Source: Tetracentron sinense
Taxonomy: Eukaryota; Streptophyta; Magnoliopsida; Trochodendrales; Trochodendraceae
NCBI GenBank assembly: GCA_015143295.1
Contig: CM026571.1
Span: 3,987,501-4,051,500, forward strand
Length of the DNA: 64,000 nucleotides
Direction of reading: 5' to 3'
Numbering within the stretch: position 1 is the stretch's first letter; each line of letters begins with the position of its first letter. A program made the translations under genes and the position numbers. Below are positions 1 to 64,000 of this stretch, piece after piece. The notes beneath the pieces are model-generated. The model saw only the letters and a list, made by a program, of their open reading frames with translations. It was not told the origin of the DNA and ran no database searches.

Positions 1-190
1 TCTAGAATTATTGACCTAATACCGCGACCTCCAATCGATCGGTGGTTTTAGTTTGATCGATCAATTTGCTTTAGAACAAAATTCCGTCAACTCTGTCGAC
101 TTCTGATCGATCGGACTGAGGCCACCGTTTGATTGGAATAGTTCTGGAAAACCTCCTTGAACCCTGTACTATCTCGCTCGATCAGTGGTT
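1..190. other. Unassigned sequence, window edge
   Basis: No gene is visible. The stretch holds several copies of GATCGATC-type self-complementary words (near 36, 57 and 107). It probably lies in the intron of the minus-strand gene whose exons start at 2792, or in the 5' part of the LINE that follows. Confidence 0.3.
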
Positions 191-2190
191 AGCTCCTATT
201 GAGTGGCTTGCCCTGATATTGTCAGAATTGTAAGTCAATTCCAACAAGGTGGGCCAAGGATCACGCATCTTCAGTACGCGGATGATATGCTATTATTTGT
301 GGGTGCTTCTATGGAGAAGGTGATGAAAGTTTGCTATATCCTTGGATATTTTGAGGGGGTCTTGACCCATCAATCTCTCCCAAAGCACTTTGATTAGAGT
401 AAGAGAGGCTGAGGAATGGTTTTACACAGTGTTAATCATAGGGTGCATGTTGAACACTACCCTACCAAACATTTGGGTCTTCCTTTGGGCTCCAAACCTT
501 TACCTAAGAGTATAAGTGACCCAATGATAAAGAGGGTCGAGAGAAGACTTGTGTGCTGGAAGAAGGGTTATCCCCTTGGAGGAAAGATGACGCTTGTTAG
601 GGGTGTTCTTGCGAGCCTTCTTTTTCAGTAGCCATTAGCCAAGCAACTTGAAAAGCTGCAACAAGGCTTCTTGTGGGAAAGAAGAGGGGGACAAAAAGAG
701 ATTTCACTTGGTCAAATGGGACTAGGTGTGCCAGCCCAAAGAGTGTGGAGGCTTGGGTGTTAGGAAGCTTCGTTTCATGAAAACAGCACTACTGGGAAGA
801 TAACTCTGTAGATTTAGTTCCAAGGACAAGGGCATTGTGGAGGAATGTAATTGGAGCAAAGTTTGGCACTTCCATATGTGACAAGGATCCCAAACATGTC
901 TATAGTCCATATGTGGTTGGGCCTGGAAAGTGGAAAGGGACCATGAAGGTCCATTGGAACTTTTTGGAGTAGACTGTGTTTGTAGCTGAGTGTGGGAAGA
1001 TCCGGATTTATGACCGAGAAAGACTGGTCATGTGACATGAGTGCTAGCCCCAGTCTCACAATTCAATTTTTTTCTAAAGTCTCATGGTGGTAGCAACACA
1101 TGGCATTGCTACCCCTTCAACAGGTTAAAAGGCATAAAAATCAAATAAGAGGAAGTTATGGTTTTTACAGATTCTCAAGGTAATAAGTAGATGTAGCGAC
1201 ACTTGTTGCAACCATCTTGAGACTTTAGAAATCTGAGATCGGGGATAGCATTTCTCATGCGACATATGCCCACGACTGTTCAGATTTGCCATTCCAAGGA
1301 GGCTCTAGTCAGTGACCTTTTTGAAATGAGGAATAGAGAGGTGGTGTAGGGCCCAATGTTCCATAGGAATCTCAGAGCTGGAGAACTTGATGAATTCTAA
1401 GCCTCTTAGTTAGGCTCAATGGGAAGATGGGATACACATCATTCCAAACATCGAAGATCACAAAATATGGATCAGGAACCTGAAGGGGATATTCACCACC
1501 ACGGATTTTTTACCTTTCCCTCCTAGACAAGGAGTTAAGGGGAGCTCATCAGAAAATATGATTTTTAAAAGATTCGGAAGAATCTGGCTCCTTCGAAGGT
1601 CCAAGCGTTCATATGGTCGACGAGGACAAGATTTTTACTAGTAAATAGTAATCACTTGAGACATTGAGGAATGATTATCCCGACCAGATGTCTGTTCTGA
1701 GAATCAGAGGGAGATGTAAATTTCTTGTTCCATTGCCCGAAAATATGGGTCATATGGAGCTCTATCATAATCTAAAATCTCTTTGGATTTTCCAGACAAG
1801 CTACCTCGATTTAGGGTGTCTAGATGGGGTCTTCAGTAGCAGGGGAAATACTCTGTGGAGGAGGTTTTTGTTTGTAGTTTATTGGGATTTATGGGGAGAA
1901 AGCAACAGAATCTTTGCGGTTTAATCTTCTTTGCCTAAGCTATGCTATTCTATAGGGTGGAGCCTAAGGAAATGGTCAGCCCCCTCCAAGAGTTTCCAAT
2001 GATCCATAGCTGAGTATTTCTTCACAGTTGGAATCAAGTTATTTTTGCGACTCCTAAATCTGTCCCTGGAGCTTTTTTTTTGTAATTTTGATTTTTTTAG
2101 GGGGAATAATCTCATTCCCTCCAAATCTGTACTCGTAAAATTTTCTCCTTTCATTAATTTCTCATTATTCATTGGAACAAAATAAATGGA
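190..2190 (+). mobile_element. Degraded LINE (non-LTR retrotransposon), 3' half
   Basis: The plus strand carries the 3' half of a LINE polyprotein in several broken frames. The reverse transcriptase core reads THLQYADDMLLF near 260-300, with the YADD catalytic motif intact. In another frame follows PINLSQSTLI near 370-395, then HLGLPLGS near 470-500, then VERRLVCWKKGY and GGKMTLVRGVLASL near 535-620. After an inserted MITE, a zf-RVT-like zinc finger region begins with APSKVQAFIWS near 1590-1620. The LINE-type tail WSLRKWSAPSKSF is readable near 1960-2000, and the end near 2150-2190 is A/T-rich. Several stops and frameshifts show that it is dead. It lies opposite in strand to the flanking host gene and probably in its intron. 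The exact 5' limit is unknown; the upstream RT domains are missing. Confidence 0.85.
1039..1256. mobile_element. Mutator-type MITE inside the LINE (218 bp)
   Basis: The ends are inverted repeats: GAGTGCTAGCCCC on the left and, read inward from the right, GAGAAATGCTATCCCC. The flanks ATGTGACAT (1030-1038) and ATGCGACAT (1257-1265) form a 9-bp target-site duplication with one mismatch, typical of Mutator-like elements. It interrupts the LINE, so it is younger than that insertion. It has no coding capacity. Relatives with the same GAGAAATGCTA terminus occur at 26200, 46632 and probably 13629 and 52876. Confidence 0.85.
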
Positions 2191-2791
2191 AATATAATAT
2201 TATAGAAAACAAGGGAGAAAATCACACTGCAAATAATTGTCTATGAATGCTATCTTTAACCAATGAGTCAGCAGACTCATTGGCATCTCTAAGCACGACC
2301 ATACTAAAAATCTCTAATCCTTCCCCCTTGAAAGGTCCAGTCATTCAAATTGGCTGACAGTCCAGGATCTTTAGAGGGGTCAATGGCCCAAGAAATAAAC
2401 CGAAAGGAGTCCCTTTTCACTTCAAGAGAGCCAGCAAATGTGATGAATGGTCTTCAAGCTTTTAAAATGACAATCCTTCCACTTTTAAGGAATCTTTTAC
2501 ACCCTTAGAACATGGGAAAACCTTATGAGTTCTCTGTCATCACTCGTGCAAACCAGGGATATCTTAGCATGCAGAGAACTACTGTGAATAATAGCATCCC
2601 AACTTGATTAGTAAGCTGATTAACCAAATACCCTTGAATTCTTTGCGACTAGCAATTCAATGGAACAAGTGGCAGTTTGGTGATTTACACGTGTAGAATA
2701 TATAAATAATTATTGATAAATGAGGAGTGCTTGGAATTTTTGTGCTTTTCCATGATTAAAACATCATATAAGTTTTAAAATGAGAGCTTAC

Positions 2792-4346
2792 CAGGCATGG
2801 GATGAATCCCGTTCTGTATGGGAGCCATTGGAACCTTTGGAGGTATCGGGTACATCAGATGGAACTGAAGCTCAAGTAAATAATTAAACAAGATGATCTG
2901 TTTCTTCAACTTTAGCCTTATGTAGTAGGCCCTGAAAAACTCAGCATTTTCTTCTTCCAATTTCTGCCATACTAAGTTAACGAAAAAGAAAGAAAGAGGA
3001 TTATCAGACCACAGTGCCGGCACTAAAAGGTTTTGGATGATGAATATAGTTCTTAGTACGCAACAAGATAAACTGGTTCCAAGGGTATACTTATCCCTGA
3101 TTCTCTGTTTGTGAACAAGAGAGAAGGAATACAATAAGCTATCTTTCAGTAAGAAAACAGTGAGCAGTATGAATTTCAATAGACCTTGACAACGGAAACG
3201 ATATCATATTTATCAACATATACTATCCATACATTAGTCAGTTGTAAGTATATGACCTTCTTAGCATCACATGTAAATAGTGATAATTGGCTAGAGTCAA
3301 AGATCTTTGGTCTGCGATCCATGTGCATTTAGTTCCCAAGAAAGAGGTGGCAGATGATGGCATTCCCAATGTCGGCAGTCCACATGAGCACCATTCTTGC
3401 TAGACCAGTTATTACATTATAATGACCCCATGTCATTACTCATACTCCTATCTCCAAGGACCAAGATAGAGCACTCTTGGATTGCACCAGTTCAAAAACC
3501 AAAACAGTTACCCAACTCTCACTTTCCATCCAGTTTCCTACTTTATACAGTCAGAGACTCAGAAGTCATGGCAGACTGTCCGGAAAAATGAGAAAGAGAG
3601 GCATTTGTTGATCTGACAATAAAATAATCTGATCAACATGATTATGGTGCAACATGCAATACAAGAGGTGACCTTTACCGACTAGATGACATGGGTTGAT
3701 ATTTGATAAGCATTTGCACCACGTATATGCTAACAAACTCACGCCCAGGGCCCTTAAATTGTAATAGGACCATAGCTACTCCTTTCTATCATTCCTTCAA
3801 TTAACTCATTGAATTTTTTTTAATTTAAATAACAATGAAGTTTAATAGGCAACGTAAATGTTCATGGTAAGCAACCAACAGAACTGAGTTACATACTACC
3901 AAATCTGTTACGTCACAGAAACTAACAGGAAGAGTTCTAAGTTGCCTACCCAAAGTTGTAAACCCAGGCTCTATTCTTGCACGATTCAAGAGAGTTTTTA
4001 CCACCTCATCTCTATTCATATACAACTGTAGACACCGTTCTATCAAATTCTGGACCTACAGCAACCATTTAAAATAGGAGATATCAGAGCTGGAACAGTT
4101 TAATTGAACTCCCTTTCAAAAATCAAAGTCAAGCATAAAATTATCAATATATATGAAAGAGATTGACTTACAAGTTCAATATCTTCACGTGAAACTTTCG
4201 TACTATCATTGCTTGAAATGGATATTGAACCTGAGTCTGCCACAGGAGCATCAGTAGTGTTATTCTGTTGGTCACTGTATGACTCAAGTGAAACTTGTTT
4301 TGAGGACTGTATTTCTGGTGTGCTCTGTGAATCCTGTGGTCGTTCT
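2792..4346 (-). CDS. Plant-specific TIGR01589-domain protein, partial (3 internal exons)
   Basis: Three exons on the minus strand join in frame at GT-AG sites: 4346..4172 (175 nt), 4055..3950 (106 nt) and 2971..2792 (180 nt). The first encodes a Ser/Gln-rich, disordered-looking segment ending SREDIEL. The second and third encode the conserved domain, beginning VQNLIERCLQLYMNRDEVV and continuing through VWQKLEEENAEFFRAYYIRL to a proline-rich stretch ending NGIHPMP. This matches the TIGR01589 / 'plant protein 1589 of unknown function' family as I remember it. Short Arabidopsis paralogues are reported to influence greening and photosynthetic gene expression, but the role of these longer members is not known to me. 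The last exon ends one base into a codon at a GTAAGC donor, so downstream exons (family: NNLPMGYP...) must exist. They are not in 1-2791, and the gene probably runs off the left edge. The initiating exon was not found; the 4346 exon begins in the third position of a codon. Confidence 0.87.
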
Positions 4347-5207
4347 CTACAAATTAGTGACATGCAACCAATATAAAGAAGGGACACAATTTAGAGAAAC
4401 AATTCAGAAAAAAAAGTAGTCAAACTTAATAAGGTGCATGATTACCAAGGTTTAAAGACAAGCCCAAATTGTATCTACAAGCCTAGGTCAACTAGTTTTT
4501 GTTTTCCTTGAAGACTCCTTTTCAGTTTTTCTATCTTCTCCCAATCTAACTTGTATGGTTTGAATGCTCGCAAGTATCAAAATCTCAGTATCAGAAGCCA
4601 ACTCATTCAGGGATCCATAACAACTAACAAGTTCCTTGACCAAGTCTGATATATTCACACTATGTTTTTTTTCTTTTTTTTTTTTTTTTGGGGGGGGGGT
4701 ATTCAATAATTCACACTAGTTTTGTGACTCATTTCAGTAAGAGAAAGAAACAGAGGAAGTCCAAAAAGAAGATGCCGAAATTGCTTTTTGTAAAGAAGAG
4801 TAGTTGTTGCACCTGTAAGGTCTTCATTTCAGTTCAATGAATTCTTATAGCATCTCTATGTTTAGTTTAGATATCTTCCATCGCTGGCACAGAGGTAGTC
4901 CGATTCACCAAGGTTACAATGCTTGCAAGTCCATTCTTATATTGCCCAAAGGTTTGAGCTATTTTTCACCTGGAAGAAATAAAATTTAGGAATCCATACG
5001 GGACCTTGGGAAGAGGGTTACTTGTACTGCAATGTAGAAGCTCCCACAGACTCTGACAACCAAATCCATTGTCAAATATAACAATTAAGAAAGAAAAGCT
5101 ATTTTAGCAGTAAACTAATCTCTAAATATTAGGTATTAAGATTAGAATATTCTACTATCCTATGAGAAACCATAACTTCTTTGTCCTTCTCAAATCCTCG
5201 CAGCTCA

Positions 5208-5334
5208 TGTTCTCCTTTTGGTGATTGCTTGGAAGCAACTAATGTTTATCCATTGAATGCAAATCCAAAGGTGTTCTCCTTTTGGTGATTGCTTGGAAGC
5301 AACTAATGTTATCCATTGTATGCAAATCCAAAGG
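5208..5334. repeat. Tandem duplication, 64 bp x 2
   Basis: The unit starting TGTTCTCCTTTTGGTGATTG occurs at 5208-5271 and again at 5272-5334. The copies differ by one deleted T and one substitution, so the duplication is recent. It is not part of a recognised gene. Confidence 0.9.
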
Positions 5335-7620
5335 TGGGTAGAAGTGGTTCATATGGCCATCAGGGATAAGATATATTCACTTTGACCATTATGGAGGTGG
5401 GGCACGGACAAGTGCATAGATTTACTTGAGTCTGTCCTGATTGTGATGCCACTGATGCGTGAAGGGATAAATTTATGGTATCAAGCCCATTGTCACGTAT
5501 ACATATAAAATTAATCTAGCAACAGTCTTCTTAGAATCAGTTATAGACGCTACTCCAGGCAATGGAGATGGAGCCAGTTGATTCACTAAAATATGGGGTT
5601 GAAAACTGCAAAATGAAGGAGTTGTCCAGGACTAGGAGCTTCATTTATGTTGGGTAGCTCATGGAACTAAGATGAAAATTTTATTTTCCAAGTCACATGC
5701 TTTATCCAGGATCAAGTGAGATGAGGTTGATTGTACTGCAGTGTAATATGTACTACAATCCATTACATTGGGTTGCAAATATCTCTAATGTTTCCAACAA
5801 TCTCTGATATTAGCTGGGATGCTATAATTAACAATAATAACCCAAGAAAACTCTTTCTAACAGTTTGTGATTTAAAATTTCTTGGGAAGTTAGATATCTC
5901 ATACGTAATTGATTTCATTATTTTCTTACATAGTGTCGCAAGTTTTTGCAATCTAATTTAATCATCACATCTATTAGTATTCTTATTAATACTGTGACCA
6001 TCTTGTCAACATCATTATTCATTGGTATTATTATTCGAAAAGGAGTCATGGTTATCTTTATTTACTCATTTTATCTAAACAGGGAAAAAAACAATTAAAA
6101 ACTGAGTTCATCTTTATACTATCTCCAGCATCTTTGGCATCATCATTTGGACCACTATTCAAATAGACAGTAACCAGTGTTCTCTGTTGGACTTTGTCTC
6201 TGTCCATCTTCTCATTTTCTTCTAAAAATACACGTAGAAGTTGTATATAATATATAATGAAATTGTCAAAAAGAGTTTTTCAACCAGCTGACTGCCAGGG
6301 TTATTTATGGATTGCAACATAGCCTTCCCACCATGGAACAGCCAAAAGTAACCATAGCAGAAATATTTCATAGTCAAGAGCAATTCAGTTCCAGTCTATA
6401 ACACCATATAAGATTTAGAATTATAGATAAACTGGCATTATATACAGAACCACAAAATTAACACCAATAGTAGAATTTAGACTGCACATTCAGTCATTAG
6501 ACAATTCTCAATTATTTCTCTCTCCTCGAGTTGTAGAATGTTTAGATGCCTTAGGATCTACATTAGCATCATCAAGATAGCTCTCTTTATTGTGAAAGCT
6601 TACTGTTGACATGTAATATATGTTGATCAGCTCTTCAAGACCTAACAAAGTCCATCAGATAAGCTTTACCAGCGTATATGATAGAGCATTTCTTGGGAGA
6701 TTTTTAAATATTTTTGGGTGTATTTCTTGCCTAAATCTCGGCGATGATTAAAATAATAATTAAAATTACAAAAAAAATAGTAATAAATATCACCAATTTA
6801 TAAATTCATCAATCCAACAATATTGTGTATTTTTGGCGATATTTTTTAAATATTTCTCATGAGACTTTTAAAATATCGTGATAAAAACAAAGTTTTAAAC
6901 TTTAAATGTTTTTCCCGATATTTCTCACGAGGAATTAGGTACTTCTCAGGAGATTTGTAACAATGAGCATTAGAAGACACCATGTAGAAAACACTTGGAA
7001 CACAGGAATAGATTCCAAAAGACACGTATAGAATCATTCAAACACTCATATATCAACGAACACTATAATAAGGAGAATCAGTTATTCTCCTTGACCAAAC
7101 ATAGAAACCCCAATGAAAAGAACACCCCCCATATTCCACCAAGATTCTCCAGTGTCATCACCTTGAGACAAAATGATTTAATGAAGCAACAGGGAAAAAA
7201 ATTCCTTTAGACTTTAGTGCGCAGCCTGTAAACTGGAAGATTCAGTATGTGTTAACAAAACTAAATGAACTGCCCAACAACAGATTAGTCTTAAATCTTA
7301 ATGCAAATACAGCAAGTGGCAACAGAGCGACCAAGATGGAATATACAAAGATAGATAATCCAGCTAATAGTTGTAAAAATGCAAATCGAATCTTGTTTTC
7401 AGATACATGAAACACAAATGCAACATAGAAACTGAATAGTGGATCATAATCTATCCTGACTAATGCCAATACAACAAGTGGCTAATGTGACAAAAAGAAT
7501 TTTTTTTTTTTTTTAAAGGATCAATATTACAAACGGTATTAATTCCAATAATATTTATGTGGACAGATATGAAATAACATATATCTGAATGTTCTAAAGC
7601 ACAAAATGAATAATAGAACT

Positions 7621-7817
7621 TAATCTGCACTCCAATAATTCAGGTACTAAAGTGGAAAAATACACCTAATTTTAATGAGCAGATCTTCACTCGCATGTTA
7701 GTGCATGATTAGCATAACTAATCTGCACTCAAATAATTCGAGTACTAAAGTGGAAAACATACACCTAATTATAATGAGCAGATCTTCATTCGCATGTTAG
7801 TGCATGATTAGCATAAC
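7621..7817. repeat. Tandem duplication, about 98 bp x 2
   Basis: The copies run 7621-7718 and 7719-7817. Both start TAATCTGCACTC and end GTGCATGATTAGCATAAC. Only a handful of substitutions and single-base indels separate them. Confidence 0.9.
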
Positions 7818-8700
7818 TAATAGCAAATATAGATGCAGAAGAACAGAAAATGGACAGCATACAAAGAATTGGGAGAGCATGTTATAGCCTGTTAAATAAA
7901 TAAAAATAGTAATTTTTATAAATAAAAAAAATTCTTAATTTAGCATATTCAAGCTTTTGAGAACTCCAACAACAGTAATAACCCTGAAACACCCACGCAA
8001 CAGTTAGAATTCACTAATTCCACGCATTCTACGTGCTCCTAACATCAGAAACAACCTTGCATGTTCGAAGGAGATTGTTGAAATTTCCTAGAACTAATAT
8101 AAAAAAGGAAAGGAAAATATCTAACTAAAACTCCTTCAAAGGGTCTCGAACATCTCAGATGATTGGAAATTAAAGTAGAAAAACATGCAAAACAAGATCT
8201 GGCGAACATTTACCATCACCAAAGTTCTGAAATCTCCATGACACCGAAAAAAACACCTCCTGTCGACGAATTTATAAACCCTAACTCTTCAGAGCTTACA
8301 ATTAGATAAACACGGAATAGAAATCAAGCTCTTAAATATGAACTCCACGAATTCAGGGAAAAAAAAAGAAGAGGAAAGGCAAATGGAAAAACAATGAGAA
8401 TGCATGAAATTGTAAGTTCAGCTACTATTCTATATTTCTATACTTTCAGAGCTATTTCTAACTGAATCTGACGATATTTGCACCAAAATAAACCGCAGAA
8501 CACGAGGAGCCCGGATTTACAGTAATGGAAGCTCAGATTAGTAGCGAAATTTCTGGATCAGTGAGTGAAGTTCTTTCGAGATCTTGGAGGCTTTCTGAGC
8601 AGAAACTGCTGCAAGCTTTTCTGTAACGTCATTGAAAGCCAAATGGAAGAGACGCTGAATAGGAAGAAAAAAATCTCACCAAACATCTCCATTACTTTGC

Positions 8701-8707
8701 ATTTATA
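8701..8707 (-). promoter_or_regulatory. Possible TATA box of the TIGR01589-domain gene
   Basis: On the minus strand the sequence AAAATATAAATGCAAAG contains TATAAAT. About 30-40 bp downstream begins a pyrimidine-rich tract (TTTTTTTCTTCC) that would suit a plant transcription start. The link to the gene is inferred only from position and strand. The distance to the first identified coding exon is 4.35 kb. Confidence 0.3.
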
Positions 8708-8924
8708 TTTTAAAAAAAAAAAAAAAAAACTAAAAACTAATAAAGAAACATGTAATTAATCTGTATTTCTTTCTGATCTTAGAATGGAGTAAAAGAATGT
8801 AAATTTACCATTTACTTCGACGGCTTTATCGGCTTACCTACGGATTCAGCTCCACTCGGCTCAGATTTTGCCGTGTCGTGTTTTTTTTTTTTTTTCTTTT
8901 TGTTTGTTTTTGGGGTTAACTACT

Positions 8925-9389
8925 AGCTAAACTAAACACACATACATCGTACCTAAGGTTACGACAAAAGAGCCATTAGGATTCAAGAATTCTCCATTTT
9001 TTTTTGTTGAAGAGGTAATTTAAACACAAACATCATACCAAAGGTAACCGCTAGGGTGCCATAAGAGTACACCTACACAACCACCCCTAAATGGCTTAAC
9101 TTAAGAAGGGTTTGTGGTCTCTTATACACCCCTATGAAGGCTAGTACCCAACCGAGGTGAGACTATAATTATGAGAGTAAAACTCAATCGTTAAGACAAA
9201 TTCATTTTTTGGTTGAAAAGGTAATCTAAACACACAAACGTCAAACTTAAGATAACCATTAGGTTTCCATAAGGATAAATCCACATAACCACTCCAAAAA
9301 GGCCCGACTTAAGGAAGGCTTGTGGTCCCTTATACATCCTTCCTTTAGTCAGACCCTTTTGGAGTGATTAAGTGAGTTTATCCTTATGG
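8925..9389. repeat. Three diverged copies of one repeat, the last with a hairpin
   Basis: Related segments begin near 8925, 9010 and 9215. Each follows the pattern AGGTAATYTAAACACA...ATCATACC...GGTAACC...TTAGG. The second and third also share the GGCTTGTGGTC...TTATACA portion. In the third copy the arm at 9269-9311 (starting ATAAGGATAAATCCAC) is repeated inverted at 9341-9387, giving a foldback with an AAGGAAGG/CCTTCCTT inner stem. No coding potential is seen. Confidence 0.65.
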
Positions 9390-9404
9390 CGCATTGAATT
9401 TAAT

Positions 9405-9598
9405 TAATTACAAGAATTTCTATCATATTCTAATTGATATGAGAAAGTAATTGTATGTGCTCTCAGTCTATGGGCCATCAGGTCAAGAACCAACGGTATC
9501 GTTGGTTTTCAATTGGATGGCCCACAAGCCGAGGGTGCATCTGTTGTATACAATCACTTTCCATTGGTACGAATGGTTAATTCTGATTTCCAGTTCTT
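9405..9598. mobile_element. Foldback (hairpin) element
   Basis: The two halves are imperfect inverted copies around a centre near 9495. The left arm contains AGTAATTGTATGTGCTC and ATGGGCCATC. The right arm contains the complements of AGTGATTGTATACAACAG and GTGGGCCATC. Flanking the centre is AACCAACGGTATCGTTGGTT, a near-perfect palindrome. The outer limits are approximate and no target duplication was identified. A hAT element is inserted just to its right. Confidence 0.65.
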
Positions 9599-9606
9599 AT
9601 TAAGAA

Positions 9607-9837
9607 CAGGGCCGGCCCATTCATTAAGCCATCAAAGCCTTTGCTTTAGCCCCATTAAGAAAAATAAACAATATTAAAAAGGCCCCATTTTGAATATTAA
9701 AAAAAAAAAAGGCCCATTTAGAATATTAAAAATGCCCCATTTATAGTTAATTTTTTTTAATAGTATTAAAAAAAAAAAAAAAAACCCCCCATTTAAAATT
9801 TTTGCTTTAAGCCTCCAAATGGTTTGGACCAGCCCTG
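9607..9837. mobile_element. Non-autonomous hAT element, 231 bp
   Basis: It starts CAGGGCCGGCCCA and ends TGGACCAGCCCTG, which are inverted repeats of the common plant hAT type CAGGGCCGGCC. It is flanked by a perfect 8-bp target duplication, ATTAAGAA, at 9599-9606 and 9838-9845. The interior is A-rich and non-coding. Confidence 0.93.
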
Positions 9838-9859
9838 ATTAAGAATTATCCACTGGAGA

Positions 9860-10663
9860 TAGGTCTACACTCAAGTCAAGCTTTTATTTGAGTTCAAACC
9901 AAGATAAGCACAAGTCAAACCCTATTTGAATCGGCTTTGCTTGAAACTCAACTCGTTTAAGGCTCAATTGGCTCAACATATTTTTCTTATATCTACACAA
10001 TAATTTTTTCTAATGTTATTTATATTAATACAAAATAATAATTTTAACTCTATTTATCACATATTGTTGTAATAACTGAATTTAAAATAAATAAATTTAA
10101 GAAATAATAACAAAAAATTAAGAAGTTAAAAAGTAGAAACTCTAATCTAATAACTCTCTTGCCTCTACTCTTTGGATTGGAGGACTAACCCAAAGTCTTA
10201 TTTTCATATTGAGGAGTGCTATCCCTAGTCACATTTACTCCAGAAGTTTCCATAGAAGCAAGGTAAGGCATATCACATGGACATGTTTGATATTTTAACA
10301 CATTAAAAAAATAAAAACCAAAAGATTTTTGACATTTGTAGCCACCAAGTTACGTCTGTGAAAGATTTGTGACTGGACTAGCAAAATTCTTTCGTGTATG
10401 ATTGTATTAATTTATTGTAGTTTTTTGTATTATAATTTATTAATAAACACATTTATTAAAATTACATAAAAAAATAAATAAAATAATTTCGTGAATTAAG
10501 CTTAACCCAACCCAAGCTCAACTCGACTTGAATATAGTTCGAGCTCAAGCTTGACTAAGCTTATTCAAGCCAAGCTCAAGCCTAAACATTCGAGCTCGAA
10601 TCAAGCTCAAGCCAAGCTCAAACTTAGCCAAGTTTGACTCAGCTTGGCTCTAATACACCCCTA
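9860..10663. mobile_element. hAT-type non-autonomous element, copy 1 of a dispersed family
   Basis: The ends are TAGGTCTACACTCAAGTCAA on the left and, inward from the right, TAGGGGTGTATTAGAGC. The subterminal parts are dense in AAGCTTGG, GAGCTCGA and CAAGCTCAAG words, and the middle is very A+T-rich. The same structure occurs in inverted orientation at 14410..15108, where an exact 8-bp duplication defines the family. No matching duplication is left around this copy. It has no coding capacity. Confidence 0.7.
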
Positions 10664-11660
10664 ATTTTAACCCACTTATGAGGAAAATTTGGTACACCCA
10701 AGTCCAAGAACTATTGGATGGATCAACTTAGTTTAGAGAGGGGGTCCTTGTTAAAGTACTTGTAGTCTTGGACTATGTGGATAACTAAGTTAAAGTACTC
10801 TGCTTCACAACGTTGAGTGTTGAGCGGAGCTCCCCTTTTTACATCATCACAGTGGTAATCTGGTAATCATGGTGTGTTGCAAAATTTCCCTAGCCTTTTT
10901 TTAATAATTACAAATGTGTCACGACCATAGTGTAGAAAGGAGAGTTGCCGCTCCATCTCAAAATTAATCTTTAAAAAAGATGCGAATCTGATAGGCATAT
11001 CTCACTCCAATGAAAGAATCTATGAAAATAACAAGAATCCAATAGTGTGGTGGGATCTACCTCCCAACATATGGTCCACATCTATATAGATCGTCCACCC
11101 TAAAACTTTTTGACACGAGATCCTCTCTAGTTGGTGATTGCCAGCACCCATTCCTAAAGCATCACACACATGAGAGCATGTCAATCAAGGCATTAGTTTG
11201 CATGCACACACCTTGGTAGGCATACACTCATGTATGTGGCGCCTTCAGACTGGTGTTGGTGTTGGTGTCTCCTCGCACTAATTGGAGAAGATCCCAAGTC
11301 AAACATTTTCTATAGAAAAGCAAAGACCACCTACAACCTCTACCTCTTTCCCGAGCTTGTGTGACCTATAACCTACCTACCAATTAGGTATCAAAGAAGA
11401 GATACTCTTTTTATTACTACTAGTAAAGATGCATGTGCTTTGCACGTATAAATTTTTCATTATTAGTGAAAAACATAATTTCTATTGTTTTTAAATCTAA
11501 TTTTAATGTATTTTCAATCAATATTACCCTCCTTATATTAAATAATTTTATGATATATTAATAATTTGATTCTCTTAAATGAATTTAACTTTAATGTTAG
11601 AAAATAGTTACTAATTCCATTCCCAATGGCAAAATCTAAGATAAACATCAGAAACTCATA
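10664..11660. other. No gene recognised
   Basis: This is non-coding sequence. A short motif, GCATGTGCTTTGCACGT near 11431, resembles a word at 36274 (GTGCATTGCACGTGCAA). Otherwise nothing is identifiable. The missing next exon of the desaturase fragment would be expected here and is absent. Confidence 0.5.
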
Positions 11661-11661
11661 C

Positions 11662-12046
11662 CTTTCCGTGGTGCCAATGAAATTTTTGCTGGTGGCCATG
11701 GTGATGCAAGTCACAAAATCCAACCACATGATGAAAATCTGCATTTACTTGCGCATTTCAAATTAGAACATTTTGATGAGAGGAGACTGGAGAGAAACTT
11801 GTACATATGATTTCTTTGTAAAAATGAATATATACATGAAAATGCAGAAAATTGATGTACCCAATAGGGAACTCCGTAGAGCTTAAGCATTTGCATGGGA
11901 CCCATAACAAAGATAATCCCCACAAGCAGCACTGCCATAGCCTTCCAATATGTCGTGGAGATGATCACATCTTTCTTCTCATTCAGTCCAAACAACTCGT
12001 TGTTGGTGTCAAAGTGAGAACCAGTCTTTCCAGGACTTCTAGTCCA
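11662..12046 (-). pseudogene. Omega-3 fatty acid desaturase fragment (FAD3/FAD7/FAD8 type)
   Basis: Two exons with conserved splice sites remain. Exon 12046..11861 (186 nt, 62 codons) reads WTRSPGKTGSHF, then KKDVIISTTYW, then FVMGPMQMLKLYGVPYW. Exon 11738..11662 begins IFIMWLDFVT and then, in a shifted frame, LHHHGHQQKFHWHHGK. The first exon has exactly the length and boundaries I know for plant omega-3 desaturases, which convert linoleate to linolenate in ER or plastid membranes. The second is 77 nt instead of the usual 81, and the missing 4 nt between DFVT and LHHHGH break the frame. None of the exons carrying the three histidine boxes (HDCGH, HRTHH, HVIHH) is present. It is a dead fragment, not a working enzyme. 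A paralogue elsewhere presumably functions. Confidence 0.88.
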
Positions 12047-12089
12047 CTGAACCCAACTCAACATCAAATACTCAAAGGCAAAATTCTGG

Positions 12090-13620
12090 TTTCATTAATT
12101 CAACTTAGCCAATCAACTCTGGCAACTCTTTCATGAAATCAGTGAACCTTCATTGATCCAATAATTGAAATTAGAATCATAGTTTCCAAACTCAGTCCAG
12201 GTTCTTAATCAAACATGGACTTTACAAATCATGTAAACAAAGATGAATATGAAATCAACAATAATTATACTAAGTATTATACAGTGAATGAAATTGAACT
12301 TAACGAAAGAATAGCACAAAAAATCACAGTGCATAAACAGGTAACTCTGAATGATAATTATTTTGTTGCTAGAAATAGCATGACCACATGATATTAGTGG
12401 GTTTTGACATGAATGCAAATTCCTCATCTAAGTAAAAGGGGCATTAAATCTGCTTGGCGTCCTGCCCAGGCATTAACCAACTCAATGAACAATACGCTAA
12501 CAAACATACATAGCCAAGATACGATAAGACATTTTGACGAGGAAATATAGCAAGGGAACAAGGCTCCACCTACCATTGATGGCAAGGCTTTGCTTCTGTA
12601 TATACATAGCTTAGAAGCCTTCCATATGAAGACATTTTGAGGTGGTTTACAGATCCGAGTAAAAAAGCTTATTGTTGTTTTCATACCCCTGTTATCCTGG
12701 ATATTTTGTAGCATATAAAAAGCTTCAAAGCTTAAAAAAACTTAGATAAGTTGTTTATAGAATAGATCTCGTAAGATCTAGTTTTTCTTATGTTTGCCCA
12801 TACAAAATATTTTCAGAAACCCGAGTAATCGAAATTCAGAGAAAATGGCGTACCTATCTTTTGCTTTTGCTCTTGCTCTTGCTCTTGGTGAGGCGTTATA
12901 GAAGATAACGGGTAACACTGGAAACGCTCCAATTGTCTTCCTTTAAATCTCTTTCTAGAGATGGTTTAAGGGGAAGAAAGACTCTTAGATTGATACGGTA
13001 GTTGAGATAGAGAGGACTCTAATACGTTGGAGATAGAGATGACTCTATTATAAAGATAGTAGGTCCCTGGTGTTCAGGAACTCTCTTATCAACGTTGAGG
13101 GATCACTTAAGATAAGGATTTAAGATTTTTTTTTATAGTCCTTCCAAATCTACATCCGCATCTTCCTCAGTTTGGAGATCACAGACACATATCCACAGCC
13201 TACGGCCTCTCTCTCTTTAAAGCTTCGTATAACCTAAGTTATTTATAAATTGAATTAAAATAAAGGATATTTTGGTCAACAAAAAGTTTAGGTTATTCCT
13301 TGTACTTTTATTAGTAGAATGATTAATGGGCATGAAAGGTATTAATAAATTCCTCAGAGAAATATTAGCCCAAACGCAAGTTTTCGAATTTGCACTTAAT
13401 TGTGACATGTGTTTTCCTATTAGCTTTAGAACTAGTTTATTAGCTTTAGAACTAGTTAAGGCCGTGACTTTTTTTCTATTAAATATTTTTTAACCTGTTG
13501 AAGGTAGCAATAATAGGTGTCTCACCCACATATGTTATTTTTGGTCGAAGTAGAGAAAAATAAGAGTAGGGCTACCACGGCTCTAAAATTATAATAGAAC
13601 TCTTGAATTTTCTGAGTAGA
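12090..13620. other. No gene recognised
   Basis: Open frames here, such as 12714..12424 on the minus strand with KALPSMVGGALFPCYISSS, do not match any family I recognise and are not the missing desaturase exons. Between 13418 and 13456 a 20-bp word (TATTAGCTTTAGAACTAGTT) is directly repeated. A (GCTCTT)n-like stretch near 12862-12885 follows an ATG but the frame closes within 20 codons. Confidence 0.4.
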
Positions 13621-13628
13621 TGTCCAAT

Positions 13629-13850
13629 GAGAAATGCTAGCCCCGATTGCAGACAACTAAGCTCTCATGATGGAGATGACAAGTATCGCTACTTTACTCG
13701 GTTACCTTGAGACCTGGTATAAATCATCAAATTACTTATTTGTAAAAAAAAATTTCATTTACCTTGTTAAAAGGATAACAATGCCACCTATTACATCCAC
13801 CATGATAGTTTGAAAAAAAAAAATTGATTTATGCCACTGGGGCAGCACTC
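13629..13850. mobile_element. Probable MITE of the GAGAAATGCTAGCCCC family
   Basis: The left end reads GAGAAATGCTAGCCCC; the right end, inward, reads GAGTGCTGCCCC. The length of 222 bp is close to the 218-bp relative at 1039. No 9-bp target duplication is recognisable, so the limits are less certain. Confidence 0.55.
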
Positions 13851-14029
13851 CTCAAAGTCCCGAAGTCCTATTTCAAGTGATTAGGAGATTACACTTCTGA
13901 ACTATGTTTTCTTAGCTATTCCCTAATTAATGACCCACACGCAGACATGAGATAGTGTTAATAGCTTGTAGATGTAAACTTGGCCACCAGATTTGGCTGA
14001 TCCACTCAAACGGTGATGACCAACTCCTT

Positions 14030-14166
14030 AATACTATGCCGAGAAAATAGGTGAAAACATGGGAAAAAAAATGGATTTCTAATACAATTTTTAGTCGTGT
14101 TTTGGTCAATTTTCTTTCCTTTTCCAAATTTTTACTTATTTTCTCAACAACCAACCATAGGGTAAA
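14030..14166. mobile_element. Small foldback MITE, left end eroded
   Basis: GAGAAAATAGGTGAAAAC on the left is matched inverted by the right arm, which reads inward CCCTATGGTTGGTTGTTGAG then AAAATAAGTAAAAA. The same element occurs at 61397 and 63376. The terminal ATGTTTGGTTG is missing here on the left. Confidence 0.6.
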
Positions 14167-14409
14167 TGACTGCATGGACTCCCGCAAGTATTGCATCTAT
14201 GTTTGGATTTCCATGTCCTTGTCAGATCAAATCCAATATTTGGTGGGTGGGGGTGGTTGATTAGGGGTGGAGATCCACCTGGCCAAGCCGGGGTTAAGAA
14301 GGATGGAATAGGATGGGCATGTGCACATTTTCGAGCTCGTAAGTGAGTTTAGAATGGTTTCCGATTAATATTTCCCTATCCTGTGGCCTCGCCTAAGTTA
14401 ATATAAACA

Positions 14410-15108
14410 GAGACCTGCATTCAAGTCAAGCTTGGCCAAGCTTAATTTTGGCTTGAACATGCTCGAGTTCGGATTGAGAATGATTAAAGCTCGAATGCTC
14501 ATGCTTAAGCTTGGCTTAAATAAGCTTTGATCGAGTTAGAGATTCGTTCGAGCTCGAATGTGATTCAAGCCAAGCTGAGCTCGGGTTGGCTCAAGCATGG
14601 TTCACTTTATTTTATTTAAGTTTACATAAATTTTAAAAAAAAACATTTATTATTAAATTACAATACAATAAACTACAAAAATTAATACGCATAGAAAAAT
14701 AAGATTTGTAGGGTATTTATTCTATTGAGAGAGTAGAGAGTTAGGATTAAGGTTTCTACTTTTAACTTCTTTAACTTTTTTGTTATTAATATTTTTTGAA
14801 TTTATTTATTATAAATTAAAAAATATTATAAAGTACAATAAAGAAAGTTCCAAAATTATTTTATACTAATATAAATAATACTACCAGAAAATAGTGTGTA
14901 GTCAAGTTGAGCTCAAGTCGAACAGATCAAGTCCTAAATGCCAAGCTGAATCAAATAGCGTTGGGCTTGAGCTTGACTTATTTTAATATTCGAGCTTAAA
15001 TAAAAGCTTGGCTTGATTCATTCGATCGTAAAATGTCAACTTAAGCCTAATTTGAACAAGTTGAGCTGAGCAAAGACAATGAACTAGTTTGATTTGAGTG
15101 CAACCCTA
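14410..15108. mobile_element. hAT-type non-autonomous element, copy 2 (699 bp)
   Basis: Terminal repeats are GAGACCTGCATTCAAGTCAA on the left and, inward from the right, TAGGGTTGCACTCAAATCAA. A perfect 8-bp duplication, TATAAACA, lies at 14402-14409 and 15109-15116. The arms are full of AAGCTTGG/GAGCTCGA words and the core is A+T-rich, as in the copy at 9860. No open frame is present. Confidence 0.85.
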
Positions 15109-15564
15109 TATAAACATATGTTAAATATATAAGCGACGACATGTTAGTCATCAGCAGCTAGCGAAATGAACGTCTTGCTTGCACATCATCTTCCGTCCTT
15201 TGAACTCGATCCCAAGACCGCCCTCGTGAAAGGGCCATAGCATATCATCTTGAACCACACTTGGAAATTCAGGCTTGGAAATATATTTCAGGCTGAGCCC
15301 AAACTGAAGTCCGGTTTGTCAAGTTTGGGCTAATTCGGGGCTAAAGTCAAAATGAAGAGAAAGAGAGTGAAGAAATCGAATACTATTGGTTAAGGCCAGA
15401 TTGGCCCACCTGATTTTTAGGTCTAATTAACGCAGTTACACAAGGCACTCTTGTAAATGGGCCAGGTTTATTAAAAATATGAAAAAAAGTTCAAGCTCAA
15501 CCCGTTGACAGCACATCAACACTCAACACTCAAAAGTGTCACCTTCAAACAAAGCAATTCAACT

Positions 15565-16027
15565 CAAAGCTTGAAATTCCGATAATCTCGGTGATTTCGG
15601 TCCTTTAACCGGAATCGAAATTTTGAAAATGTCAACGGGATTTTTGAATTTCAATTTATTAATATTTTATTATATGTATATATATTTGATATTTATCGAA
15701 ATTTTATATGTTCAAAAATAATATCTTATTAAATTTTAATATATTTATATAAATATTATATATTAATTTTAAAAATAATTATATAAATTTCTGAAATTTC
15801 ATAAAATTTCGATAAAAATATAATTTTTTTTGGAATATTTCAAAATTTAATAAAAAAACAATAAAAAAAAAATATTTAAAAATAAATTTATGGAATATCA
15901 CCTAGGTTTCAGTTTTTCAATAGTTCATCCGAAATTTCTGAAATTGTGTTTTCTGATATATATACTTCGTATCGAAATTAGGGTGGTTGGGCAAAACCGG
16001 GATTTCGTGTTGGGATTTCAAACCTTG
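15565..16027. mobile_element. hAT-type MITE with CAAGGTTTGAAAT ends, copy 1
   Basis: It begins CAAAGCTTGAAATTCCG and ends GGATTTCAAACCTTG. At 463 bp it is almost the same length as its relative at 54705 (462 bp). The flanks ATTCAACT and ATCCAAGT agree at 6 of 8 positions, a decayed 8-bp duplication. The interior is rich in GAAATTTC words and non-coding. Confidence 0.7.
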
Positions 16028-16178
16028 ATCCAAGTCACTGAAACAAGGAAGCAATGCTTGTACGTCTAATCCACCACCACAACTTTACTTTAATACGGGA
16101 TCAAGTCTTCAGAGTTGTATGATTCTCTTCATTTGAGTCCATTACTTTTTATCAGGTATTTCAGGGCTGCTGGGCTTA

Positions 16179-16418
16179 GGTTGTGTTTGGTTAAACTTTT
16201 GGGGCTACTTCTAGTGACTTTTGGCCCTTTAAAAGTCAAAAACTCATAAAATTGACGTTTGACTTTCTAGATCGGAAATAACTTCCCGTCAAAGTAGAAA
16301 GTCGTCGGAAGTCGCAAAATCTACTTCCTGCGAAAGCCAAGGGACCTTGGCTTCCGCAGGAAGTCGTTTTTATGACTTCCGTGGGAAGTTGATGGAAATG
16401 GACAAAACCGGAAGTATA

Positions 16419-16456
<38 letters not shown>

Positions 16457-17647
16457 GGTTTTTTCATTGTAGACGAGAGAGACGAGAGAGAACCCATCTC
16501 CCTCGTCTCCTCTCGGGTGAACTCTCATCAACTCCTGAAGTTCTCCCACCGTTCAACCTATTGGAGACGTTGCCGGTAAGTTCTCTTCTTCCTCTTTCTC
16601 CTTCATTGTTTTTCATTCTTCTTCTTCCTTTATTTGTCATATACGGTTGTGATTAGGTTGGGAGTTTTAATTCATGGATGGGGGTTTTGATCAAAAACCC
16701 CATCTGATCAAAAATCCCTTTTATGTTGATAAACAAGGAGATTCTCATTATTTTAGTTCCTCTCAAAATAATGAAAAAAATCAGATGGGTTTTCAAATAA
16801 TTTCATGAAGGAAAGATACTAGATGTAAGAGATCTTCCACTTACAGTGTTGAGCAACCCTCTTGTGTCATAATCGAGCGTTGCTTCGGTGTGTTGAAAGC
16901 TCGATTCCCTATTCTGAAACAAATGGCTCTATACTCATTAAGAACACAACGCGGCATAGTTGTTGTTGCCATAATTGTTCATAACTTTATCAAAAAGGTA
17001 ACTACAAATGATGACTTATCTGTTGTGTATGAGGATGAACGATGGGAAGGTGAAGAATCTTCAGACTCAGATGACGAATTTGAAGATGGTACATCAGATT
17101 TACCACTGGGGCAACCAATCAGAGGCAATGAGCCAATTTAGAGACCGGCTTGCACGACTTTGTAATGCGTCATTTAAATGACACTTTTGATGTGTTTCAA
17201 ATCTTTTTGAGTAGTATTTTGTATTTAAAGTTGTGATGTCAGAACATAATATTTTGGACTATGTCTTTTTGGAGAAACTGTCTTTTACATCCCCAGAGAA
17301 CATAATATTTGGGGATTATAATATGTTACCTTTAGGAAAATTTCATGATATGTGTCATTCTTATATTCTCATATATATATATTTGTTAATATATATACAT
17401 GTATATACTCTGTTTATTACCAGTTAAAATAATTTAATTTTTTTTTAACTGTTGTAAATTGAGAAGTTACTCTTTGCCATGGATACCCAAACACACATTT
17501 TGACTTCTCGTATGGGGAAGTTATTTCTCACAAGAACAAACCAAACGACATTTTTCCCTTAAAATGACTTTTACCTACTCTCCTGGAGAGTTACTTTCTT
17601 AGGAAGTTCTTCTACTATTTTGCTTAGAAGTTTATCCAAACAAGGCC
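16179..17647 (+). mobile_element. PIF/Harbinger element, internally deleted
   Basis: Terminal repeats are GGTTGTGTTTGGTTAAACTT on the left and, inward from the right, GGCCTTGTTTGGATAAACTT. Both sides carry TTA (16176-16178 and 17648-17650), the 3-bp duplication expected for this superfamily. At 1469 bp it is shorter than autonomous members. It keeps a leader-like C/T-rich stretch (16480-16640), an (AAT)n tract at 16419-16454 and the C-terminal part of a transposase. Confidence 0.88.
16840..17141 (+). pseudogene. PIF/Harbinger transposase, C-terminal remnant (DDE_Tnp_4 type)
   Basis: The frame reads VEQPSCVIIERCFGVLKARF, then PILKQMALYSLRTQRGIVV and IIVHNFIK, followed by an acidic Asp/Glu/Ser tail. 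The ERCFGVLKARFPIL and HNFI motifs are typical of the end of the DDE_Tnp_4 nuclease that cuts and pastes the element. Only about the last 100 residues remain. The catalytic DDE residues upstream and the Myb-like partner gene are missing, so it cannot work alone. Confidence 0.85.
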
Positions 17648-17730
17648 TTAGAGATGTCCATGTGTAACGGGCGTTGAGTCCCAATCAAACCCCCTCCCCC
17701 CAAAAAAAAAGTGACAAAAATCACTAAAAC

Positions 17731-17992
17731 GACAAAGGATTGTCTCTGGCGATGTGAGAAAGGTGGTCTTAGGCTACCACACATTATAGGACATGTGACC
17801 ATAAAAATGGGGAGAAGTCATTTTATTTTCTCTCATGATTTTGACTTTTCCCTACTTGATATCTCTCTCATTCTTCTCACCATTTTATCGTTACATGTCG
17901 CATAATGTGTGGAGAAATCAAAATCATGAGAAAAAATGAGATGACTTCTCCACCACACAACGCGAGACCACCTTTTTGACAGATCTTTTACT
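17731..17992. mobile_element. Mutator-type MITE, 262 bp
   Basis: A perfect 9-bp target duplication, CACTAAAAC, flanks it at 17722-17730 and 17993-18001. The arms GAGAAAGGTGGTCTTAGGC and the complement of GCGAGACCACCTTTTTGAC are inverted. The core around GAAGTCATTTTATTTTCTC and TCCCTACTTGATATCTCTC recurs in the MITE at 57060, so the two share ancestry. Confidence 0.82.
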
Positions 17993-18001
17993 CACTAAAA
18001 C

Positions 18002-19067
18002 ATACACCTCTAGAGAATGGTAAGCCTATGGTGTAGTGATGTTAACTCTAGCTAATTATGGTTGGGTTCTCAACCTGTCCGCCTCCATTGGTGAATGGTG
18101 AATGATGAGGGTACACCTTCCAATGTCTTGTTTTTTCAGTTAATAAACACAATGCACGCGCAACACTGTAGTCATGTGCGTGTTTACTGCCGTCAAGACT
18201 CCAGATTTCCTCTACACTTGCAAGAGGAAAATTGTTCTCCTATGCGCTAAAGTGACAAATGGCGTGATGTGTAAAAGCCAAGTTCTAAGAAGGTTGCCAA
18301 TAAAATGAAGACACTTGTAACATCTTTTACTCTAGAAACCCTAAATTACAAAGAAACACAACTTAATAGAAACCCTTTTTCCAACACACACGTTCATTTT
18401 GGATTAAATTAAAGCAATGGAAAGACCAGGACATGTTGAAGGTGTTTGAAGCTAAGAGTTTGGATTTTTTGCTCCATAATCAAAATTAATTGTTATGGAG
18501 TGTTAAACTTCTTTTTTTTTTTCCTACAACCTATATTCACTTTATTAACGACAAGATCTATTATCGTTTCTTGCATGTCCCCAGAAGTCGTTAATCCTAT
18601 TGGGTCAAAGAACTATGATTTTCAGCTAATATTAGGAGTAAACAAATCTGAAATTATATGTAAGCTCGCGAGCCAGCTCGAGCTTGAATATTTATAGACA
18701 AGCCAAACTTGAGCTAGCATTCAAGAGCTCAAGCTGAACTCGTATTAGCATATGTATGTCACAAGCTAAGCTAGAACAACACCCAACTACTTGAATTCGA
18801 CCTTTTATTCAACTAGGGTTATGCTTTGTCCGGAAATTTATATCTGCTGATTTTTAGTTTTTTTGTATAATTCTTCACATACCTTCTCACAGGCATACCT
18901 TCTCACAAGCATGCGTCGGAGGGGTTGGTTTCCTCTTAACCAGAGCTCTTATTCATATTTTAACTTTTTTATATAATTGTAAATATAAGACAAAACTCTG
19001 TTTTAAAAAAACGCTTGGATCTCTTTCTTTTTAAGCGTAAACTCATATTTGTAATTGAGTAGTGATA
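18002..19067. other. No gene; one degenerate hAT-like repeat
   Basis: Between about 18642 and 18790 the sequence has the TAGGAGT start and the GAGCTCAAG/AAGCTTG word pattern of the hAT family seen at 9860 and 14410, but no clean ends. An open frame at 18446..18697 is not recognisable. Confidence 0.4.
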
Positions 19068-19072
19068 GGCGG

Positions 19073-19776
19073 TGTGTGTGAATTTTCTTGAATGTTCACG
19101 TGTCAGCTACTCCTTGGATTATGGTTTACTGGTAGAAGAAAGAAGGTGAAAGGTGTACACCCTGTAATACACTCCGATGCCAAAGTTAGAATAGGTAAAA
19201 GATGATGTACAGTAAAAGAGGTTGAAACACTAGCAATATTCGTGAAAATTGCCGATCCTTAGGCATTTAAACTCTTGGGGTATTTATAGGTTTTAATCTG
19301 TATGCCCATGCATGCCCATAGATGGCCATGGATGACCATGCCACTTGCTTTATGATCATTACCAAATATGTCAGACATATCTTGAGTCTTACGTGTCACA
19401 CGTGTAAGCCTTCTATTAGTAAGGTCGGTCTGGAGTCGAAAACATGTTGAGATGACTAGCATTAAATGCTATGACAATGTTTTTCACCTAATAATAAAGT
19501 AGAATGATCGCCTCCTTATAATTTCGTCCTGTAAGTCAATCTCATTGTGGACTAAAGCTCGGGTCCGTTGTGTATGTGAATACAAATTGAATAATCGTTG
19601 TCCAAACAGACGACGGCTACATTCGTCTTCTAGATAACGAATCTGTTGTGATTCGTTGTCTTGAAAAGAACGGGTTCGTTCTCAGTTTGAATACGGGTTA
19701 CCCTTCCGTTGTCATAACAACGAAGATTAGCTCGTCGTCACAACACTTAATCATTTTACGAATTTTATCCATTACA
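19073..19776 (-). repeat. 3' LTR of the minus-strand retrotransposon
   Basis: It is aligned throughout with 25195-25925, for example TTGCCGATCCTTAGGCA, GGGTATTTATAGG and ACGAAGATTAG. It lacks the 37-bp internal duplication of the other LTR. Several substitutions show that insertion is not very recent. On the minus strand the polypurine tract is at about 19777-19787. Confidence 0.9.
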
Positions 19777-20206
19777 ATTTGCCCCTTGATGATGCCTTGA
19801 ACGTAATTTAAAGTATCATCAATAACTCGGCACACGAAGTAGAGAATACATGTCACCTTATAGACACAAAAGCGTTGCATGAGCTGTACGTGAATGTGGA
19901 TCGTCATGTCAGCTGTGTCACATGCGTGCCAAACTGTCACGCCTCAGAAATGCTTAGCAGGCTATCATCATTGCTTTTTACGGAGCTCAAGGTGCACTAA
20001 TCCCTCCGACGGTTACTCTGTGACAAAAGACGATCATGTCCACGGTCTTTCTTACGTGTACGACGAGGATGAGGGTTAACTCCGTCCTACACGAATTTCT
20101 GTCTGACATGCCGATTTGAATCACGCGAATGACCTTCTTGACTCTACTCTTGCATACATGTACGACAACGATGAAGACCATTCTCGTCTTAAAATTTTGA
20201 ATTGCC

Positions 20207-20214
20207 TATAAATA
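20207..20214 (+). promoter_or_regulatory. TATA box of the antisense gene in the retrotransposon
   Basis: TATAAATA lies on the plus strand, with CTTCATCTTCTTCAC about 25-30 bp downstream, a good initiator context, then a long pyrimidine-rich leader to the ATG at 20477. It points opposite to gag and the LTR promoter. Confidence 0.6.
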
Positions 20215-20476
20215 TGGCGTACAGCTCTTCATCTTCTTCACTTGCTTTCGAACCTTACTGTTACTTTGCCAAAATCTCTCATTGCTGAAGACTTCAAGTT
20301 CTCTGCTCTCTTAGCCCTCCGACCACAGTACAGAACTCGATAAGATTTCACTTTTTGCTTATTTTACTCTCCATTCTCTGTTTCTCTTCTTCTCTATCTC
20401 TGTTGTTCTCTCTTGTTTGTCATTTTCATCTCTGTCTTTCATTTCATTTGTCCATCACTTTCCTTATCTGCCAAAC

Positions 20477-22704
20477 ATGTATGCTGAGGAGGTTAGAGTT
20501 GCTGGTGTTGAAGAAACCAACTGCTCTGGTAGTGCACCTTATGGTGCCTACGTGGCCTCCTATCCCCAAACCAAAAAATACCAGAAACACGCCTTAGACC
20601 ATTACAGATCACTCTTTCAGATTCCTTCCCATGTCCAAATCCACTTCAAGAGGGACGACTTCATCCTTGACCGCCATTCAACTCATACCATTGTCTATCC
20701 GGCCCAACTCGAGGCTGGTCTCCGTCTTCCACTGGATCCCATAGTGGATTCAGTTCTTTCCGCTCTCCAACTTGCCCCGGGTCAAATGCACCCCAACTTC
20801 TACAAATATATGTCCTTGGTGACTAAGTTCATCAAGGACGGAATCCACATAGAAACTAGGCACCTCTTCTACTTCCATCACGTTGTTAAGTGCTGAGGTA
20901 GTGGCAAGGAGGACGGTCCCTACTACAGTTGGAGTCAATGTGCTAGGGTCTCCGACTTCATCTCGAGCTTGGTTGACCTGGACCAGAATTAGAAGGAGTC
21001 ATCCTTCATTGTCTCTGGTGCCTGGAGATCGGAATCCTCCCATCCTGTCCCCAACGTCTTCCAAAAAGGTTCGTTGTACTTAGCCCGTTGTCCGTCTTTC
21101 TTTCTTTCATTCATTGTCTATCTCCCGTTATCATTGGCACTTACTTCTTTTATGCAGAACTGTCAAAGACTCACTTTAAAGACATCTCCCGAGACAAGGA
21201 GCGCCACCTGAAGAATATTGTCAAGGAGAGAGGAGGGGCCTACATCACTTAGAGGCCGAGGAAAGAAACTGAGGTTGAACAACAAGACCAGGGTAGTGAC
21301 AGTGTAGCAAAGGCGGCCCCTTCCATTGATCAAGTCAGGTCGTCTACTTCCCCTCCTACTGCTACTGCTGCTGAAGAAGAAGAAGAAGAAGAAGAGATGG
21401 TTGGAGAAGCTCCCCTCCCCCCACTGGTCAAGGCAGTCACCCATGTTGCCTCCGTCCTCGAAGACGCATACATCCGCCCCACCCTTAACAACGGAAGTAG
21501 CTGCCCCTTCCGGTCACCAATCAAAAAAGAGGGCAGCAACCTTGGCCGAAATTATGGCCAAGAAGAAGAGGAAGGAGGAGGAGCATGACAGAAGATGCCA
21601 AGAACGGGGCAACGCGGTCATGGCTCCAACTCTAGCTCGGCTAGAAGTCCAAGAGCCAGCTACGCTGGCTGAACCGTTGGTTGCTAGTCAACCTTTGGTC
21701 AATGTAGCTGCTCCTTCTGCTGCTCTGCCACAGGAGGTGGAGACAACGGAGGATCCCGTTGTCTGAGCACCCATCTTCAAGGTTAGGCCCCACTCACTGA
21801 CAATGGCGGATACAACAATAAATAACGGCTTAATGGCCACAACTGTGAGCCGGGGGGCGAGGCTCCCTGCCGACGTGGCTTCAACAAAGAAGCTGAACAT
21901 GACGGGGCTGAACAGCGTCGACACCATGGCTCTCGCAACGGTATATTCTACTCTGTCTTGCATATTTCACTTCACAATTCATACTTTCTTGTACTGAATT
22001 CGTCTTCTTTCTTACCAGCTAAACAACATGTTTGCGGAGCTTTTTGAACGCTATGACAACGTTCATCAGGCGCTTGAGTACTGGAAGCAGCAAGCCATCA
22101 CTGTGGCAAAAAAGGCAACAGGGGAGAAGACGGCTCTTACTCTCAAGCTGCAAAGAACTCAGTCTTAATTGGAGAAGGCCAAATCCAAAGCCGATATATA
22201 TCGGGCGCGTCCTGTGAAGCTGCTCAGAAATCAGCTGAGGACGAGAAGAAGGCATCGGAAGCGGCCGCTGCAGCCAACCTCTTAGTTAAGGAGCTGGAAG
22301 AGTTGTCACAGACTCTTGTGAAGCAACTCGAAGAGGCGGAGCTCGCGAAGTAAGCCTAGAAGAACGAACTCTGAGATTACTATCAAAAGGAGGTCGATCG
22401 GATGGTGCTTGAAGACCGGGCGGAGACGGAGAAAGAACTTGTTAAGGAACTCTGAGAGGTAAGACGGTTGATAGAAAACCCCCAAAAGTCCAAGGACAAG
22501 ACTACTCACTCCGAGGCTCCTAGTCTAGAAGTCATCATGCTCGGTGACGAGGCTGAAGTACAAGGAGTCGAAAGTCCTCCGCTTCCCGAAGATTCGGATC
22601 CTTCTCTGCCTGAGCTTCCCGCTGACCCACCTATCTCCGTTGAGGACGATGCTGCCATTCAACCCGAGTTTGCTCCTGAACTCAACGCCAAACTCGTTGC
22701 CTAG
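20477..22704 (+). pseudogene. Antisense spliced gene, Transposase_28 (PF04195)-like, decayed
   Basis: Exon 1 (20477-21068) starts MYAEEVRVAG and holds a domain with YPAQLEAGLRLPLDPIVDSV and PGQMHPNFYKYM, the signature I know from plant 'putative gypsy-type transposon' proteins. Intron 1 (21069-21157) has GT-AG ends, and splicing joins G|AA in frame to ELSKTHFKDISRDKERHLKN. Exon 2 continues through an Ala/Pro-rich, acidic then basic (AKKKRKEEEHDRR) region. A second intron (21941-22018) leads to a coiled-coil exon (NNMFAELFERYDNVHQALEY) and an acidic, proline-rich tail ending at 22704. Stops at 20894, about 20990 and in exons 2 and 3, plus frameshifts, show decay. Function is unknown. It looks like a host-type gene carried inside the element, opposite to gag. 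Confidence 0.78.
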
Positions 22705-22709
22705 CTGTC

Positions 22710-23420
22710 TTTTCTTTTCTTTTTCTTCCGATGTACTTTTTCTTTTTTCTTCTTATGAAATGTATTCCCCTTTGTTCAATGAAAGTCACTTTTTTACATA
22801 CTCTCTTGTTACTCGTACTGATGTAAATCACTTAAAAAAACTTACAAGACATAGAACACGTAACACGTACATGCAACATAAAACCAAAGAATGAATTAAT
22901 CATCTTTCTAAAATTTTTACAAGACATAGAGCACGTGAAAGTGCATGTAGCACGGTAACACTTAATAAGAACACTTGAAAGATAATAAGATGCAAGAACA
23001 CTAAGTTGCAGAGCACGGTTACTTTTATGAGAATGATTGTAAATGACTATGGATGCATCGTAGTGTAAAACATCATCAATGTAATTAGACAAATGATATC
23101 TCATACGTTGAACTTTAGGTGACTCGTGGTGGGACACCATGCTCAGATGACATTTCATTAGTATAAACTACTGGTTTGCTCATATGACAATTCATTGAAT
23201 GAGCCACATGTGTCTCGTGGTGAGTACCATGTTCAAATGAAAACTCATTTGGTATTTCATTCATGACATTTTACTAAACACTTGATCATTTCGCTCATCT
23301 TGACATTAAATAATCTCATGTAGAACTTCAAGAATGGAATATATAAATGAATTCGTTGTGTAACTCATACATATTTATTGAAAAAATTGTATCAAATTCA
23401 TAATGTTCCAAGACATTTGG
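22710..23420. other. Retrotransposon interior without coding sequence
   Basis: This interval is where pol would be expected, downstream of gag on the minus strand. I see no protease, RT or integrase motif. It contains diverged short direct repeats, such as TTACAAGACATAGARCACGT near 22842 and 22917, and TCGTGGTGRG near 23123 and 23215. Confidence 0.6.
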
Positions 23421-23426
23421 ATTACA

Positions 23427-24588
23427 TTACCTTGGTCCTGCTATGACTGAGGTGTCATCTTCGAATCTCTCGAACTTAGCAGCACAAACTAGCATGTCAT
23501 CCAGCTTGGTGGGGTAGTCAAGAGCAAGAGATTCATATATTTTGGAGTTTTTTGGCACTGCATTCTTGAATGCGGCTATACTGCTATTGTCTTCGACCTT
23601 ATCGATGTTAGAGACCTCATTACTAAACCGTTGAACGAAGTCCCTCAGAGATTCCGTTGGCTCCATCTTTAGAGTGAAGAGGGAATCTGCACCTGCTCTC
23701 TTCTTCTTATTCACGATATATTGATCAATAAAAGCTGACCTGAGTTCGGCTATGCTCTTGATTGAACCAGCAAGCAAGTTACGAAACCACCTTGCTATAG
23801 CTTCTGTCAAACTATTCAAGAAAGCGTTGCAGAAAAGATTATCATTAGGATTGCGAAGAGTCATAGCGTACTTGAAGTTGAACAGGTGGTCAACAGGGTC
23901 TGTCCTTCCATCGAACATGATAAAGTTTGACGTTATGAACTTCGAGGGAGTGTATACTGGTTGATCTTATCTGAGAAGGGAGAGGTTCCAACGTCCTCCT
24001 TTGCTTTCTGCGCAAATTGATCGAAAGAGCTCCCACCTGTTCCCTTAACATGGGCACTGATCATGGCCTCTGCATCTTTGAGAGTCATCTACGTCCTTTG
24101 ATCCTCATAATGCGTTTGAGCATTCGGCTCTTGAGCATTTTGGACCCGTGGCTCCTCACGGGGTACTGGGGATCTCTTCGGTCACTACGAACCCGTGCTT
24201 CTCGCAGCTCAGCGCGGACATAAGGATCTTGTTGTTCAGCACGAACGTAATCCAGGTCCTGTGGTTTAGCACGGGCTTGATCCCGTTGTCCAACATGAGC
24301 TTGCTGGACAGGTGGAGGATGGGGTCAGACAGCTTCAATGGAAGGAGGAATGAGCACGAATCTGTTGTCAAGATTCTCACGCAACGGCGAAGATGCTGGC
24401 CATGTTGCTGCTCTTCTTAGGGGAGAAGATGTGAGGAGGAGCTATCGTCGAACAGTAGGAATGGCAATGGGCGGGGCGGGGGCGGTTTTCTACCACCCCG
24501 GCGCCGCCCCGCCCCCGACCGGGGCATACATATGGTGAAACCGCCCCCGCCCCACTTATAAAATCCCCACCCCGGCCCCGCCCCACTT

Positions 24589-24656
<68 letters not shown>

Positions 24657-25133
24657 TTTAAATATATATAAAAGAAATTGCAGGCGGGGCAGGGCACCGG
24701 AGCGGGGTATACTAAAAGCACCCCCGAGTCGGGGCTTATTTTTTTATACCATCCCCGCCCCGCCCCCGATTTTTTTGAAAAAAAACCACCCCTATAGGGG
24801 CAGGGTGGGGCGGGGCCCCTATGGGGGCGGGTCATACTGCCATCTCTATCGAACAGGGCGCCTTCGGAGTGGCTCAGTATCTGATTCATACATATCATGC
24901 TCGAAAGCATCCAGCCTCTCTTGAAATGACTATTGTAGGCCGATCAAGCGGGTTAAAGTGGACTGTTGTTGTTATAGCAGCAACAAGATCTGGCTTGTTT
25001 GAGAAGCCTCTCCTACGAGATGCTCAGAAGATTGCCCAACTTCTGGCCTAGGAGTGTGCGATGAGGTTGGAACAGTAGGAGTGGTCTGAGGGGTTTGATC
25101 CTCAACCAAGGGTATGAGGGTTTGATCAACCAT
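23427..25133 (-). pseudogene. gag of the retrotransposon, interrupted
   Basis: The minus-strand ATG at 25133-25131 opens MVDQTLIPLVEDQTPQTTP, a plausible N-terminus just inside the 5' LTR. After stops and a 393-bp hAT insertion, the core gag region is open from 23918 to 23427. It reads MFDGRTDPVDHLFNFKYAM, then ARWFRNLLAGSIKSIAELRS and ESLRDFVQRFSNE. This is the Retrotrans_gag (PF03732) pattern, the capsid-like protein that packages element RNA. The zinc knuckle is not seen. The interruption makes this copy unable to express a full Gag. Confidence 0.85.
24456..24848. mobile_element. hAT-type element, G+C-rich with a (TA)n core, in gag
   Basis: It begins TAGGAATGGCAATGGGCGGG and ends ATACTGCCATCTCTA. 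A perfect 8-bp duplication, TCGAACAG, lies at 24448-24455 and 24849-24856. The arms are strikingly G+C-rich (CCGCCCC/GGGGCGG repeats), in contrast to everything around, while the centre carries a (TA)n run at about 24593-24653. Open frames inside are artefacts of these repeats. Confidence 0.88.
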
Positions 25134-25173
25134 GGTGAATAAAGAGAGTAAATGGAGGTTCGTTTAAGAAATT

Positions 25174-25192
25174 CTCACAGACGACGCCAATT
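25174..25192 (-). other. Primer-binding region of the retrotransposon
   Basis: Reading inward from the right LTR on the minus strand, the sequence is AATTGGCGTCGTCTGTGAG. This closely resembles the TTGGCGCCGTCTGTGGG that follows the 5' LTR in many plant Ty3/gypsy elements. It sets the element's polarity. Confidence 0.75.
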
Positions 25193-25194
25193 TT

Positions 25195-25925
25195 TGTGTG
25201 TAAATTTTCTTGAACGTCCACGCGTCAACTGCTCCTTGGATTCTGGTTTACTGGTAGAAGGAAGAAGGTGAAGTGTGTGCACCCTGTAATACACTATGAT
25301 GCCAAAGTTAGAATAGGTAGAAGATGATGTATAATAAAAGAGGTTGAAACAGTAGCAATATTCGTGAAAATTGCCGATCCTTAGGCACTGAAACTCTTGG
25401 GGTATTTATAGGTTTTAATTTGTATGCCCATGCATGCCCTTAAATGGTCATGGATGACCATGCCACTTGTTTTATGATCATTACCAAATATGTCAGACAT
25501 ATCTTAAGTCTTATGTGTCACACGTGTGAGCCTACTATTAGTAAGGTCGGTTTGGGGTCGAAAGCAGGTTGAGGTGACTAACATTAAATGCTAAAACAAT
25601 GTTTTTCACCTAACAACCGAGTAGAATGATTGCCTCCTGATAATTTCGTCCGGTAAGTCGGTCTTGTTGTGGACTGATAATTTCGTCCGGTAAGTCGGTC
25701 TTGTTGTGGACTAAAGCTCGGGTCCGTTGTGTATATGAATATGAATAGAATAACCATTGTCCAAACAAACAGCGGCTACATTCGTCTTCTAGATAACGAA
25801 CTTGTTGTCCTGAAGACAATGGATTTGTTCTCAGTTTGACTACGGGTTACCCATCCATTGTCATAACAACGAAGATTAGATCATCGTCAGAACACTTAAT
25901 CATTTTACAAATTTTATCCATTACA
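25195..25925 (-). repeat. 5' LTR of the minus-strand retrotransposon
   Basis: It mirrors the 3' LTR at 19073. A 37-bp unit starting TGATAATTTCGTCCGGTAAG is tandemly duplicated at 25638-25674 and 25675-25711, absent from the partner LTR. The two LTRs are identical at insertion, so this arose afterwards. Confidence 0.9.
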
Positions 25926-25930
25926 GGCAG

Positions 25931-26093
25931 ACCCATGGATTCCATTTCCAAACCTAATGCATCCACCTATTGTCCACCAATAGGTGGATGCACCCCCTCT
26001 TAAATGCTCACCACATTTGGTTAGCATTTAAGAGGGGGGGCATCCACTAATAGGTCGATGCCTTAAATTTGGAAATAGAATTTATGGGTACGT
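25931..26093. mobile_element. Foldback element abutting the retrotransposon
   Basis: The left arm ACCCATGGATTCCATTTCCA is matched by the right arm, read inward as TACCCATAAATTCTATTTCC. Inside is a second stem: AATGCATCCACCTATTG and ACCAATAGGTGGATGCACCC, then CTCTTAAATGCT pairing with AGCATTTAAGAG. No target duplication is clear. Confidence 0.65.
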
Positions 26094-26199
26094 TAACTAT
26101 TTCCCTTTGTAATTATAAAAAAAGTAAAATAGTCATTTATCTCTTATAATTACAAGACTGTCAATTAACTCTTAAGTTAATGCTCACTAATTATAGTTA

Positions 26200-26358
26200 C
26201 AGAAATGCTAGCCCCAGAGGCAGTCTTCCTCATACGCAAGGTTGTGGCAACAAGTGTCAGCCCATCTCCCTATTATAGGGTAGCAACACCACATATTGCA
26301 GCCACACCGTGTTTGTGGAATTTGTTTTTAACTTAATGCGTCTGGGGCTAGGTTCCTC
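26200..26358. mobile_element. Mutator-type MITE, 159 bp
   Basis: The ends are CAGAAATGCTAGCCCCAGA and, inward from the right, GAGGAACCTAGCCCCAGA. An exact 9-bp duplication, TTATAGTTA, lies at 26191-26199 and 26359-26367. It belongs to the same family as 1039 and 46632. Confidence 0.88.
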
Positions 26359-26369
26359 TTATAGTTAGT

Positions 26370-27195
26370 AGAAGAGTTTTAACTATGAATTTGAGGTTTG
26401 GAATCTACAGCTCTATTTGTTTTTTGGGATTTTGATAAATATTGATATAATGTAAGAGTTTAAAGAGATAAATGTCTACAAAATGAACATGCCAACGACT
26501 TAATCGGACGAAACCTTCCCATCAAATACAGATCCCGTCAGATTCGCGCAATCTTATTTCTAATTCCCATTTTGGCTGCTTAGACCATTACTTGGCGCCA
26601 TCTTATTTGCCCTCACCCTTTTACTAAACTATCAACCAAAAATCAACACTTGTTAAAGCAATGACAGGTGAATGGGTGTTTGTTTTTTATTGAAAGCGCA
26701 TAACGCGTGAGAGTAGGGCTAACATGGCTCTTTAATATGAAAGGAATAAAGGGAAAATCATGCATTGTGTGGTAGGAACTTGGAAGTGTTTAGTGGGTAT
26801 GATTCTTTTGCCGTGACCTGGCCTAAAGAGTAAAGAGAGAGAGTCATCCAATGAAAGGTATAGATCGAAGTCCGCCACAGGCACCGTGAGGGTCAATGTC
26901 GATTGAGAATGATGGGCGTCTGGTCACTTCAAATAATAGAACTTGAGGCCTCTAAAAGACATTTCATGACCATCTTTCGTTCAAGCTCCATGGTGTTGTT
27001 TTGTTGTGGTGACCCATTATGTCCCATTCGACATTCTTAGTATCCAACAACTGAAGTGGTTTGCACCCTTTGGGGCCTGGGGGGCCAATTTGTACTTATT
27101 TGGGGAATTATTGGTTAGGACCACTTCCACTTCCACTTTAACCTCTTTGATCCACCTAGTACCTGTGTCCAAACAGAGGACACATGTAGTAGGGG
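26370..27195. other. No gene recognised
   Basis: No coding signal or clear repeat boundary is seen. AGAGTAGGGCTAACATGGCTCT near 26710 resembles AGAGTAGGGCTACCACGGCTCT near 13562, so a fragment of a shared repeat is present. Confidence 0.4.
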
Positions 27196-27203
27196 GTCAA
27201 TAC

Positions 27204-27616
27204 TAGGAGTGGGTATCGAGCTAAAGCCTAACGATCCGAACTTTTATCGAGTTGAGGATTTCTTTTTTTTGAAGGTATTCAAGCTCGGCACGGCTCATTT
27301 ACAATTCAGGAAATCGAGCTCGAGCTTTTAATGAGCTTTATTAAATATGATTAATTTTAAAAAAAAAATAAACCTATAATTCATGATTAATTTTAAAAAT
27401 AATCCTTTAATTGAAGTATTTAGATTATTTATTTACGTATATTAGTAATTTTTTTATTATATATATATAAACAAGTCGGGCTCTTAACGAGCCAAGTACA
27501 AAGGTGTTCCAGCTTTTTTTAAAAAAAAACCGAGCCTAAAAATTATGTTCAAGCTTGTTTGGTTTGATAAGCCACCCGATCTGAGCACGAGTTCCAATAG
27601 CTTGTGCCCACTCCTA
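27204..27616. mobile_element. hAT-type non-autonomous element, 413 bp
   Basis: TAGGAGTGGGTATCGAGC on the left is matched inverted by the right end, which reads inward TAGGAGTGGGCACAAGC. The flanks GTCAATAC and GTCACCAC agree at 6 of 8 positions. GAGCTCGAG words and an A+T-rich core place it with the elements at 9860, 14410 and 53001. Confidence 0.75.
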
Positions 27617-27619
27617 GTC

Positions 27620-28620
27620 ACCACCATCGATACCTCCAACTTAAATCAAGCTAGATAGATTACAATGCCTGTCAAGGTTATTCATCACATTTAATTTCGG
27701 TCTATGATCCAGCTCTAGATCAAGCTACCCTATTGCCACTTATGTGTAGAGATGAATGTGTTTGGCAATTGTTAATCAGAATTAATTACAAAGAAAAAAA
27801 ATAACAAAATTACATTTGAAAGAAAGGAAAAAAGAATGAAAAAATTATTGTAGGCGTTAAATAAATATGGTTTTACTCATCAATGTATTTATAAGTATCA
27901 TAAAGTTGCTTATCTTGTTTGTTTTAAAAGCGTTTCTCATATTTAATTCTAAACAACATATGTTGTTTTTTGTTCCTTCATCCCTTTTCATGCTTATCCT
28001 GTTCGTTTTAAACGCGTTTCTCATATTTAATTCTAAAATACATCTTTTGTTTTTTGTTCCGTTAAAATTGTGCCAAAAAAGGGAATGAACTTGTTCCCTA
28101 ATAATAAATTGTAGAATGCGTTTACACCGGTATTGTTCATGAAATATAGGCCCCCTGGATGACCAACCTTGTGGGTTGACGATGAAACCACCAACGGATT
28201 CATAGGTTACAACAAGAGCTGGTATGTCCTCTTGCTTGAAAAAACAGAGTTTTCTTTTCCTACTGTGCTAGGCTGCAAGCAAAAAAAATTCTCAAAAACC
28301 CTATTAAAATAAGATTTACTCTTTAACCCTTTCATGTATTTGTTTTTCTGCATATAATTTCTTCTTCATGCAAAGTTGGATTAATATCTAGTTTGATTTT
28401 GGTCTAATAAACCTTTAATGAACATAGAAAACACCGTTCAAATCCCCTTCAGGCTCAGAGTATATATCAATGATAACGAGGATAAAATAAAATAAATAGT
28501 AAGAAGTAGATATCTCCTCATTGTTTCTATAACAAAAACAATTAAAAGTTACAGATAAAACTAAAAAAATAGAGAATTCAATCAAACTCTTTTTTCTCAT
28601 TCTTCATGTCCCCGCCGTGG
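27620..28620. other. 3' flank of the DUF7356-type gene; one short direct repeat
   Basis: A segment ending CGTTTCTCATATTTAATTCTAA occurs twice (about 27929 and 28014) with surrounding similarity. The 3' untranslated region and polyadenylation site of the minus-strand gene should lie at about 28300-28620. No other coding sequence is evident. Confidence 0.4.
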
Positions 28621-28623
28621 CAA

Positions 28624-29276
28624 CTAATCTTTCCACCCTTCCCTGATAAGCCGTCGCGAGGCAAGGCCTTTGGAGGACAAGCTTGGGGTAACGGGTTTCG
28701 TGGGTGTCATCGGTGCCTCCACATCATCCCAATTGTCACCCCAACTGTTTTCCCATCCACTGGTATGATCTGACTCCGTCTTCCCCCCACCTGAGAGCGG
28801 CAGCTCCGTCTCCAGCTTTTGATATATAGCTTCACTGCTAGGGAGATGCCTTCGCCGAAATCTGGCACACATCCAAGCTGACGCTAATAGCAGTAATGCA
28901 CCAAGGGACATGTACATGATTGAGGGGGTTGGCATCAGGAGGTTGAAGTATGTGGACTTGGGGGAATACTTAGTTTTCTTTATGGAATTATGCATGATCA
29001 GATCCCTGAAATCAAGGTTGCAGCCACCATTTCCAGCCTTTAAAACAATCATGGCCTCATTACCATTACCGCCTTCTACAAAGGAAACCTTCACCTGCAT
29101 TGCCCAAACATCTGGTCACAACCCATCCCACAGATAAAAAAACCAATGTTTCTGAATAACTTTCAAGATTATTTCATATATAGATGAGAAAGTATACCAA
29201 AAAAATAATAATCACATGTGCTCATTGGTCTAGACTGCCAAATTGGTAAGCCACGTATTTTGATCGATAATCAAAA

Positions 29277-29314
<38 letters not shown>

Positions 29315-32300
29315 TATCAAAAGGCGATATAGTGAGCCATCTCTTGATTGAAATAGTCCCAAAAGTACTAGTCAATTCTCAACAAATCATCTACAGTAAG
29401 TAGGGTGCACCCCATGTACAATAAGTAACTCTCATAGTGCTTCGTAAAGAGAATCACCTTTCTCAATAACCTCAAGCAACAAAACTGAAGTTGCAAGATC
29501 CAAAGTGATGAAAGATAGGTAAAGGCATCCAGTGTCCTGTCTCATGTGCAAACTAAATAGTAAAGGTGAGAACCGACTTCAAGAAGCAAAGCTTGTCAGG
29601 CAAATGGATCTTAACATTATGTTCATGTGTAGTCAACTAGTCATGCATGCAGTCATGATATGCTGATCCCAGGTCAACAGCGCAAGCTGACACATGTTAA
29701 CAGTAATAAAGTTATGCATTCTCTAGCTAACACAAAAAATGAAGATAACTATCACTTCTATTATTTCCGATGTTGCAACACGCAATACACATGGAAATAA
29801 GAGCTTGGTCGTCTTGAGAAACTCGGAAGATGGGAAATGACAACTTTTAGGTAACACCCCTAGTAATGGAAAACTACCCAAGGAGACAGCCCTATAAAGA
29901 ATCTCCCTTTGAATACTACATCAATCACATCTTGCATCCAACACCATGGGATCAGAATGAAATTAGTCAGTAAATAGGATAACTCCATACTTCTTGTATC
30001 TGTTCTCTCCTTGTGCAACTAAGCTAAGATAGAGCACCATAAGGGGAAGACAGGGAGATACTTGTTATTGAAGATGTCCTCTACTGGCACATCAGTTCAT
30101 TTAATGATCATTAGTTATACTATTAGTTCAATTGGGGTATGTAATACAGAAAGAGGTGCACACAGACTGAACTAACATAAATAAATAGCTGAAAATCACA
30201 ATTTAAGCCTGTTACAAGTATCAGGGTGTGTTCAAACACAAGACCAACACGGATTTTCTTTCTTAATTGGAATGTCCTTATTTTATCGGTAATTCAGATG
30301 ACATAAATTAAAATGAGAAAGAAAAAAGTACAAGACAGCAAAGGAATCATGGGAAAGTGAACCCAGAAACTGATGCTAGTAAAGGAAAGCGAGAAAAAAA
30401 GTTACTACAAGTGAAACAGCTAGAGAATAGGACTCCAAGCGAACGAGACATGACCGACAATTCCATCTGGAGACCAAACAACCCACCTCAGACTCACCAC
30501 AGCTCTAGCAGATTCGAACCCCAAAATCCTAATTGGAATGTCCTTGTTACCTAGATCTGAACTAGTAACTATGTCAACCATTGTGTAAGGCTGTAAGCAA
30601 CCTGTAAGTGCATTATCTTGGAAATGAAACTAACAAAATATCCTCCTAGAATCTTTATGTTACAAAATAGCATGGTCTTGCTTGGGGTGGTCCATTTTCA
30701 GAGTCAATATTCTAGTACATTCATGGAAATAAAAATTGCGGAAACCGATATAAAACGGATGATATGTATAGGTTTCAGTAGTCCCTTGTACAATATTTAT
30801 TTTGACACGAAACGGCCGACACATATAGTTTATCAGGTATTTATGTTTTCAACCATTGTGTAATTATAATTGTGCTTGCTACTTTTGTCTTTTAGTCGCT
30901 TCCCATGACTTTATATTTGATACATTTGGTTCCCATGATTCATTTGAATTTTAAAATTTTTAATTTGATTTTTTTTATAAAAAGAAAAAAAAATATGTAT
31001 TGCCCGAAACCGATACGTATAGATTTCAGTTGGGACCGATACATCCCCCGAAACCATATTTTTAATTCTTGAGGACATTACAGTAGGTAAGCATACATCC
31101 TCCCAATTTAAAGAGGAGATGTTATACTGAAGCCCCACTTATTATAAACACCTCTTGTGGGTGGCTAACCCTATCAAGGGTCCGAAGACTTTGCATAGGG
31201 TTTTTCCTGCTTGGATGTCAGGACCAAATTGGTCTGCAGCCACATGTCCTAAGTGGTAGTTTCTTTACAAGGCCAAGTGCAGCCGTCATGTGCTACAAGA
31301 TGACCTACCCGCCAATACAATGCACTTCAGCTTGAAGCTCAAAACAACAACCCCCACACAAAAAAAAGAAGATCTGCAAGATTCAAGTATTATAGTGGAG
31401 GAATGTGCTGTCTGGTTGCAAATGATACTTCGTGTTATCAGTAATTCAACTTGGATTATCAACCAGAGTATCCCACAATTCTGTTGCATATAGGTCACTT
31501 GTTGGTGTCTACTAATTTGATTAGTTAATGAATTAAGTGATACTGAGAAAGCCAAAAATCGGGCATGTTAAAGCCACTATCCATCCATACGGTTGATATT
31601 CTGCATCATAGCCATGAGATTGCAATTTCATCCCAGCTTTTACCTACATTAAGAGAAAAATGAAAATCCTCCACTCTACAATGGAGCCAGGCCCACTTAA
31701 CAGACTCTGCATCCAGCACCTCTTTGGTCAAGGTTGAAATTTAAGAGTGTTAGCAATTCAACTTGGTTTTATCAAATAGAGAATCTAATGCATTCTGCTG
31801 CATATCTATCACTTGAAGTCATTTTGGTGTCTGCTAATGGGGTGTAGCTGGTGAATTAAAGGATTGTTATAAAGCCAATATAATAATGCTAAAGCTACAA
31901 ATCGCCATTCATATAGTTGATGTTCTGCATCGCAGCCATGAGGTAGCAATTTCAGGCCCAGCTTTTACCATGATGAGACTGCAACAGGTCAGGTCAATTT
32001 AATAGCTTTGCCGCCAGCTTCTTTGGTTGTAACCTGATCCTCAGGTTTGGCAAATGTACAGGCTAGGCTTGGAACTGATTAGTGTGGACAAATGGGCACT
32101 TATAACTAATAAGTTGAAAAGAAATAATATGTTGTTATAATGAAATGAAGGGAGACCTGCGAATCTAACAAGAATCCACTGTTTTAGTCATACCAGTTAG
32201 GAATGGGAAGTTTTCTGATACCCTTATAAGATGATAAACCACAAGTCGTCTAATATGAACATAACGTACCAACATTACCAGTAGCAACTGCCAACTCAAA

Positions 32301-35300
32301 GAAAAGAGGCAAAAGAACTACAAATAATTCAAAATCAAAACTGCAAAATTGAAGTTACATTGGAAGTACATTCTTTCACAATATTCCTAGTATGTAATGT
32401 ATAGTAGAAGATAATCAGAATGTGTAATAACTGTAACACTGTAGCCTATCATCATGTCTGTATCCCAGACCCAGTACAACATATAAAACATATATATATA
32501 TATATATATATATATCATTCTACTACTAAAAGTACAGGCAATTTTTAAGATATTTTTATTTTTAAAATTCTGTTTTTTAATTATTATTCATTAACCTTCT
32601 CTTATACAACTTTATAAGACATTGTTATGTTTTATAAGGGTCTATTATTGTAATTAAATAGTAATTTTTTAACTATTAGTAGGACCCACTATCAATCTTC
32701 AGTACTACTAAAACTCTAGGGATTTTAATTAAGAGATATCTCTTAATAAATAATAATTAAGTAGGAGTAGGACCCACCATTAATCTATAATACTACTAAA
32801 ATTCTTATAATTCTATCTAAGAAATAACTCCACATAAATTCAAATTAATAATAGTTGATTTTCTTGTGATTTAAAATTAATATAGAATAAAAAATTATAA
32901 ATAATGCATATGACCCTCTATTAGTAAGTACTATTAAATACTCTCTATTAGTATGTTTTAATAAGGAACCTTTACTACTATCACTAATATTTTTTTTTTA
33001 AAAAGTAATATCTTCAAATTACTTTTAGAGATATTTATAGTGAGTCTCATGGGTCCCACATAATAAATAAATTTCTTAGTATCTTAATCTAATAGTTAGG
33101 TATGCTCTTCTCTTAGATTAGCACAGCTTGCTTGGTCTACCATATAAATTGTTAAAAGAAATAGGTAGCACTACAAAAGGGAAGTAATAGATTAATTGGA
33201 TTATAAAAATAGAGAGATTAGTGAACTAAACATTTAAGACCAAAGGATGGAGATAAAATCCATATGTAATACAGTTTGATCTAACCATTTTGTGACTCCA
33301 TATATATAGTTCCAAAATCAAAAAATTCATGTTAGGATTCTCTAAGTATGAAAGTTGGTCATGCTGAGCTTGGCGAATTATAGCTTCAAATAATGGAAAA
33401 TCTATCATGGTGGAGACCAAACTCTCTCTTGATCTCAAACCCTCACCGACGGTCCTAACCCTCTCTCAAACAAAGTAAGGCCACCACTCTTTTGGTCTCT
33501 CCATAACAAACCAAATCCCAAACCTAGGCCACCACTATATACTATGCGTCCATGAGTGGAGAAGCAAACGCAAACAGTTGAAAAAATATACTAAGATACT
33601 GAGTTTGTCATGAGTGACAACATCCATAGTCACACCCAAGTTAACCTTCAAGATGGGGCTAATAAAAATTCCAAATCAATCGACTACATACAATTCTGCT
33701 CCAGTGTGCTCCTCATAAAAGGGGGATCCCATTGTTCCACGTTTTTTTTTATAGGAAAACAAACTCATCAAATAAATATAACTAGAAAATAGGAGACAAA
33801 GATTCACAAAGAGTGAACCCGGCTACAGAGAGAGGGAATACTATCAAAATTACACAAAGGAAAAGTCCATGCAAAGGACCACATATAAAAAGTCTACTAT
33901 CTTTAGGTCGGAAACTCAATCGCCCCTCACCCTTTAGTTGCACCCCTAATCGAAGCCCAGGCTTCAAAAAATTTACAAGCTAGCTTGGTCACTCTTCCAC
34001 CCCGATAAAGAAGAGTCCTAAAAAATCCTCCTATTATGCTCTTTCCAAATGAACCAAGTGACCTGGTCCAAAAGTGCTCTTGGAATAAGCGCCCAAAAGT
34101 GTTCTAGACGAGGACCCATCAAGCCCGACTACCAGCAAGATAAGAAACTCTAGAATAAATAGGGAAAAACCCATGCAATTCCAAAATGAGCTAAAAAGGA
34201 GCTCAAGATTATATACGAAAAGGGCAGTGCAAAAGTAGATCTACATATTCCTTCGTTGCAAGGAACATCACACATCTATTTGAAAGATTTTAGTCATATT
34301 TGTCGAGACGACTTGAGGCGACAGACCCCATGGACGCCTGAGGCGGTAGCCTGAAGCGCTTTTTATTGCAGACATCCTCCCAATATGAGATCTATGTATG
34401 ACGCATTTCCATGAATAAGGGATCCTGCAATTTACGTAAATTACAAAATCTCTATTGTTAAGATACTCTTTGATAGAACCATCCTTAGAGACAATTTCAA
34501 GAACAATAAAGGAGGATTTCAAGTGTTGAGGATAAAATAAAGAAAAAAAAAAAACAAAGTCTACATTGATTATCGAAATGGAAGAAAGAGAGATTATGAA
34601 GGATAAAAAATAGAAAGAAACAATAATCTACAGTAACGGCCGAACATGAGAGAGGAAGAAGATGAGAGAGAAGGGAGAGTGCAAGATTGAATAAATTATC
34701 AAAAAAATAGTCTGACAGTCAATGTGACGTCGAACATGAGAGAGATTGGAGAGGAAGAGAGGTCTCATACATCTTACTATCATTTCTTCTTTCTTCTACT
34801 CAAGAGATATAATAAAAAAATATATATAATTATGGGGTTTGCACTTATTTAAATTATAAAAGACTTCTTTAAATATGAGTTTATAAGAGTTTTTGGGGTC
34901 TTAGAAGAAATTTGAGACATTTAAAGACTTTTTTTTATTATTGGACTGCCTGAGCCCACTTGTATGCTTGGTCACCTAGGTGACGCTTGTAACAACCATG
35001 TAAAGCAGATGAGGACCATATGGTCCATCCACAAACAGAGGGAGAGAGAGAGAGAGAGGGAGAGAGGCCAATTGTTTACCCATTAAGCGAGAGAGAGGAC
35101 AGGTTAATATGAGGGAAATATACTTGACATCATTCGGTCCATTCCTCCCTTCTTTCTTCTTCAATGTGTAAACTTTTTTTGTGTTGAATATACAAACCCT
35201 AACATATTATATTGTAAAAAATATTAAAAGTATATAAAATAACATTTTTTTTTGTTTACTAAACTACTATATTCAAATAAAGTAACTTTTATATCTTTAA

Positions 35301-38300
35301 ACAATAATAATATTACATATATCTGATTTATAATAACGACTGCCTTAGGTGGCCAGTCGCCTGAGCCTAGCAGAGCATCTGGTCGCCTAGGCGACCGACC
35401 ACCTGAGGCACCTCAGACAACGTCTTTAACAACTATGATTTTAGCCTCTACTTTGAAGATAATCAATTGTCAATATTTTATCCCGAAAAGCTATCCATAG
35501 AAAAAAGGATACTTTGCATGGTATGTTGAAATGTCACACCACTCTACTAGGGAAATCTAAGTGAGGGAAATCACTTCAATCCCGCAAGAAGGATCTAACA
35601 GTAAACTAACCTTTGTTGTCCCTATACCACACTCGAGTATCCCTAGAATTGAGATTAGGTTTTACCGACTCTAATCGCCCCATCAAACTGATAAAGGAGC
35701 TCACTTCCCAATCCTATAATGGTCACCTAAATCTAGGGACCCAGACAATAGACCCGCCCCTCCTCTCAAAAGAGGATGCCACCAATAGGAGGGCAAGGGA
35801 CTTGGTTGGGAGGAATCCAAGTTTACACCCTAGACATATGGCGAACTCCTCTAAGTTGGGAACCTCTCCCACAATAAAGATATGACTCTTGGAAAAATTT
35901 ATCCGCAAACTGGATACTAGCTCAAAACATTAGAACATGCATCTAATGAGGAGTAGTTGGTGGGCTGAGGCCCCATAGAATACAAGGTTTTCATCAACGA
36001 ATTGGAGATGGGACAGGAGGGTGACCGATGCTAAAACCATCCCAGACCGAACGGGAAGCTCTGACAATCATCCAACTAAGGGCTTCAAGCTTTCATTGAC
36101 CATAATGAATAGAAAGGGAGATAGGGGGTCTCCCAGACAAAGACCTCGGGAACTCCAAAAAAACCATGGCGTGAACCATTAATCAACGCCTGTTGTGATC
36201 CAACCCATTATAATTCGTAGGAGCCATATAGGGATGGAATAGAAGGAATGTGACTGTCATTTCTCTTTTAATTAGTGCATTGCACGTGCAAGCTCAATAA
36301 AACATTTTGATATAAGCAAATCATGTAATACATATACATAAAAGAGTTTACATTTTATTTTTTTAATATTGACGAAGAATATTACGATGTCAAAGAGAAC
36401 AGTTTTGAGATTAAGAAAGACAGACAAAGCAGTATTCACTGGGAAGGATTGATACAGATTACATTTGGGATGTACGGACATGAGTGGGGTGACACATGCT
36501 GCGTAAAAAAATTAAAATATGGGGTATTTTGGGCATCAAATAAATATATGGATCTTATTAGTACAAATGGATTGGATATGTGGATATTTGGACACTTGTT
36601 TGATGTTTGATTGATGATAGTATACCTCTCTCTGAGAAACTAATAAGCAAAGGGGTGCAGAAAGGCCGTAGAAGGAAACAATGTTTAAGCGAGTATGATG
36701 GCATAGAAAGAAAATACTTTCGTGGTGATGTGAGGTATCGACTTCGTAGACTATGATCTTCGATCAGAGGGGAGCTCAAGGGATTTTCTTTTTCTTTTCT
36801 TTTCTTTTCCGAACCCTAGACTCTCGAATGCATCCAAGGTACTTGAACAAACCCATTTCACTTCTAATACTCCATTTTCAAAAAAAAGTTGTACTCAAAA
36901 TGATTTGAGCTCCCATTGGCCCGATTAATGTTTTTGGATTGGGATTTCTGATTTTGTTTTTTTGATCATTTAAATTTTTTGATGTTCATGACTGATATTG
37001 AACCAATTTGGGGTAATCAGTTCGAATCAATCGACGATTTAGATTTTACCTTTGGTTGTAATATTTTCTTTCTTTCTCATTCAGTTTGTCTTCCATTTAT
37101 TGATCTGGCTTTGAGTTTTGGCGCATTAGGGGTTTACTGTGTTTTATTTCTCAATTGTTTGGAGAAGAATAATGTTTTCTACCAGACATGGGGAGGAAGC
37201 ACTTCTTAAAATAGCCATATATTCAATAGGCTGTCCATCTCTCTCCCATTTTTTTCCTGGCTACTAAGATGTTTGCCAGGTTGTTCAACTCAACAGATTT
37301 CAGGGGTAACACAATTAACCTAGAAGAGATTTCAAGAAGATTATAGATTAAAAATTTTGAGCATTACCTTGTTTAGAGAGCGCAAAGGACATATATTTCT
37401 TCCTCTCATATTCTTCCAAATTTCTCTTGTAGGATAATGGAGACCGTTGGAAACAGCAGTTTGAAGTGGCACGAGAACTCACTTCGTTAGGTGTCGATTT
37501 GTAGAAAAGGACTGATGATGAGATGCCAACAGGAAATAGAGTAACAGAGGTGGTGGGAAGCATTTTGTGCAGATAAGAACATAGAACAAGTCGGTGAGGC
37601 GGATGAGAACAGAGAAGGTGTGGAAAAGGAGGGGTATTTTAGGAAGGAGAAAAAGAATATGTCGAAATTTTGTTGACAACGAGTGCTTTAAGTGCCTTTT
37701 ATTATAACGTTATAGATATATTGATTGGTAGTTTGGTAGACTTTTTGATGAAGCAGTTTAAAATTAAGGATTTACTGTAGATTCCAAATTTCTGCTCCTA
37801 GTTTTTTCTTTTCTTTTCAACAAGTTTCTATTCTTAGGTTTTGAAAATTTTGATTAAAAATAAAAACTTAATTTATGATAGTTAGTTTCAGCGCTGTTTC
37901 AGAGTTCACATTGTTAAGATAATAATTTAATTTATAGTCATTAGTTTCAGCGCCCAATTCAGAATTCACAACACAGGTCAAATATATAAAACAACGTTAT
38001 ATTTTATAGCATAGAGCAGTTCAGATCTTAATATAACGCTTTCCTGATGCTTTTGAACTACTATATGGTGTTAATTACAAATACCTTTTTGGATTCTTTC
38101 TCTTGGAGTTGAATTGTCGCTATCTCTAGCTGGACAAAATCAGGAGCGGAAATATTAATAGTGAGAGGGTCCTTCCCCTTGTTCTGAATAAAAAGTGAAA
38201 GATCTGGAGATTCTGGCAAATCACCAAACCAAGATTAAATCCAGAAATTTCAAGGTATGCTACAAACAAAAAATAGAGCTTCATATGCATATTCCAATAT

Positions 38301-41300
38301 TTCACATTCAGCAATAATAAACATCAACAAGGTTAATTTTTTATCAATAAATATTCTTACGATCCTGCTATTTACATAGTTACAAACACATTAAAAATAT
38401 AAATATATCCATAGAATTGTCAATGAAAGATGATGATTTTGTTCCCTTTATTCCATATTTAGACAAAATATTAACATTAACAAGATCAGAACATTCCAAA
38501 TCTTTGATATAATTCTGATCAGTGTTTTAACTTTTAAATGGTGAAGGCATGAGGCTTAGTAAGCCTCATTCTCCCTCACTTTTTAAATACACGACTAATC
38601 AACAATGAGAAAAGTTGCTGAAAGATTCAGATTAGAATTAAAATACTATACTATATATAGGAAACACGATATAAATGATTCAGACATCATAAAAATAAAT
38701 CCAAGATAGGCAAGAAAATGCTACAAAAATAAATTGCAACAACTGATGTTCTGTCACAAAATTATATTGTGGGTTAGATTCCAACGAACATTTGCAAATA
38801 AATCAATAAAAACTAAATTGCAAGCAAGTGGCTCCAAATCCCTTCATTGACTACTATGAATATTGTTAATGTCAAATGGAGTCTTAAAAGGGCTTTAAAA
38901 TCCTAAATACATTAAACATGCTAATGAAGGGTTATTTAAAATAAAATTAAAAAGAACAATAAAAAATAAGAGTCAATTTGGGGTAAGAACACAATTTTTT
39001 TGAGTGGAGTGGAGTCCGCATAACTCCATGTGGATGATGTAGCTTTTTTTGTTGAGTGGAGTCCTATAAACTCGATGCATCCATTTGGGTCTTTTTTTTT
39101 TTTTATTAGTATCGAAATATTAAACAATCTGTGCATGCTATATTCGTCTATGATTATATACATCGCCGTCAGCGCATGTCTTTACTCCATTCCAAATGCA
39201 CATCTTATATACATTGTTTTTTTTTCCTGAGTAGGTAATTATGTTTAAGTTAACATTTCCTGAAGTTTGAACTTAACATTTTGCTTTTCCTAATTTTTCC
39301 CTTGGGCACCGATAAATTCTCCATATCATGCGATATTTGCAAAATTTCACATTTTTAAGTGCACTATATATAGCGGGAACGAAATTCAAAACCATGCTCA
39401 AGAATAGCTCATCAATACCAATAGAAGACTTATGTAACTACAGGTGGTACATGGATGCAAGTAAGAGGTCCCCACTTCCTATGACGTGGCATATATGCAG
39501 CGGTGTTTGGTCCAACACATCTGATAGTCTACTGCATTGATTCGTTAATTTAAATAAAACCAACCACATGATCCAAACCACCCAATCTGTAGCAGTCTTT
39601 TTGTGACTGTGAGAAGGATGTAAACAAACTGTCTAAGGGCCTGTTTGGTTAAACTTTTCTTAGAAGATGACTATTCTAGAACTTTCAAGAAAAGTAACTT
39701 CCAAAAAAGTTAAAATGTCGACTTTCCGTGGAAGTTTCCTTAGGCTAGCTTCTTAGAAAATTTATTTTTTTAACTTCTACTAACTTTTGATTTTTGAATG
39801 AAGTTAGAAATTATGCAGATAACTAATCGTGATTTTTATCCACTTTTGACTATTTTAGAGCCAAAAGTCGACAGAAGTTCAATTTAGAAGATTATCCAAA
39901 CGCAACCCAAATGGAGTCAATAGATCGTATGCATAGTAAATTATCTGCCTTGCATCTCCAAGCTGAGAACCATTGAATGGTGGGATCAAGTAGTAAATCT
40001 TAAACACTAACGAAAAAGTCTCCCCAAAAGGAATCCATGTGATTTCAGTTGACGATGAGAACCCTATTTTCCTTTTCAGGGTTCTCTTCCTAGGACATAC
40101 ACAATTAGCCAATCATCTTGTGTAACCATGCTATTGTACCTATTGATTTACACACTAATACCACAAAGAACTCTGGTGTTTGTAGTTTAAACATTGTTTC
40201 ATCACATTCTTTTTCTTTGAATAAGAGTTTCATTACACTAGCAACAGGGTCCGACTTTCCAATTGTTTTGCTTTTTGGTCACGAAATACCTCATCAACAT
40301 GGGTAATAAAATACAAAGCAATCATCATTGTTCATGGAGAAATTTAATCTTTCAAAAACCAGAACTCGAAATTAACAAGAGCAAGACTGTTAAGTGGACT
40401 TGTGGAAGGAAAACCCATTTCATCAAATCAACCATATATGTACATGTATAGTCACAAAAGAAAATTCTCCAAGTTCATAAAAAGTTTCAAATAAGTCGCG
40501 ACTTTTTTGTCCAACAATTAAGAGATCGAATCACAGCCAATCGCGATTGAACTCGGGGAGAGTTCAATTGCACCTACAGGTCAACACGTGTCCATTTTGA
40601 CCCCTATTAATCGTAGTTAAGATTCACTAACCCTTAGGATTAATCTAACCTTAGTTTTTAGAAAAAATTATTTTAAAAAATTTAACCCTACAGTTAAGAA
40701 ATTATTTTTTTTTGATCAATATACAGTTAAGAAATTTTAACCCTAGGGTTATTTTTTTTTTTTTTTAAATCTAAAAACCAAGGTCATATTGTTGAACCCT
40801 AAGGTTAGTGAATCTTAACCGCGGTCAATTGGGGTTAAAAGGGACACGTGTGCAATTGAACTCTCCCAAGTTCAATCACAATTGGTTGTGATTCGATCTC
40901 AACAATTAATTCACGATGTATTCGTGATTATTTTCAAAAACTTATGAATTTTATGAATTACACAAATTATTCAAAACCTTTTGGAAAAGTTGCAAATATA
41001 TGTATAGCATATGAAATATATTTGCTTATAATTTTTCATCACTATAAGGTTTTGCATCTCAGATTTGGAGCTATTTCTTATCCTGCTTAGGGATTAGCTG
41101 AGTCTTTCCCCGCTCCTTCCAAGATTTCTTATCTTGTCGGCTCTCGGTATAGTAGGGGGGTGAGGGGTAGATGATGAGCACTACTTTCAGCAACAGTAAC
41201 TTGGTTAGTGGAAAGAAAGAAACTCCAGAGTGTTTTAAGGGAGTATCCTCTTCCCCTGCCAAAGTTTGCTATAGGATTGCCCAGCTATTGTTATATTGGC

Positions 41301-42377
41301 TCTCCAGAGGGGATTGATATAGCGGATTTCTACACCGTTTTATAACCTCCTGGTGTTTTATAGATTTATTGTTCTGCATCTTGTTGCAACGAAATCCTAG
41401 ACTCATCTTCTTGTGACCCCATGTATTTGCTTATGTACTTTATTTTTCCTTCATTAATATGGTATGCCGATGTTTACCGATTAAAAAAATCTAATTAGTA
41501 TTTTTTTTAACTTTTTCATATACTGCACAACATTTTCCTGATTAATTTTTTACATGTTCTGAATTCTATCGATTTTTCCAAATTTTTCCGTAGTTAAAGA
41601 ACTCCCTAACTCTGACTAGCTGACTATATACCTAGTATCTACAAAAAGAAACAATTAAACAAAGAGCAGAAACAACTGGAATGAGTAAGATCAAACTTAA
41701 AGGATGGGAGTGAATACCATTTCCTGGAACCCTTAAACATGCAGTTAATTTGTTGTTCTCATCTGTGCACCTATTGGATGAATCGCATTCTTCACCATGA
41801 GAACTCTCTTTCCTCAACGGCTTTGAAGAGACTGAACCCCCTTCCTCACTTCCCTCTTTATGAACCACTTTGGACTCCGACCCTTCACTGGGCTTCACAT
41901 TTTTGTCTCCCCCCTTTACCCGTGATTCCATACTTGAACCATCCTTATCTGTTCCAACTTTAGGTGGTTCTTTTGAATGAAATTGCTTACCTGAATTGTC
42001 CTTGCCTGGATCGTTCTTGATTACCCCATGTGATTCTACATCTTGATCTTCATCCTTTTTCTCTTTGTCAACTTTCACAGAACCCAATGAATCTGATCCG
42101 CTCACTTTCGAATCCGATGGTATACTGTTTTTGTCATTTGAGGGTAGGGAACTTTTCGGATCTAATCCAGTGCTCAGGTTTGTTACTCCTACCTAAAAAC
42201 AAAATCTACAATAAATTAAAAAAAAACTAACCTTGATTTGCGGAATCATATCAATTTAATCTTAAACAAGAAAAAAGAATACTTGCTTTCACTCTTTACC
42301 TTTAATTCAGCTCCAGAGAAGTCAATGAAGAGTAGGGTAAGTGCAAAAATCACCAGAAAAACGCAATTTCTCTCCAT
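28624..42377 (-). CDS. DUF7356-type single-pass membrane protein, complete (4 exons, 383 aa)
   Basis: Exons on the minus strand are 42377..42300 (78 nt), 42192..41718 (475 nt), 38212..38085 (128 nt) and 29094..28624 (471 nt including TAG). All introns are GT-AG, the phases join exactly, and the total is 1152 nt. Residues 1-22 or so (MERNCVFLVIFALTLLFI...) form a signal peptide. Residues 27-160 are a charged Ser/Lys/Glu/Gly-rich spacer. Cysteines at 162, 168 and 178 open the conserved region (CLRVPGN, then ESPDLSLFIQNKGK and ISAPDFVQLE). A further Cys at 252 lies in AGNGGCNLDFRDLI. One membrane helix spans about 285-304, followed by an RFRRR stop-transfer and a cytoplasmic tail with WENSWGDNWDD and a basic end. 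It fits a plant family annotated as DUF7356/transmembrane protein, predicted type I topology, function unknown. Introns of 3.5 and 9.0 kb are stuffed with transposons. Confidence 0.9.
31436..32035. repeat. Old tandem duplication, about 310 bp x 2
   Basis: Two consecutive diverged copies start AGYAATTCAACTTGG (31441 and 31750). They share, in order, TTCTGYTGCATAT, GGTGTCT, GTTGATRTTCTGCATC, GCCATGAG and CCAGCTTTTACC. Identity is well below that of the duplications at 5208 and 47055. Confidence 0.7.
33742..36235 (-). mobile_element. Second LINE, minus strand, split by an insertion
   Basis: Read on the minus strand, the RT domain gives DPLSPFLFIMVNESLKPLVG, then SHLQFVDENLVFYGAS, then SLRINFSKSHIF and PNLEEFAICLGCKLGFLP (about 36130 to 35740). 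The catalytic FADD/YADD has become FVDE. Further on, the zf-RVT tail gives RALLDQVTWFIWKEHNRRIF near 34080-34020 and ends in a short poly(A) at 33750-33742. Stops and frameshifts abound, so it is dead. It sits in intron 3 of the DUF7356-type gene, in the same orientation as the gene. Confidence 0.85.
34288..35446. mobile_element. Insertion in LINE 2 with GCCTAGGCGACC-rich ends
   Basis: The left end TTTTAGTCATATTTGTCGAG and the right end, read inward as GGCTAAAATCATAGTTGTTA, are similar. Each is followed by TGAGGCGACAG/TGAGGTGCCTCAGG-type sequence. The word GGTCGCCTAGGCGACC near 35380 is a perfect palindrome. The flanks TCTATTTGAAAGA (34275-34287) and TCTACTTTGAAGA (35447-35459) look like a decayed target duplication. 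The superfamily is not clear; the interior carries (GA)n and A+T-rich DNA, no gene. Confidence 0.55.
36240..38080. other. Intronic sequence, no element assigned
   Basis: Open frames such as 36979..37209 (plus) and 37679..37479 (minus) resemble nothing I know. GTGCATTGCACGTGCAA at 36274 is a self-complementary word. Confidence 0.4.
39637..39908. mobile_element. Tourist-like (Harbinger) MITE, 272 bp
   Basis: It begins GGGCCTGTTTGGTTAAACTT and its right end reads inward GGGTTGCGTTTGGATAATCT. These match the terminal repeats of the Harbinger element at 16179, which may represent its transposase source family. The flanks TAA and AAA are consistent with a mutated 3-bp duplication. Confidence 0.75.
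40490..40930. mobile_element. Long foldback MITE
   Basis: Arms of about 60 bp are inverted. The left has CAACAATTAAGAGATCGAAT then GATTGAACTCGGGGAGAGTT. The right reads inward CACGAATACATCGTGAATTA, then TTGAGATCGAATCACAACC and GATTGAACTTGGGAGAGTTC. Inside are inverted TTAGGATTAATC/AACCTAAGG motifs and ACACGTGT words. Half copies recur at 55340 and 63600. Confidence 0.7.
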
Positions 42378-42830
42378 TTTTCCCCCAGATGAGCTACCTT
42401 CCTTCCACTACATATATAAACCTTAATTCCATATGTTCAATTGAACTGAAAACCAGAGATTCAAACCAGAAATGTAAAACTAGCAGATTAAACTATGTAT
42501 AAAGCGTAATTCGAACAGGATTAGATCACTACCTCGAAATCCACAGCATTTTCTCTCCATTGCTTTACGATAAATTACTTACTTCTACAGATCTACTACA
42601 AAAAAAAAAAAAAAAAACCCAGGTTTTCATCAACTCGATTGATCTGAGAAGAGAGATTCAAAACTGAAGTGCATAAATCTAGGGTTAAACAGAGTAAACT
42701 TGGAATTTTAGAGTGAAATAAACATAGATCAGATCACTAACCTCAGAAGCTAAGAATAAGAGAAGCTTCAAAGACGACGGAATCCTCTCTCTTCTTCTCT
42801 ATTCAGGAGTCTAAAATGAGTACTTTTGCC
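42378..42830 (-). other. 5' leader of the DUF7356-type gene, probably with a leader intron
   Basis: Upstream of the ATG, a CTCTTCTTCTC-type leader near 42790 ends in TTCTGAG|GTTAGTG near 42742, a good donor. An acceptor TATATATGTAG near 42409 lies shortly before the ATG. A leader intron of about 330 bp is therefore likely but inferred. No TATA box was found. An inverted pair, CCCAGTTGGAACTGGG, lies upstream at about 42878. Confidence 0.45.
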
Positions 42831-42839
42831 AGAGATAAA

Positions 42840-43820
42840 ACCATCGTTGATGCGTGTAGACACTGTAGAGTGAAATCCCAGTTGGAACTGGGATTCGTTC
42901 GGGTATTTTGTGAGATGACCAAAATAGCCCCATTACTGGAATGAAGAGGACCGCAGTGTCCCTTCTTCCTTTTAACACCATGATTAAGCTTAATTAAATT
43001 AAATTAAATAATTTTATATTTTGTCTTTTGTTTTTCTAAAAATCATTGTTAGATTGGTTAACCTTAGAGGGTTAATCATAGTTGATGTATGGTGAAAAAG
43101 GGTCGTGGACGAATGAGATCAGCGGGGTTAAGCTGACCCCAGGGTATGTTTTCCATTTCCTTCTCGTATGTCCTACACTCGAACAAGAATATATCAGCTG
43201 CAAAGTCATATTGCAGCCAGTGGCTGCAAAACAATTTCACATTGCCACGTATGAAAACGTCAGGGATGGCTGTAGTTAATGGGTTTCTCAGTATAAGCTC
43301 AAACTTTGACAAATCCTTGAATTAAGTTCTGACTTTCAAAATAATTTTTTAAGTTTAAGACATGTGCCCACGTATGAGATTTAGCTTAGATAGACCAAAA
43401 TGTCACTTTCTCTCTACGCAAGAGAGAAACATTCTTTTCTTTGCTTTTATTCCTTTTACACAAGAGAAATGAAATCTTATTCACAATGCGAATGCCATTC
43501 ATAGGAAGTAGAGATAAGAGTTCGTTTATATACATTGTCATCTTCATTTGTAATATTCTCTTCATCCATACTTTATTTTATTTTTTTTGTCATTTTAGTG
43601 AATCTATTTATATTCCTTCTTTGTTTTTTTTTTTTTTTTTTTTTCATTTAAAGGATTTTTTTCATCTTTATATGTAATATTGGCTTCATTCATACATATT
43701 TTTCTCCGTTTTAATGTTTAAATCCATTCAAATCCCTACAATTTTTTTTGTTTAAGGGGGTTTTATTTCATTTTTTAATATTTTTCTCCATTTTTAGGTA
43801 TATTTTTTAAAAATAGATTA
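42840..43820. other. Intergenic, no gene recognised
   Basis: Short open frames at 43082..43279 and 43441..43677 are unrecognised, and the second is mostly T-runs. A 21-bp poly-T tract lies near 43625. Confidence 0.4.
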
Positions 43821-44856
43821 TATCTTTGTCAGCACCCCATTTTTACACCCCCTTTTAACCATGGTTAATCCAACTTAAACCCTAGGTCAACCATAGGTTC
43901 AAACCATAGGTAGACCCTTAACCCTAGTTCAAACCCTTAGAAACTTTAACCCTAAACCCTAGGTAACCTTAATCCTAGACCCTAGATAGCCCTAAGTCAA
44001 ATCCTAGGTAGCCCTAGCATACCCTAAAGCCCAAGCCCTTAGGGTCTAAAACCCATAAGGCAGCAACCCTGGGCCCAAACATGGGCCCAAGATCCAAGCC
44101 AAACCCAGCAGGAGGGCATGGCCCCATAAAAATTCAAATTTTTAGAGTGTCGATAGTCCATCTACCGAAATTCATCTTCCTTTGCAATTGGTAATGGCGG
44201 TAATCCAATTACCTCCATTATCCTATTGCGTGTTTGCAAGTCTATGACGCCACCCCCTGCACTGCCACCTACCCCAAGTCACCGTATCACCTCCTCCACG
44301 CTTCTGAGTACCTCCATAACCCCCTCCATGCATCTAAAACCCTCACCCAACCTCGTCCTAATACCCCCCATGTCCTCACCTTCTTCTTCTATAAAAACCG
44401 AACACCATACCCTTCAACCCTCAAGCTTGACCCCCGTAGGGAAACCCTGAACATTTCGTAGCCTTCTCCAGCACCCTTAGACCCCCTATTCTCCTCAAAA
44501 ATCCGAAGTACCAGATCTCAGTTGGGCAGCACCACCTCCAGTAGCTGCCACAATCCTTGTGCAAGCATCCCAACAGGGTAGGGACCAACCCTACCCCTCT
44601 CTTTTTCTATCTTCAAGCATTTGTAAACCCCTGGTCTATTTTCAGCGGGTGTAGCTCAGTAGAATCCGAATAGAAAGGGGTTCCCTGCCTCTTCCATAGG
44701 CAGTGGAACCCCACTGAATCTCCCACACTTCACACACCAAGCATAGGCCCTACCATCATCCCACTAGCTGTCTAAGGGGTCCTCATTTCATGAGAAACTC
44801 TCCAGTAGCATTGTGGAATAGTCCCAGTAGCTGAATTTCCATTTTTTAAAAGTTTG

Positions 44857-44887
44857 ACAGTGTCGGTAGAATAATTACTGACACTGT
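44857..44887. repeat. LTR palindrome 1
   Basis: ACAGTGTCGGTA is followed after 6 bases by the near-complement TTACTGACACTGT, giving a stem of about 12 bp inside the Ogre-type LTR. Confidence 0.85.
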
Positions 44888-45049
44888 AAGCCGTTTCTTT
44901 TGCAGAGGCCTTAGTTCATGTGTGGTGAGGCCCTGGTCCACTTCCAGGGCCTGATTTGGACTTCTAAGATCCCCCTCTACCTTCCCTAAGCTTTCCACAC
45001 TTCAGGGTTTAGCTTAACTAGAGTTAAATGGACCTAAACCGAAACTATG

Positions 45050-45082
45050 CATAGTGTCGATAAAGTCATTACTGACACTATG
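45050..45082. repeat. LTR palindrome 2
   Basis: CATAGTGTCGATAA faces ATTACTGACACTATG. It shares the core GTGTCGRTA...TACTGACAC with the first palindrome but has different outer bases that covary to keep pairing. Confidence 0.85.
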
Positions 45083-45261
45083 CTATTTTCTGAGCTAGTG
45101 ATAACAGGGGTCCTGTGGGCCTAATTCGGACCAAGTCCAGGGCCCACACTGGGCCCAGGACAAGTGGCCACATCCTTAGATTCATCCCTGGGCCCACCAA
45201 CCCATGTGGCACCTCTCCTGACCGTCCATTTGGCAGCCAAGTTGCTGTTCTGAGAAAACCA

Positions 45262-45340
45262 GGAGTGTCACCACTTGGTTTACCGACACCCCTAATATAC
45301 ACTGTATTGGGAGTGTCGGCAAAGCAATCGGCGACACTCC
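45262..45340. repeat. LTR palindromes 3 and 4
   Basis: GGAGTGTCACC faces TACCGACACCC at 45262-45291. GGAGTGTCGGC faces ATCGGCGACACTCC at 45310-45340. A half copy, GAGTGTCGATAG, also occurs near 44146. Confidence 0.75.
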
Positions 45341-46194
45341 TTGTGTTAATTAAAACAGAAGCCTTGCACTAAGGCCCAAGCCCATTAAGGCCCTGCCACA
45401 TCTGCCAGGCCCACTGAGACCCCTGACCTTACCTTCTAACTAGGGTTAGTTCAATCCCGGTTAACTTTTAACCCTAGTTAAGCTTACCCCTTTTGAAAAA
45501 TCCACATAAAATCATAAAATCCAAAAAAATATAAAATTCAAAAAAAAGATCAAAAACATTGATTTGCTATCTTCCTCTTGACCATAATCGATCCTTAACT
45601 ATGGTTAACTCAACCTTGGCTAAGTTAACCATGGCTAGCTTGCATATACCACTAAATCACATAAAATCACAGAAAATATGAAAAATCCAAAAAAACCCAA
45701 AAAGAGACGTGTAGGACCTCCTTAGCTTTGGTTAGCTCATCTAACCATAGTTAAATCCTCTCTAACCGCGATTAGACTTAACACTTGTGCACTTGACCTC
45801 CCCGGTCAATCAACCCTAGCCCCGGACTAACCCCTAAGCCACCCTTATGCACACACACACACCCCCTAGCCTTGGCATGGGCCCATGTGCCAGAACTACG
45901 CTCGATATGATCTCACCTTATGAGTACGTAGGCAACCATATCCGGGTTCGACGCTAGACATCTAGCTTTCTATATTTTTTGGATTAGCGTTCTCTTAAAT
46001 ACTCTGGACATTTTAATTAATATTGAGATTAAACTTTAGCTTAAATTTAAGAAGTAGGTAACCGTTTTAAAACGGGGGTCTTGGGGTGCCTAACACCTTC
46101 CCCGGGGCTTAATCGAACCACTGATAGACCTTTTGCCTTATCCAAACAAACAAATACTCGGGACCTATCCCTAAGAATGAATAGTTGGCGACTC

Positions 46195-46631
46195 TCAGTC
46201 AAACTCAGTGGGTAAAAATTCATGCTCACAATCTTCATTTTGTGTATAGTGCCCCCCCCCCCCCCCCCCCAAATAAAATTTTGTAAAAAATTTTATGCCT
46301 ATAATATAAAGAGTTTGATTCTTTAGGCATCCATGTTTACCTTTTAACAATATTTAACCCTAGTTAAGATTTATTAATTCAACATTTATTTTAATTTCTA
46401 AAAACCAAGGATAGATGTATAAATCCTAGGGGTGAGTGAATCTTAATCACAGTTAATAGATATTCAAATGGACACGTGTAAAGCAAGGGGCACACATGTT
46501 CCACCCAGTGGAACGCGCATGGAAAAAATAATCTTCATAATATAAAAATATAATTAATTTTATTTATATAATGAATTTATCAAAAGGGGGACCTTTTTTT
46601 TTTTTTTTTTTTTTATGGAAATTTATTGGAA
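46195..46631. other. Remnant downstream of the LTR, no gene
   Basis: It contains the PBS-like motif, a poly-C run (about 46252-46270) and a diverged copy of the AACCAAGGATAG/GTGAATCTTAA hairpin repeat that is common from 55 kb onward. Confidence 0.4.
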
Positions 46632-46794
46632 GGGAAATGCTATTGAAACCGTCTAAGGTGGAGACCACCACGAGATCGTTCCCAACAACCCGAGGATTCA
46701 ATTTTATTTTGAAACCCGTGCACTTTTTTTCTCCGTGTTGTTGGGAATAGTCTCGAGGTGGTCTCTACCCTAGACGGTCTCAATAGTATTTCTC
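46632..46794. mobile_element. Mutator-type MITE, 163 bp
   Basis: GGGAAATGCTATTGAAACCG on the left is matched by the right end, read inward as GAGAAATACTATTGAGACCG. The arms run about 60 bp each. The 9-bp flanks TTATTGGAA and TTATTTGAA differ at one position. The terminus resembles the GAGAAATGCTA of the MITEs at 1039 and 26200. Confidence 0.88.
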
Positions 46795-46809
46795 TTATTT
46801 GAATACTAA

Positions 46810-49800
46810 ATTAGCGAATTTTATGACCACAAGGGACCTACTACCCAAAAAACATTTCTCGGGGGCTACGACCTCAAACCCCCATAGCCCAATCCCATTA
46901 ATTTTCTTCGTATATGTACCCCCCCCCCCCCCCCCCCCCAAGGAAAACTATATGGTTCCGTCCCTGCTCTTAGGTCTCATTTGATTTGATTCTTTTGTTC
47001 TTTTGGCCAAAATTAATTGTGATGGAAACTAATTGTCTAACCAATGTTGTTATAAATAATTTTATTTGGTGCAAATGCTTGACAAAATTGATTTTCGTAG
47101 AACAACAATAATTTTATTTGGTGCAAATGCTTGACAAAATTGATTTTCGTAGAACAACAATTCTATGTAAATTTTCATGTCTGGTTCATATAAAAGCACA
47201 TACTATTTATTACAAAGTCCTACATACCTGTCTTTTGTTCTAGCTATGTATTTGCATAAAACCCCATACCATATGCACATATATTTGGAATAATTTCTTT
47301 TCTTGATGAGGACAATGATGAGAGATTTGGGATGTTATTGTGTGTAGTTGTTCAATTGTCATTTAAGAATTTAGGTAGTTGTCTCTTACTCGACAATTTT
47401 TTTAAATAAAAAAATAATTTTCCTCTCTTAAAATCACTAGCTTTCTCTCCAAATTTGAAATAATGTGATTTTTTTTAAAATTGATTCTAAGAAATCATTT
47501 GTATGGGTGAACCAAACGCGATTCTCAAGGTATAAAATCACAAGAATCACTTTAGTCAATTAAACCGGTTAATAAATTTGAACCAAATGATCGCCTAACT
47601 TTTAATCCTTTCAATTCAAACATTCCCTACTTATACCACATTCTTTTTCATTTTTTATTTTGTAATGAGTTTTAGTTAGGATAGAAACTAACTTTTTTTT
47701 TTGTAATTTATATCATTTGGACGCATTTTCCTGAATTGAAGCTCTTTACGAAAAAAGGGTAGGGAAGTCTAAATTCGAATTAGAAGTTAGTTTCTCATTT
47801 CTTAGAAAAAAAATCATTGTAATGAGCCTTAAACTAGGTTTAAAAATCAACCAATTTCCCAATCTAGTTTGGATTCTTTAATTTGGACACATTTCACTGA
47901 ATTGGGACTCTTTATGAAATGAGAAGAGAAAGACATCTCTAAATTTAGGATAGTTTGTAGAAGCTACTACAGGGATTCCTCATAAATTAGGGGAAGAATG
48001 CCGCATAGCCCTCTATCTCACATATGTCTTGGTGTGGGCATTATTCTAATCTTTAGGTAAATTTCTTCCTTTAAGGAATGATGGTATGGGGAACCATACC
48101 ATATAAATTGAAGTTGTGATCTCACTTTTGCGATAAGAAATGAAAGAGGTCAAGGTGTTGGCTTTAATCTCTTCGAATGTTGTACTAAACACAATTGTAG
48201 GGCTGATGTCAATGGGAGAAATATAGAAATAAGTGAATACAAGAAGAATACACAAATATAACATAATTATACGTGTGTTCACCTACAATAAAGCCACATT
48301 TATGGGCAAAATAACTAAAAACTTTCACCATATTGTATAGAGATTACATGATATAAGTATTCTCACTATCATACTTGGAGAACTATTCACTATAAGAGAC
48401 AATAGGATTAATTTTAAGCCCTCTCTTCTTCCCAAGAACTAATACTCTTCTCTCCGAGAGTCACCCACTCTTCATGAGAAGTATTTGGACTCTCATTGAA
48501 AGTAACCCACTTTCTCTAAGAGCCTACTCACTCACATTCTCAACCATCTAATAACCCTACACCCTAAGCTTATTTATAAGGTCTTAACCTTAAAGAGAAT
48601 GCCAGTACTACCAAAAAAGTCAACCATTAATCCTATAAAGAGGAATGGTCCAACAACTTTTTAGTAGGCCCAAGTCCAAAATTTTGCACTATATCTCCTT
48701 TTATGAGCCTATTAATAGTTGACGCGATAAACACTAACACTTTCCTAAACTTGAACCTAAATTTATACCAATTATAATTTTCTCACATTTGAATTCTAAA
48801 AAATAACTTTATAATAATGAAAACATTAAATAGAATTCTAGAAAAATCCCAACAAATGTAGCACTTGAACTTATCCTCCTCTTTCCCTAAGATCGATGGA
48901 TGTACTACTCTTTGTTCTTAATAAAATCTTTATTAGTATATAAAAATAAATAAATAAATCCTCCTCAATTATCAGTGCCTTATATCAATTCTAACACCGC
49001 CATGTGGTGTTATTTGCTACATGGAAAATAATCACCTTCTTGGACCAAAGAGCTGATTTACCATCTCATGCACCCTCCCTTTTTTTCTGTCATGTGTCCC
49101 CTTTTTACTCCATTTAATTGTGGTTAAGATTCACTAATCCTTAAAATTAAAACATCTACTCTTGAATTTAAAAAGAAAAAGAAGAATTAATCACAAAGAT
49201 TAAAACTTATTAACCATAGTTCTAAAGGGCTGTGAGGAATACACCGAGGGGGGGGACTATTGCTCTTGCTACATTGCCCATCCTAAGCTCAAACATGTAC
49301 ATTTAAATACACTTTGCTAAATCCTATTTCACAGCGCGTGGTAATTCAAATATTGGAAAATTTTCTTTCCATTTTGCAAGCTTAAGTCTATAACATACTA
49401 TTTACTCATCAAAACATGTACAAAATACACCATGAATTACCATCAACTCTAGAACCGAAGTATAAGAACATAAGATATAAGCACTCACTGGTACAATCAT
49501 TAATCATTAATGATTGTTAAAGTAGCTTCTGCCTAAAAAAAGAAGATATGTTAGTTCATGAACTTGTAGTTGAAGGCCCCTTTCATGGATAACGACTTTA
49601 AACGATTCTAAATCATTTTCAAAATCTAGACTGTAAGATATAGGATAAAAAGGCTTTGGGGTCTGTCCACTTACAACCCTTCAGGTGTCCACGCAGACCG
49701 CAAACAACCGCAATTACCGACAACACTACTATGCTATGTGTATGCGCCGTGGGACGTCCACGAGGCAATCGGATGGTCCGGGACTAATTAAAATTAACTT

Positions 49801-50370
49801 TAATTTGTCGTTCATTAAAGCTCGTCACACACTGTTTTTCTTTTTCTAAAGCTTAGGTGACACTTGACAGACGTGGTGGGAGACATGATTTGATTAATTA
49901 TTTGATCTGATGCGTCTTAATTTATAGGATCTTTTTTAAATCTATATATTTTACCTAACAAAGGTGTTTTGAGAAGATCCTATTGGCCACTTAGTAGCTC
50001 AAAAGTAATGGTCGGTGACAGACTGAGAGTACTCGGAAGGGTGTCAGTTGGCTTGGCTCGGCTTGTTTGCGAGGTAGAGCAACGGCTTCTAGAAAGTAAT
50101 ATTTGAATTCGATGGTGAAAAAACTTCAGTTTGTTGGAGCTCTGGTTCACCGCATTGAGCGGAACTTTATTTTTACACTATTATAATAACAATCTTGTAA
50201 TTACGTGAATTGTAAAATTACCCCTACCACCATGACCTTAGTGTAAATGGAGAAGCTCCGCTTCATCACCAAGAAGCAGAGCTCCGGCTGAAAATTAACC
50301 AAAAAAAACTTTATCATGTTAGAGAGGAAAAGAATGAAGGAAAGCTCGAGGAGAGGATCAGGGCTCTCAA
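46810..50370. other. Gene-poor stretch
   Basis: No coding sequence is recognised. A 20-bp poly-C run at about 46919-46939 and a tandem duplication at 47055 stand out. Text typical of the AACCAAGG-type hairpin repeat appears near 49100-49240 in eroded form. Confidence 0.4.
47055..47158. repeat. Perfect tandem duplication, 52 bp x 2
   Basis: The unit starting AATAATTTTATTTGGTGCAA and ending GTAGAACAAC is repeated without a mismatch at 47055-47106 and 47107-47158. It is very recent or an assembly effect. Confidence 0.93.
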
Positions 50371-50384
50371 GTGTCTTATGACAA

Positions 50385-50544
50385 TACACCCGTGCACGAG
50401 TGGTGGGGTGTTGTCACTCTGATGAGGGAGGTCTGGGATCCAATCCCTCGGGTGATGAGTTGTAGGAGTTCTACTCTCCAATACTAACCACTGACCATTG
50501 CTCTAGCAACAGGTAAATGCATGATACCAGCAAAAAAAAAAAAG
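50385..50544 (+). mobile_element. tRNA-derived SINE, family 1
   Basis: The 5' part has an A-box-like GCACGAGTGGTGGGGTG and a B-box-like GGGATCCAATCCC, the internal promoter elements of RNA polymerase III. The element ends in an A-run of 12. Flanking direct repeats GTCTTATGACAA (50373-50384) and GTCTTATCGCAA (50545-50556) differ at two positions and fit LINE-driven insertion. Confidence 0.8.
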
Positions 50545-50559
50545 GTCTTATCGCAACTA

Positions 50560-51450
50560 TTAGGACCCAAAAATATGACTTAAAAAAGGGTAGTTTAGTA
50601 ATTATAAATATAACAAGTATTTTCGTCTATTAAAGTATTATTTTATAATTCCTAAACTTGCCCTATCATAAGTCTTTTGTGTTTACTCTAGTGATCCCTT
50701 CAACCGGAGTTCACGTTCATTGTTAATCTCTAGAAGAAAAAAACTGTGTATGATGCCAAAAGATTTTACCAACTAAATTAGTCTGCACCTACAACAAATA
50801 AAAAAGTAAAAAAAATTAGACAGTTTCGACAATCAGTTCAGACAAATATTGAATCTCTTAGGTTATGACGCGTCACGAATGGTGGCCCTTCTACATGTGA
50901 ACATGTAGGATGCGATTAGACCATCCTCACTAAAAAAGAAAAAATTATTCCTCGGATTTGTTTACTGAGTACTAGAATGGCAAAATATAGAACCCGTTGA
51001 TTTGGTTTCTAGTCAACACGATTAAGCCTCCGGCCTCTCCTAGTACGTAGAAACTTCTCAAAAATGCAAATGCACGGAATGTGAAAACGAAGCCAATTAT
51101 TATTTAAGACAGAGTGACTCCAAGAAGACTAGAGTATCAAACAATTTTTTTTTTTTTTTTGGGGGTATAGAGTATCAAACATTCAAACCTACACCACATG
51201 AAACCTAAACCTAGCTACAAAAACTTTCAACCCATCATTGTGTCGTATATTAATAACCTTAACCTTTTTTTTCTTGGTCTTTCCAAATATTTAAAGTAAG
51301 GATTCGAGAAGAATGTTGACTATTGGTGTAAACCATGTAGACTTGTAGTTTGAGTAGCTAACACGCTACGAAATGCCACCTTATTCCTCCTTAGAAAGAG
51401 GAGTTCTCCCGGTGTCACCTTTTATTCATCTAAGAGGTTTTTGTCAATCG
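50560..51450. other. No gene recognised
   Basis: Only short frames and a poly-T tract near 51145 are present. Nothing was identified. Confidence 0.4.
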
Positions 51451-51451
51451 A

Positions 51452-52262
51452 GGGCCGTTTGGATACACTTCTATTTTTCTGTTTTTATTTTTTGTTTTTA
51501 AAAATTGGAAATTACTTTTTGTTTTCAATTTTTTTTCAGTAAGAAACATGTTTAGTATTATTAACTGTTACTTAAAAAAGAAAAATAAAAAAATGCGTTT
51601 GATAAATATGATTAAATAATTTCAATTCATGATAATGGTAGTGGTGATTGATGGTGGTGGGTGTAATGTGGTGGTGGTGTGTGGTGGTGGGTGGGGTGGT
51701 AGTGGTTGTATTGTGGTGAGTGGTGGGTGGTGATGTGGGTGGTGGTGTAGTGGTAGTGGTTGTATTGTGGTGAGTGGTGGGTGGTGGTGTAGTGGTAGCG
51801 GTGGTGGTGTGGTGATGGTGGTGGTGGTTGTATTGTGGTGGTGGGTGATGGTAGTTGTATTGTGGTGGTGGGTGATGGTGGTGGCGGTGGCGGTGGTTGT
51901 ATTGTGGTGGTGGGTAGTAGTGGCAGTGGAGGTGGTGGTGGGTGGTGAGTAGTGGTGGTAGTGGTGGATGGTGGTAGTATTATGGTGGTGGTGGATGGCG
52001 GTGGCGGTGGAGGTGGGTGGTGGTGATGGTGGTAGTATTGTGGTGGTGCGGTGGTTGTTGTGGGTGGTGGTGTTGATGATGAGTTTGTGTTTTTCATTTT
52101 TGTTTTTTGTTTTCAAAAACATAAACAGAAAATTTTTGTTACCTTGATTTTCAAAAATTTTATTACTAAATTTTAAAATCAGAAAGCACAACATGATTAG
52201 TATAAAAATGTTCAAAATTTTGTTTTTAAAAATAAAAAACAAAAGTACAACCAAACATGGCC
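51452..52262. mobile_element. TIR element with an expanded GTG core
   Basis: The left end GGGCCGTTTGGATACACTTC and the right end, inward GGCCATGTTTGGTTGTACTT, are inverted and lead into GTTTTTTATTTTTAAAAA-like arms. It resembles Tourist/hAT-type MITEs. No target duplication was found. The centre is a 440-bp trinucleotide-like array. Confidence 0.6.
51637..52076. repeat. Degenerate (GTG/GGT)n minisatellite, about 440 bp
   Basis: The plus strand is almost only G and T, arranged as GTGGTG with GGGT, ATT and AGT variants. A higher-order unit, GTGGTTGTATTGTGGTG, recurs at least six times. The many GGG/GG runs could form quadruplexes. The long His/Thr/Pro-rich frame on the minus strand is an artefact of this repeat. 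Confidence 0.9.
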
Positions 52263-53000
52263 TAAGTTTTTTTTTTTTTTTTTTTTAAGACGAAGAATCT
52301 AATGTCCTAATGTTAAGGCAATGAACGTGGTTTGAGTAACATGATGCTTAGGCCCTGAAAACATATGTTTGAACCTATGTTTGAACCCTTAACAGGGTGG
52401 ATTCAGGATTCTCTTGCAGGGGCTAACAATGGGTTCTCAAAAAAAATTTTAGCCTATCGTATCTGTTTGTGTCCGTTTATATTCTGAGAAGTATCCGTCA
52501 TGGGCTCTGGCTCCATTCCTCTCCCAAGCTTCGCCCCAGTAATAATGTAATACTAAATGATTTTTTTCTAATATTTCAAGGAGCCCCCTGATCCCATGTG
52601 GCTCAGCCCTTGAATGCTGATAGCATCTGCATTTAATGTGGTGTTCACACACTCACACATTACATGACAGCATGAAAGAACTTTCTTACTTATATGTACG
52701 CCTATCACTGCCCTTTCACAAATGCCCTCATACTTTTGCTTTTATAATAGGTGAAAATAAAAATTACTTCCACGTGTCATGTAATGCATGAGAGTGTAGA
52801 AGATCGGCAATAGTGTAGCTATTCCTCAACAATGTACTGAGACCTGCCATTCAAGGGTGTTTTTTGTTTTATACCAAAAATGCTACCCCAATTGCAGTTT
52901 TCCAAAGACACAAGATGCATGATATCACAAGTGTCAAACCATCTCCCTAACGTAATAACATAGTGTTTGCATCCACTTTACCTATGCATCCACTTTACGT

Positions 53001-53195
53001 AGAGGTGGTTATTGAACAAAATGTTCCAGAACTACTCGGGTTCGGATAGTTAAAAGCTCGAGTATCATTTATTTATTTAGTAAACAAATCGAGCTTGAAC
53101 ATCTTTTCAAGATCATTTAGTAAACGAATCGAGCTTGAACACACCTCTGCTCGGCTCGATAAAAGCTCAGTTCAATTACATATATTATATATATT

Positions 53196-53234
<39 letters not shown>

Positions 53235-53672
53235 AATAATTTATTTAAATATTAAAAATAAATATATTTATTTTATTAGTTAAATATATAGAATTATATA
53301 AAAATTATATTTTTTAAACAAAAGGTTAACCAAAAAAACAAATAAAGTAACTACGTAGGAACCTATCAATACAGCAAAATTAAATTTAAACTATCAATAT
53401 TAATTTCTTGAGCAATACTTAGTGGACCCATGGGTCCATTTCCTATCTTACCCCGTGTCCTCGTGTCCCTTTTAACACCGAGTCATTTCATTTGGATTAA
53501 TCAAGCCAAGCCAAGCCGAGCTCGAGCTTAAGGTATATTTCACAAGCAGAGCTTGAACACAGGGTGGTAAGCTTGAGTTGAGTTCGAGCCGAACTTGAAC
53601 ATTAGTGTAAATTTTCGAGCCGAGCTTGAACATCCCACTACTTGGCTCGGCTCGGCTCGATATCACCCCTAA
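53001..53672. mobile_element. hAT-type non-autonomous element, 672 bp
   Basis: An exact 8-bp duplication, CTTTACGT, lies at 52993-53000 and 53673-53680. The ends AGAGGTGGTTATTGA and, inward, TTAGGGGTGATATCGA are inverted. It has CGAGCTTGAA/GGCTCGGCTCG words near the ends, an (AT)n tract near 53199-53229 and an A+T-rich core, like 9860, 14410 and 27204. Confidence 0.88.
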
Positions 53673-53697
53673 CTTTACGTCTTTAGATAAAATTGGG

Positions 53698-53870
53698 TTT
53701 TTTTTTTTTGTTCGAGATATATGTTTAGGTCGCAACACCGGTTAGGTGTTAGTATCTGTTCATTAGTGGGCGGGTGGAGAGTATATACAAACTCCCACTC
53801 TCTCGGGAATGGAACCCGGTACCCCCCAAAGCAGGGGATACACTACCACTGGGACAAAGCCCTGGTGTGT
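53698..53870 (-). mobile_element. tRNA-derived SINE, family 2
   Basis: On the minus strand the 5' end has CCCAGTGGTAGTGTATCCCC (A-box region) followed by GGTACCGGGTTCCATTCCC (B box GGTTCCATTCC). The 3' end is an A-run of about 12. An exact duplication, AAATTGGG, flanks it at 53690-53697 and 53871-53878. Confidence 0.88.
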
Positions 53871-53909
53871 AAATTGGGCTTGGTGTGTTGGGGCTAGCAC
53901 TTTTTATAT

Positions 53910-54700
53910 TCTTTTAGTTATATTAGAGATTAATTATGAATAAGAGCTCCATAACGAGAGCAACACAAAAAGGTACTGACTTGAGAAGGATATTTGCAAT
54001 TAAATGAAAAAAATTAATTGACAAAATATCATTTTTTATTTATAATTACTAAACTATCCCTATCATAAGAAATATTTGGATTGCTTTGATTGTTGGAGCT
54101 CATGTTCATTGTTAATCTATTTTCCCTTAACAAATTCCGTATTTAAATTATTTTGGAATCAGCACCATAATCTTGTTTAGTCGTTATTAGGTTAAAACAT
54201 GTACTATTCCAATTAGGGGTATCAACGGATACGGATATTATCTTATCTGTATTCCACTTGCATTTGAGTTCGTTTATTCCGATAATTATCCGAATAGGTA
54301 TTTGGTGGAGTGAAGTCCAATAGTAATTTTACTATCAATTTATAATTTGATATAAATATGAATATTGATATATCTGATTCGATATATATTTGACCAATTG
54401 TATAGTATATTATAAGTTTATGGAACTAAAATAACCTTACTTTTATATGATTTAAGCCATTAAATTATTTTTTTAAAAATAAAAAAAATTTAAAATAAAA
54501 TTTATGTTGTTAAAAATTATTTTTAACTTTTTTCTTTTAATTTTTTAAAAAGTAATTCGATAATTCAGATATTATCCAAGTTCAATTATTTTAATCAAAG
54601 TCGGATACAAATACCATATTGTACTATCTAGATATTTATTCGAATTTGAATAGTCAGATATGTGAAAAGATAAAATTTTGGATATAGTTTTATCTGCTTT
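53910..54700. other. No gene; repeat-like A+T-rich sequence
   Basis: From about 54216 the text TTAGGGGTATCAACGGATAC, with many GATAT and CGGATA words up to 54690, looks like another non-autonomous element with a TAGGGGT start. Its right end is not recognisable, perhaps lost at the insertion at 54705. Confidence 0.45.
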
Positions 54701-54704
54701 GAAT

Positions 54705-55166
54705 CAAGGTTTGAAATCACGTTTATATTGGCAATTTCGGTCCTCCAATCAAAAATTTAAATTTCTTAGTAAAATTTGGAATTTTCAATTTTTTTAATAT
54801 TTTATTAAATTAAATATTCATGATATTTAACGAAATTTGGGGAAAAAAATTGGTCACAGTTTCAGAATATTTCAACTGAAATAATATTTTATTAAAATTT
54901 ATTATATTTATACGATATTATTATTATTTTTTAATTTAATTTAATTTTTTTTGAAAATTTCAATGAATATTTTGGAATATTTAGCTATTTTTTATTTTTA
55001 AAATAGTTTAAAATCAAATTTCCAAAATTTCGACCGAATTTTGAAATTCTAAAAATTTGAGCGAAATCTGCAAAAACAAAATTAGTGTGATTTCGAATTG
55101 GTAGGATGGTAATGAAACCGAAATTTAGTAGAATTTCCTAAAATGTCATCGGAATTTCAAACCTTG
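54705..55166. mobile_element. hAT-type MITE with CAAGGTTTGAAAT ends, copy 2
   Basis: It starts CAAGGTTTGAAATCACG and ends GGAATTTCAAACCTTG. Flanking 8-mers CTTTGAAT (54697-54704) and CTCTGAAT (55167-55174) differ by one base. Length and GAAATTTC-rich interior match the copy at 15565. Confidence 0.85.
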
Positions 55167-55339
55167 CTCTGAATTCGCTCAGTCGATGCCTTGCAAAAAT
55201 CCACGATCAATCATCAAAATCATTGGTATCCTCTATCTCCTTGAATGGATTCTACCTCATCGTCATGGTCCTCATCCGTCCGTGGAGCATACCCTTACTA
55301 TTCGTCCTTAATTAAGAAGAGTTAGGACTTGGGAAATAT

Positions 55340-56700
55340 CCAATCGTGATTGAACTCTCCCAAGTTCAATTGCACATTTGCACCAACAAGTCAACATTTT
55401 GCCCTTTTAACCCTATTTAATTGTGGTAAAGATTTTTTTACACATAAAATTAATATTTTTAACCTTCATTTTTAATATAATTAAAAATATATATATTAAC
55501 TCTAAATATCAAAATATTAACCCTGAGGGTTTAAAGAATTTGTGACAGAGATTATTGATTGGACAGGATCCGGACTCCCTTAAGAGAGAAGTATTTTAGA
55601 ATCTTGATGTCTCTCTCATTCAGTCTTTCCTAAATAGAAGTAATTTCTAAAACTAGGAGCAACACCAAAGTAGTTGGAAGTTGGACCTCGAGGCCAACTT
55701 CCTAAAGCCGAGCCGAACAGAACCCACGAGAGGGAAGCCGGGGAGCAGAATTAACGGCGTCAAAGGAACGGTAACGGATCAGTAAAGCGGTTGAACTGTT
55801 TCTGGCCCGTCAACGTCCAAAGCGGTTGAAGTCGGCTTACGGCAATGTATGAAGCTTCCGAATATAGGAACTAACAGCAAACTGTATATCCCTCTTAATT
55901 CAAAGACCTAATCTGATTCACAAAATGACAAAACAGTCCTGCAATTGCCTCTAGAAGTTCAAAAAATTCACCTCGTTGAGGGCATCTATTCAAGGAGTGC
56001 TCTTTCAGACGGAGAATCCTACGACTGGTGTATTTAAGAAGATTCGAAAAATCTAACAGTTTCTGCAGGGGCAATTCCTTTGGTCAAGTTCAAAGAACTT
56101 ACGAAGGGAACCATTATTTTCAAAAATTAGTAAATTATCAAAATAATAAATAAAAGAGCTGTGACTAGGGCCCGGGCCCGGGCCCTGGTCGGGTCTGCTA
56201 CTTAACTTACCTTCGTGTCCTCATGTGCCTTTTTACACTCCTTTAATCCTAATTAAGTTTACTTAAATTATAGTTAAGATTTGTGTTTTTTTTTTCTTTT
56301 TAAAAACTAAGGTTGGATTTGCTTAACCCTAAGAGTGAGTAAATCTTAACCATAGTTGGTGGGCACGGACGGAGCCCGGAATTTTTCATTGGAGCTTGGG
56401 GGATTGGAGGTGTAGCTCCTTTTGGGGTAATTTCTTTTTTTTTTTTTGAGAAATTTTTTCCCCTGTTATGCCCTTGAGGTCACCATGTGTCCCTATTGAT
56501 ATCCCTTAACTGTGGTTTAGATTCACCCACCACTAGGGTTCATCCAATTATCCTTAGTTTTTTAAAAAGATATTAATTTTTTTCAAACCCTAATTAAAAT
56601 TCACTTATAAGATTAAACAAAAAAAAGGATAAGTAGGTGAACTCTAAGAGTGGGTGAATTTTAGCCATAGTTAAGGGGTGTCAACCGGACTCCATTGGTG
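55340..56700. repeat. Partial copies of AACCAAGG/GTTAAGATTCAC hairpin repeats
   Basis: Segments near 55350-55590, 56200-56370 and 56470-56690 each start with a gene-strand phrase like TTAACTGTGGTTTAGATTCA and end with its inverted form, such as GGTGAATTTTAGCCATAGTT, around an A/T-rich middle holding AACTAAGG or its complement. A GGGCCCGGGCCCGGGCCC palindromic run lies near 56169. Outer limits are not resolved. Confidence 0.5.
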
Positions 56701-56992
56701 GCCCACTATATATATTACAAAAAATTTGGGGGGGGAGGGAATATGGGGAACTATACTAACATAATTAAAAAGAGGAATGCTAGGCCTACTCTCAACCTGA
56801 GCCAATCACTTGGCCGTGATTGGCCATTTTCAATATCAAAGCCCTACGTATCATTGAAAAAGTGTGTACTTTTTTGGCTCAGGAGGAAAGTAGGAAAGTC
56901 ATGAGAATAGGGCAAGTACTCTTCAAATAAAAAAATGTTTAGAGGCTTCGTGACATAATGTAAACTGTTGGTATGTTAAGCATTTTCTTAAA

Positions 56993-57403
56993 GGAAAGTG
57001 AAATATTACTCTTAATAGTACCTATTATCGAGAGGTGCACTATCCAATTTAAATTTCAAGGCTTCGGATTACCTCTAGTGGACGCCCAAGCCAAGCGCTC
57101 GGGCATCAACAAATGATGGGGTACCTGGTGATAATTTGGGTGAAGAAGTCATTTCATTTTCTCCCCATGATTTTAATTTCTCCCCACTTGATATCTCTCC
57201 CCTTTTAAATGTTGCATGTACCATCATTTGTGGATGTTCGAGCGCTTGGCTCGGGCTTCCACCAGAGGTAATCCGAAGCCAAATTTCAATGTTTCAAAAG
57301 GTGCATTTGCATGTAATGGTGGGTCTTATTTGAAGTTTATTGAATTGTGTAAATGGTCTAACTCTTGATAGTAGGAACTATTGAGAGTTTCCAATCACTT
57401 CCC
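56993..57403. mobile_element. MITE with palindromic arms, carrying a second MITE
   Basis: The left end GGAAAGTGAAATATTACTCT and the right end, inward GGGAAGTGATTGGAAACTCT, are inverted. Each arm contains its own palindrome: ACTCTTAATAGTACCTATT and ATCGAGAGG on the left, AACTCTTGATAGTAGG and ACTATTGAGAGTT on the right. The flanks TTTCTTAAA and TTTGCTAAA agree at 7 of 9. The intact relative is at 60207. Without the insertion at 57060 it is about 180 bp, equal to that relative (182 bp). Confidence 0.75.
57060..57280. mobile_element. Mutator-type MITE, 221 bp, with 60-bp arms
   Basis: GGCTTCGGATTACCTCTAGT on the left is matched by GGCTTCGGATTACCTCTGGT read inward from the right, and similarity runs on past CCAAGCGCTCG and CAAATGATGG. 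A perfect 9-bp duplication, AAATTTCAA, lies at 57051-57059 and 57281-57289. The near-identity of the arms suggests recent activity. Confidence 0.93.
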
Positions 57404-57767
57404 TTTGCTAAATAAAACGTTGAAAAATGTAATTAGTTTCTCATTAATAAGAGCATTTAGCTAAGAATAGAATCGTCATGCATTCTCCAATGATCTTCGG
57501 TGAAGATAAAGGATGTAGATTCCCACGTATAGACACAAACCAGGAAATTTCTCTTAAGTTTCATCCCACATGACAATTTGTTGGGCATGTATTTCAAGAG
57601 ATTGCTCGGGAAATTCTTTGTTACTTTCGTGGAAGATCCTTAAAAAATGTATGCTGCACTATCCATGCCTCTTAGAATCATTTTGAAATATATGGGATGG
57701 ATTAACCTACCAACAAGAGAGAAAGCAAAACTAAGTCAAGTTATAAAACTTTTCTTAGATATAAAAT

Positions 57768-57955
57768 ACCCAAAAAGGTTGGTGCAGTTGGCTAGTGTCC
57801 CGGGTTTTGCTCCCTGTGATCATGTGTTCACTCCTTAACTGTTTCTAATATCTGTAGGGAAAATTTTGAATGAGTCAATGCAGATACTCGAAAGAATTAG
57901 TCCTTGACTTGAAGGCTTTGGACACCTTATCTTACCAAAAAAAAAAAAAAACACA
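57768..57955 (+). mobile_element. tRNA-derived SINE, family 3
   Basis: The A-box region is TTGGTGCAGTTGGCTAGTG and the B-box region GATCATGTGTTCACTCC. An A-run of about 15 ends the element. An exact 11-bp duplication, AGATATAAAAT, lies at 57757-57767 and 57956-57966. Confidence 0.88.
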
Positions 57956-58489
57956 AGATATAAAATCAGCCTCTCCATGCCATTGTCTGATCTAACTTCC
58001 TAACATTTTGTAGACTAATAAAAGAACTAGAAAAATTTTTTCGTGCCTTGATATGCTTTTGCATCTTTTAAAAAAATAACACAATTAACATTAAACCTAA
58101 GCTAGAAATAGGATTAAAATTGAAAAAACAAAATTTTGAAGAGTAAAATTGTCAAAAAAAAAAAAAAGTTTATCCATTTTAGCAAAATAAGTTAGACATT
58201 TACCCAAAGATATTGTTTCAATTTTAATTTTAATTTTAGTAAGCTTAATAATCTCTATTTTTGAAATTAAGTTAAATAAACTCTAACTTCTTCTTATCTT
58301 ATATATAATGAGAAAACCTCATTTATAAATGTCTGCTGATATTTTCATCATTCTCAAACTATCTTTGTCATAGTGATTATATAAGACAAAAGTGAATGTT
58401 TTACTTAATTCCTATGCTATCTTTACTCATTTTGCTTAATTTTCATAGTATGCCTTACTAGAAATTCTCTATGGTTATAACCGGACTCT

Positions 58490-59130
58490 AAAGAGTTTGG
58501 TTACGCCACTGAGGTCGCCATGTGCTATTTTTAACATTCCTTAACTGTAGTTAAGATTCATCCACCCCTAAGTTTCACTCACCTATCCTTGGTTTCTATA
58601 AAATAGTAGACTTAAAATTTCCTTCGGTTATCACCTTGGATTCTGGTTACACCATTAAGGTCGTCATGTGTCCCTTTTAACACTCATCAATTGTAGTTAA
58701 TTAAAAATCACCCACCGCTAGGGTTCACCCGCTTATCCTTGACTTTTAGAAAAAAAAATTAACTTTAAGAGTTAGTGAATTTTAACTATGATTAAAAAAA
58801 ATTAATATTTATTTTTCTAAAAACCAAGGATAGGTCGATGAACTCTAGGGGCTGGTGAATCTTAATCACAGTTAAGGAGGTCAAAAGAAACACATGACAA
58901 TCTCAAGGGCTTATTCGAACTCCAACTGTGGTTAAAATTCACTCACCCATAGGGATCACCCACTTATCCTTAGTTTCTAGAAATAAAATAAAATTTAATT
59001 CCTAATTAAAATTCAATAACTCCTAAGGTTAATTTTTTTTTCAAACTAAGAATAAGTAAGTGAACTTTAGGGGTAGGTGAATCTTAATTACAATCAAGGA
59101 GTGTTAAAAGGGACACATGGTGACCTCAAT
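58490..59130. repeat. Overlapping hairpin repeats related to the MITE at 59696
   Basis: At least two and a half units are seen. Each opens with GGTTAC-like ends, GAGGTCGCCATGTG and TTAACTGTAGTTAAGATTCA, and closes with the inverted forms (TGGTGAATCTTAATCACAGT, ACACATGGTGACCTCAATGG, AACCGGACTCC). They appear nested or tandemly truncated, and no clean target duplication was found. Confidence 0.55.
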
Positions 59131-59286
59131 GGAGTAACCGGACTCCTCGCTCTCTTGTCAAAACGCTCCGAAAGAAGAACGCGTCAAGGCCCCGCCTGCC
59201 CGCCTGCCCGCCCCCTTTCTTTTCTATTCCCAAAAGGCCCCTAAAACTTTTTGGTTTTCAAAATGAACTTGCGATATATATTTCTA

Positions 59287-59512
59287 GGATAATGCTAGCA
59301 TCACTTTCTTTTAAAACTCATTATCTTTTTTATTGGAGAGATTGTTAATGGAAAACATGTGTCTTTCTCTTAATGGAAGACCACAACACTTTTTTTTTTT
59401 TTATAGAACCACAACACATGTTTGGTCCATTTTTATTTTTTTTTATAGAACCGTAACACATATTTGGTCCATAAAGAAAGTGAGTTTAAAAGAAAATGAT
59501 ACTAGCATTGCC
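59287..59512. mobile_element. Mutator-type MITE, 226 bp
   Basis: GGATAATGCTAGCATCACTT on the left pairs with the right end, inward GGCAATGCTAGTATCATTTT. A perfect 10-bp flank, TATATTTCTA, lies at 59277-59286 and 59513-59522. The interior has a direct repeat of TATAGAACC...CATATTTGGTCC-like text. Confidence 0.88.
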
Positions 59513-59695
59513 TATATTTCTATACCCAAAGTTCTCTCACAATTTTTTTTACCTAAAATGTCCCTCAAGTTTTTAAACCCAAAATATTCTTTATTTTTTT
59601 TTCCAAAATACCCTCACTAGGTCCCTCTTCCATTCTCTCTCCTCTTCTTCTCTCTCTCACGTGCATTGCTTGTGCTGCCCACTAGTTATAAATAA

Positions 59696-60081
59696 GGAGT
59701 TAATTCTCCACTGTGATAACCGGATTTGGCAAATCCGGTTATCACCCTTTGAGGTGGCCACTTGTCTCCCTTGACACCCCTTAACTGTGGTTCAGATTCA
59801 CCCACTCTCAGGGTTCACCCACCCATCCTTGGTTTTTAGAAAAAAATAATAATTCTATTTTTTTAAAATATTTTAATATTAAAAAATCTCTAAAAACAGT
59901 TTTTTAAATTAAAAAAATGGAATTAATATTTTTTTTCTAAAAACCTAGGATGAGTAGTTGAACCCTAGGGATGGGTGAATCTCAACCACAGTTAAGGGGT
60001 GTCAAGAGGGACACGTGGCCATCTCAAAGGGTGATAACCGGATTTGTCAAATCCGGTTATCACCGTAGAGGATTTGACTCC
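59696..60081. mobile_element. Mutator-type foldback MITE, 386 bp, with palindromic subtermini
   Basis: The ends are GGAGTTAATTC and, inward from the right, GGAGTCAAATCC. A perfect 9-bp duplication, TATAAATAA, lies at 59687-59695 and 60082-60090. Just inside each end sits GTGATAACCGGATTTG and its own complement CAAATCCGGTTATCAC. The remaining arms are inverted over more than 100 bp (GAGGTGGCCACTTGTC, ACTGTGGTTCAGATTCACCC). Confidence 0.9.
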
Positions 60082-60206
60082 TATAAATAAGGTTAATTTG
60101 GTCAGAGCAGTAAAAGGTATGTGGCTTAAATTTTAGGTAAGAGTAATTTCTTAAAGGTTTAACGGCAAGGATCTCGTGAAAGTAAAAGGTTCAAATCTCT
60201 ATCGGG

Positions 60207-60388
60207 AAGTGATTAAAAACTCTCGATAGTATATACCATCGAGAGTTGGGTCGTCTGTTTTAAAATCTAACGGCAACAAAACATATAGTGGGCCCCCATT
60301 AAATGCATACAAACTTTGGCACATTTTTAGATTATCAATCCTGCGGCCAAACTCTCAATAGTACATATTATCGAGAGTTTCTTATCAC
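60207..60388. mobile_element. MITE with palindromic arms, next to a promoter
   Basis: GGGAAGTGATTAAAAACTCT on the left pairs with the right end, inward GGAAAGTGATAAGAAACTCT. Each arm is a palindrome of the form AACTCTCGATAGTA...TACCATCGAGAGTT. The flanks ATCTCTATC and ATCTCTCAA agree at 7 of 9 positions. It ends about 20 bp from the TATA box at 60409. Confidence 0.75.
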
Positions 60389-60408
60389 TTTCCATCTCTC
60401 AAACTCTC

Positions 60409-60416
60409 TATAAATA
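60409..60416 (+). promoter_or_regulatory. TATA box of a plus-strand gene start
   Basis: CTCTATAAATAAACC is a strong plant TATA context. About 30 bp on begins a C/T-rich leader (GTCTTTCCCTCTTC). This fits a transcription start near 60440-60445. Confidence 0.6.
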
Positions 60417-60439
60417 AACCTCAGTCTGTTACGGGTCTT

Positions 60440-60469
60440 TCCCTCTTCTTTTCTATCACCGCTTTTCAA

Positions 60470-60515
<46 letters not shown>

Positions 60516-60569
60516 TGCTCTTTGTTTGGCAAATACGAGGCGTTTCGAAGCGAGAATATCAAAGAATCG
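60440..60569 (+). other. Probable non-coding first exon with (CT)n leader
   Basis: The predicted leader contains a (CT)n run at about 60472-60511 and ends AAAGAATCG|GTACGC, an acceptable donor. The following sequence (T-rich, TTTTTGCTCTTTGTTTTTTG) looks like a plant leader intron. The coding exons were not found up to 64000, so the gene, if real, continues beyond the window or starts further right. Confidence 0.45.
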
Positions 60570-63375
60570 GTACGCTTTTTGCTCTTTGTTTTTTGATATT
60601 ATGCACGTTTCTTAGTAGCTTCTGAATCAAGATTAATCTGTTCTTCTGTTACATGAGAAATCACTGTTTTTCTTCGAAATCCTGTTTTTTTTTTTTTTTT
60701 AAAGCTTCCATTCGCTGTTTATGCGCCGATTTCTTCGTTTTTTTCTATTAAAATCTGAGATTTGAACATATTTATCTTGTTTTCTTCGAGTATTAAAGAA
60801 GATCGCCATTTCCGATCTCTTCTCGTGCTCTATTAAGTCGTTTTTCCTGCATGTTGTTGATTTTCCGGCGATCATACAAGGATTTTCGTGACCGGCGGTA
60901 ACAGAAAATGGTTGGACGAGGGAGAGCTCTGTTTCCTCTATCCAAACCAGAGTTCTCGCTAACGTGAGCCACATTAATCGGCGAAATAAGGAAGAGAGGT
61001 TCTTAAGATCGTACGGCTCCGTTTAACCGCCATATTTCATATATTTAATTTTATCTTTTCGGCGCATGATAGCCAAAATAGCGGTTCATTTCCTCCATAG
61101 GAAAGGAGAAAGAAACGAAAAAACGGTTGATGTTCGTTTTCCCCTTCTAAAGAGCAATTAATTGAAGGAGTTAAATGGAACAAAAATCAGCGATAGAAGG
61201 ACCGTAATATCCCTATCCTACTTGCGTAATTGCTTAATATGAATATGTAGGGGTGTTACAGTCAACAATTAAAATTTCAATGTTTTCTTTTTCCATTGAT
61301 TTTTTTACTTATTTTTCAAGAGAAAATAAATGAAGGATAATGTATACACTCTATAGGGAAAAAAAAAGGATTACGTGGCAACAGGCTTTTTCATATCCCT
61401 ATGTTTGCTTGTTGAGAAAATAAGTAAAATCAAGAAAAAAATAAAATAAAAGATAAAACACAACTAAAATTTATATTAAAATTTTTAAATTTTTTTTCTT
61501 TTATTTATTTTCACTTATTTTTTCGACAACTAAACACAACATAAGATCTAGGCCATAGGCCCACACGGGCGTACTGAGTTGTAGGTCCATGAACGATCCT
61601 TCCTTTCTCTTTCTCCGAAAAAGATTAGAAACTTCAGGTTTTTAAAAGTCAAACAAATATATACAGAGTTTGGAAGAAATCTGTCCCCCACTTTTGTGGA
61701 AATGACTTATACCTGAAAAACGGTTGGGGCCATGTTCTGATAGCGAGTTGTTTGGTAACAAGGTTAACATTTCGTGTCCTCAAGCTGGTGCAATTTTGTA
61801 AATCCGTAAATGCCAGCCTTATCTTGATATGAATGCCAGAGAATACACACAGATTGACTTTTCTTATTTTTTTTGTGTCACTTATTTAGTGAATTGATCC
61901 TAACTATGAAAATCAATAATCCCGAACACAATATAGCTATTATCTTGGATTGAGTTTACTCCGGGAATGCTTTTTTGTAAAATTTCTTTGCAATACAACT
62001 ATTATACATGTTATCCGTATGAATTTTGTATACATCAAAGTATAATACCCACCGACTAAAAAGTATTTTATATTAAGCATCCCTTTCTGAGTAGTTTCCG
62101 TTTTTTTTTTTTTGGTTAAGTAGTTTCCATTAAGACTTATGGAGATTATTAGACGGTTCTTCTTAGATATGTGTCCGATTCGAAAGGGATTTCTTCCGCG
62201 TCAAAAGCGTTTATGAGAAAACGTGTCATGTTTACAGTAGCTGGCTGCCCGAGCGTCTGGATTACGTCTCTATCACCGACACGTGACATTTGTTTTTATT
62301 ACTTTTTTTGGTTGATGGTTGTATAACGAGTACTTTTTTACTTGGCCTTATTCTTAGGACACACGTGTCCTGCTCCACGTCATATGATGGCCTAATAAGG
62401 CATCCGTGTCTCTTTGTACCCTGTGTTAGTTTTTTTTTTTTGGGTAAACGCTTTTGTGTATGCAACACCTTATTGTCAATCTCACATGATGGGAAGGAAA
62501 GCTGTAGGATTATCCCAAACATGGAAAAGTATCTACATAAAAAGTTATTTTCTTTTTGAGCCGGGCTAGCCTTACCTTTGGCATTTTCTACTCTCAGCAA
62601 AAAAACACCAACGCGTGTGCTTGCTTTAAGAAGAAAAACAACTCCTGTCCTTGACTGCCTTAACACGTGTTGGTTTTTGATTGAGAGTATGATAGCTGAG
62701 AGTAAGGTTAGTAGATTTTTTTTCTTTAATTAGTTACTTGTAAGCTAATACTTATTCTGTTGTACAAATGAGAATTTTTCATTTTGTTTTTTTTTTTGCA
62801 CAGACTAATGATTAATGGAGTTTGCTCCAACATTTTAGAGATAACATAATCGTATATAATTCATCACCAACGTGGAAATTTCAGATCACATGCATGAAAT
62901 TCCCTTCATTCCTGAAATGCCCTTGATATATAGTCTGCTAATGTATGATTCTATGCCTGAACTGCAATTGCTTCTATGGCCTTTCTTCTGGTAGCAGAAG
63001 AAGTTGACTCTGGTGATATGGTAGTTATAGTGGAGCCAAATGTTGTGGTATTTTAGTTTTAACTTTGGCTGTGCTCTTCGAACCCTAGCTCATGTCAGTG
63101 TCAGCTGAATCAGTTGATTGAAACCCTACTGAAACCATCTTCCAATTAGCCATGTAATGGTGACTCATCAAATCTCTAAACTATTAGATATTTAAAAGAA
63201 AATCAGTTGTTTTCGTAAATTTTTTAAACGTTATATTATATACTATAAGGTTCCGTTGCCAAACTGGACTTTTCGTAATTATTTTATCATGAGAGACGTA
63301 CCTTATGACTATTCATTCACATATGTACGTAACAGGGGAGTTCAAATCACAATTACTGTGCTTAAGGAGCTTTAA
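60570..63375. other. Possible long leader intron; no coding exon recognised
   Basis: A short frame from an ATG near 60908 (MVGRGRALFPLSKPEFSLT) closes after 19 codons. Another near 62990-63057 (AEEVDSGDMVVIVEPNVVVF) ends at a TAG and resembles nothing I know. ACACGTGT and CACGT words cluster between 62220 and 62670. One MITE lies within, at 61397. Confidence 0.4.
61397..61545. mobile_element. Small foldback MITE, second copy
   Basis: CCTATGTTTGCTTGTTGAGA on the left pairs with the right end, inward CTTATGTTGTGTTTAGTTGT. Both lead to AAAATAAGT. Same family as 14030 and 63376. Confidence 0.7.
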
Positions 63376-63527
63376 CCGTATGTTTGGTTGCCGGGAAAAT
63401 AGGTGAAAACATAAAAGAAAAAAAAGTATAAAATTTTGGATTTTTAATACATTTTTAACTTAATTTTGTCTAATTTTCTATTCTTTTCTCTGTCTCCACT
63501 TATTTTCTTAGCAACCCAAACATAGGG
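63376..63527. mobile_element. Small foldback MITE, third copy
   Basis: CCGTATGTTTGGTTGCCGGG on the left pairs with the right end, inward CCCTATGTTTGGGTTGCTAA. About 150 bp, non-coding, no certain target duplication. Confidence 0.7.
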
Positions 63528-64000
63528 TTAGGGTTGATATTTTATAATACCTTTATTCTAAAAACCAAGGTTAGAGAAATTAACCCTAAGGGTTAAAGCT
63601 TCTTAGTTAGGGTGGAATTGAACTCTCTTGAGTTCAATCGATTGAACTCAATTGACTATGATCCCAACTCGTAACGTTGGTGGCCTTGCGCCACGAGAAT
63701 CATGAATTGAAGGCAGTGCAGTAGAATAACAAATGGGAAAGATTTTTTTAGTATCATACTGAGATCAAGAAACAATTATTTGGGTAATAGATAGAAATGA
63801 ATTCTCCTGGAAACTCATTTCTGAAGAAATCAGTTATAGATGAGTTATATTACCAGTACTGATGATGAAATTGATTTTAGTGCAACCCTATGCTTGCATC
63901 AAAGTTAAGAGATGTCGCTCACAAGAACCCTGGGTTCCACTTATTCGGACTTTTTTCCATATATTTAGGGAAATTATTTAACAACTTTGATATAAGGGTC
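63528..64000. other. Window end: half foldback and unassigned sequence
   Basis: Up to about 63660 lies one arm of the foldback seen at 40490 (AAAACCAAGGTTAGAG, then GAATTGAACTCTCTTGAG). The rest shows nothing recognisable. Confidence 0.4.

What the first reader, a model, noticed from the sequence alone, without database searches (positions are those of the whole stretch)
20207..22704. Spliced, promoter-bearing gene antisense to gag in a pol-less LTR retrotransposon
The element carries no pol but keeps a gene on the opposite strand with its own TATA box, a long leader, at least two short GT-AG introns and a Transposase_28-like domain followed by coiled coil and acidic tail. Splicing intron 1 restores frame (K|ELSKTHF), which is hard to explain by chance. 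Introns in an antisense gene can survive retrotransposition because the genomic RNA is the other strand. Antisense genes are known in some Tat-group elements; the role of this one is not known to me.
Basis: partly seen in the sequence, partly recalled or inferred. Interest (0 to 1): 0.72.

Follow-up and report, generated by a model that had tools for sequence, protein, structure and literature searches.

The report
Spliced antisense gene in plant retrotransposon
A decayed plant jumping gene that lost its copying enzyme carries, on its opposite strand, the remains of a three-exon gene whose relatives in the same genome show that its protein and its introns were kept by natural selection; backward genes of this kind are already known in this lineage.

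Summary
The window has an old Ty3/gypsy element (19073-25925, minus strand; LTRs 89.8% identical) with gag, no pol, and a plus-strand gene with TATA box, long leader, two GT-AG introns and a weak Transposase_28 match. This copy is a pseudogene. In 21 rows (20 relatives, window) intron 1 keeps GT in 20 and AG in 18; in 15 alignable rows intron 2 keeps GT in 15 and AG in 14; a second subfamily shares both. Median exon dN/dS is 0.20-0.43 in the gene frame (gag 0.21). For that second subfamily, pattern searches found 211 exon-intron boundaries and 0 spliced junctions, so the other strand is the template. A sister copy has RT, two RNase H and integrase in Tat (Ogre/Retand) order; antisense Transposase_28 ORFs are published for Retand. 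Added here: the conserved three-exon structure, and a small pol-deleted subfamily (at least 8 copies; junction fits a 5-nt microhomology) in which most copies examined keep the gene. Splicing is inferred from sequence, not seen in RNA. Most likely role: a nuclear, probably DNA-binding, regulator of the element.

The parts
19068..19072 (.). Left flank GGCGG, probable 5-bp target duplication (right flank GGCAG, one change)
19073..19776 (-). 3' LTR (left in the window), 704 nt
19777..19787 (-). Purine-rich tract next to the 3' LTR
   Evidence: read from sequence
20207..20214 (+). TATA box of the antisense gene; TATAAA or TATAAG at the homologous place in 19 of 21 subfamily A rows
20477..21068 (+). 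Exon 1 coding part, ATG at 20477, holds the Transposase_28 match; stops at 20894 and 20990 in this copy
20690..20854 (+). PF04195 Transposase_28 match, profile positions 1-55 of 69, below the curated cut-off
21069..21157 (+). Intron 1, 89 nt, phase 1
21158..21940 (+). Exon 2: linker with acidic run and basic AKKKRK cluster; stop at 21250 and frame changes in this copy
21941..22018 (+). Intron 2, 78 nt, phase 0
22019..22704 (+). Exon 3; in relative L035 it encodes a coiled-coil-like stretch and an acidic, proline-rich tail; disrupted in this copy
22705..23429 (.). Spacer between the antisense gene and the pol-deletion junction
23430..23434 (-). pol-deletion junction, CCTTG on + (CAAGG on the sense strand); 7 sites with this junction in the genome
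23430..25133 (-). gag, ATG at 25133, capsid domain PF03732 in 23430-23966; disrupted in this copy
24456..24848 (.). 393-bp hAT-like insert inside gag, 8-bp duplication TCGAACAG
25172..25189 (-). Primer-binding-site-like TGGCGTCGTCTGTGAGAA, 5 nt inside the 5' LTR
   Evidence: tRNA type not determined
25195..25925 (-). 5' LTR (right in the window), 731 nt
25926..25930 (.). Right flank GGCAG

Best explanation
This is a dead, pol-deleted (non-autonomous) copy of a Tat-group Ty3/gypsy retrotransposon, most likely of the Retand lineage, that carries the lineage's antisense Transposase_28 gene in a three-exon form. In living ancestors RNA polymerase II started at the gene's own TATA box near the 3' LTR, the antisense pre-mRNA lost two short introns, and a protein of about 740 residues was made: an N-terminal Transposase_28-like domain, a linker with a basic nuclear-signal-like cluster, a coiled coil and an acidic tail. 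The introns persist because reverse transcription copies only the LTR-driven sense RNA, in which they are not introns. Shown here: anatomy, conservation of promoter, ATG and splice sites, protein-level selection, pol-bearing sisters, pol deletion at one junction. Inferred: transcription, splicing, nuclear location, and the role. I think the most likely role is a nuclear DNA- or chromatin-binding regulator that helps its own element be transcribed, integrate or escape silencing.
For: Transposase_28 match in the window and five relatives at the same place, all below cut-off. Splice sites: intron 1 GT 20 of 21 and AG 18 of 21 rows (column counts for the 20 rows without L011); intron 2 GT 15 of 15 and AG 14 of 15 alignable rows; same introns in subfamily B. 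Median dN/dS 0.20 in exon 1 over 208 pairs of 21 rows against 1.11 and 1.32 in the other forward frames; B exons 0.25, 0.42, 0.32; gag of eight rows 0.21. Codon position 3 differs at 0.32 and intron 1 at 0.28, against 0.16 and 0.12 at positions 1 and 2. Two of 8 testable B copies read 742 codons only with both introns removed, 271 with none removed. 211 exon-intron boundaries against 0 spliced junctions for subfamily B. Pol with RT, RNase H, second RNase H and integrase in sister L020, in the Ogre/Retand order. At least 8 pol-less copies. In six pol-less pairs with dated LTRs, dN is 0.099-0.124 and the post-insertion share 0.074-0.116, while dS is 0.311-0.644.
Against: No RNA data. The Pfam match never reaches its cut-off. 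Of 21 A rows 15 have a stop in exon 1; only 2 of 8 testable B copies are open throughout, and no fully open subfamily A copy was shown. Subfamily B intron 2 is 36-65 nt, short for a plant intron (recalled). One frame of B intron 1 is itself free of stops with dN/dS 0.32 (short stretch). The complementary-strand frame that shares third positions also gives low ratios, 0.29 and 0.31, though with 63 and 39 stops per 1000 codons, and some other forward frames of exon 3 give 0.63. Pairs in these medians are not independent. Pol-less copies could have re-acquired the gene by recombination with pol-bearing ones.
Confidence: 0.72

Rival explanations
1. The antisense transcript works mainly as RNA: it pairs with genomic RNA and feeds small-RNA silencing or copy-number control, as antisense RNAs do for Ty1; the reading frame is incidental.
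For: Antisense transcripts of LTR elements can reduce retrotransposition or trigger silencing (passages of PMC12786077; parts 1 and 2 of 3 of PMC7264820). The antisense gene lies wholly within the sense genomic RNA.
Against: Selection on the amino-acid sequence, lowest in the gene frame in every forward comparison of exons (0.20-0.43), and conserved splice sites are not explained by an RNA-only role.
Confidence: 0.12
2. A captured host gene that happened to insert in reverse and is decaying; selection seen is that of the host gene before capture.
For: It has introns, a promoter and reverse orientation, as a captured genomic gene would (anatomy).
Against: It sits at the same place in pol-bearing and pol-less elements and has relatives in a subfamily 60-64% alike with the same introns, and the class is lineage-wide in Retand (PMC11963269). 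That paper reports no similarity to Transposase_28 outside transposable elements.
Confidence: 0.05
3. The apparent introns are T-rich spacers between separate antisense ORFs, as surveys treat them, and are not spliced.
For: Two surveys count antisense ORFs singly (methods of PMC11963269, and PMC6317226). Other GT-AG pairs can open long frames. Subfamily B intron 2 is very short.
Against: GT and AG bases are kept while the interior of intron 1 diverges nearly as fast as third codon positions and both introns vary in length among A copies; the intron phases join the lowest-dN/dS frames of B exons 1, 2 and 3.
Confidence: 0.1
4. The pol-less form arose by splicing pol out of the sense RNA followed by reverse transcription, not by deletion.
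For: The deleted block starts with GTGAAG and ends near AAG before GTAATG in the sisters.
Against: Splicing from the parents seen would leave CCAAGGGTAATG or CCAAAGGTAATG; the copies have CCAAGGTAATG, which a switch within the shared CAAGG gives exactly.
Confidence: 0.15

Closest known systems
Retand-lineage antisense Transposase_28 (TRP28) ORFs, Vicient 2025 (PMC11963269; parts 1-3 of 5 read, plus a word search)
   Same: Same position (between pol and 3' LTR), same orientation, same domain; reported in 97% of clusters.
   Different: The paper predicts single ORFs and its main text has no occurrence of 'intron'; its search starts from RT, so RT-less elements like this one could not be found by it.
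Maize Grande gene23 (Gomez-Orte et al. 2013; seen only as cited in PMC7264820 and PMC11963269)
   Same: Antisense gene between pol and 3' LTR, transcribed from its own promoter, nuclear protein.
   Different: Whether gene23 has introns is not known to me; the original was not available.
Silene Retand ORF4 (Kejnovsky et al. 2006; seen only as cited in PMC7264820)
   Same: Antisense ORF with a transposase 28 domain, weakly expressed.
   Different: No introns mentioned in what I read.
TR-GAG non-autonomous LTR retrotransposons (named in a passage of PMC6696364; definition recalled)
   Same: LTRs plus gag, no pol, dependent on partners.
   Different: This one also has an antisense gene, kept under selection in its subfamily.
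Ogre sense-strand intron (passages of PMC6317226)
   Same: Tat relative whose RNA is spliced.
   Different: Ogre's intron is on the genomic sense strand between gag-protease and RT; here the introns are on the opposite strand.

Membership tests
Tat/Retand lineage (Ty3/gypsy) | Second RNase H between RNase H and integrase (Ogre/Retand arrangement) | tested here: met
   Pol-bearing sister L020: RVT_1, RT_RNaseH, RVT_3, rve in that order on the sense strand; the window copy has no pol. Criterion from PMC6317226
Tat/Retand lineage (Ty3/gypsy) | RT sequence clusters with Retand | not tested
   No reference RT set was at hand
Tat/Retand lineage (Ty3/gypsy) | Antisense Transposase_28 ORF between pol and 3' LTR | tested here: met
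   Position met; domain matched at E 4.9e-5 but below Pfam cut-off
Tat/Retand lineage (Ty3/gypsy) | Target duplication of about 5 bp | tested here: met
   Pol-less sister L019 has ATAAA on both sides; window GGCGG/GGCAG 4 of 5 equal; L024 CTATT/CTATC 4 of 5; L010 and L011 no match
Transposase_28 (PF04195) | Score at or above the curated cut-off | tested here: not met
   23.9 against 26.2 bits in the window; 18.2-24.6 in five relatives. Filed as a divergent relative, not a confirmed member
TR-GAG non-autonomous elements | LTRs and gag, no protease, RT or integrase | tested here: met
   Window scans; pol-less copies L010, L011, L019, L024
TR-GAG non-autonomous elements | Multiplied after losing pol | tested here: inconclusive
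   7 sites with the same junction plus L019, with LTR pairs of different divergence; repeated deletion at the same microhomology is not excluded and the trees do not resolve it
Spliceosomal introns | Spliced transcripts | not testable with these tools
   No RNA data

The most novel reading that the evidence does not exclude
The antisense protein is needed in cis: elements that dropped pol and borrow it from partners still kept the antisense gene (and gag) under purifying selection, so its product, unlike reverse transcriptase and integrase, must act on or near the copy that encodes it, for instance as a locus-bound transcription or anti-silencing factor made from a spliced, nuclear-processed mRNA.
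Probability: 0.27. Interest if true: 0.72.

Novelty: new variant of a known kind. Interest (0 to 1): 0.52.

Why it matters
Antisense genes in plant LTR retrotransposons have no known function (PMC7264820, PMC11963269), and the two surveys whose methods I read score them as separate unspliced ORFs. If the gene is really spliced, its protein is about 740 residues with Transposase_28-like, basic, coiled-coil and acidic parts in one chain, and separately reported antisense ORFs with SMC-type annotations could in some cases be its downstream exons (inference). The pol-less subfamily offers a natural test of which proteins must be supplied in cis.

Tried and rejected
Looked for relatives in viral contigs with the antisense exon 1 and with gag and in prokaryote contigs with exon 1: none confirmed. 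Frame scoring inside the window, trained on exon 1, followed the gene model through exon 1 and after intron 1 but disagreed with the dN/dS frame near the end of exon 2, so it was not used. Frame restoration as proof of the intron was rejected. A leader intron was considered because a donor-like GTAAG is kept in the leader: by pattern and alignment in 14 of 21 A rows and in 9 of 9 aligned B rows. Of the 10 A rows with GGTAAG, 7 have no AG between it and the ATG and 3 do; among the 9 B rows, L031 and L036 have one by eye. No common acceptor was found, so it is left unexplained. Splicing of pol from sense RNA was considered for the pol-less form and fits worse than a 5-nt microhomology. L011's LTR pair (K2P 0.386) was not used for dating because its left LTR matches poorly; L010's date rests on 438 sites. 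Paper searches that could have shown introns in these genes. No title or abstract start in those listings speaks of them, and the passages or parts I opened of six papers (PMC7264820, PMC11963269, PMC6317226, PMC11728184, PMC6696364, PMC12786077) do not either; most subscription papers are not held.
Full report
WHAT IS THERE. The element runs from 19073 to 25925 on the minus strand. Its LTRs are 704 and 731 nt, 89.8% identical over 694 aligned sites (53 transitions, 18 transversions, K2P 0.112). With plant rates I recall (1.3e-8 or 6.5e-9 per site per year) that is about 4 or 9 million years. Flanks GGCGG and GGCAG fit a 5-bp duplication with one later change. Inside are a primer-binding-site-like TGGCGTCGTCTGTGAG next to the right LTR, a purine tract next to the left LTR, gag with a clear capsid match (PF03732, E 2.4e-11), and no pol. 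RT, RNase H, second RNase H and integrase pieces from sister L020 find nothing in the 10 kb around the window's gene, while gag is found. Of 9 minus-strand open pieces of 80 residues or more, 8 were scanned with Pfam and only gag matched above cut-off; a YIDD at 23083 lies in a spacer that in sisters is outside pol. A 393-bp hAT-like insert with an 8-bp duplication sits in gag.

THE ANTISENSE GENE. On the plus strand, between gag and the 3' LTR, lie TATAAATA (20207), a pyrimidine-rich leader whose only ATG is 20477, exon 1 with a Transposase_28 match (E 4.9e-5, 23.9 bits, below the cut-off 26.2), intron 1 (21069-21157), exon 2, intron 2 (21941-22018) and exon 3 to 22704. Introns hold 47% and 46% T against 18-26% in the exons. 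Of 737 GT-AG pairs of 65-160 nt in the gene, the 12 with the greatest T excess all overlap these two blocks, the exact pairs ranking 5 and 6; elsewhere in the window 28 of 16,694 plus-strand pairs, and on the whole minus strand 35 of 19,519, reach an excess of 0.25. In this copy the gene is dead: stops at 20894, 20990, 21250, 21764 and 22166 in the frames followed, and frame changes between them.

RELATIVES IN THE SAME GENOME. A six-frame search with exon 1 gave 150 matches, all that were scored of 2518 candidates, so the true number is not known. I took the 20 best after the window itself (subfamily A, 72-82% identical in this protein piece) as 10-kb stretches and 10 of the matches at 60-64% (subfamily B) as 3.5-kb stretches. 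Where the A copies are complete the layout is shared: LTR, leader, exon 1, exon 2, exon 3, spacer, then pol and gag, or gag at once; L011, L013, L014, L016 and L017 lack exon 3 in the stretch (L011 exon 2 as well), and L021 and L022 lack a matching LTR.

INTRONS. Over 21 subfamily A rows including the window, intron 1 keeps GT in 20 and AG in 18 (L015 lost the donor; L011, L018 and L026 the acceptor; column counts for the 20 rows without L011 are). Intron 2 could be aligned in 15 of 21 rows: GT in 15, AG in 14 (L027 lost it). The other six (L011, L013, L014, L016, L017, L022) lacked one side or carried an insertion. Subfamily B has the same introns at homologous places: intron 1 is 86 nt in nine of nine B copies other than L038; intron 2 is 36-65 nt in the eight where it was located. 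L038, the most divergent, has similar intron 1 and intron 2 sites that I read by eye only, and L036 has other sequence where intron 2 should be. TATAAA or TATAAG is kept at the homologous place in 19 of 21 A rows; L017 has TATAGA and L021 a replaced upstream region (the automatic pick for L009 was another TATA and the alignment was used). Nine of 10 B copies have TATAAATA or TATAAGTA.

SELECTION. In the gene frame, exon 1 of subfamily A gives a median dN/dS of 0.20 (208 pairs, 21 rows) against 1.11 and 1.32 in the other forward frames. The complementary-strand frame that shares third positions gives 0.29, with 63 stops per 1000 codons against 6.9 in the gene frame. The end of exon 2 (13 rows) and the start of exon 3 (16 rows) of A give 0.43 and 0.25, with 0.63-0.98 in the other frames. 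B exons 1, 2 and 3 give 0.25, 0.42 and 0.32, with 0.63-1.47 in the other forward frames. Gag of eight A rows gives 0.21. Against a clean picture, one frame of B intron 1 has no stop and a ratio of 0.32, on a very short stretch. Mean pairwise differences are 0.16, 0.12 and 0.32 at codon positions 1, 2 and 3 and 0.28 in intron 1 (20 rows). Pairs are not independent and these are simple counting estimates. Of 21 A rows, 6 have no stop in exon 1. Of 8 B copies where both introns could be located, two (L032, L035) read 742 codons when both are removed, 497 and 502 when only intron 1 is, and 271 when none is; the other six have one or more stops. Long frames can also be opened by other GT-AG pairs: 25 of 1296 and 35 of 1262 single-intron trials reach 490 codons, and 56 of 22,748 and 58 of 29,798 two-intron trials reach 740. 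So this alone proves little.

TEMPLATE STRAND. A 30-nt pattern over the exon 1-intron 1 boundary of subfamily B, up to 3 mismatches, occurs 211 times in the genome (reversed control 0). The matching pattern for a spliced exon 1-exon 2 junction occurs 0 times. The control for the intron 1-exon 2 side and the search for subfamily A did not complete, and copies differing by more than 3 bases would be missed.

LINEAGE AND POL. Sister L020 holds RT, RNase H, a second RNase H (RVT_3) and integrase in the order of Ogre/Retand elements (criterion from PMC6317226 passages). With the antisense Transposase_28-like gene this points to Retand. RT phylogeny was not run. By tblastn, 13 of 20 sisters have pol pieces, 4 have gag and no pol (L010, L011, L019, L024; L024 also has a 25%-identical integrase match of opposite strand outside the element), and 3 (L013, L014, L016) show neither. 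A protease-like DSGS lies between RT and gag in L020, L023 and L025, of 5 examined.

THE POL-LESS SUBFAMILY. The window, L010, L011 and L024 share one junction; L019 has lost 18 more bases there. A pattern over the junction finds 7 sites on 5 large contigs, control 0, against 96 sites for the pol-end side of pol-bearing copies. Three of the 7 were new (L039-L041): L039 and L041 match all three exons, L040 lacks exon 1. So of 8 pol-less copies, 7 have exon 1 and 7 have exons 2 and 3. L019 has a perfect 5-bp duplication, ATAAA; L024 matches in 4 of 5; L010 and L011 show none. Pol-bearing parents read CCAAGGGTGAAG at the gag side (L020, L021, L023; L012, L025 and L042 differ), and pol ends read TACAAGGTAATG in L022, L026 and L015 (allowing one change; others have AAAAGG or GAAGG). 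The pol-less junction CCAAGGTAATG is what a jump within a shared CAAGG gives; GT-AG splicing would leave one base more. In a tree of exon 1 the five pol-less copies are separated from five chosen pol-bearing ones, but 14 rows were left out of that count, 8 of them with pol. In a tree of the spacer with 11 pol-bearing rows the pol-less copies share a supported set with three pol-bearing rows and are not a clade by themselves. A single origin is therefore suggested by the junction, not shown by the trees. In the six dated pol-less pairs exon 1 dN is 0.099-0.124 and the sum of half LTR divergences 0.074-0.116; dN differs from it by -0.008 to +0.040, while dS is 0.311-0.644. Little amino-acid change is left for the time before insertion. 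Recombination with pol-bearing elements could mimic this.

PROTEIN AND FUNCTION. Exon 2 has a basic cluster followed by EHD in both subfamilies (for example AKKKRKEEEHDRR in the window, AKKARREAEHD in L034). Exon 3 of L035 has high heptad hydrophobicity over roughly its first 120 residues by a simple count, and an acidic, proline-rich end; no Pfam domain reaches a cut-off in L035 exons 2 and 3. Published work reports nuclear location for Grande GENE23 and a DNA-binding prediction for Transposase_28 (PMC7264820, PMC11963269). I infer a nuclear regulator. This step is inference.

NOVELTY. The gene class is published: 97% of Retand clusters (PMC11963269), 23% of Retand elements in an earlier survey with a 250-codon limit (PMC6317226). 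The main text of PMC11963269 has no occurrence of 'intron', and PMC7264820 asks for attention to antisense and spliced transcripts. My paper searches listed nothing whose title or abstract start reports introns in these genes, but most subscription papers, including the Grande and Retand originals, are not held. I rate it a new variant of a known kind.

Noticed in passing
24456-24848: 393-bp hAT-like non-autonomous insert in gag, GC-rich ends, TIR TAGRRATGGCA, 8-bp duplication TCGAACAG, with an internal (TA)n run.
   Followed up: partly
25931-26089: Long inverted repeat (41-nt arms, MITE-like) starting directly after the right target duplication, with a second inverted pair inside.
   Followed up: no
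Leader of A copies, about 100-155 nt before the ATG; B copies likewise (L029-L037): Donor-like GTAAG in the leader of 14 of 21 A rows and 9 of 9 aligned B rows, followed by a T-rich stretch with few AG up to the ATG; no common acceptor for a leader intron is evident.
   Followed up: partly
L029-L037, oriented position about 1108: Unspliced reading of exon 1 runs into the same TAG in 8 of 9 B copies (about 271 codons), so intron retention would give a product of nearly constant length.
   Followed up: no
L011: Pol-less element that also lost exons 2 and 3 of the antisense gene; its two LTRs are very unequal (K2P 0.386), perhaps a chimera.
   Followed up: no
L029-L037 intron 2: Intron 2 of subfamily B is largely poly-T of varying length, 36-65 nt in the eight copies where it was located.
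   Followed up: no
L013, oriented 8045-9871 (minus): A 609-residue open frame, not identified, in a copy that shows neither gag nor pol in the stretch.
   Followed up: no
2778-3203 (-) and 41635-42192 (-): Pieces of host genes with PF09713 (plant protein 1589) and PF24053 (DUF7356) matches.
   Followed up: no
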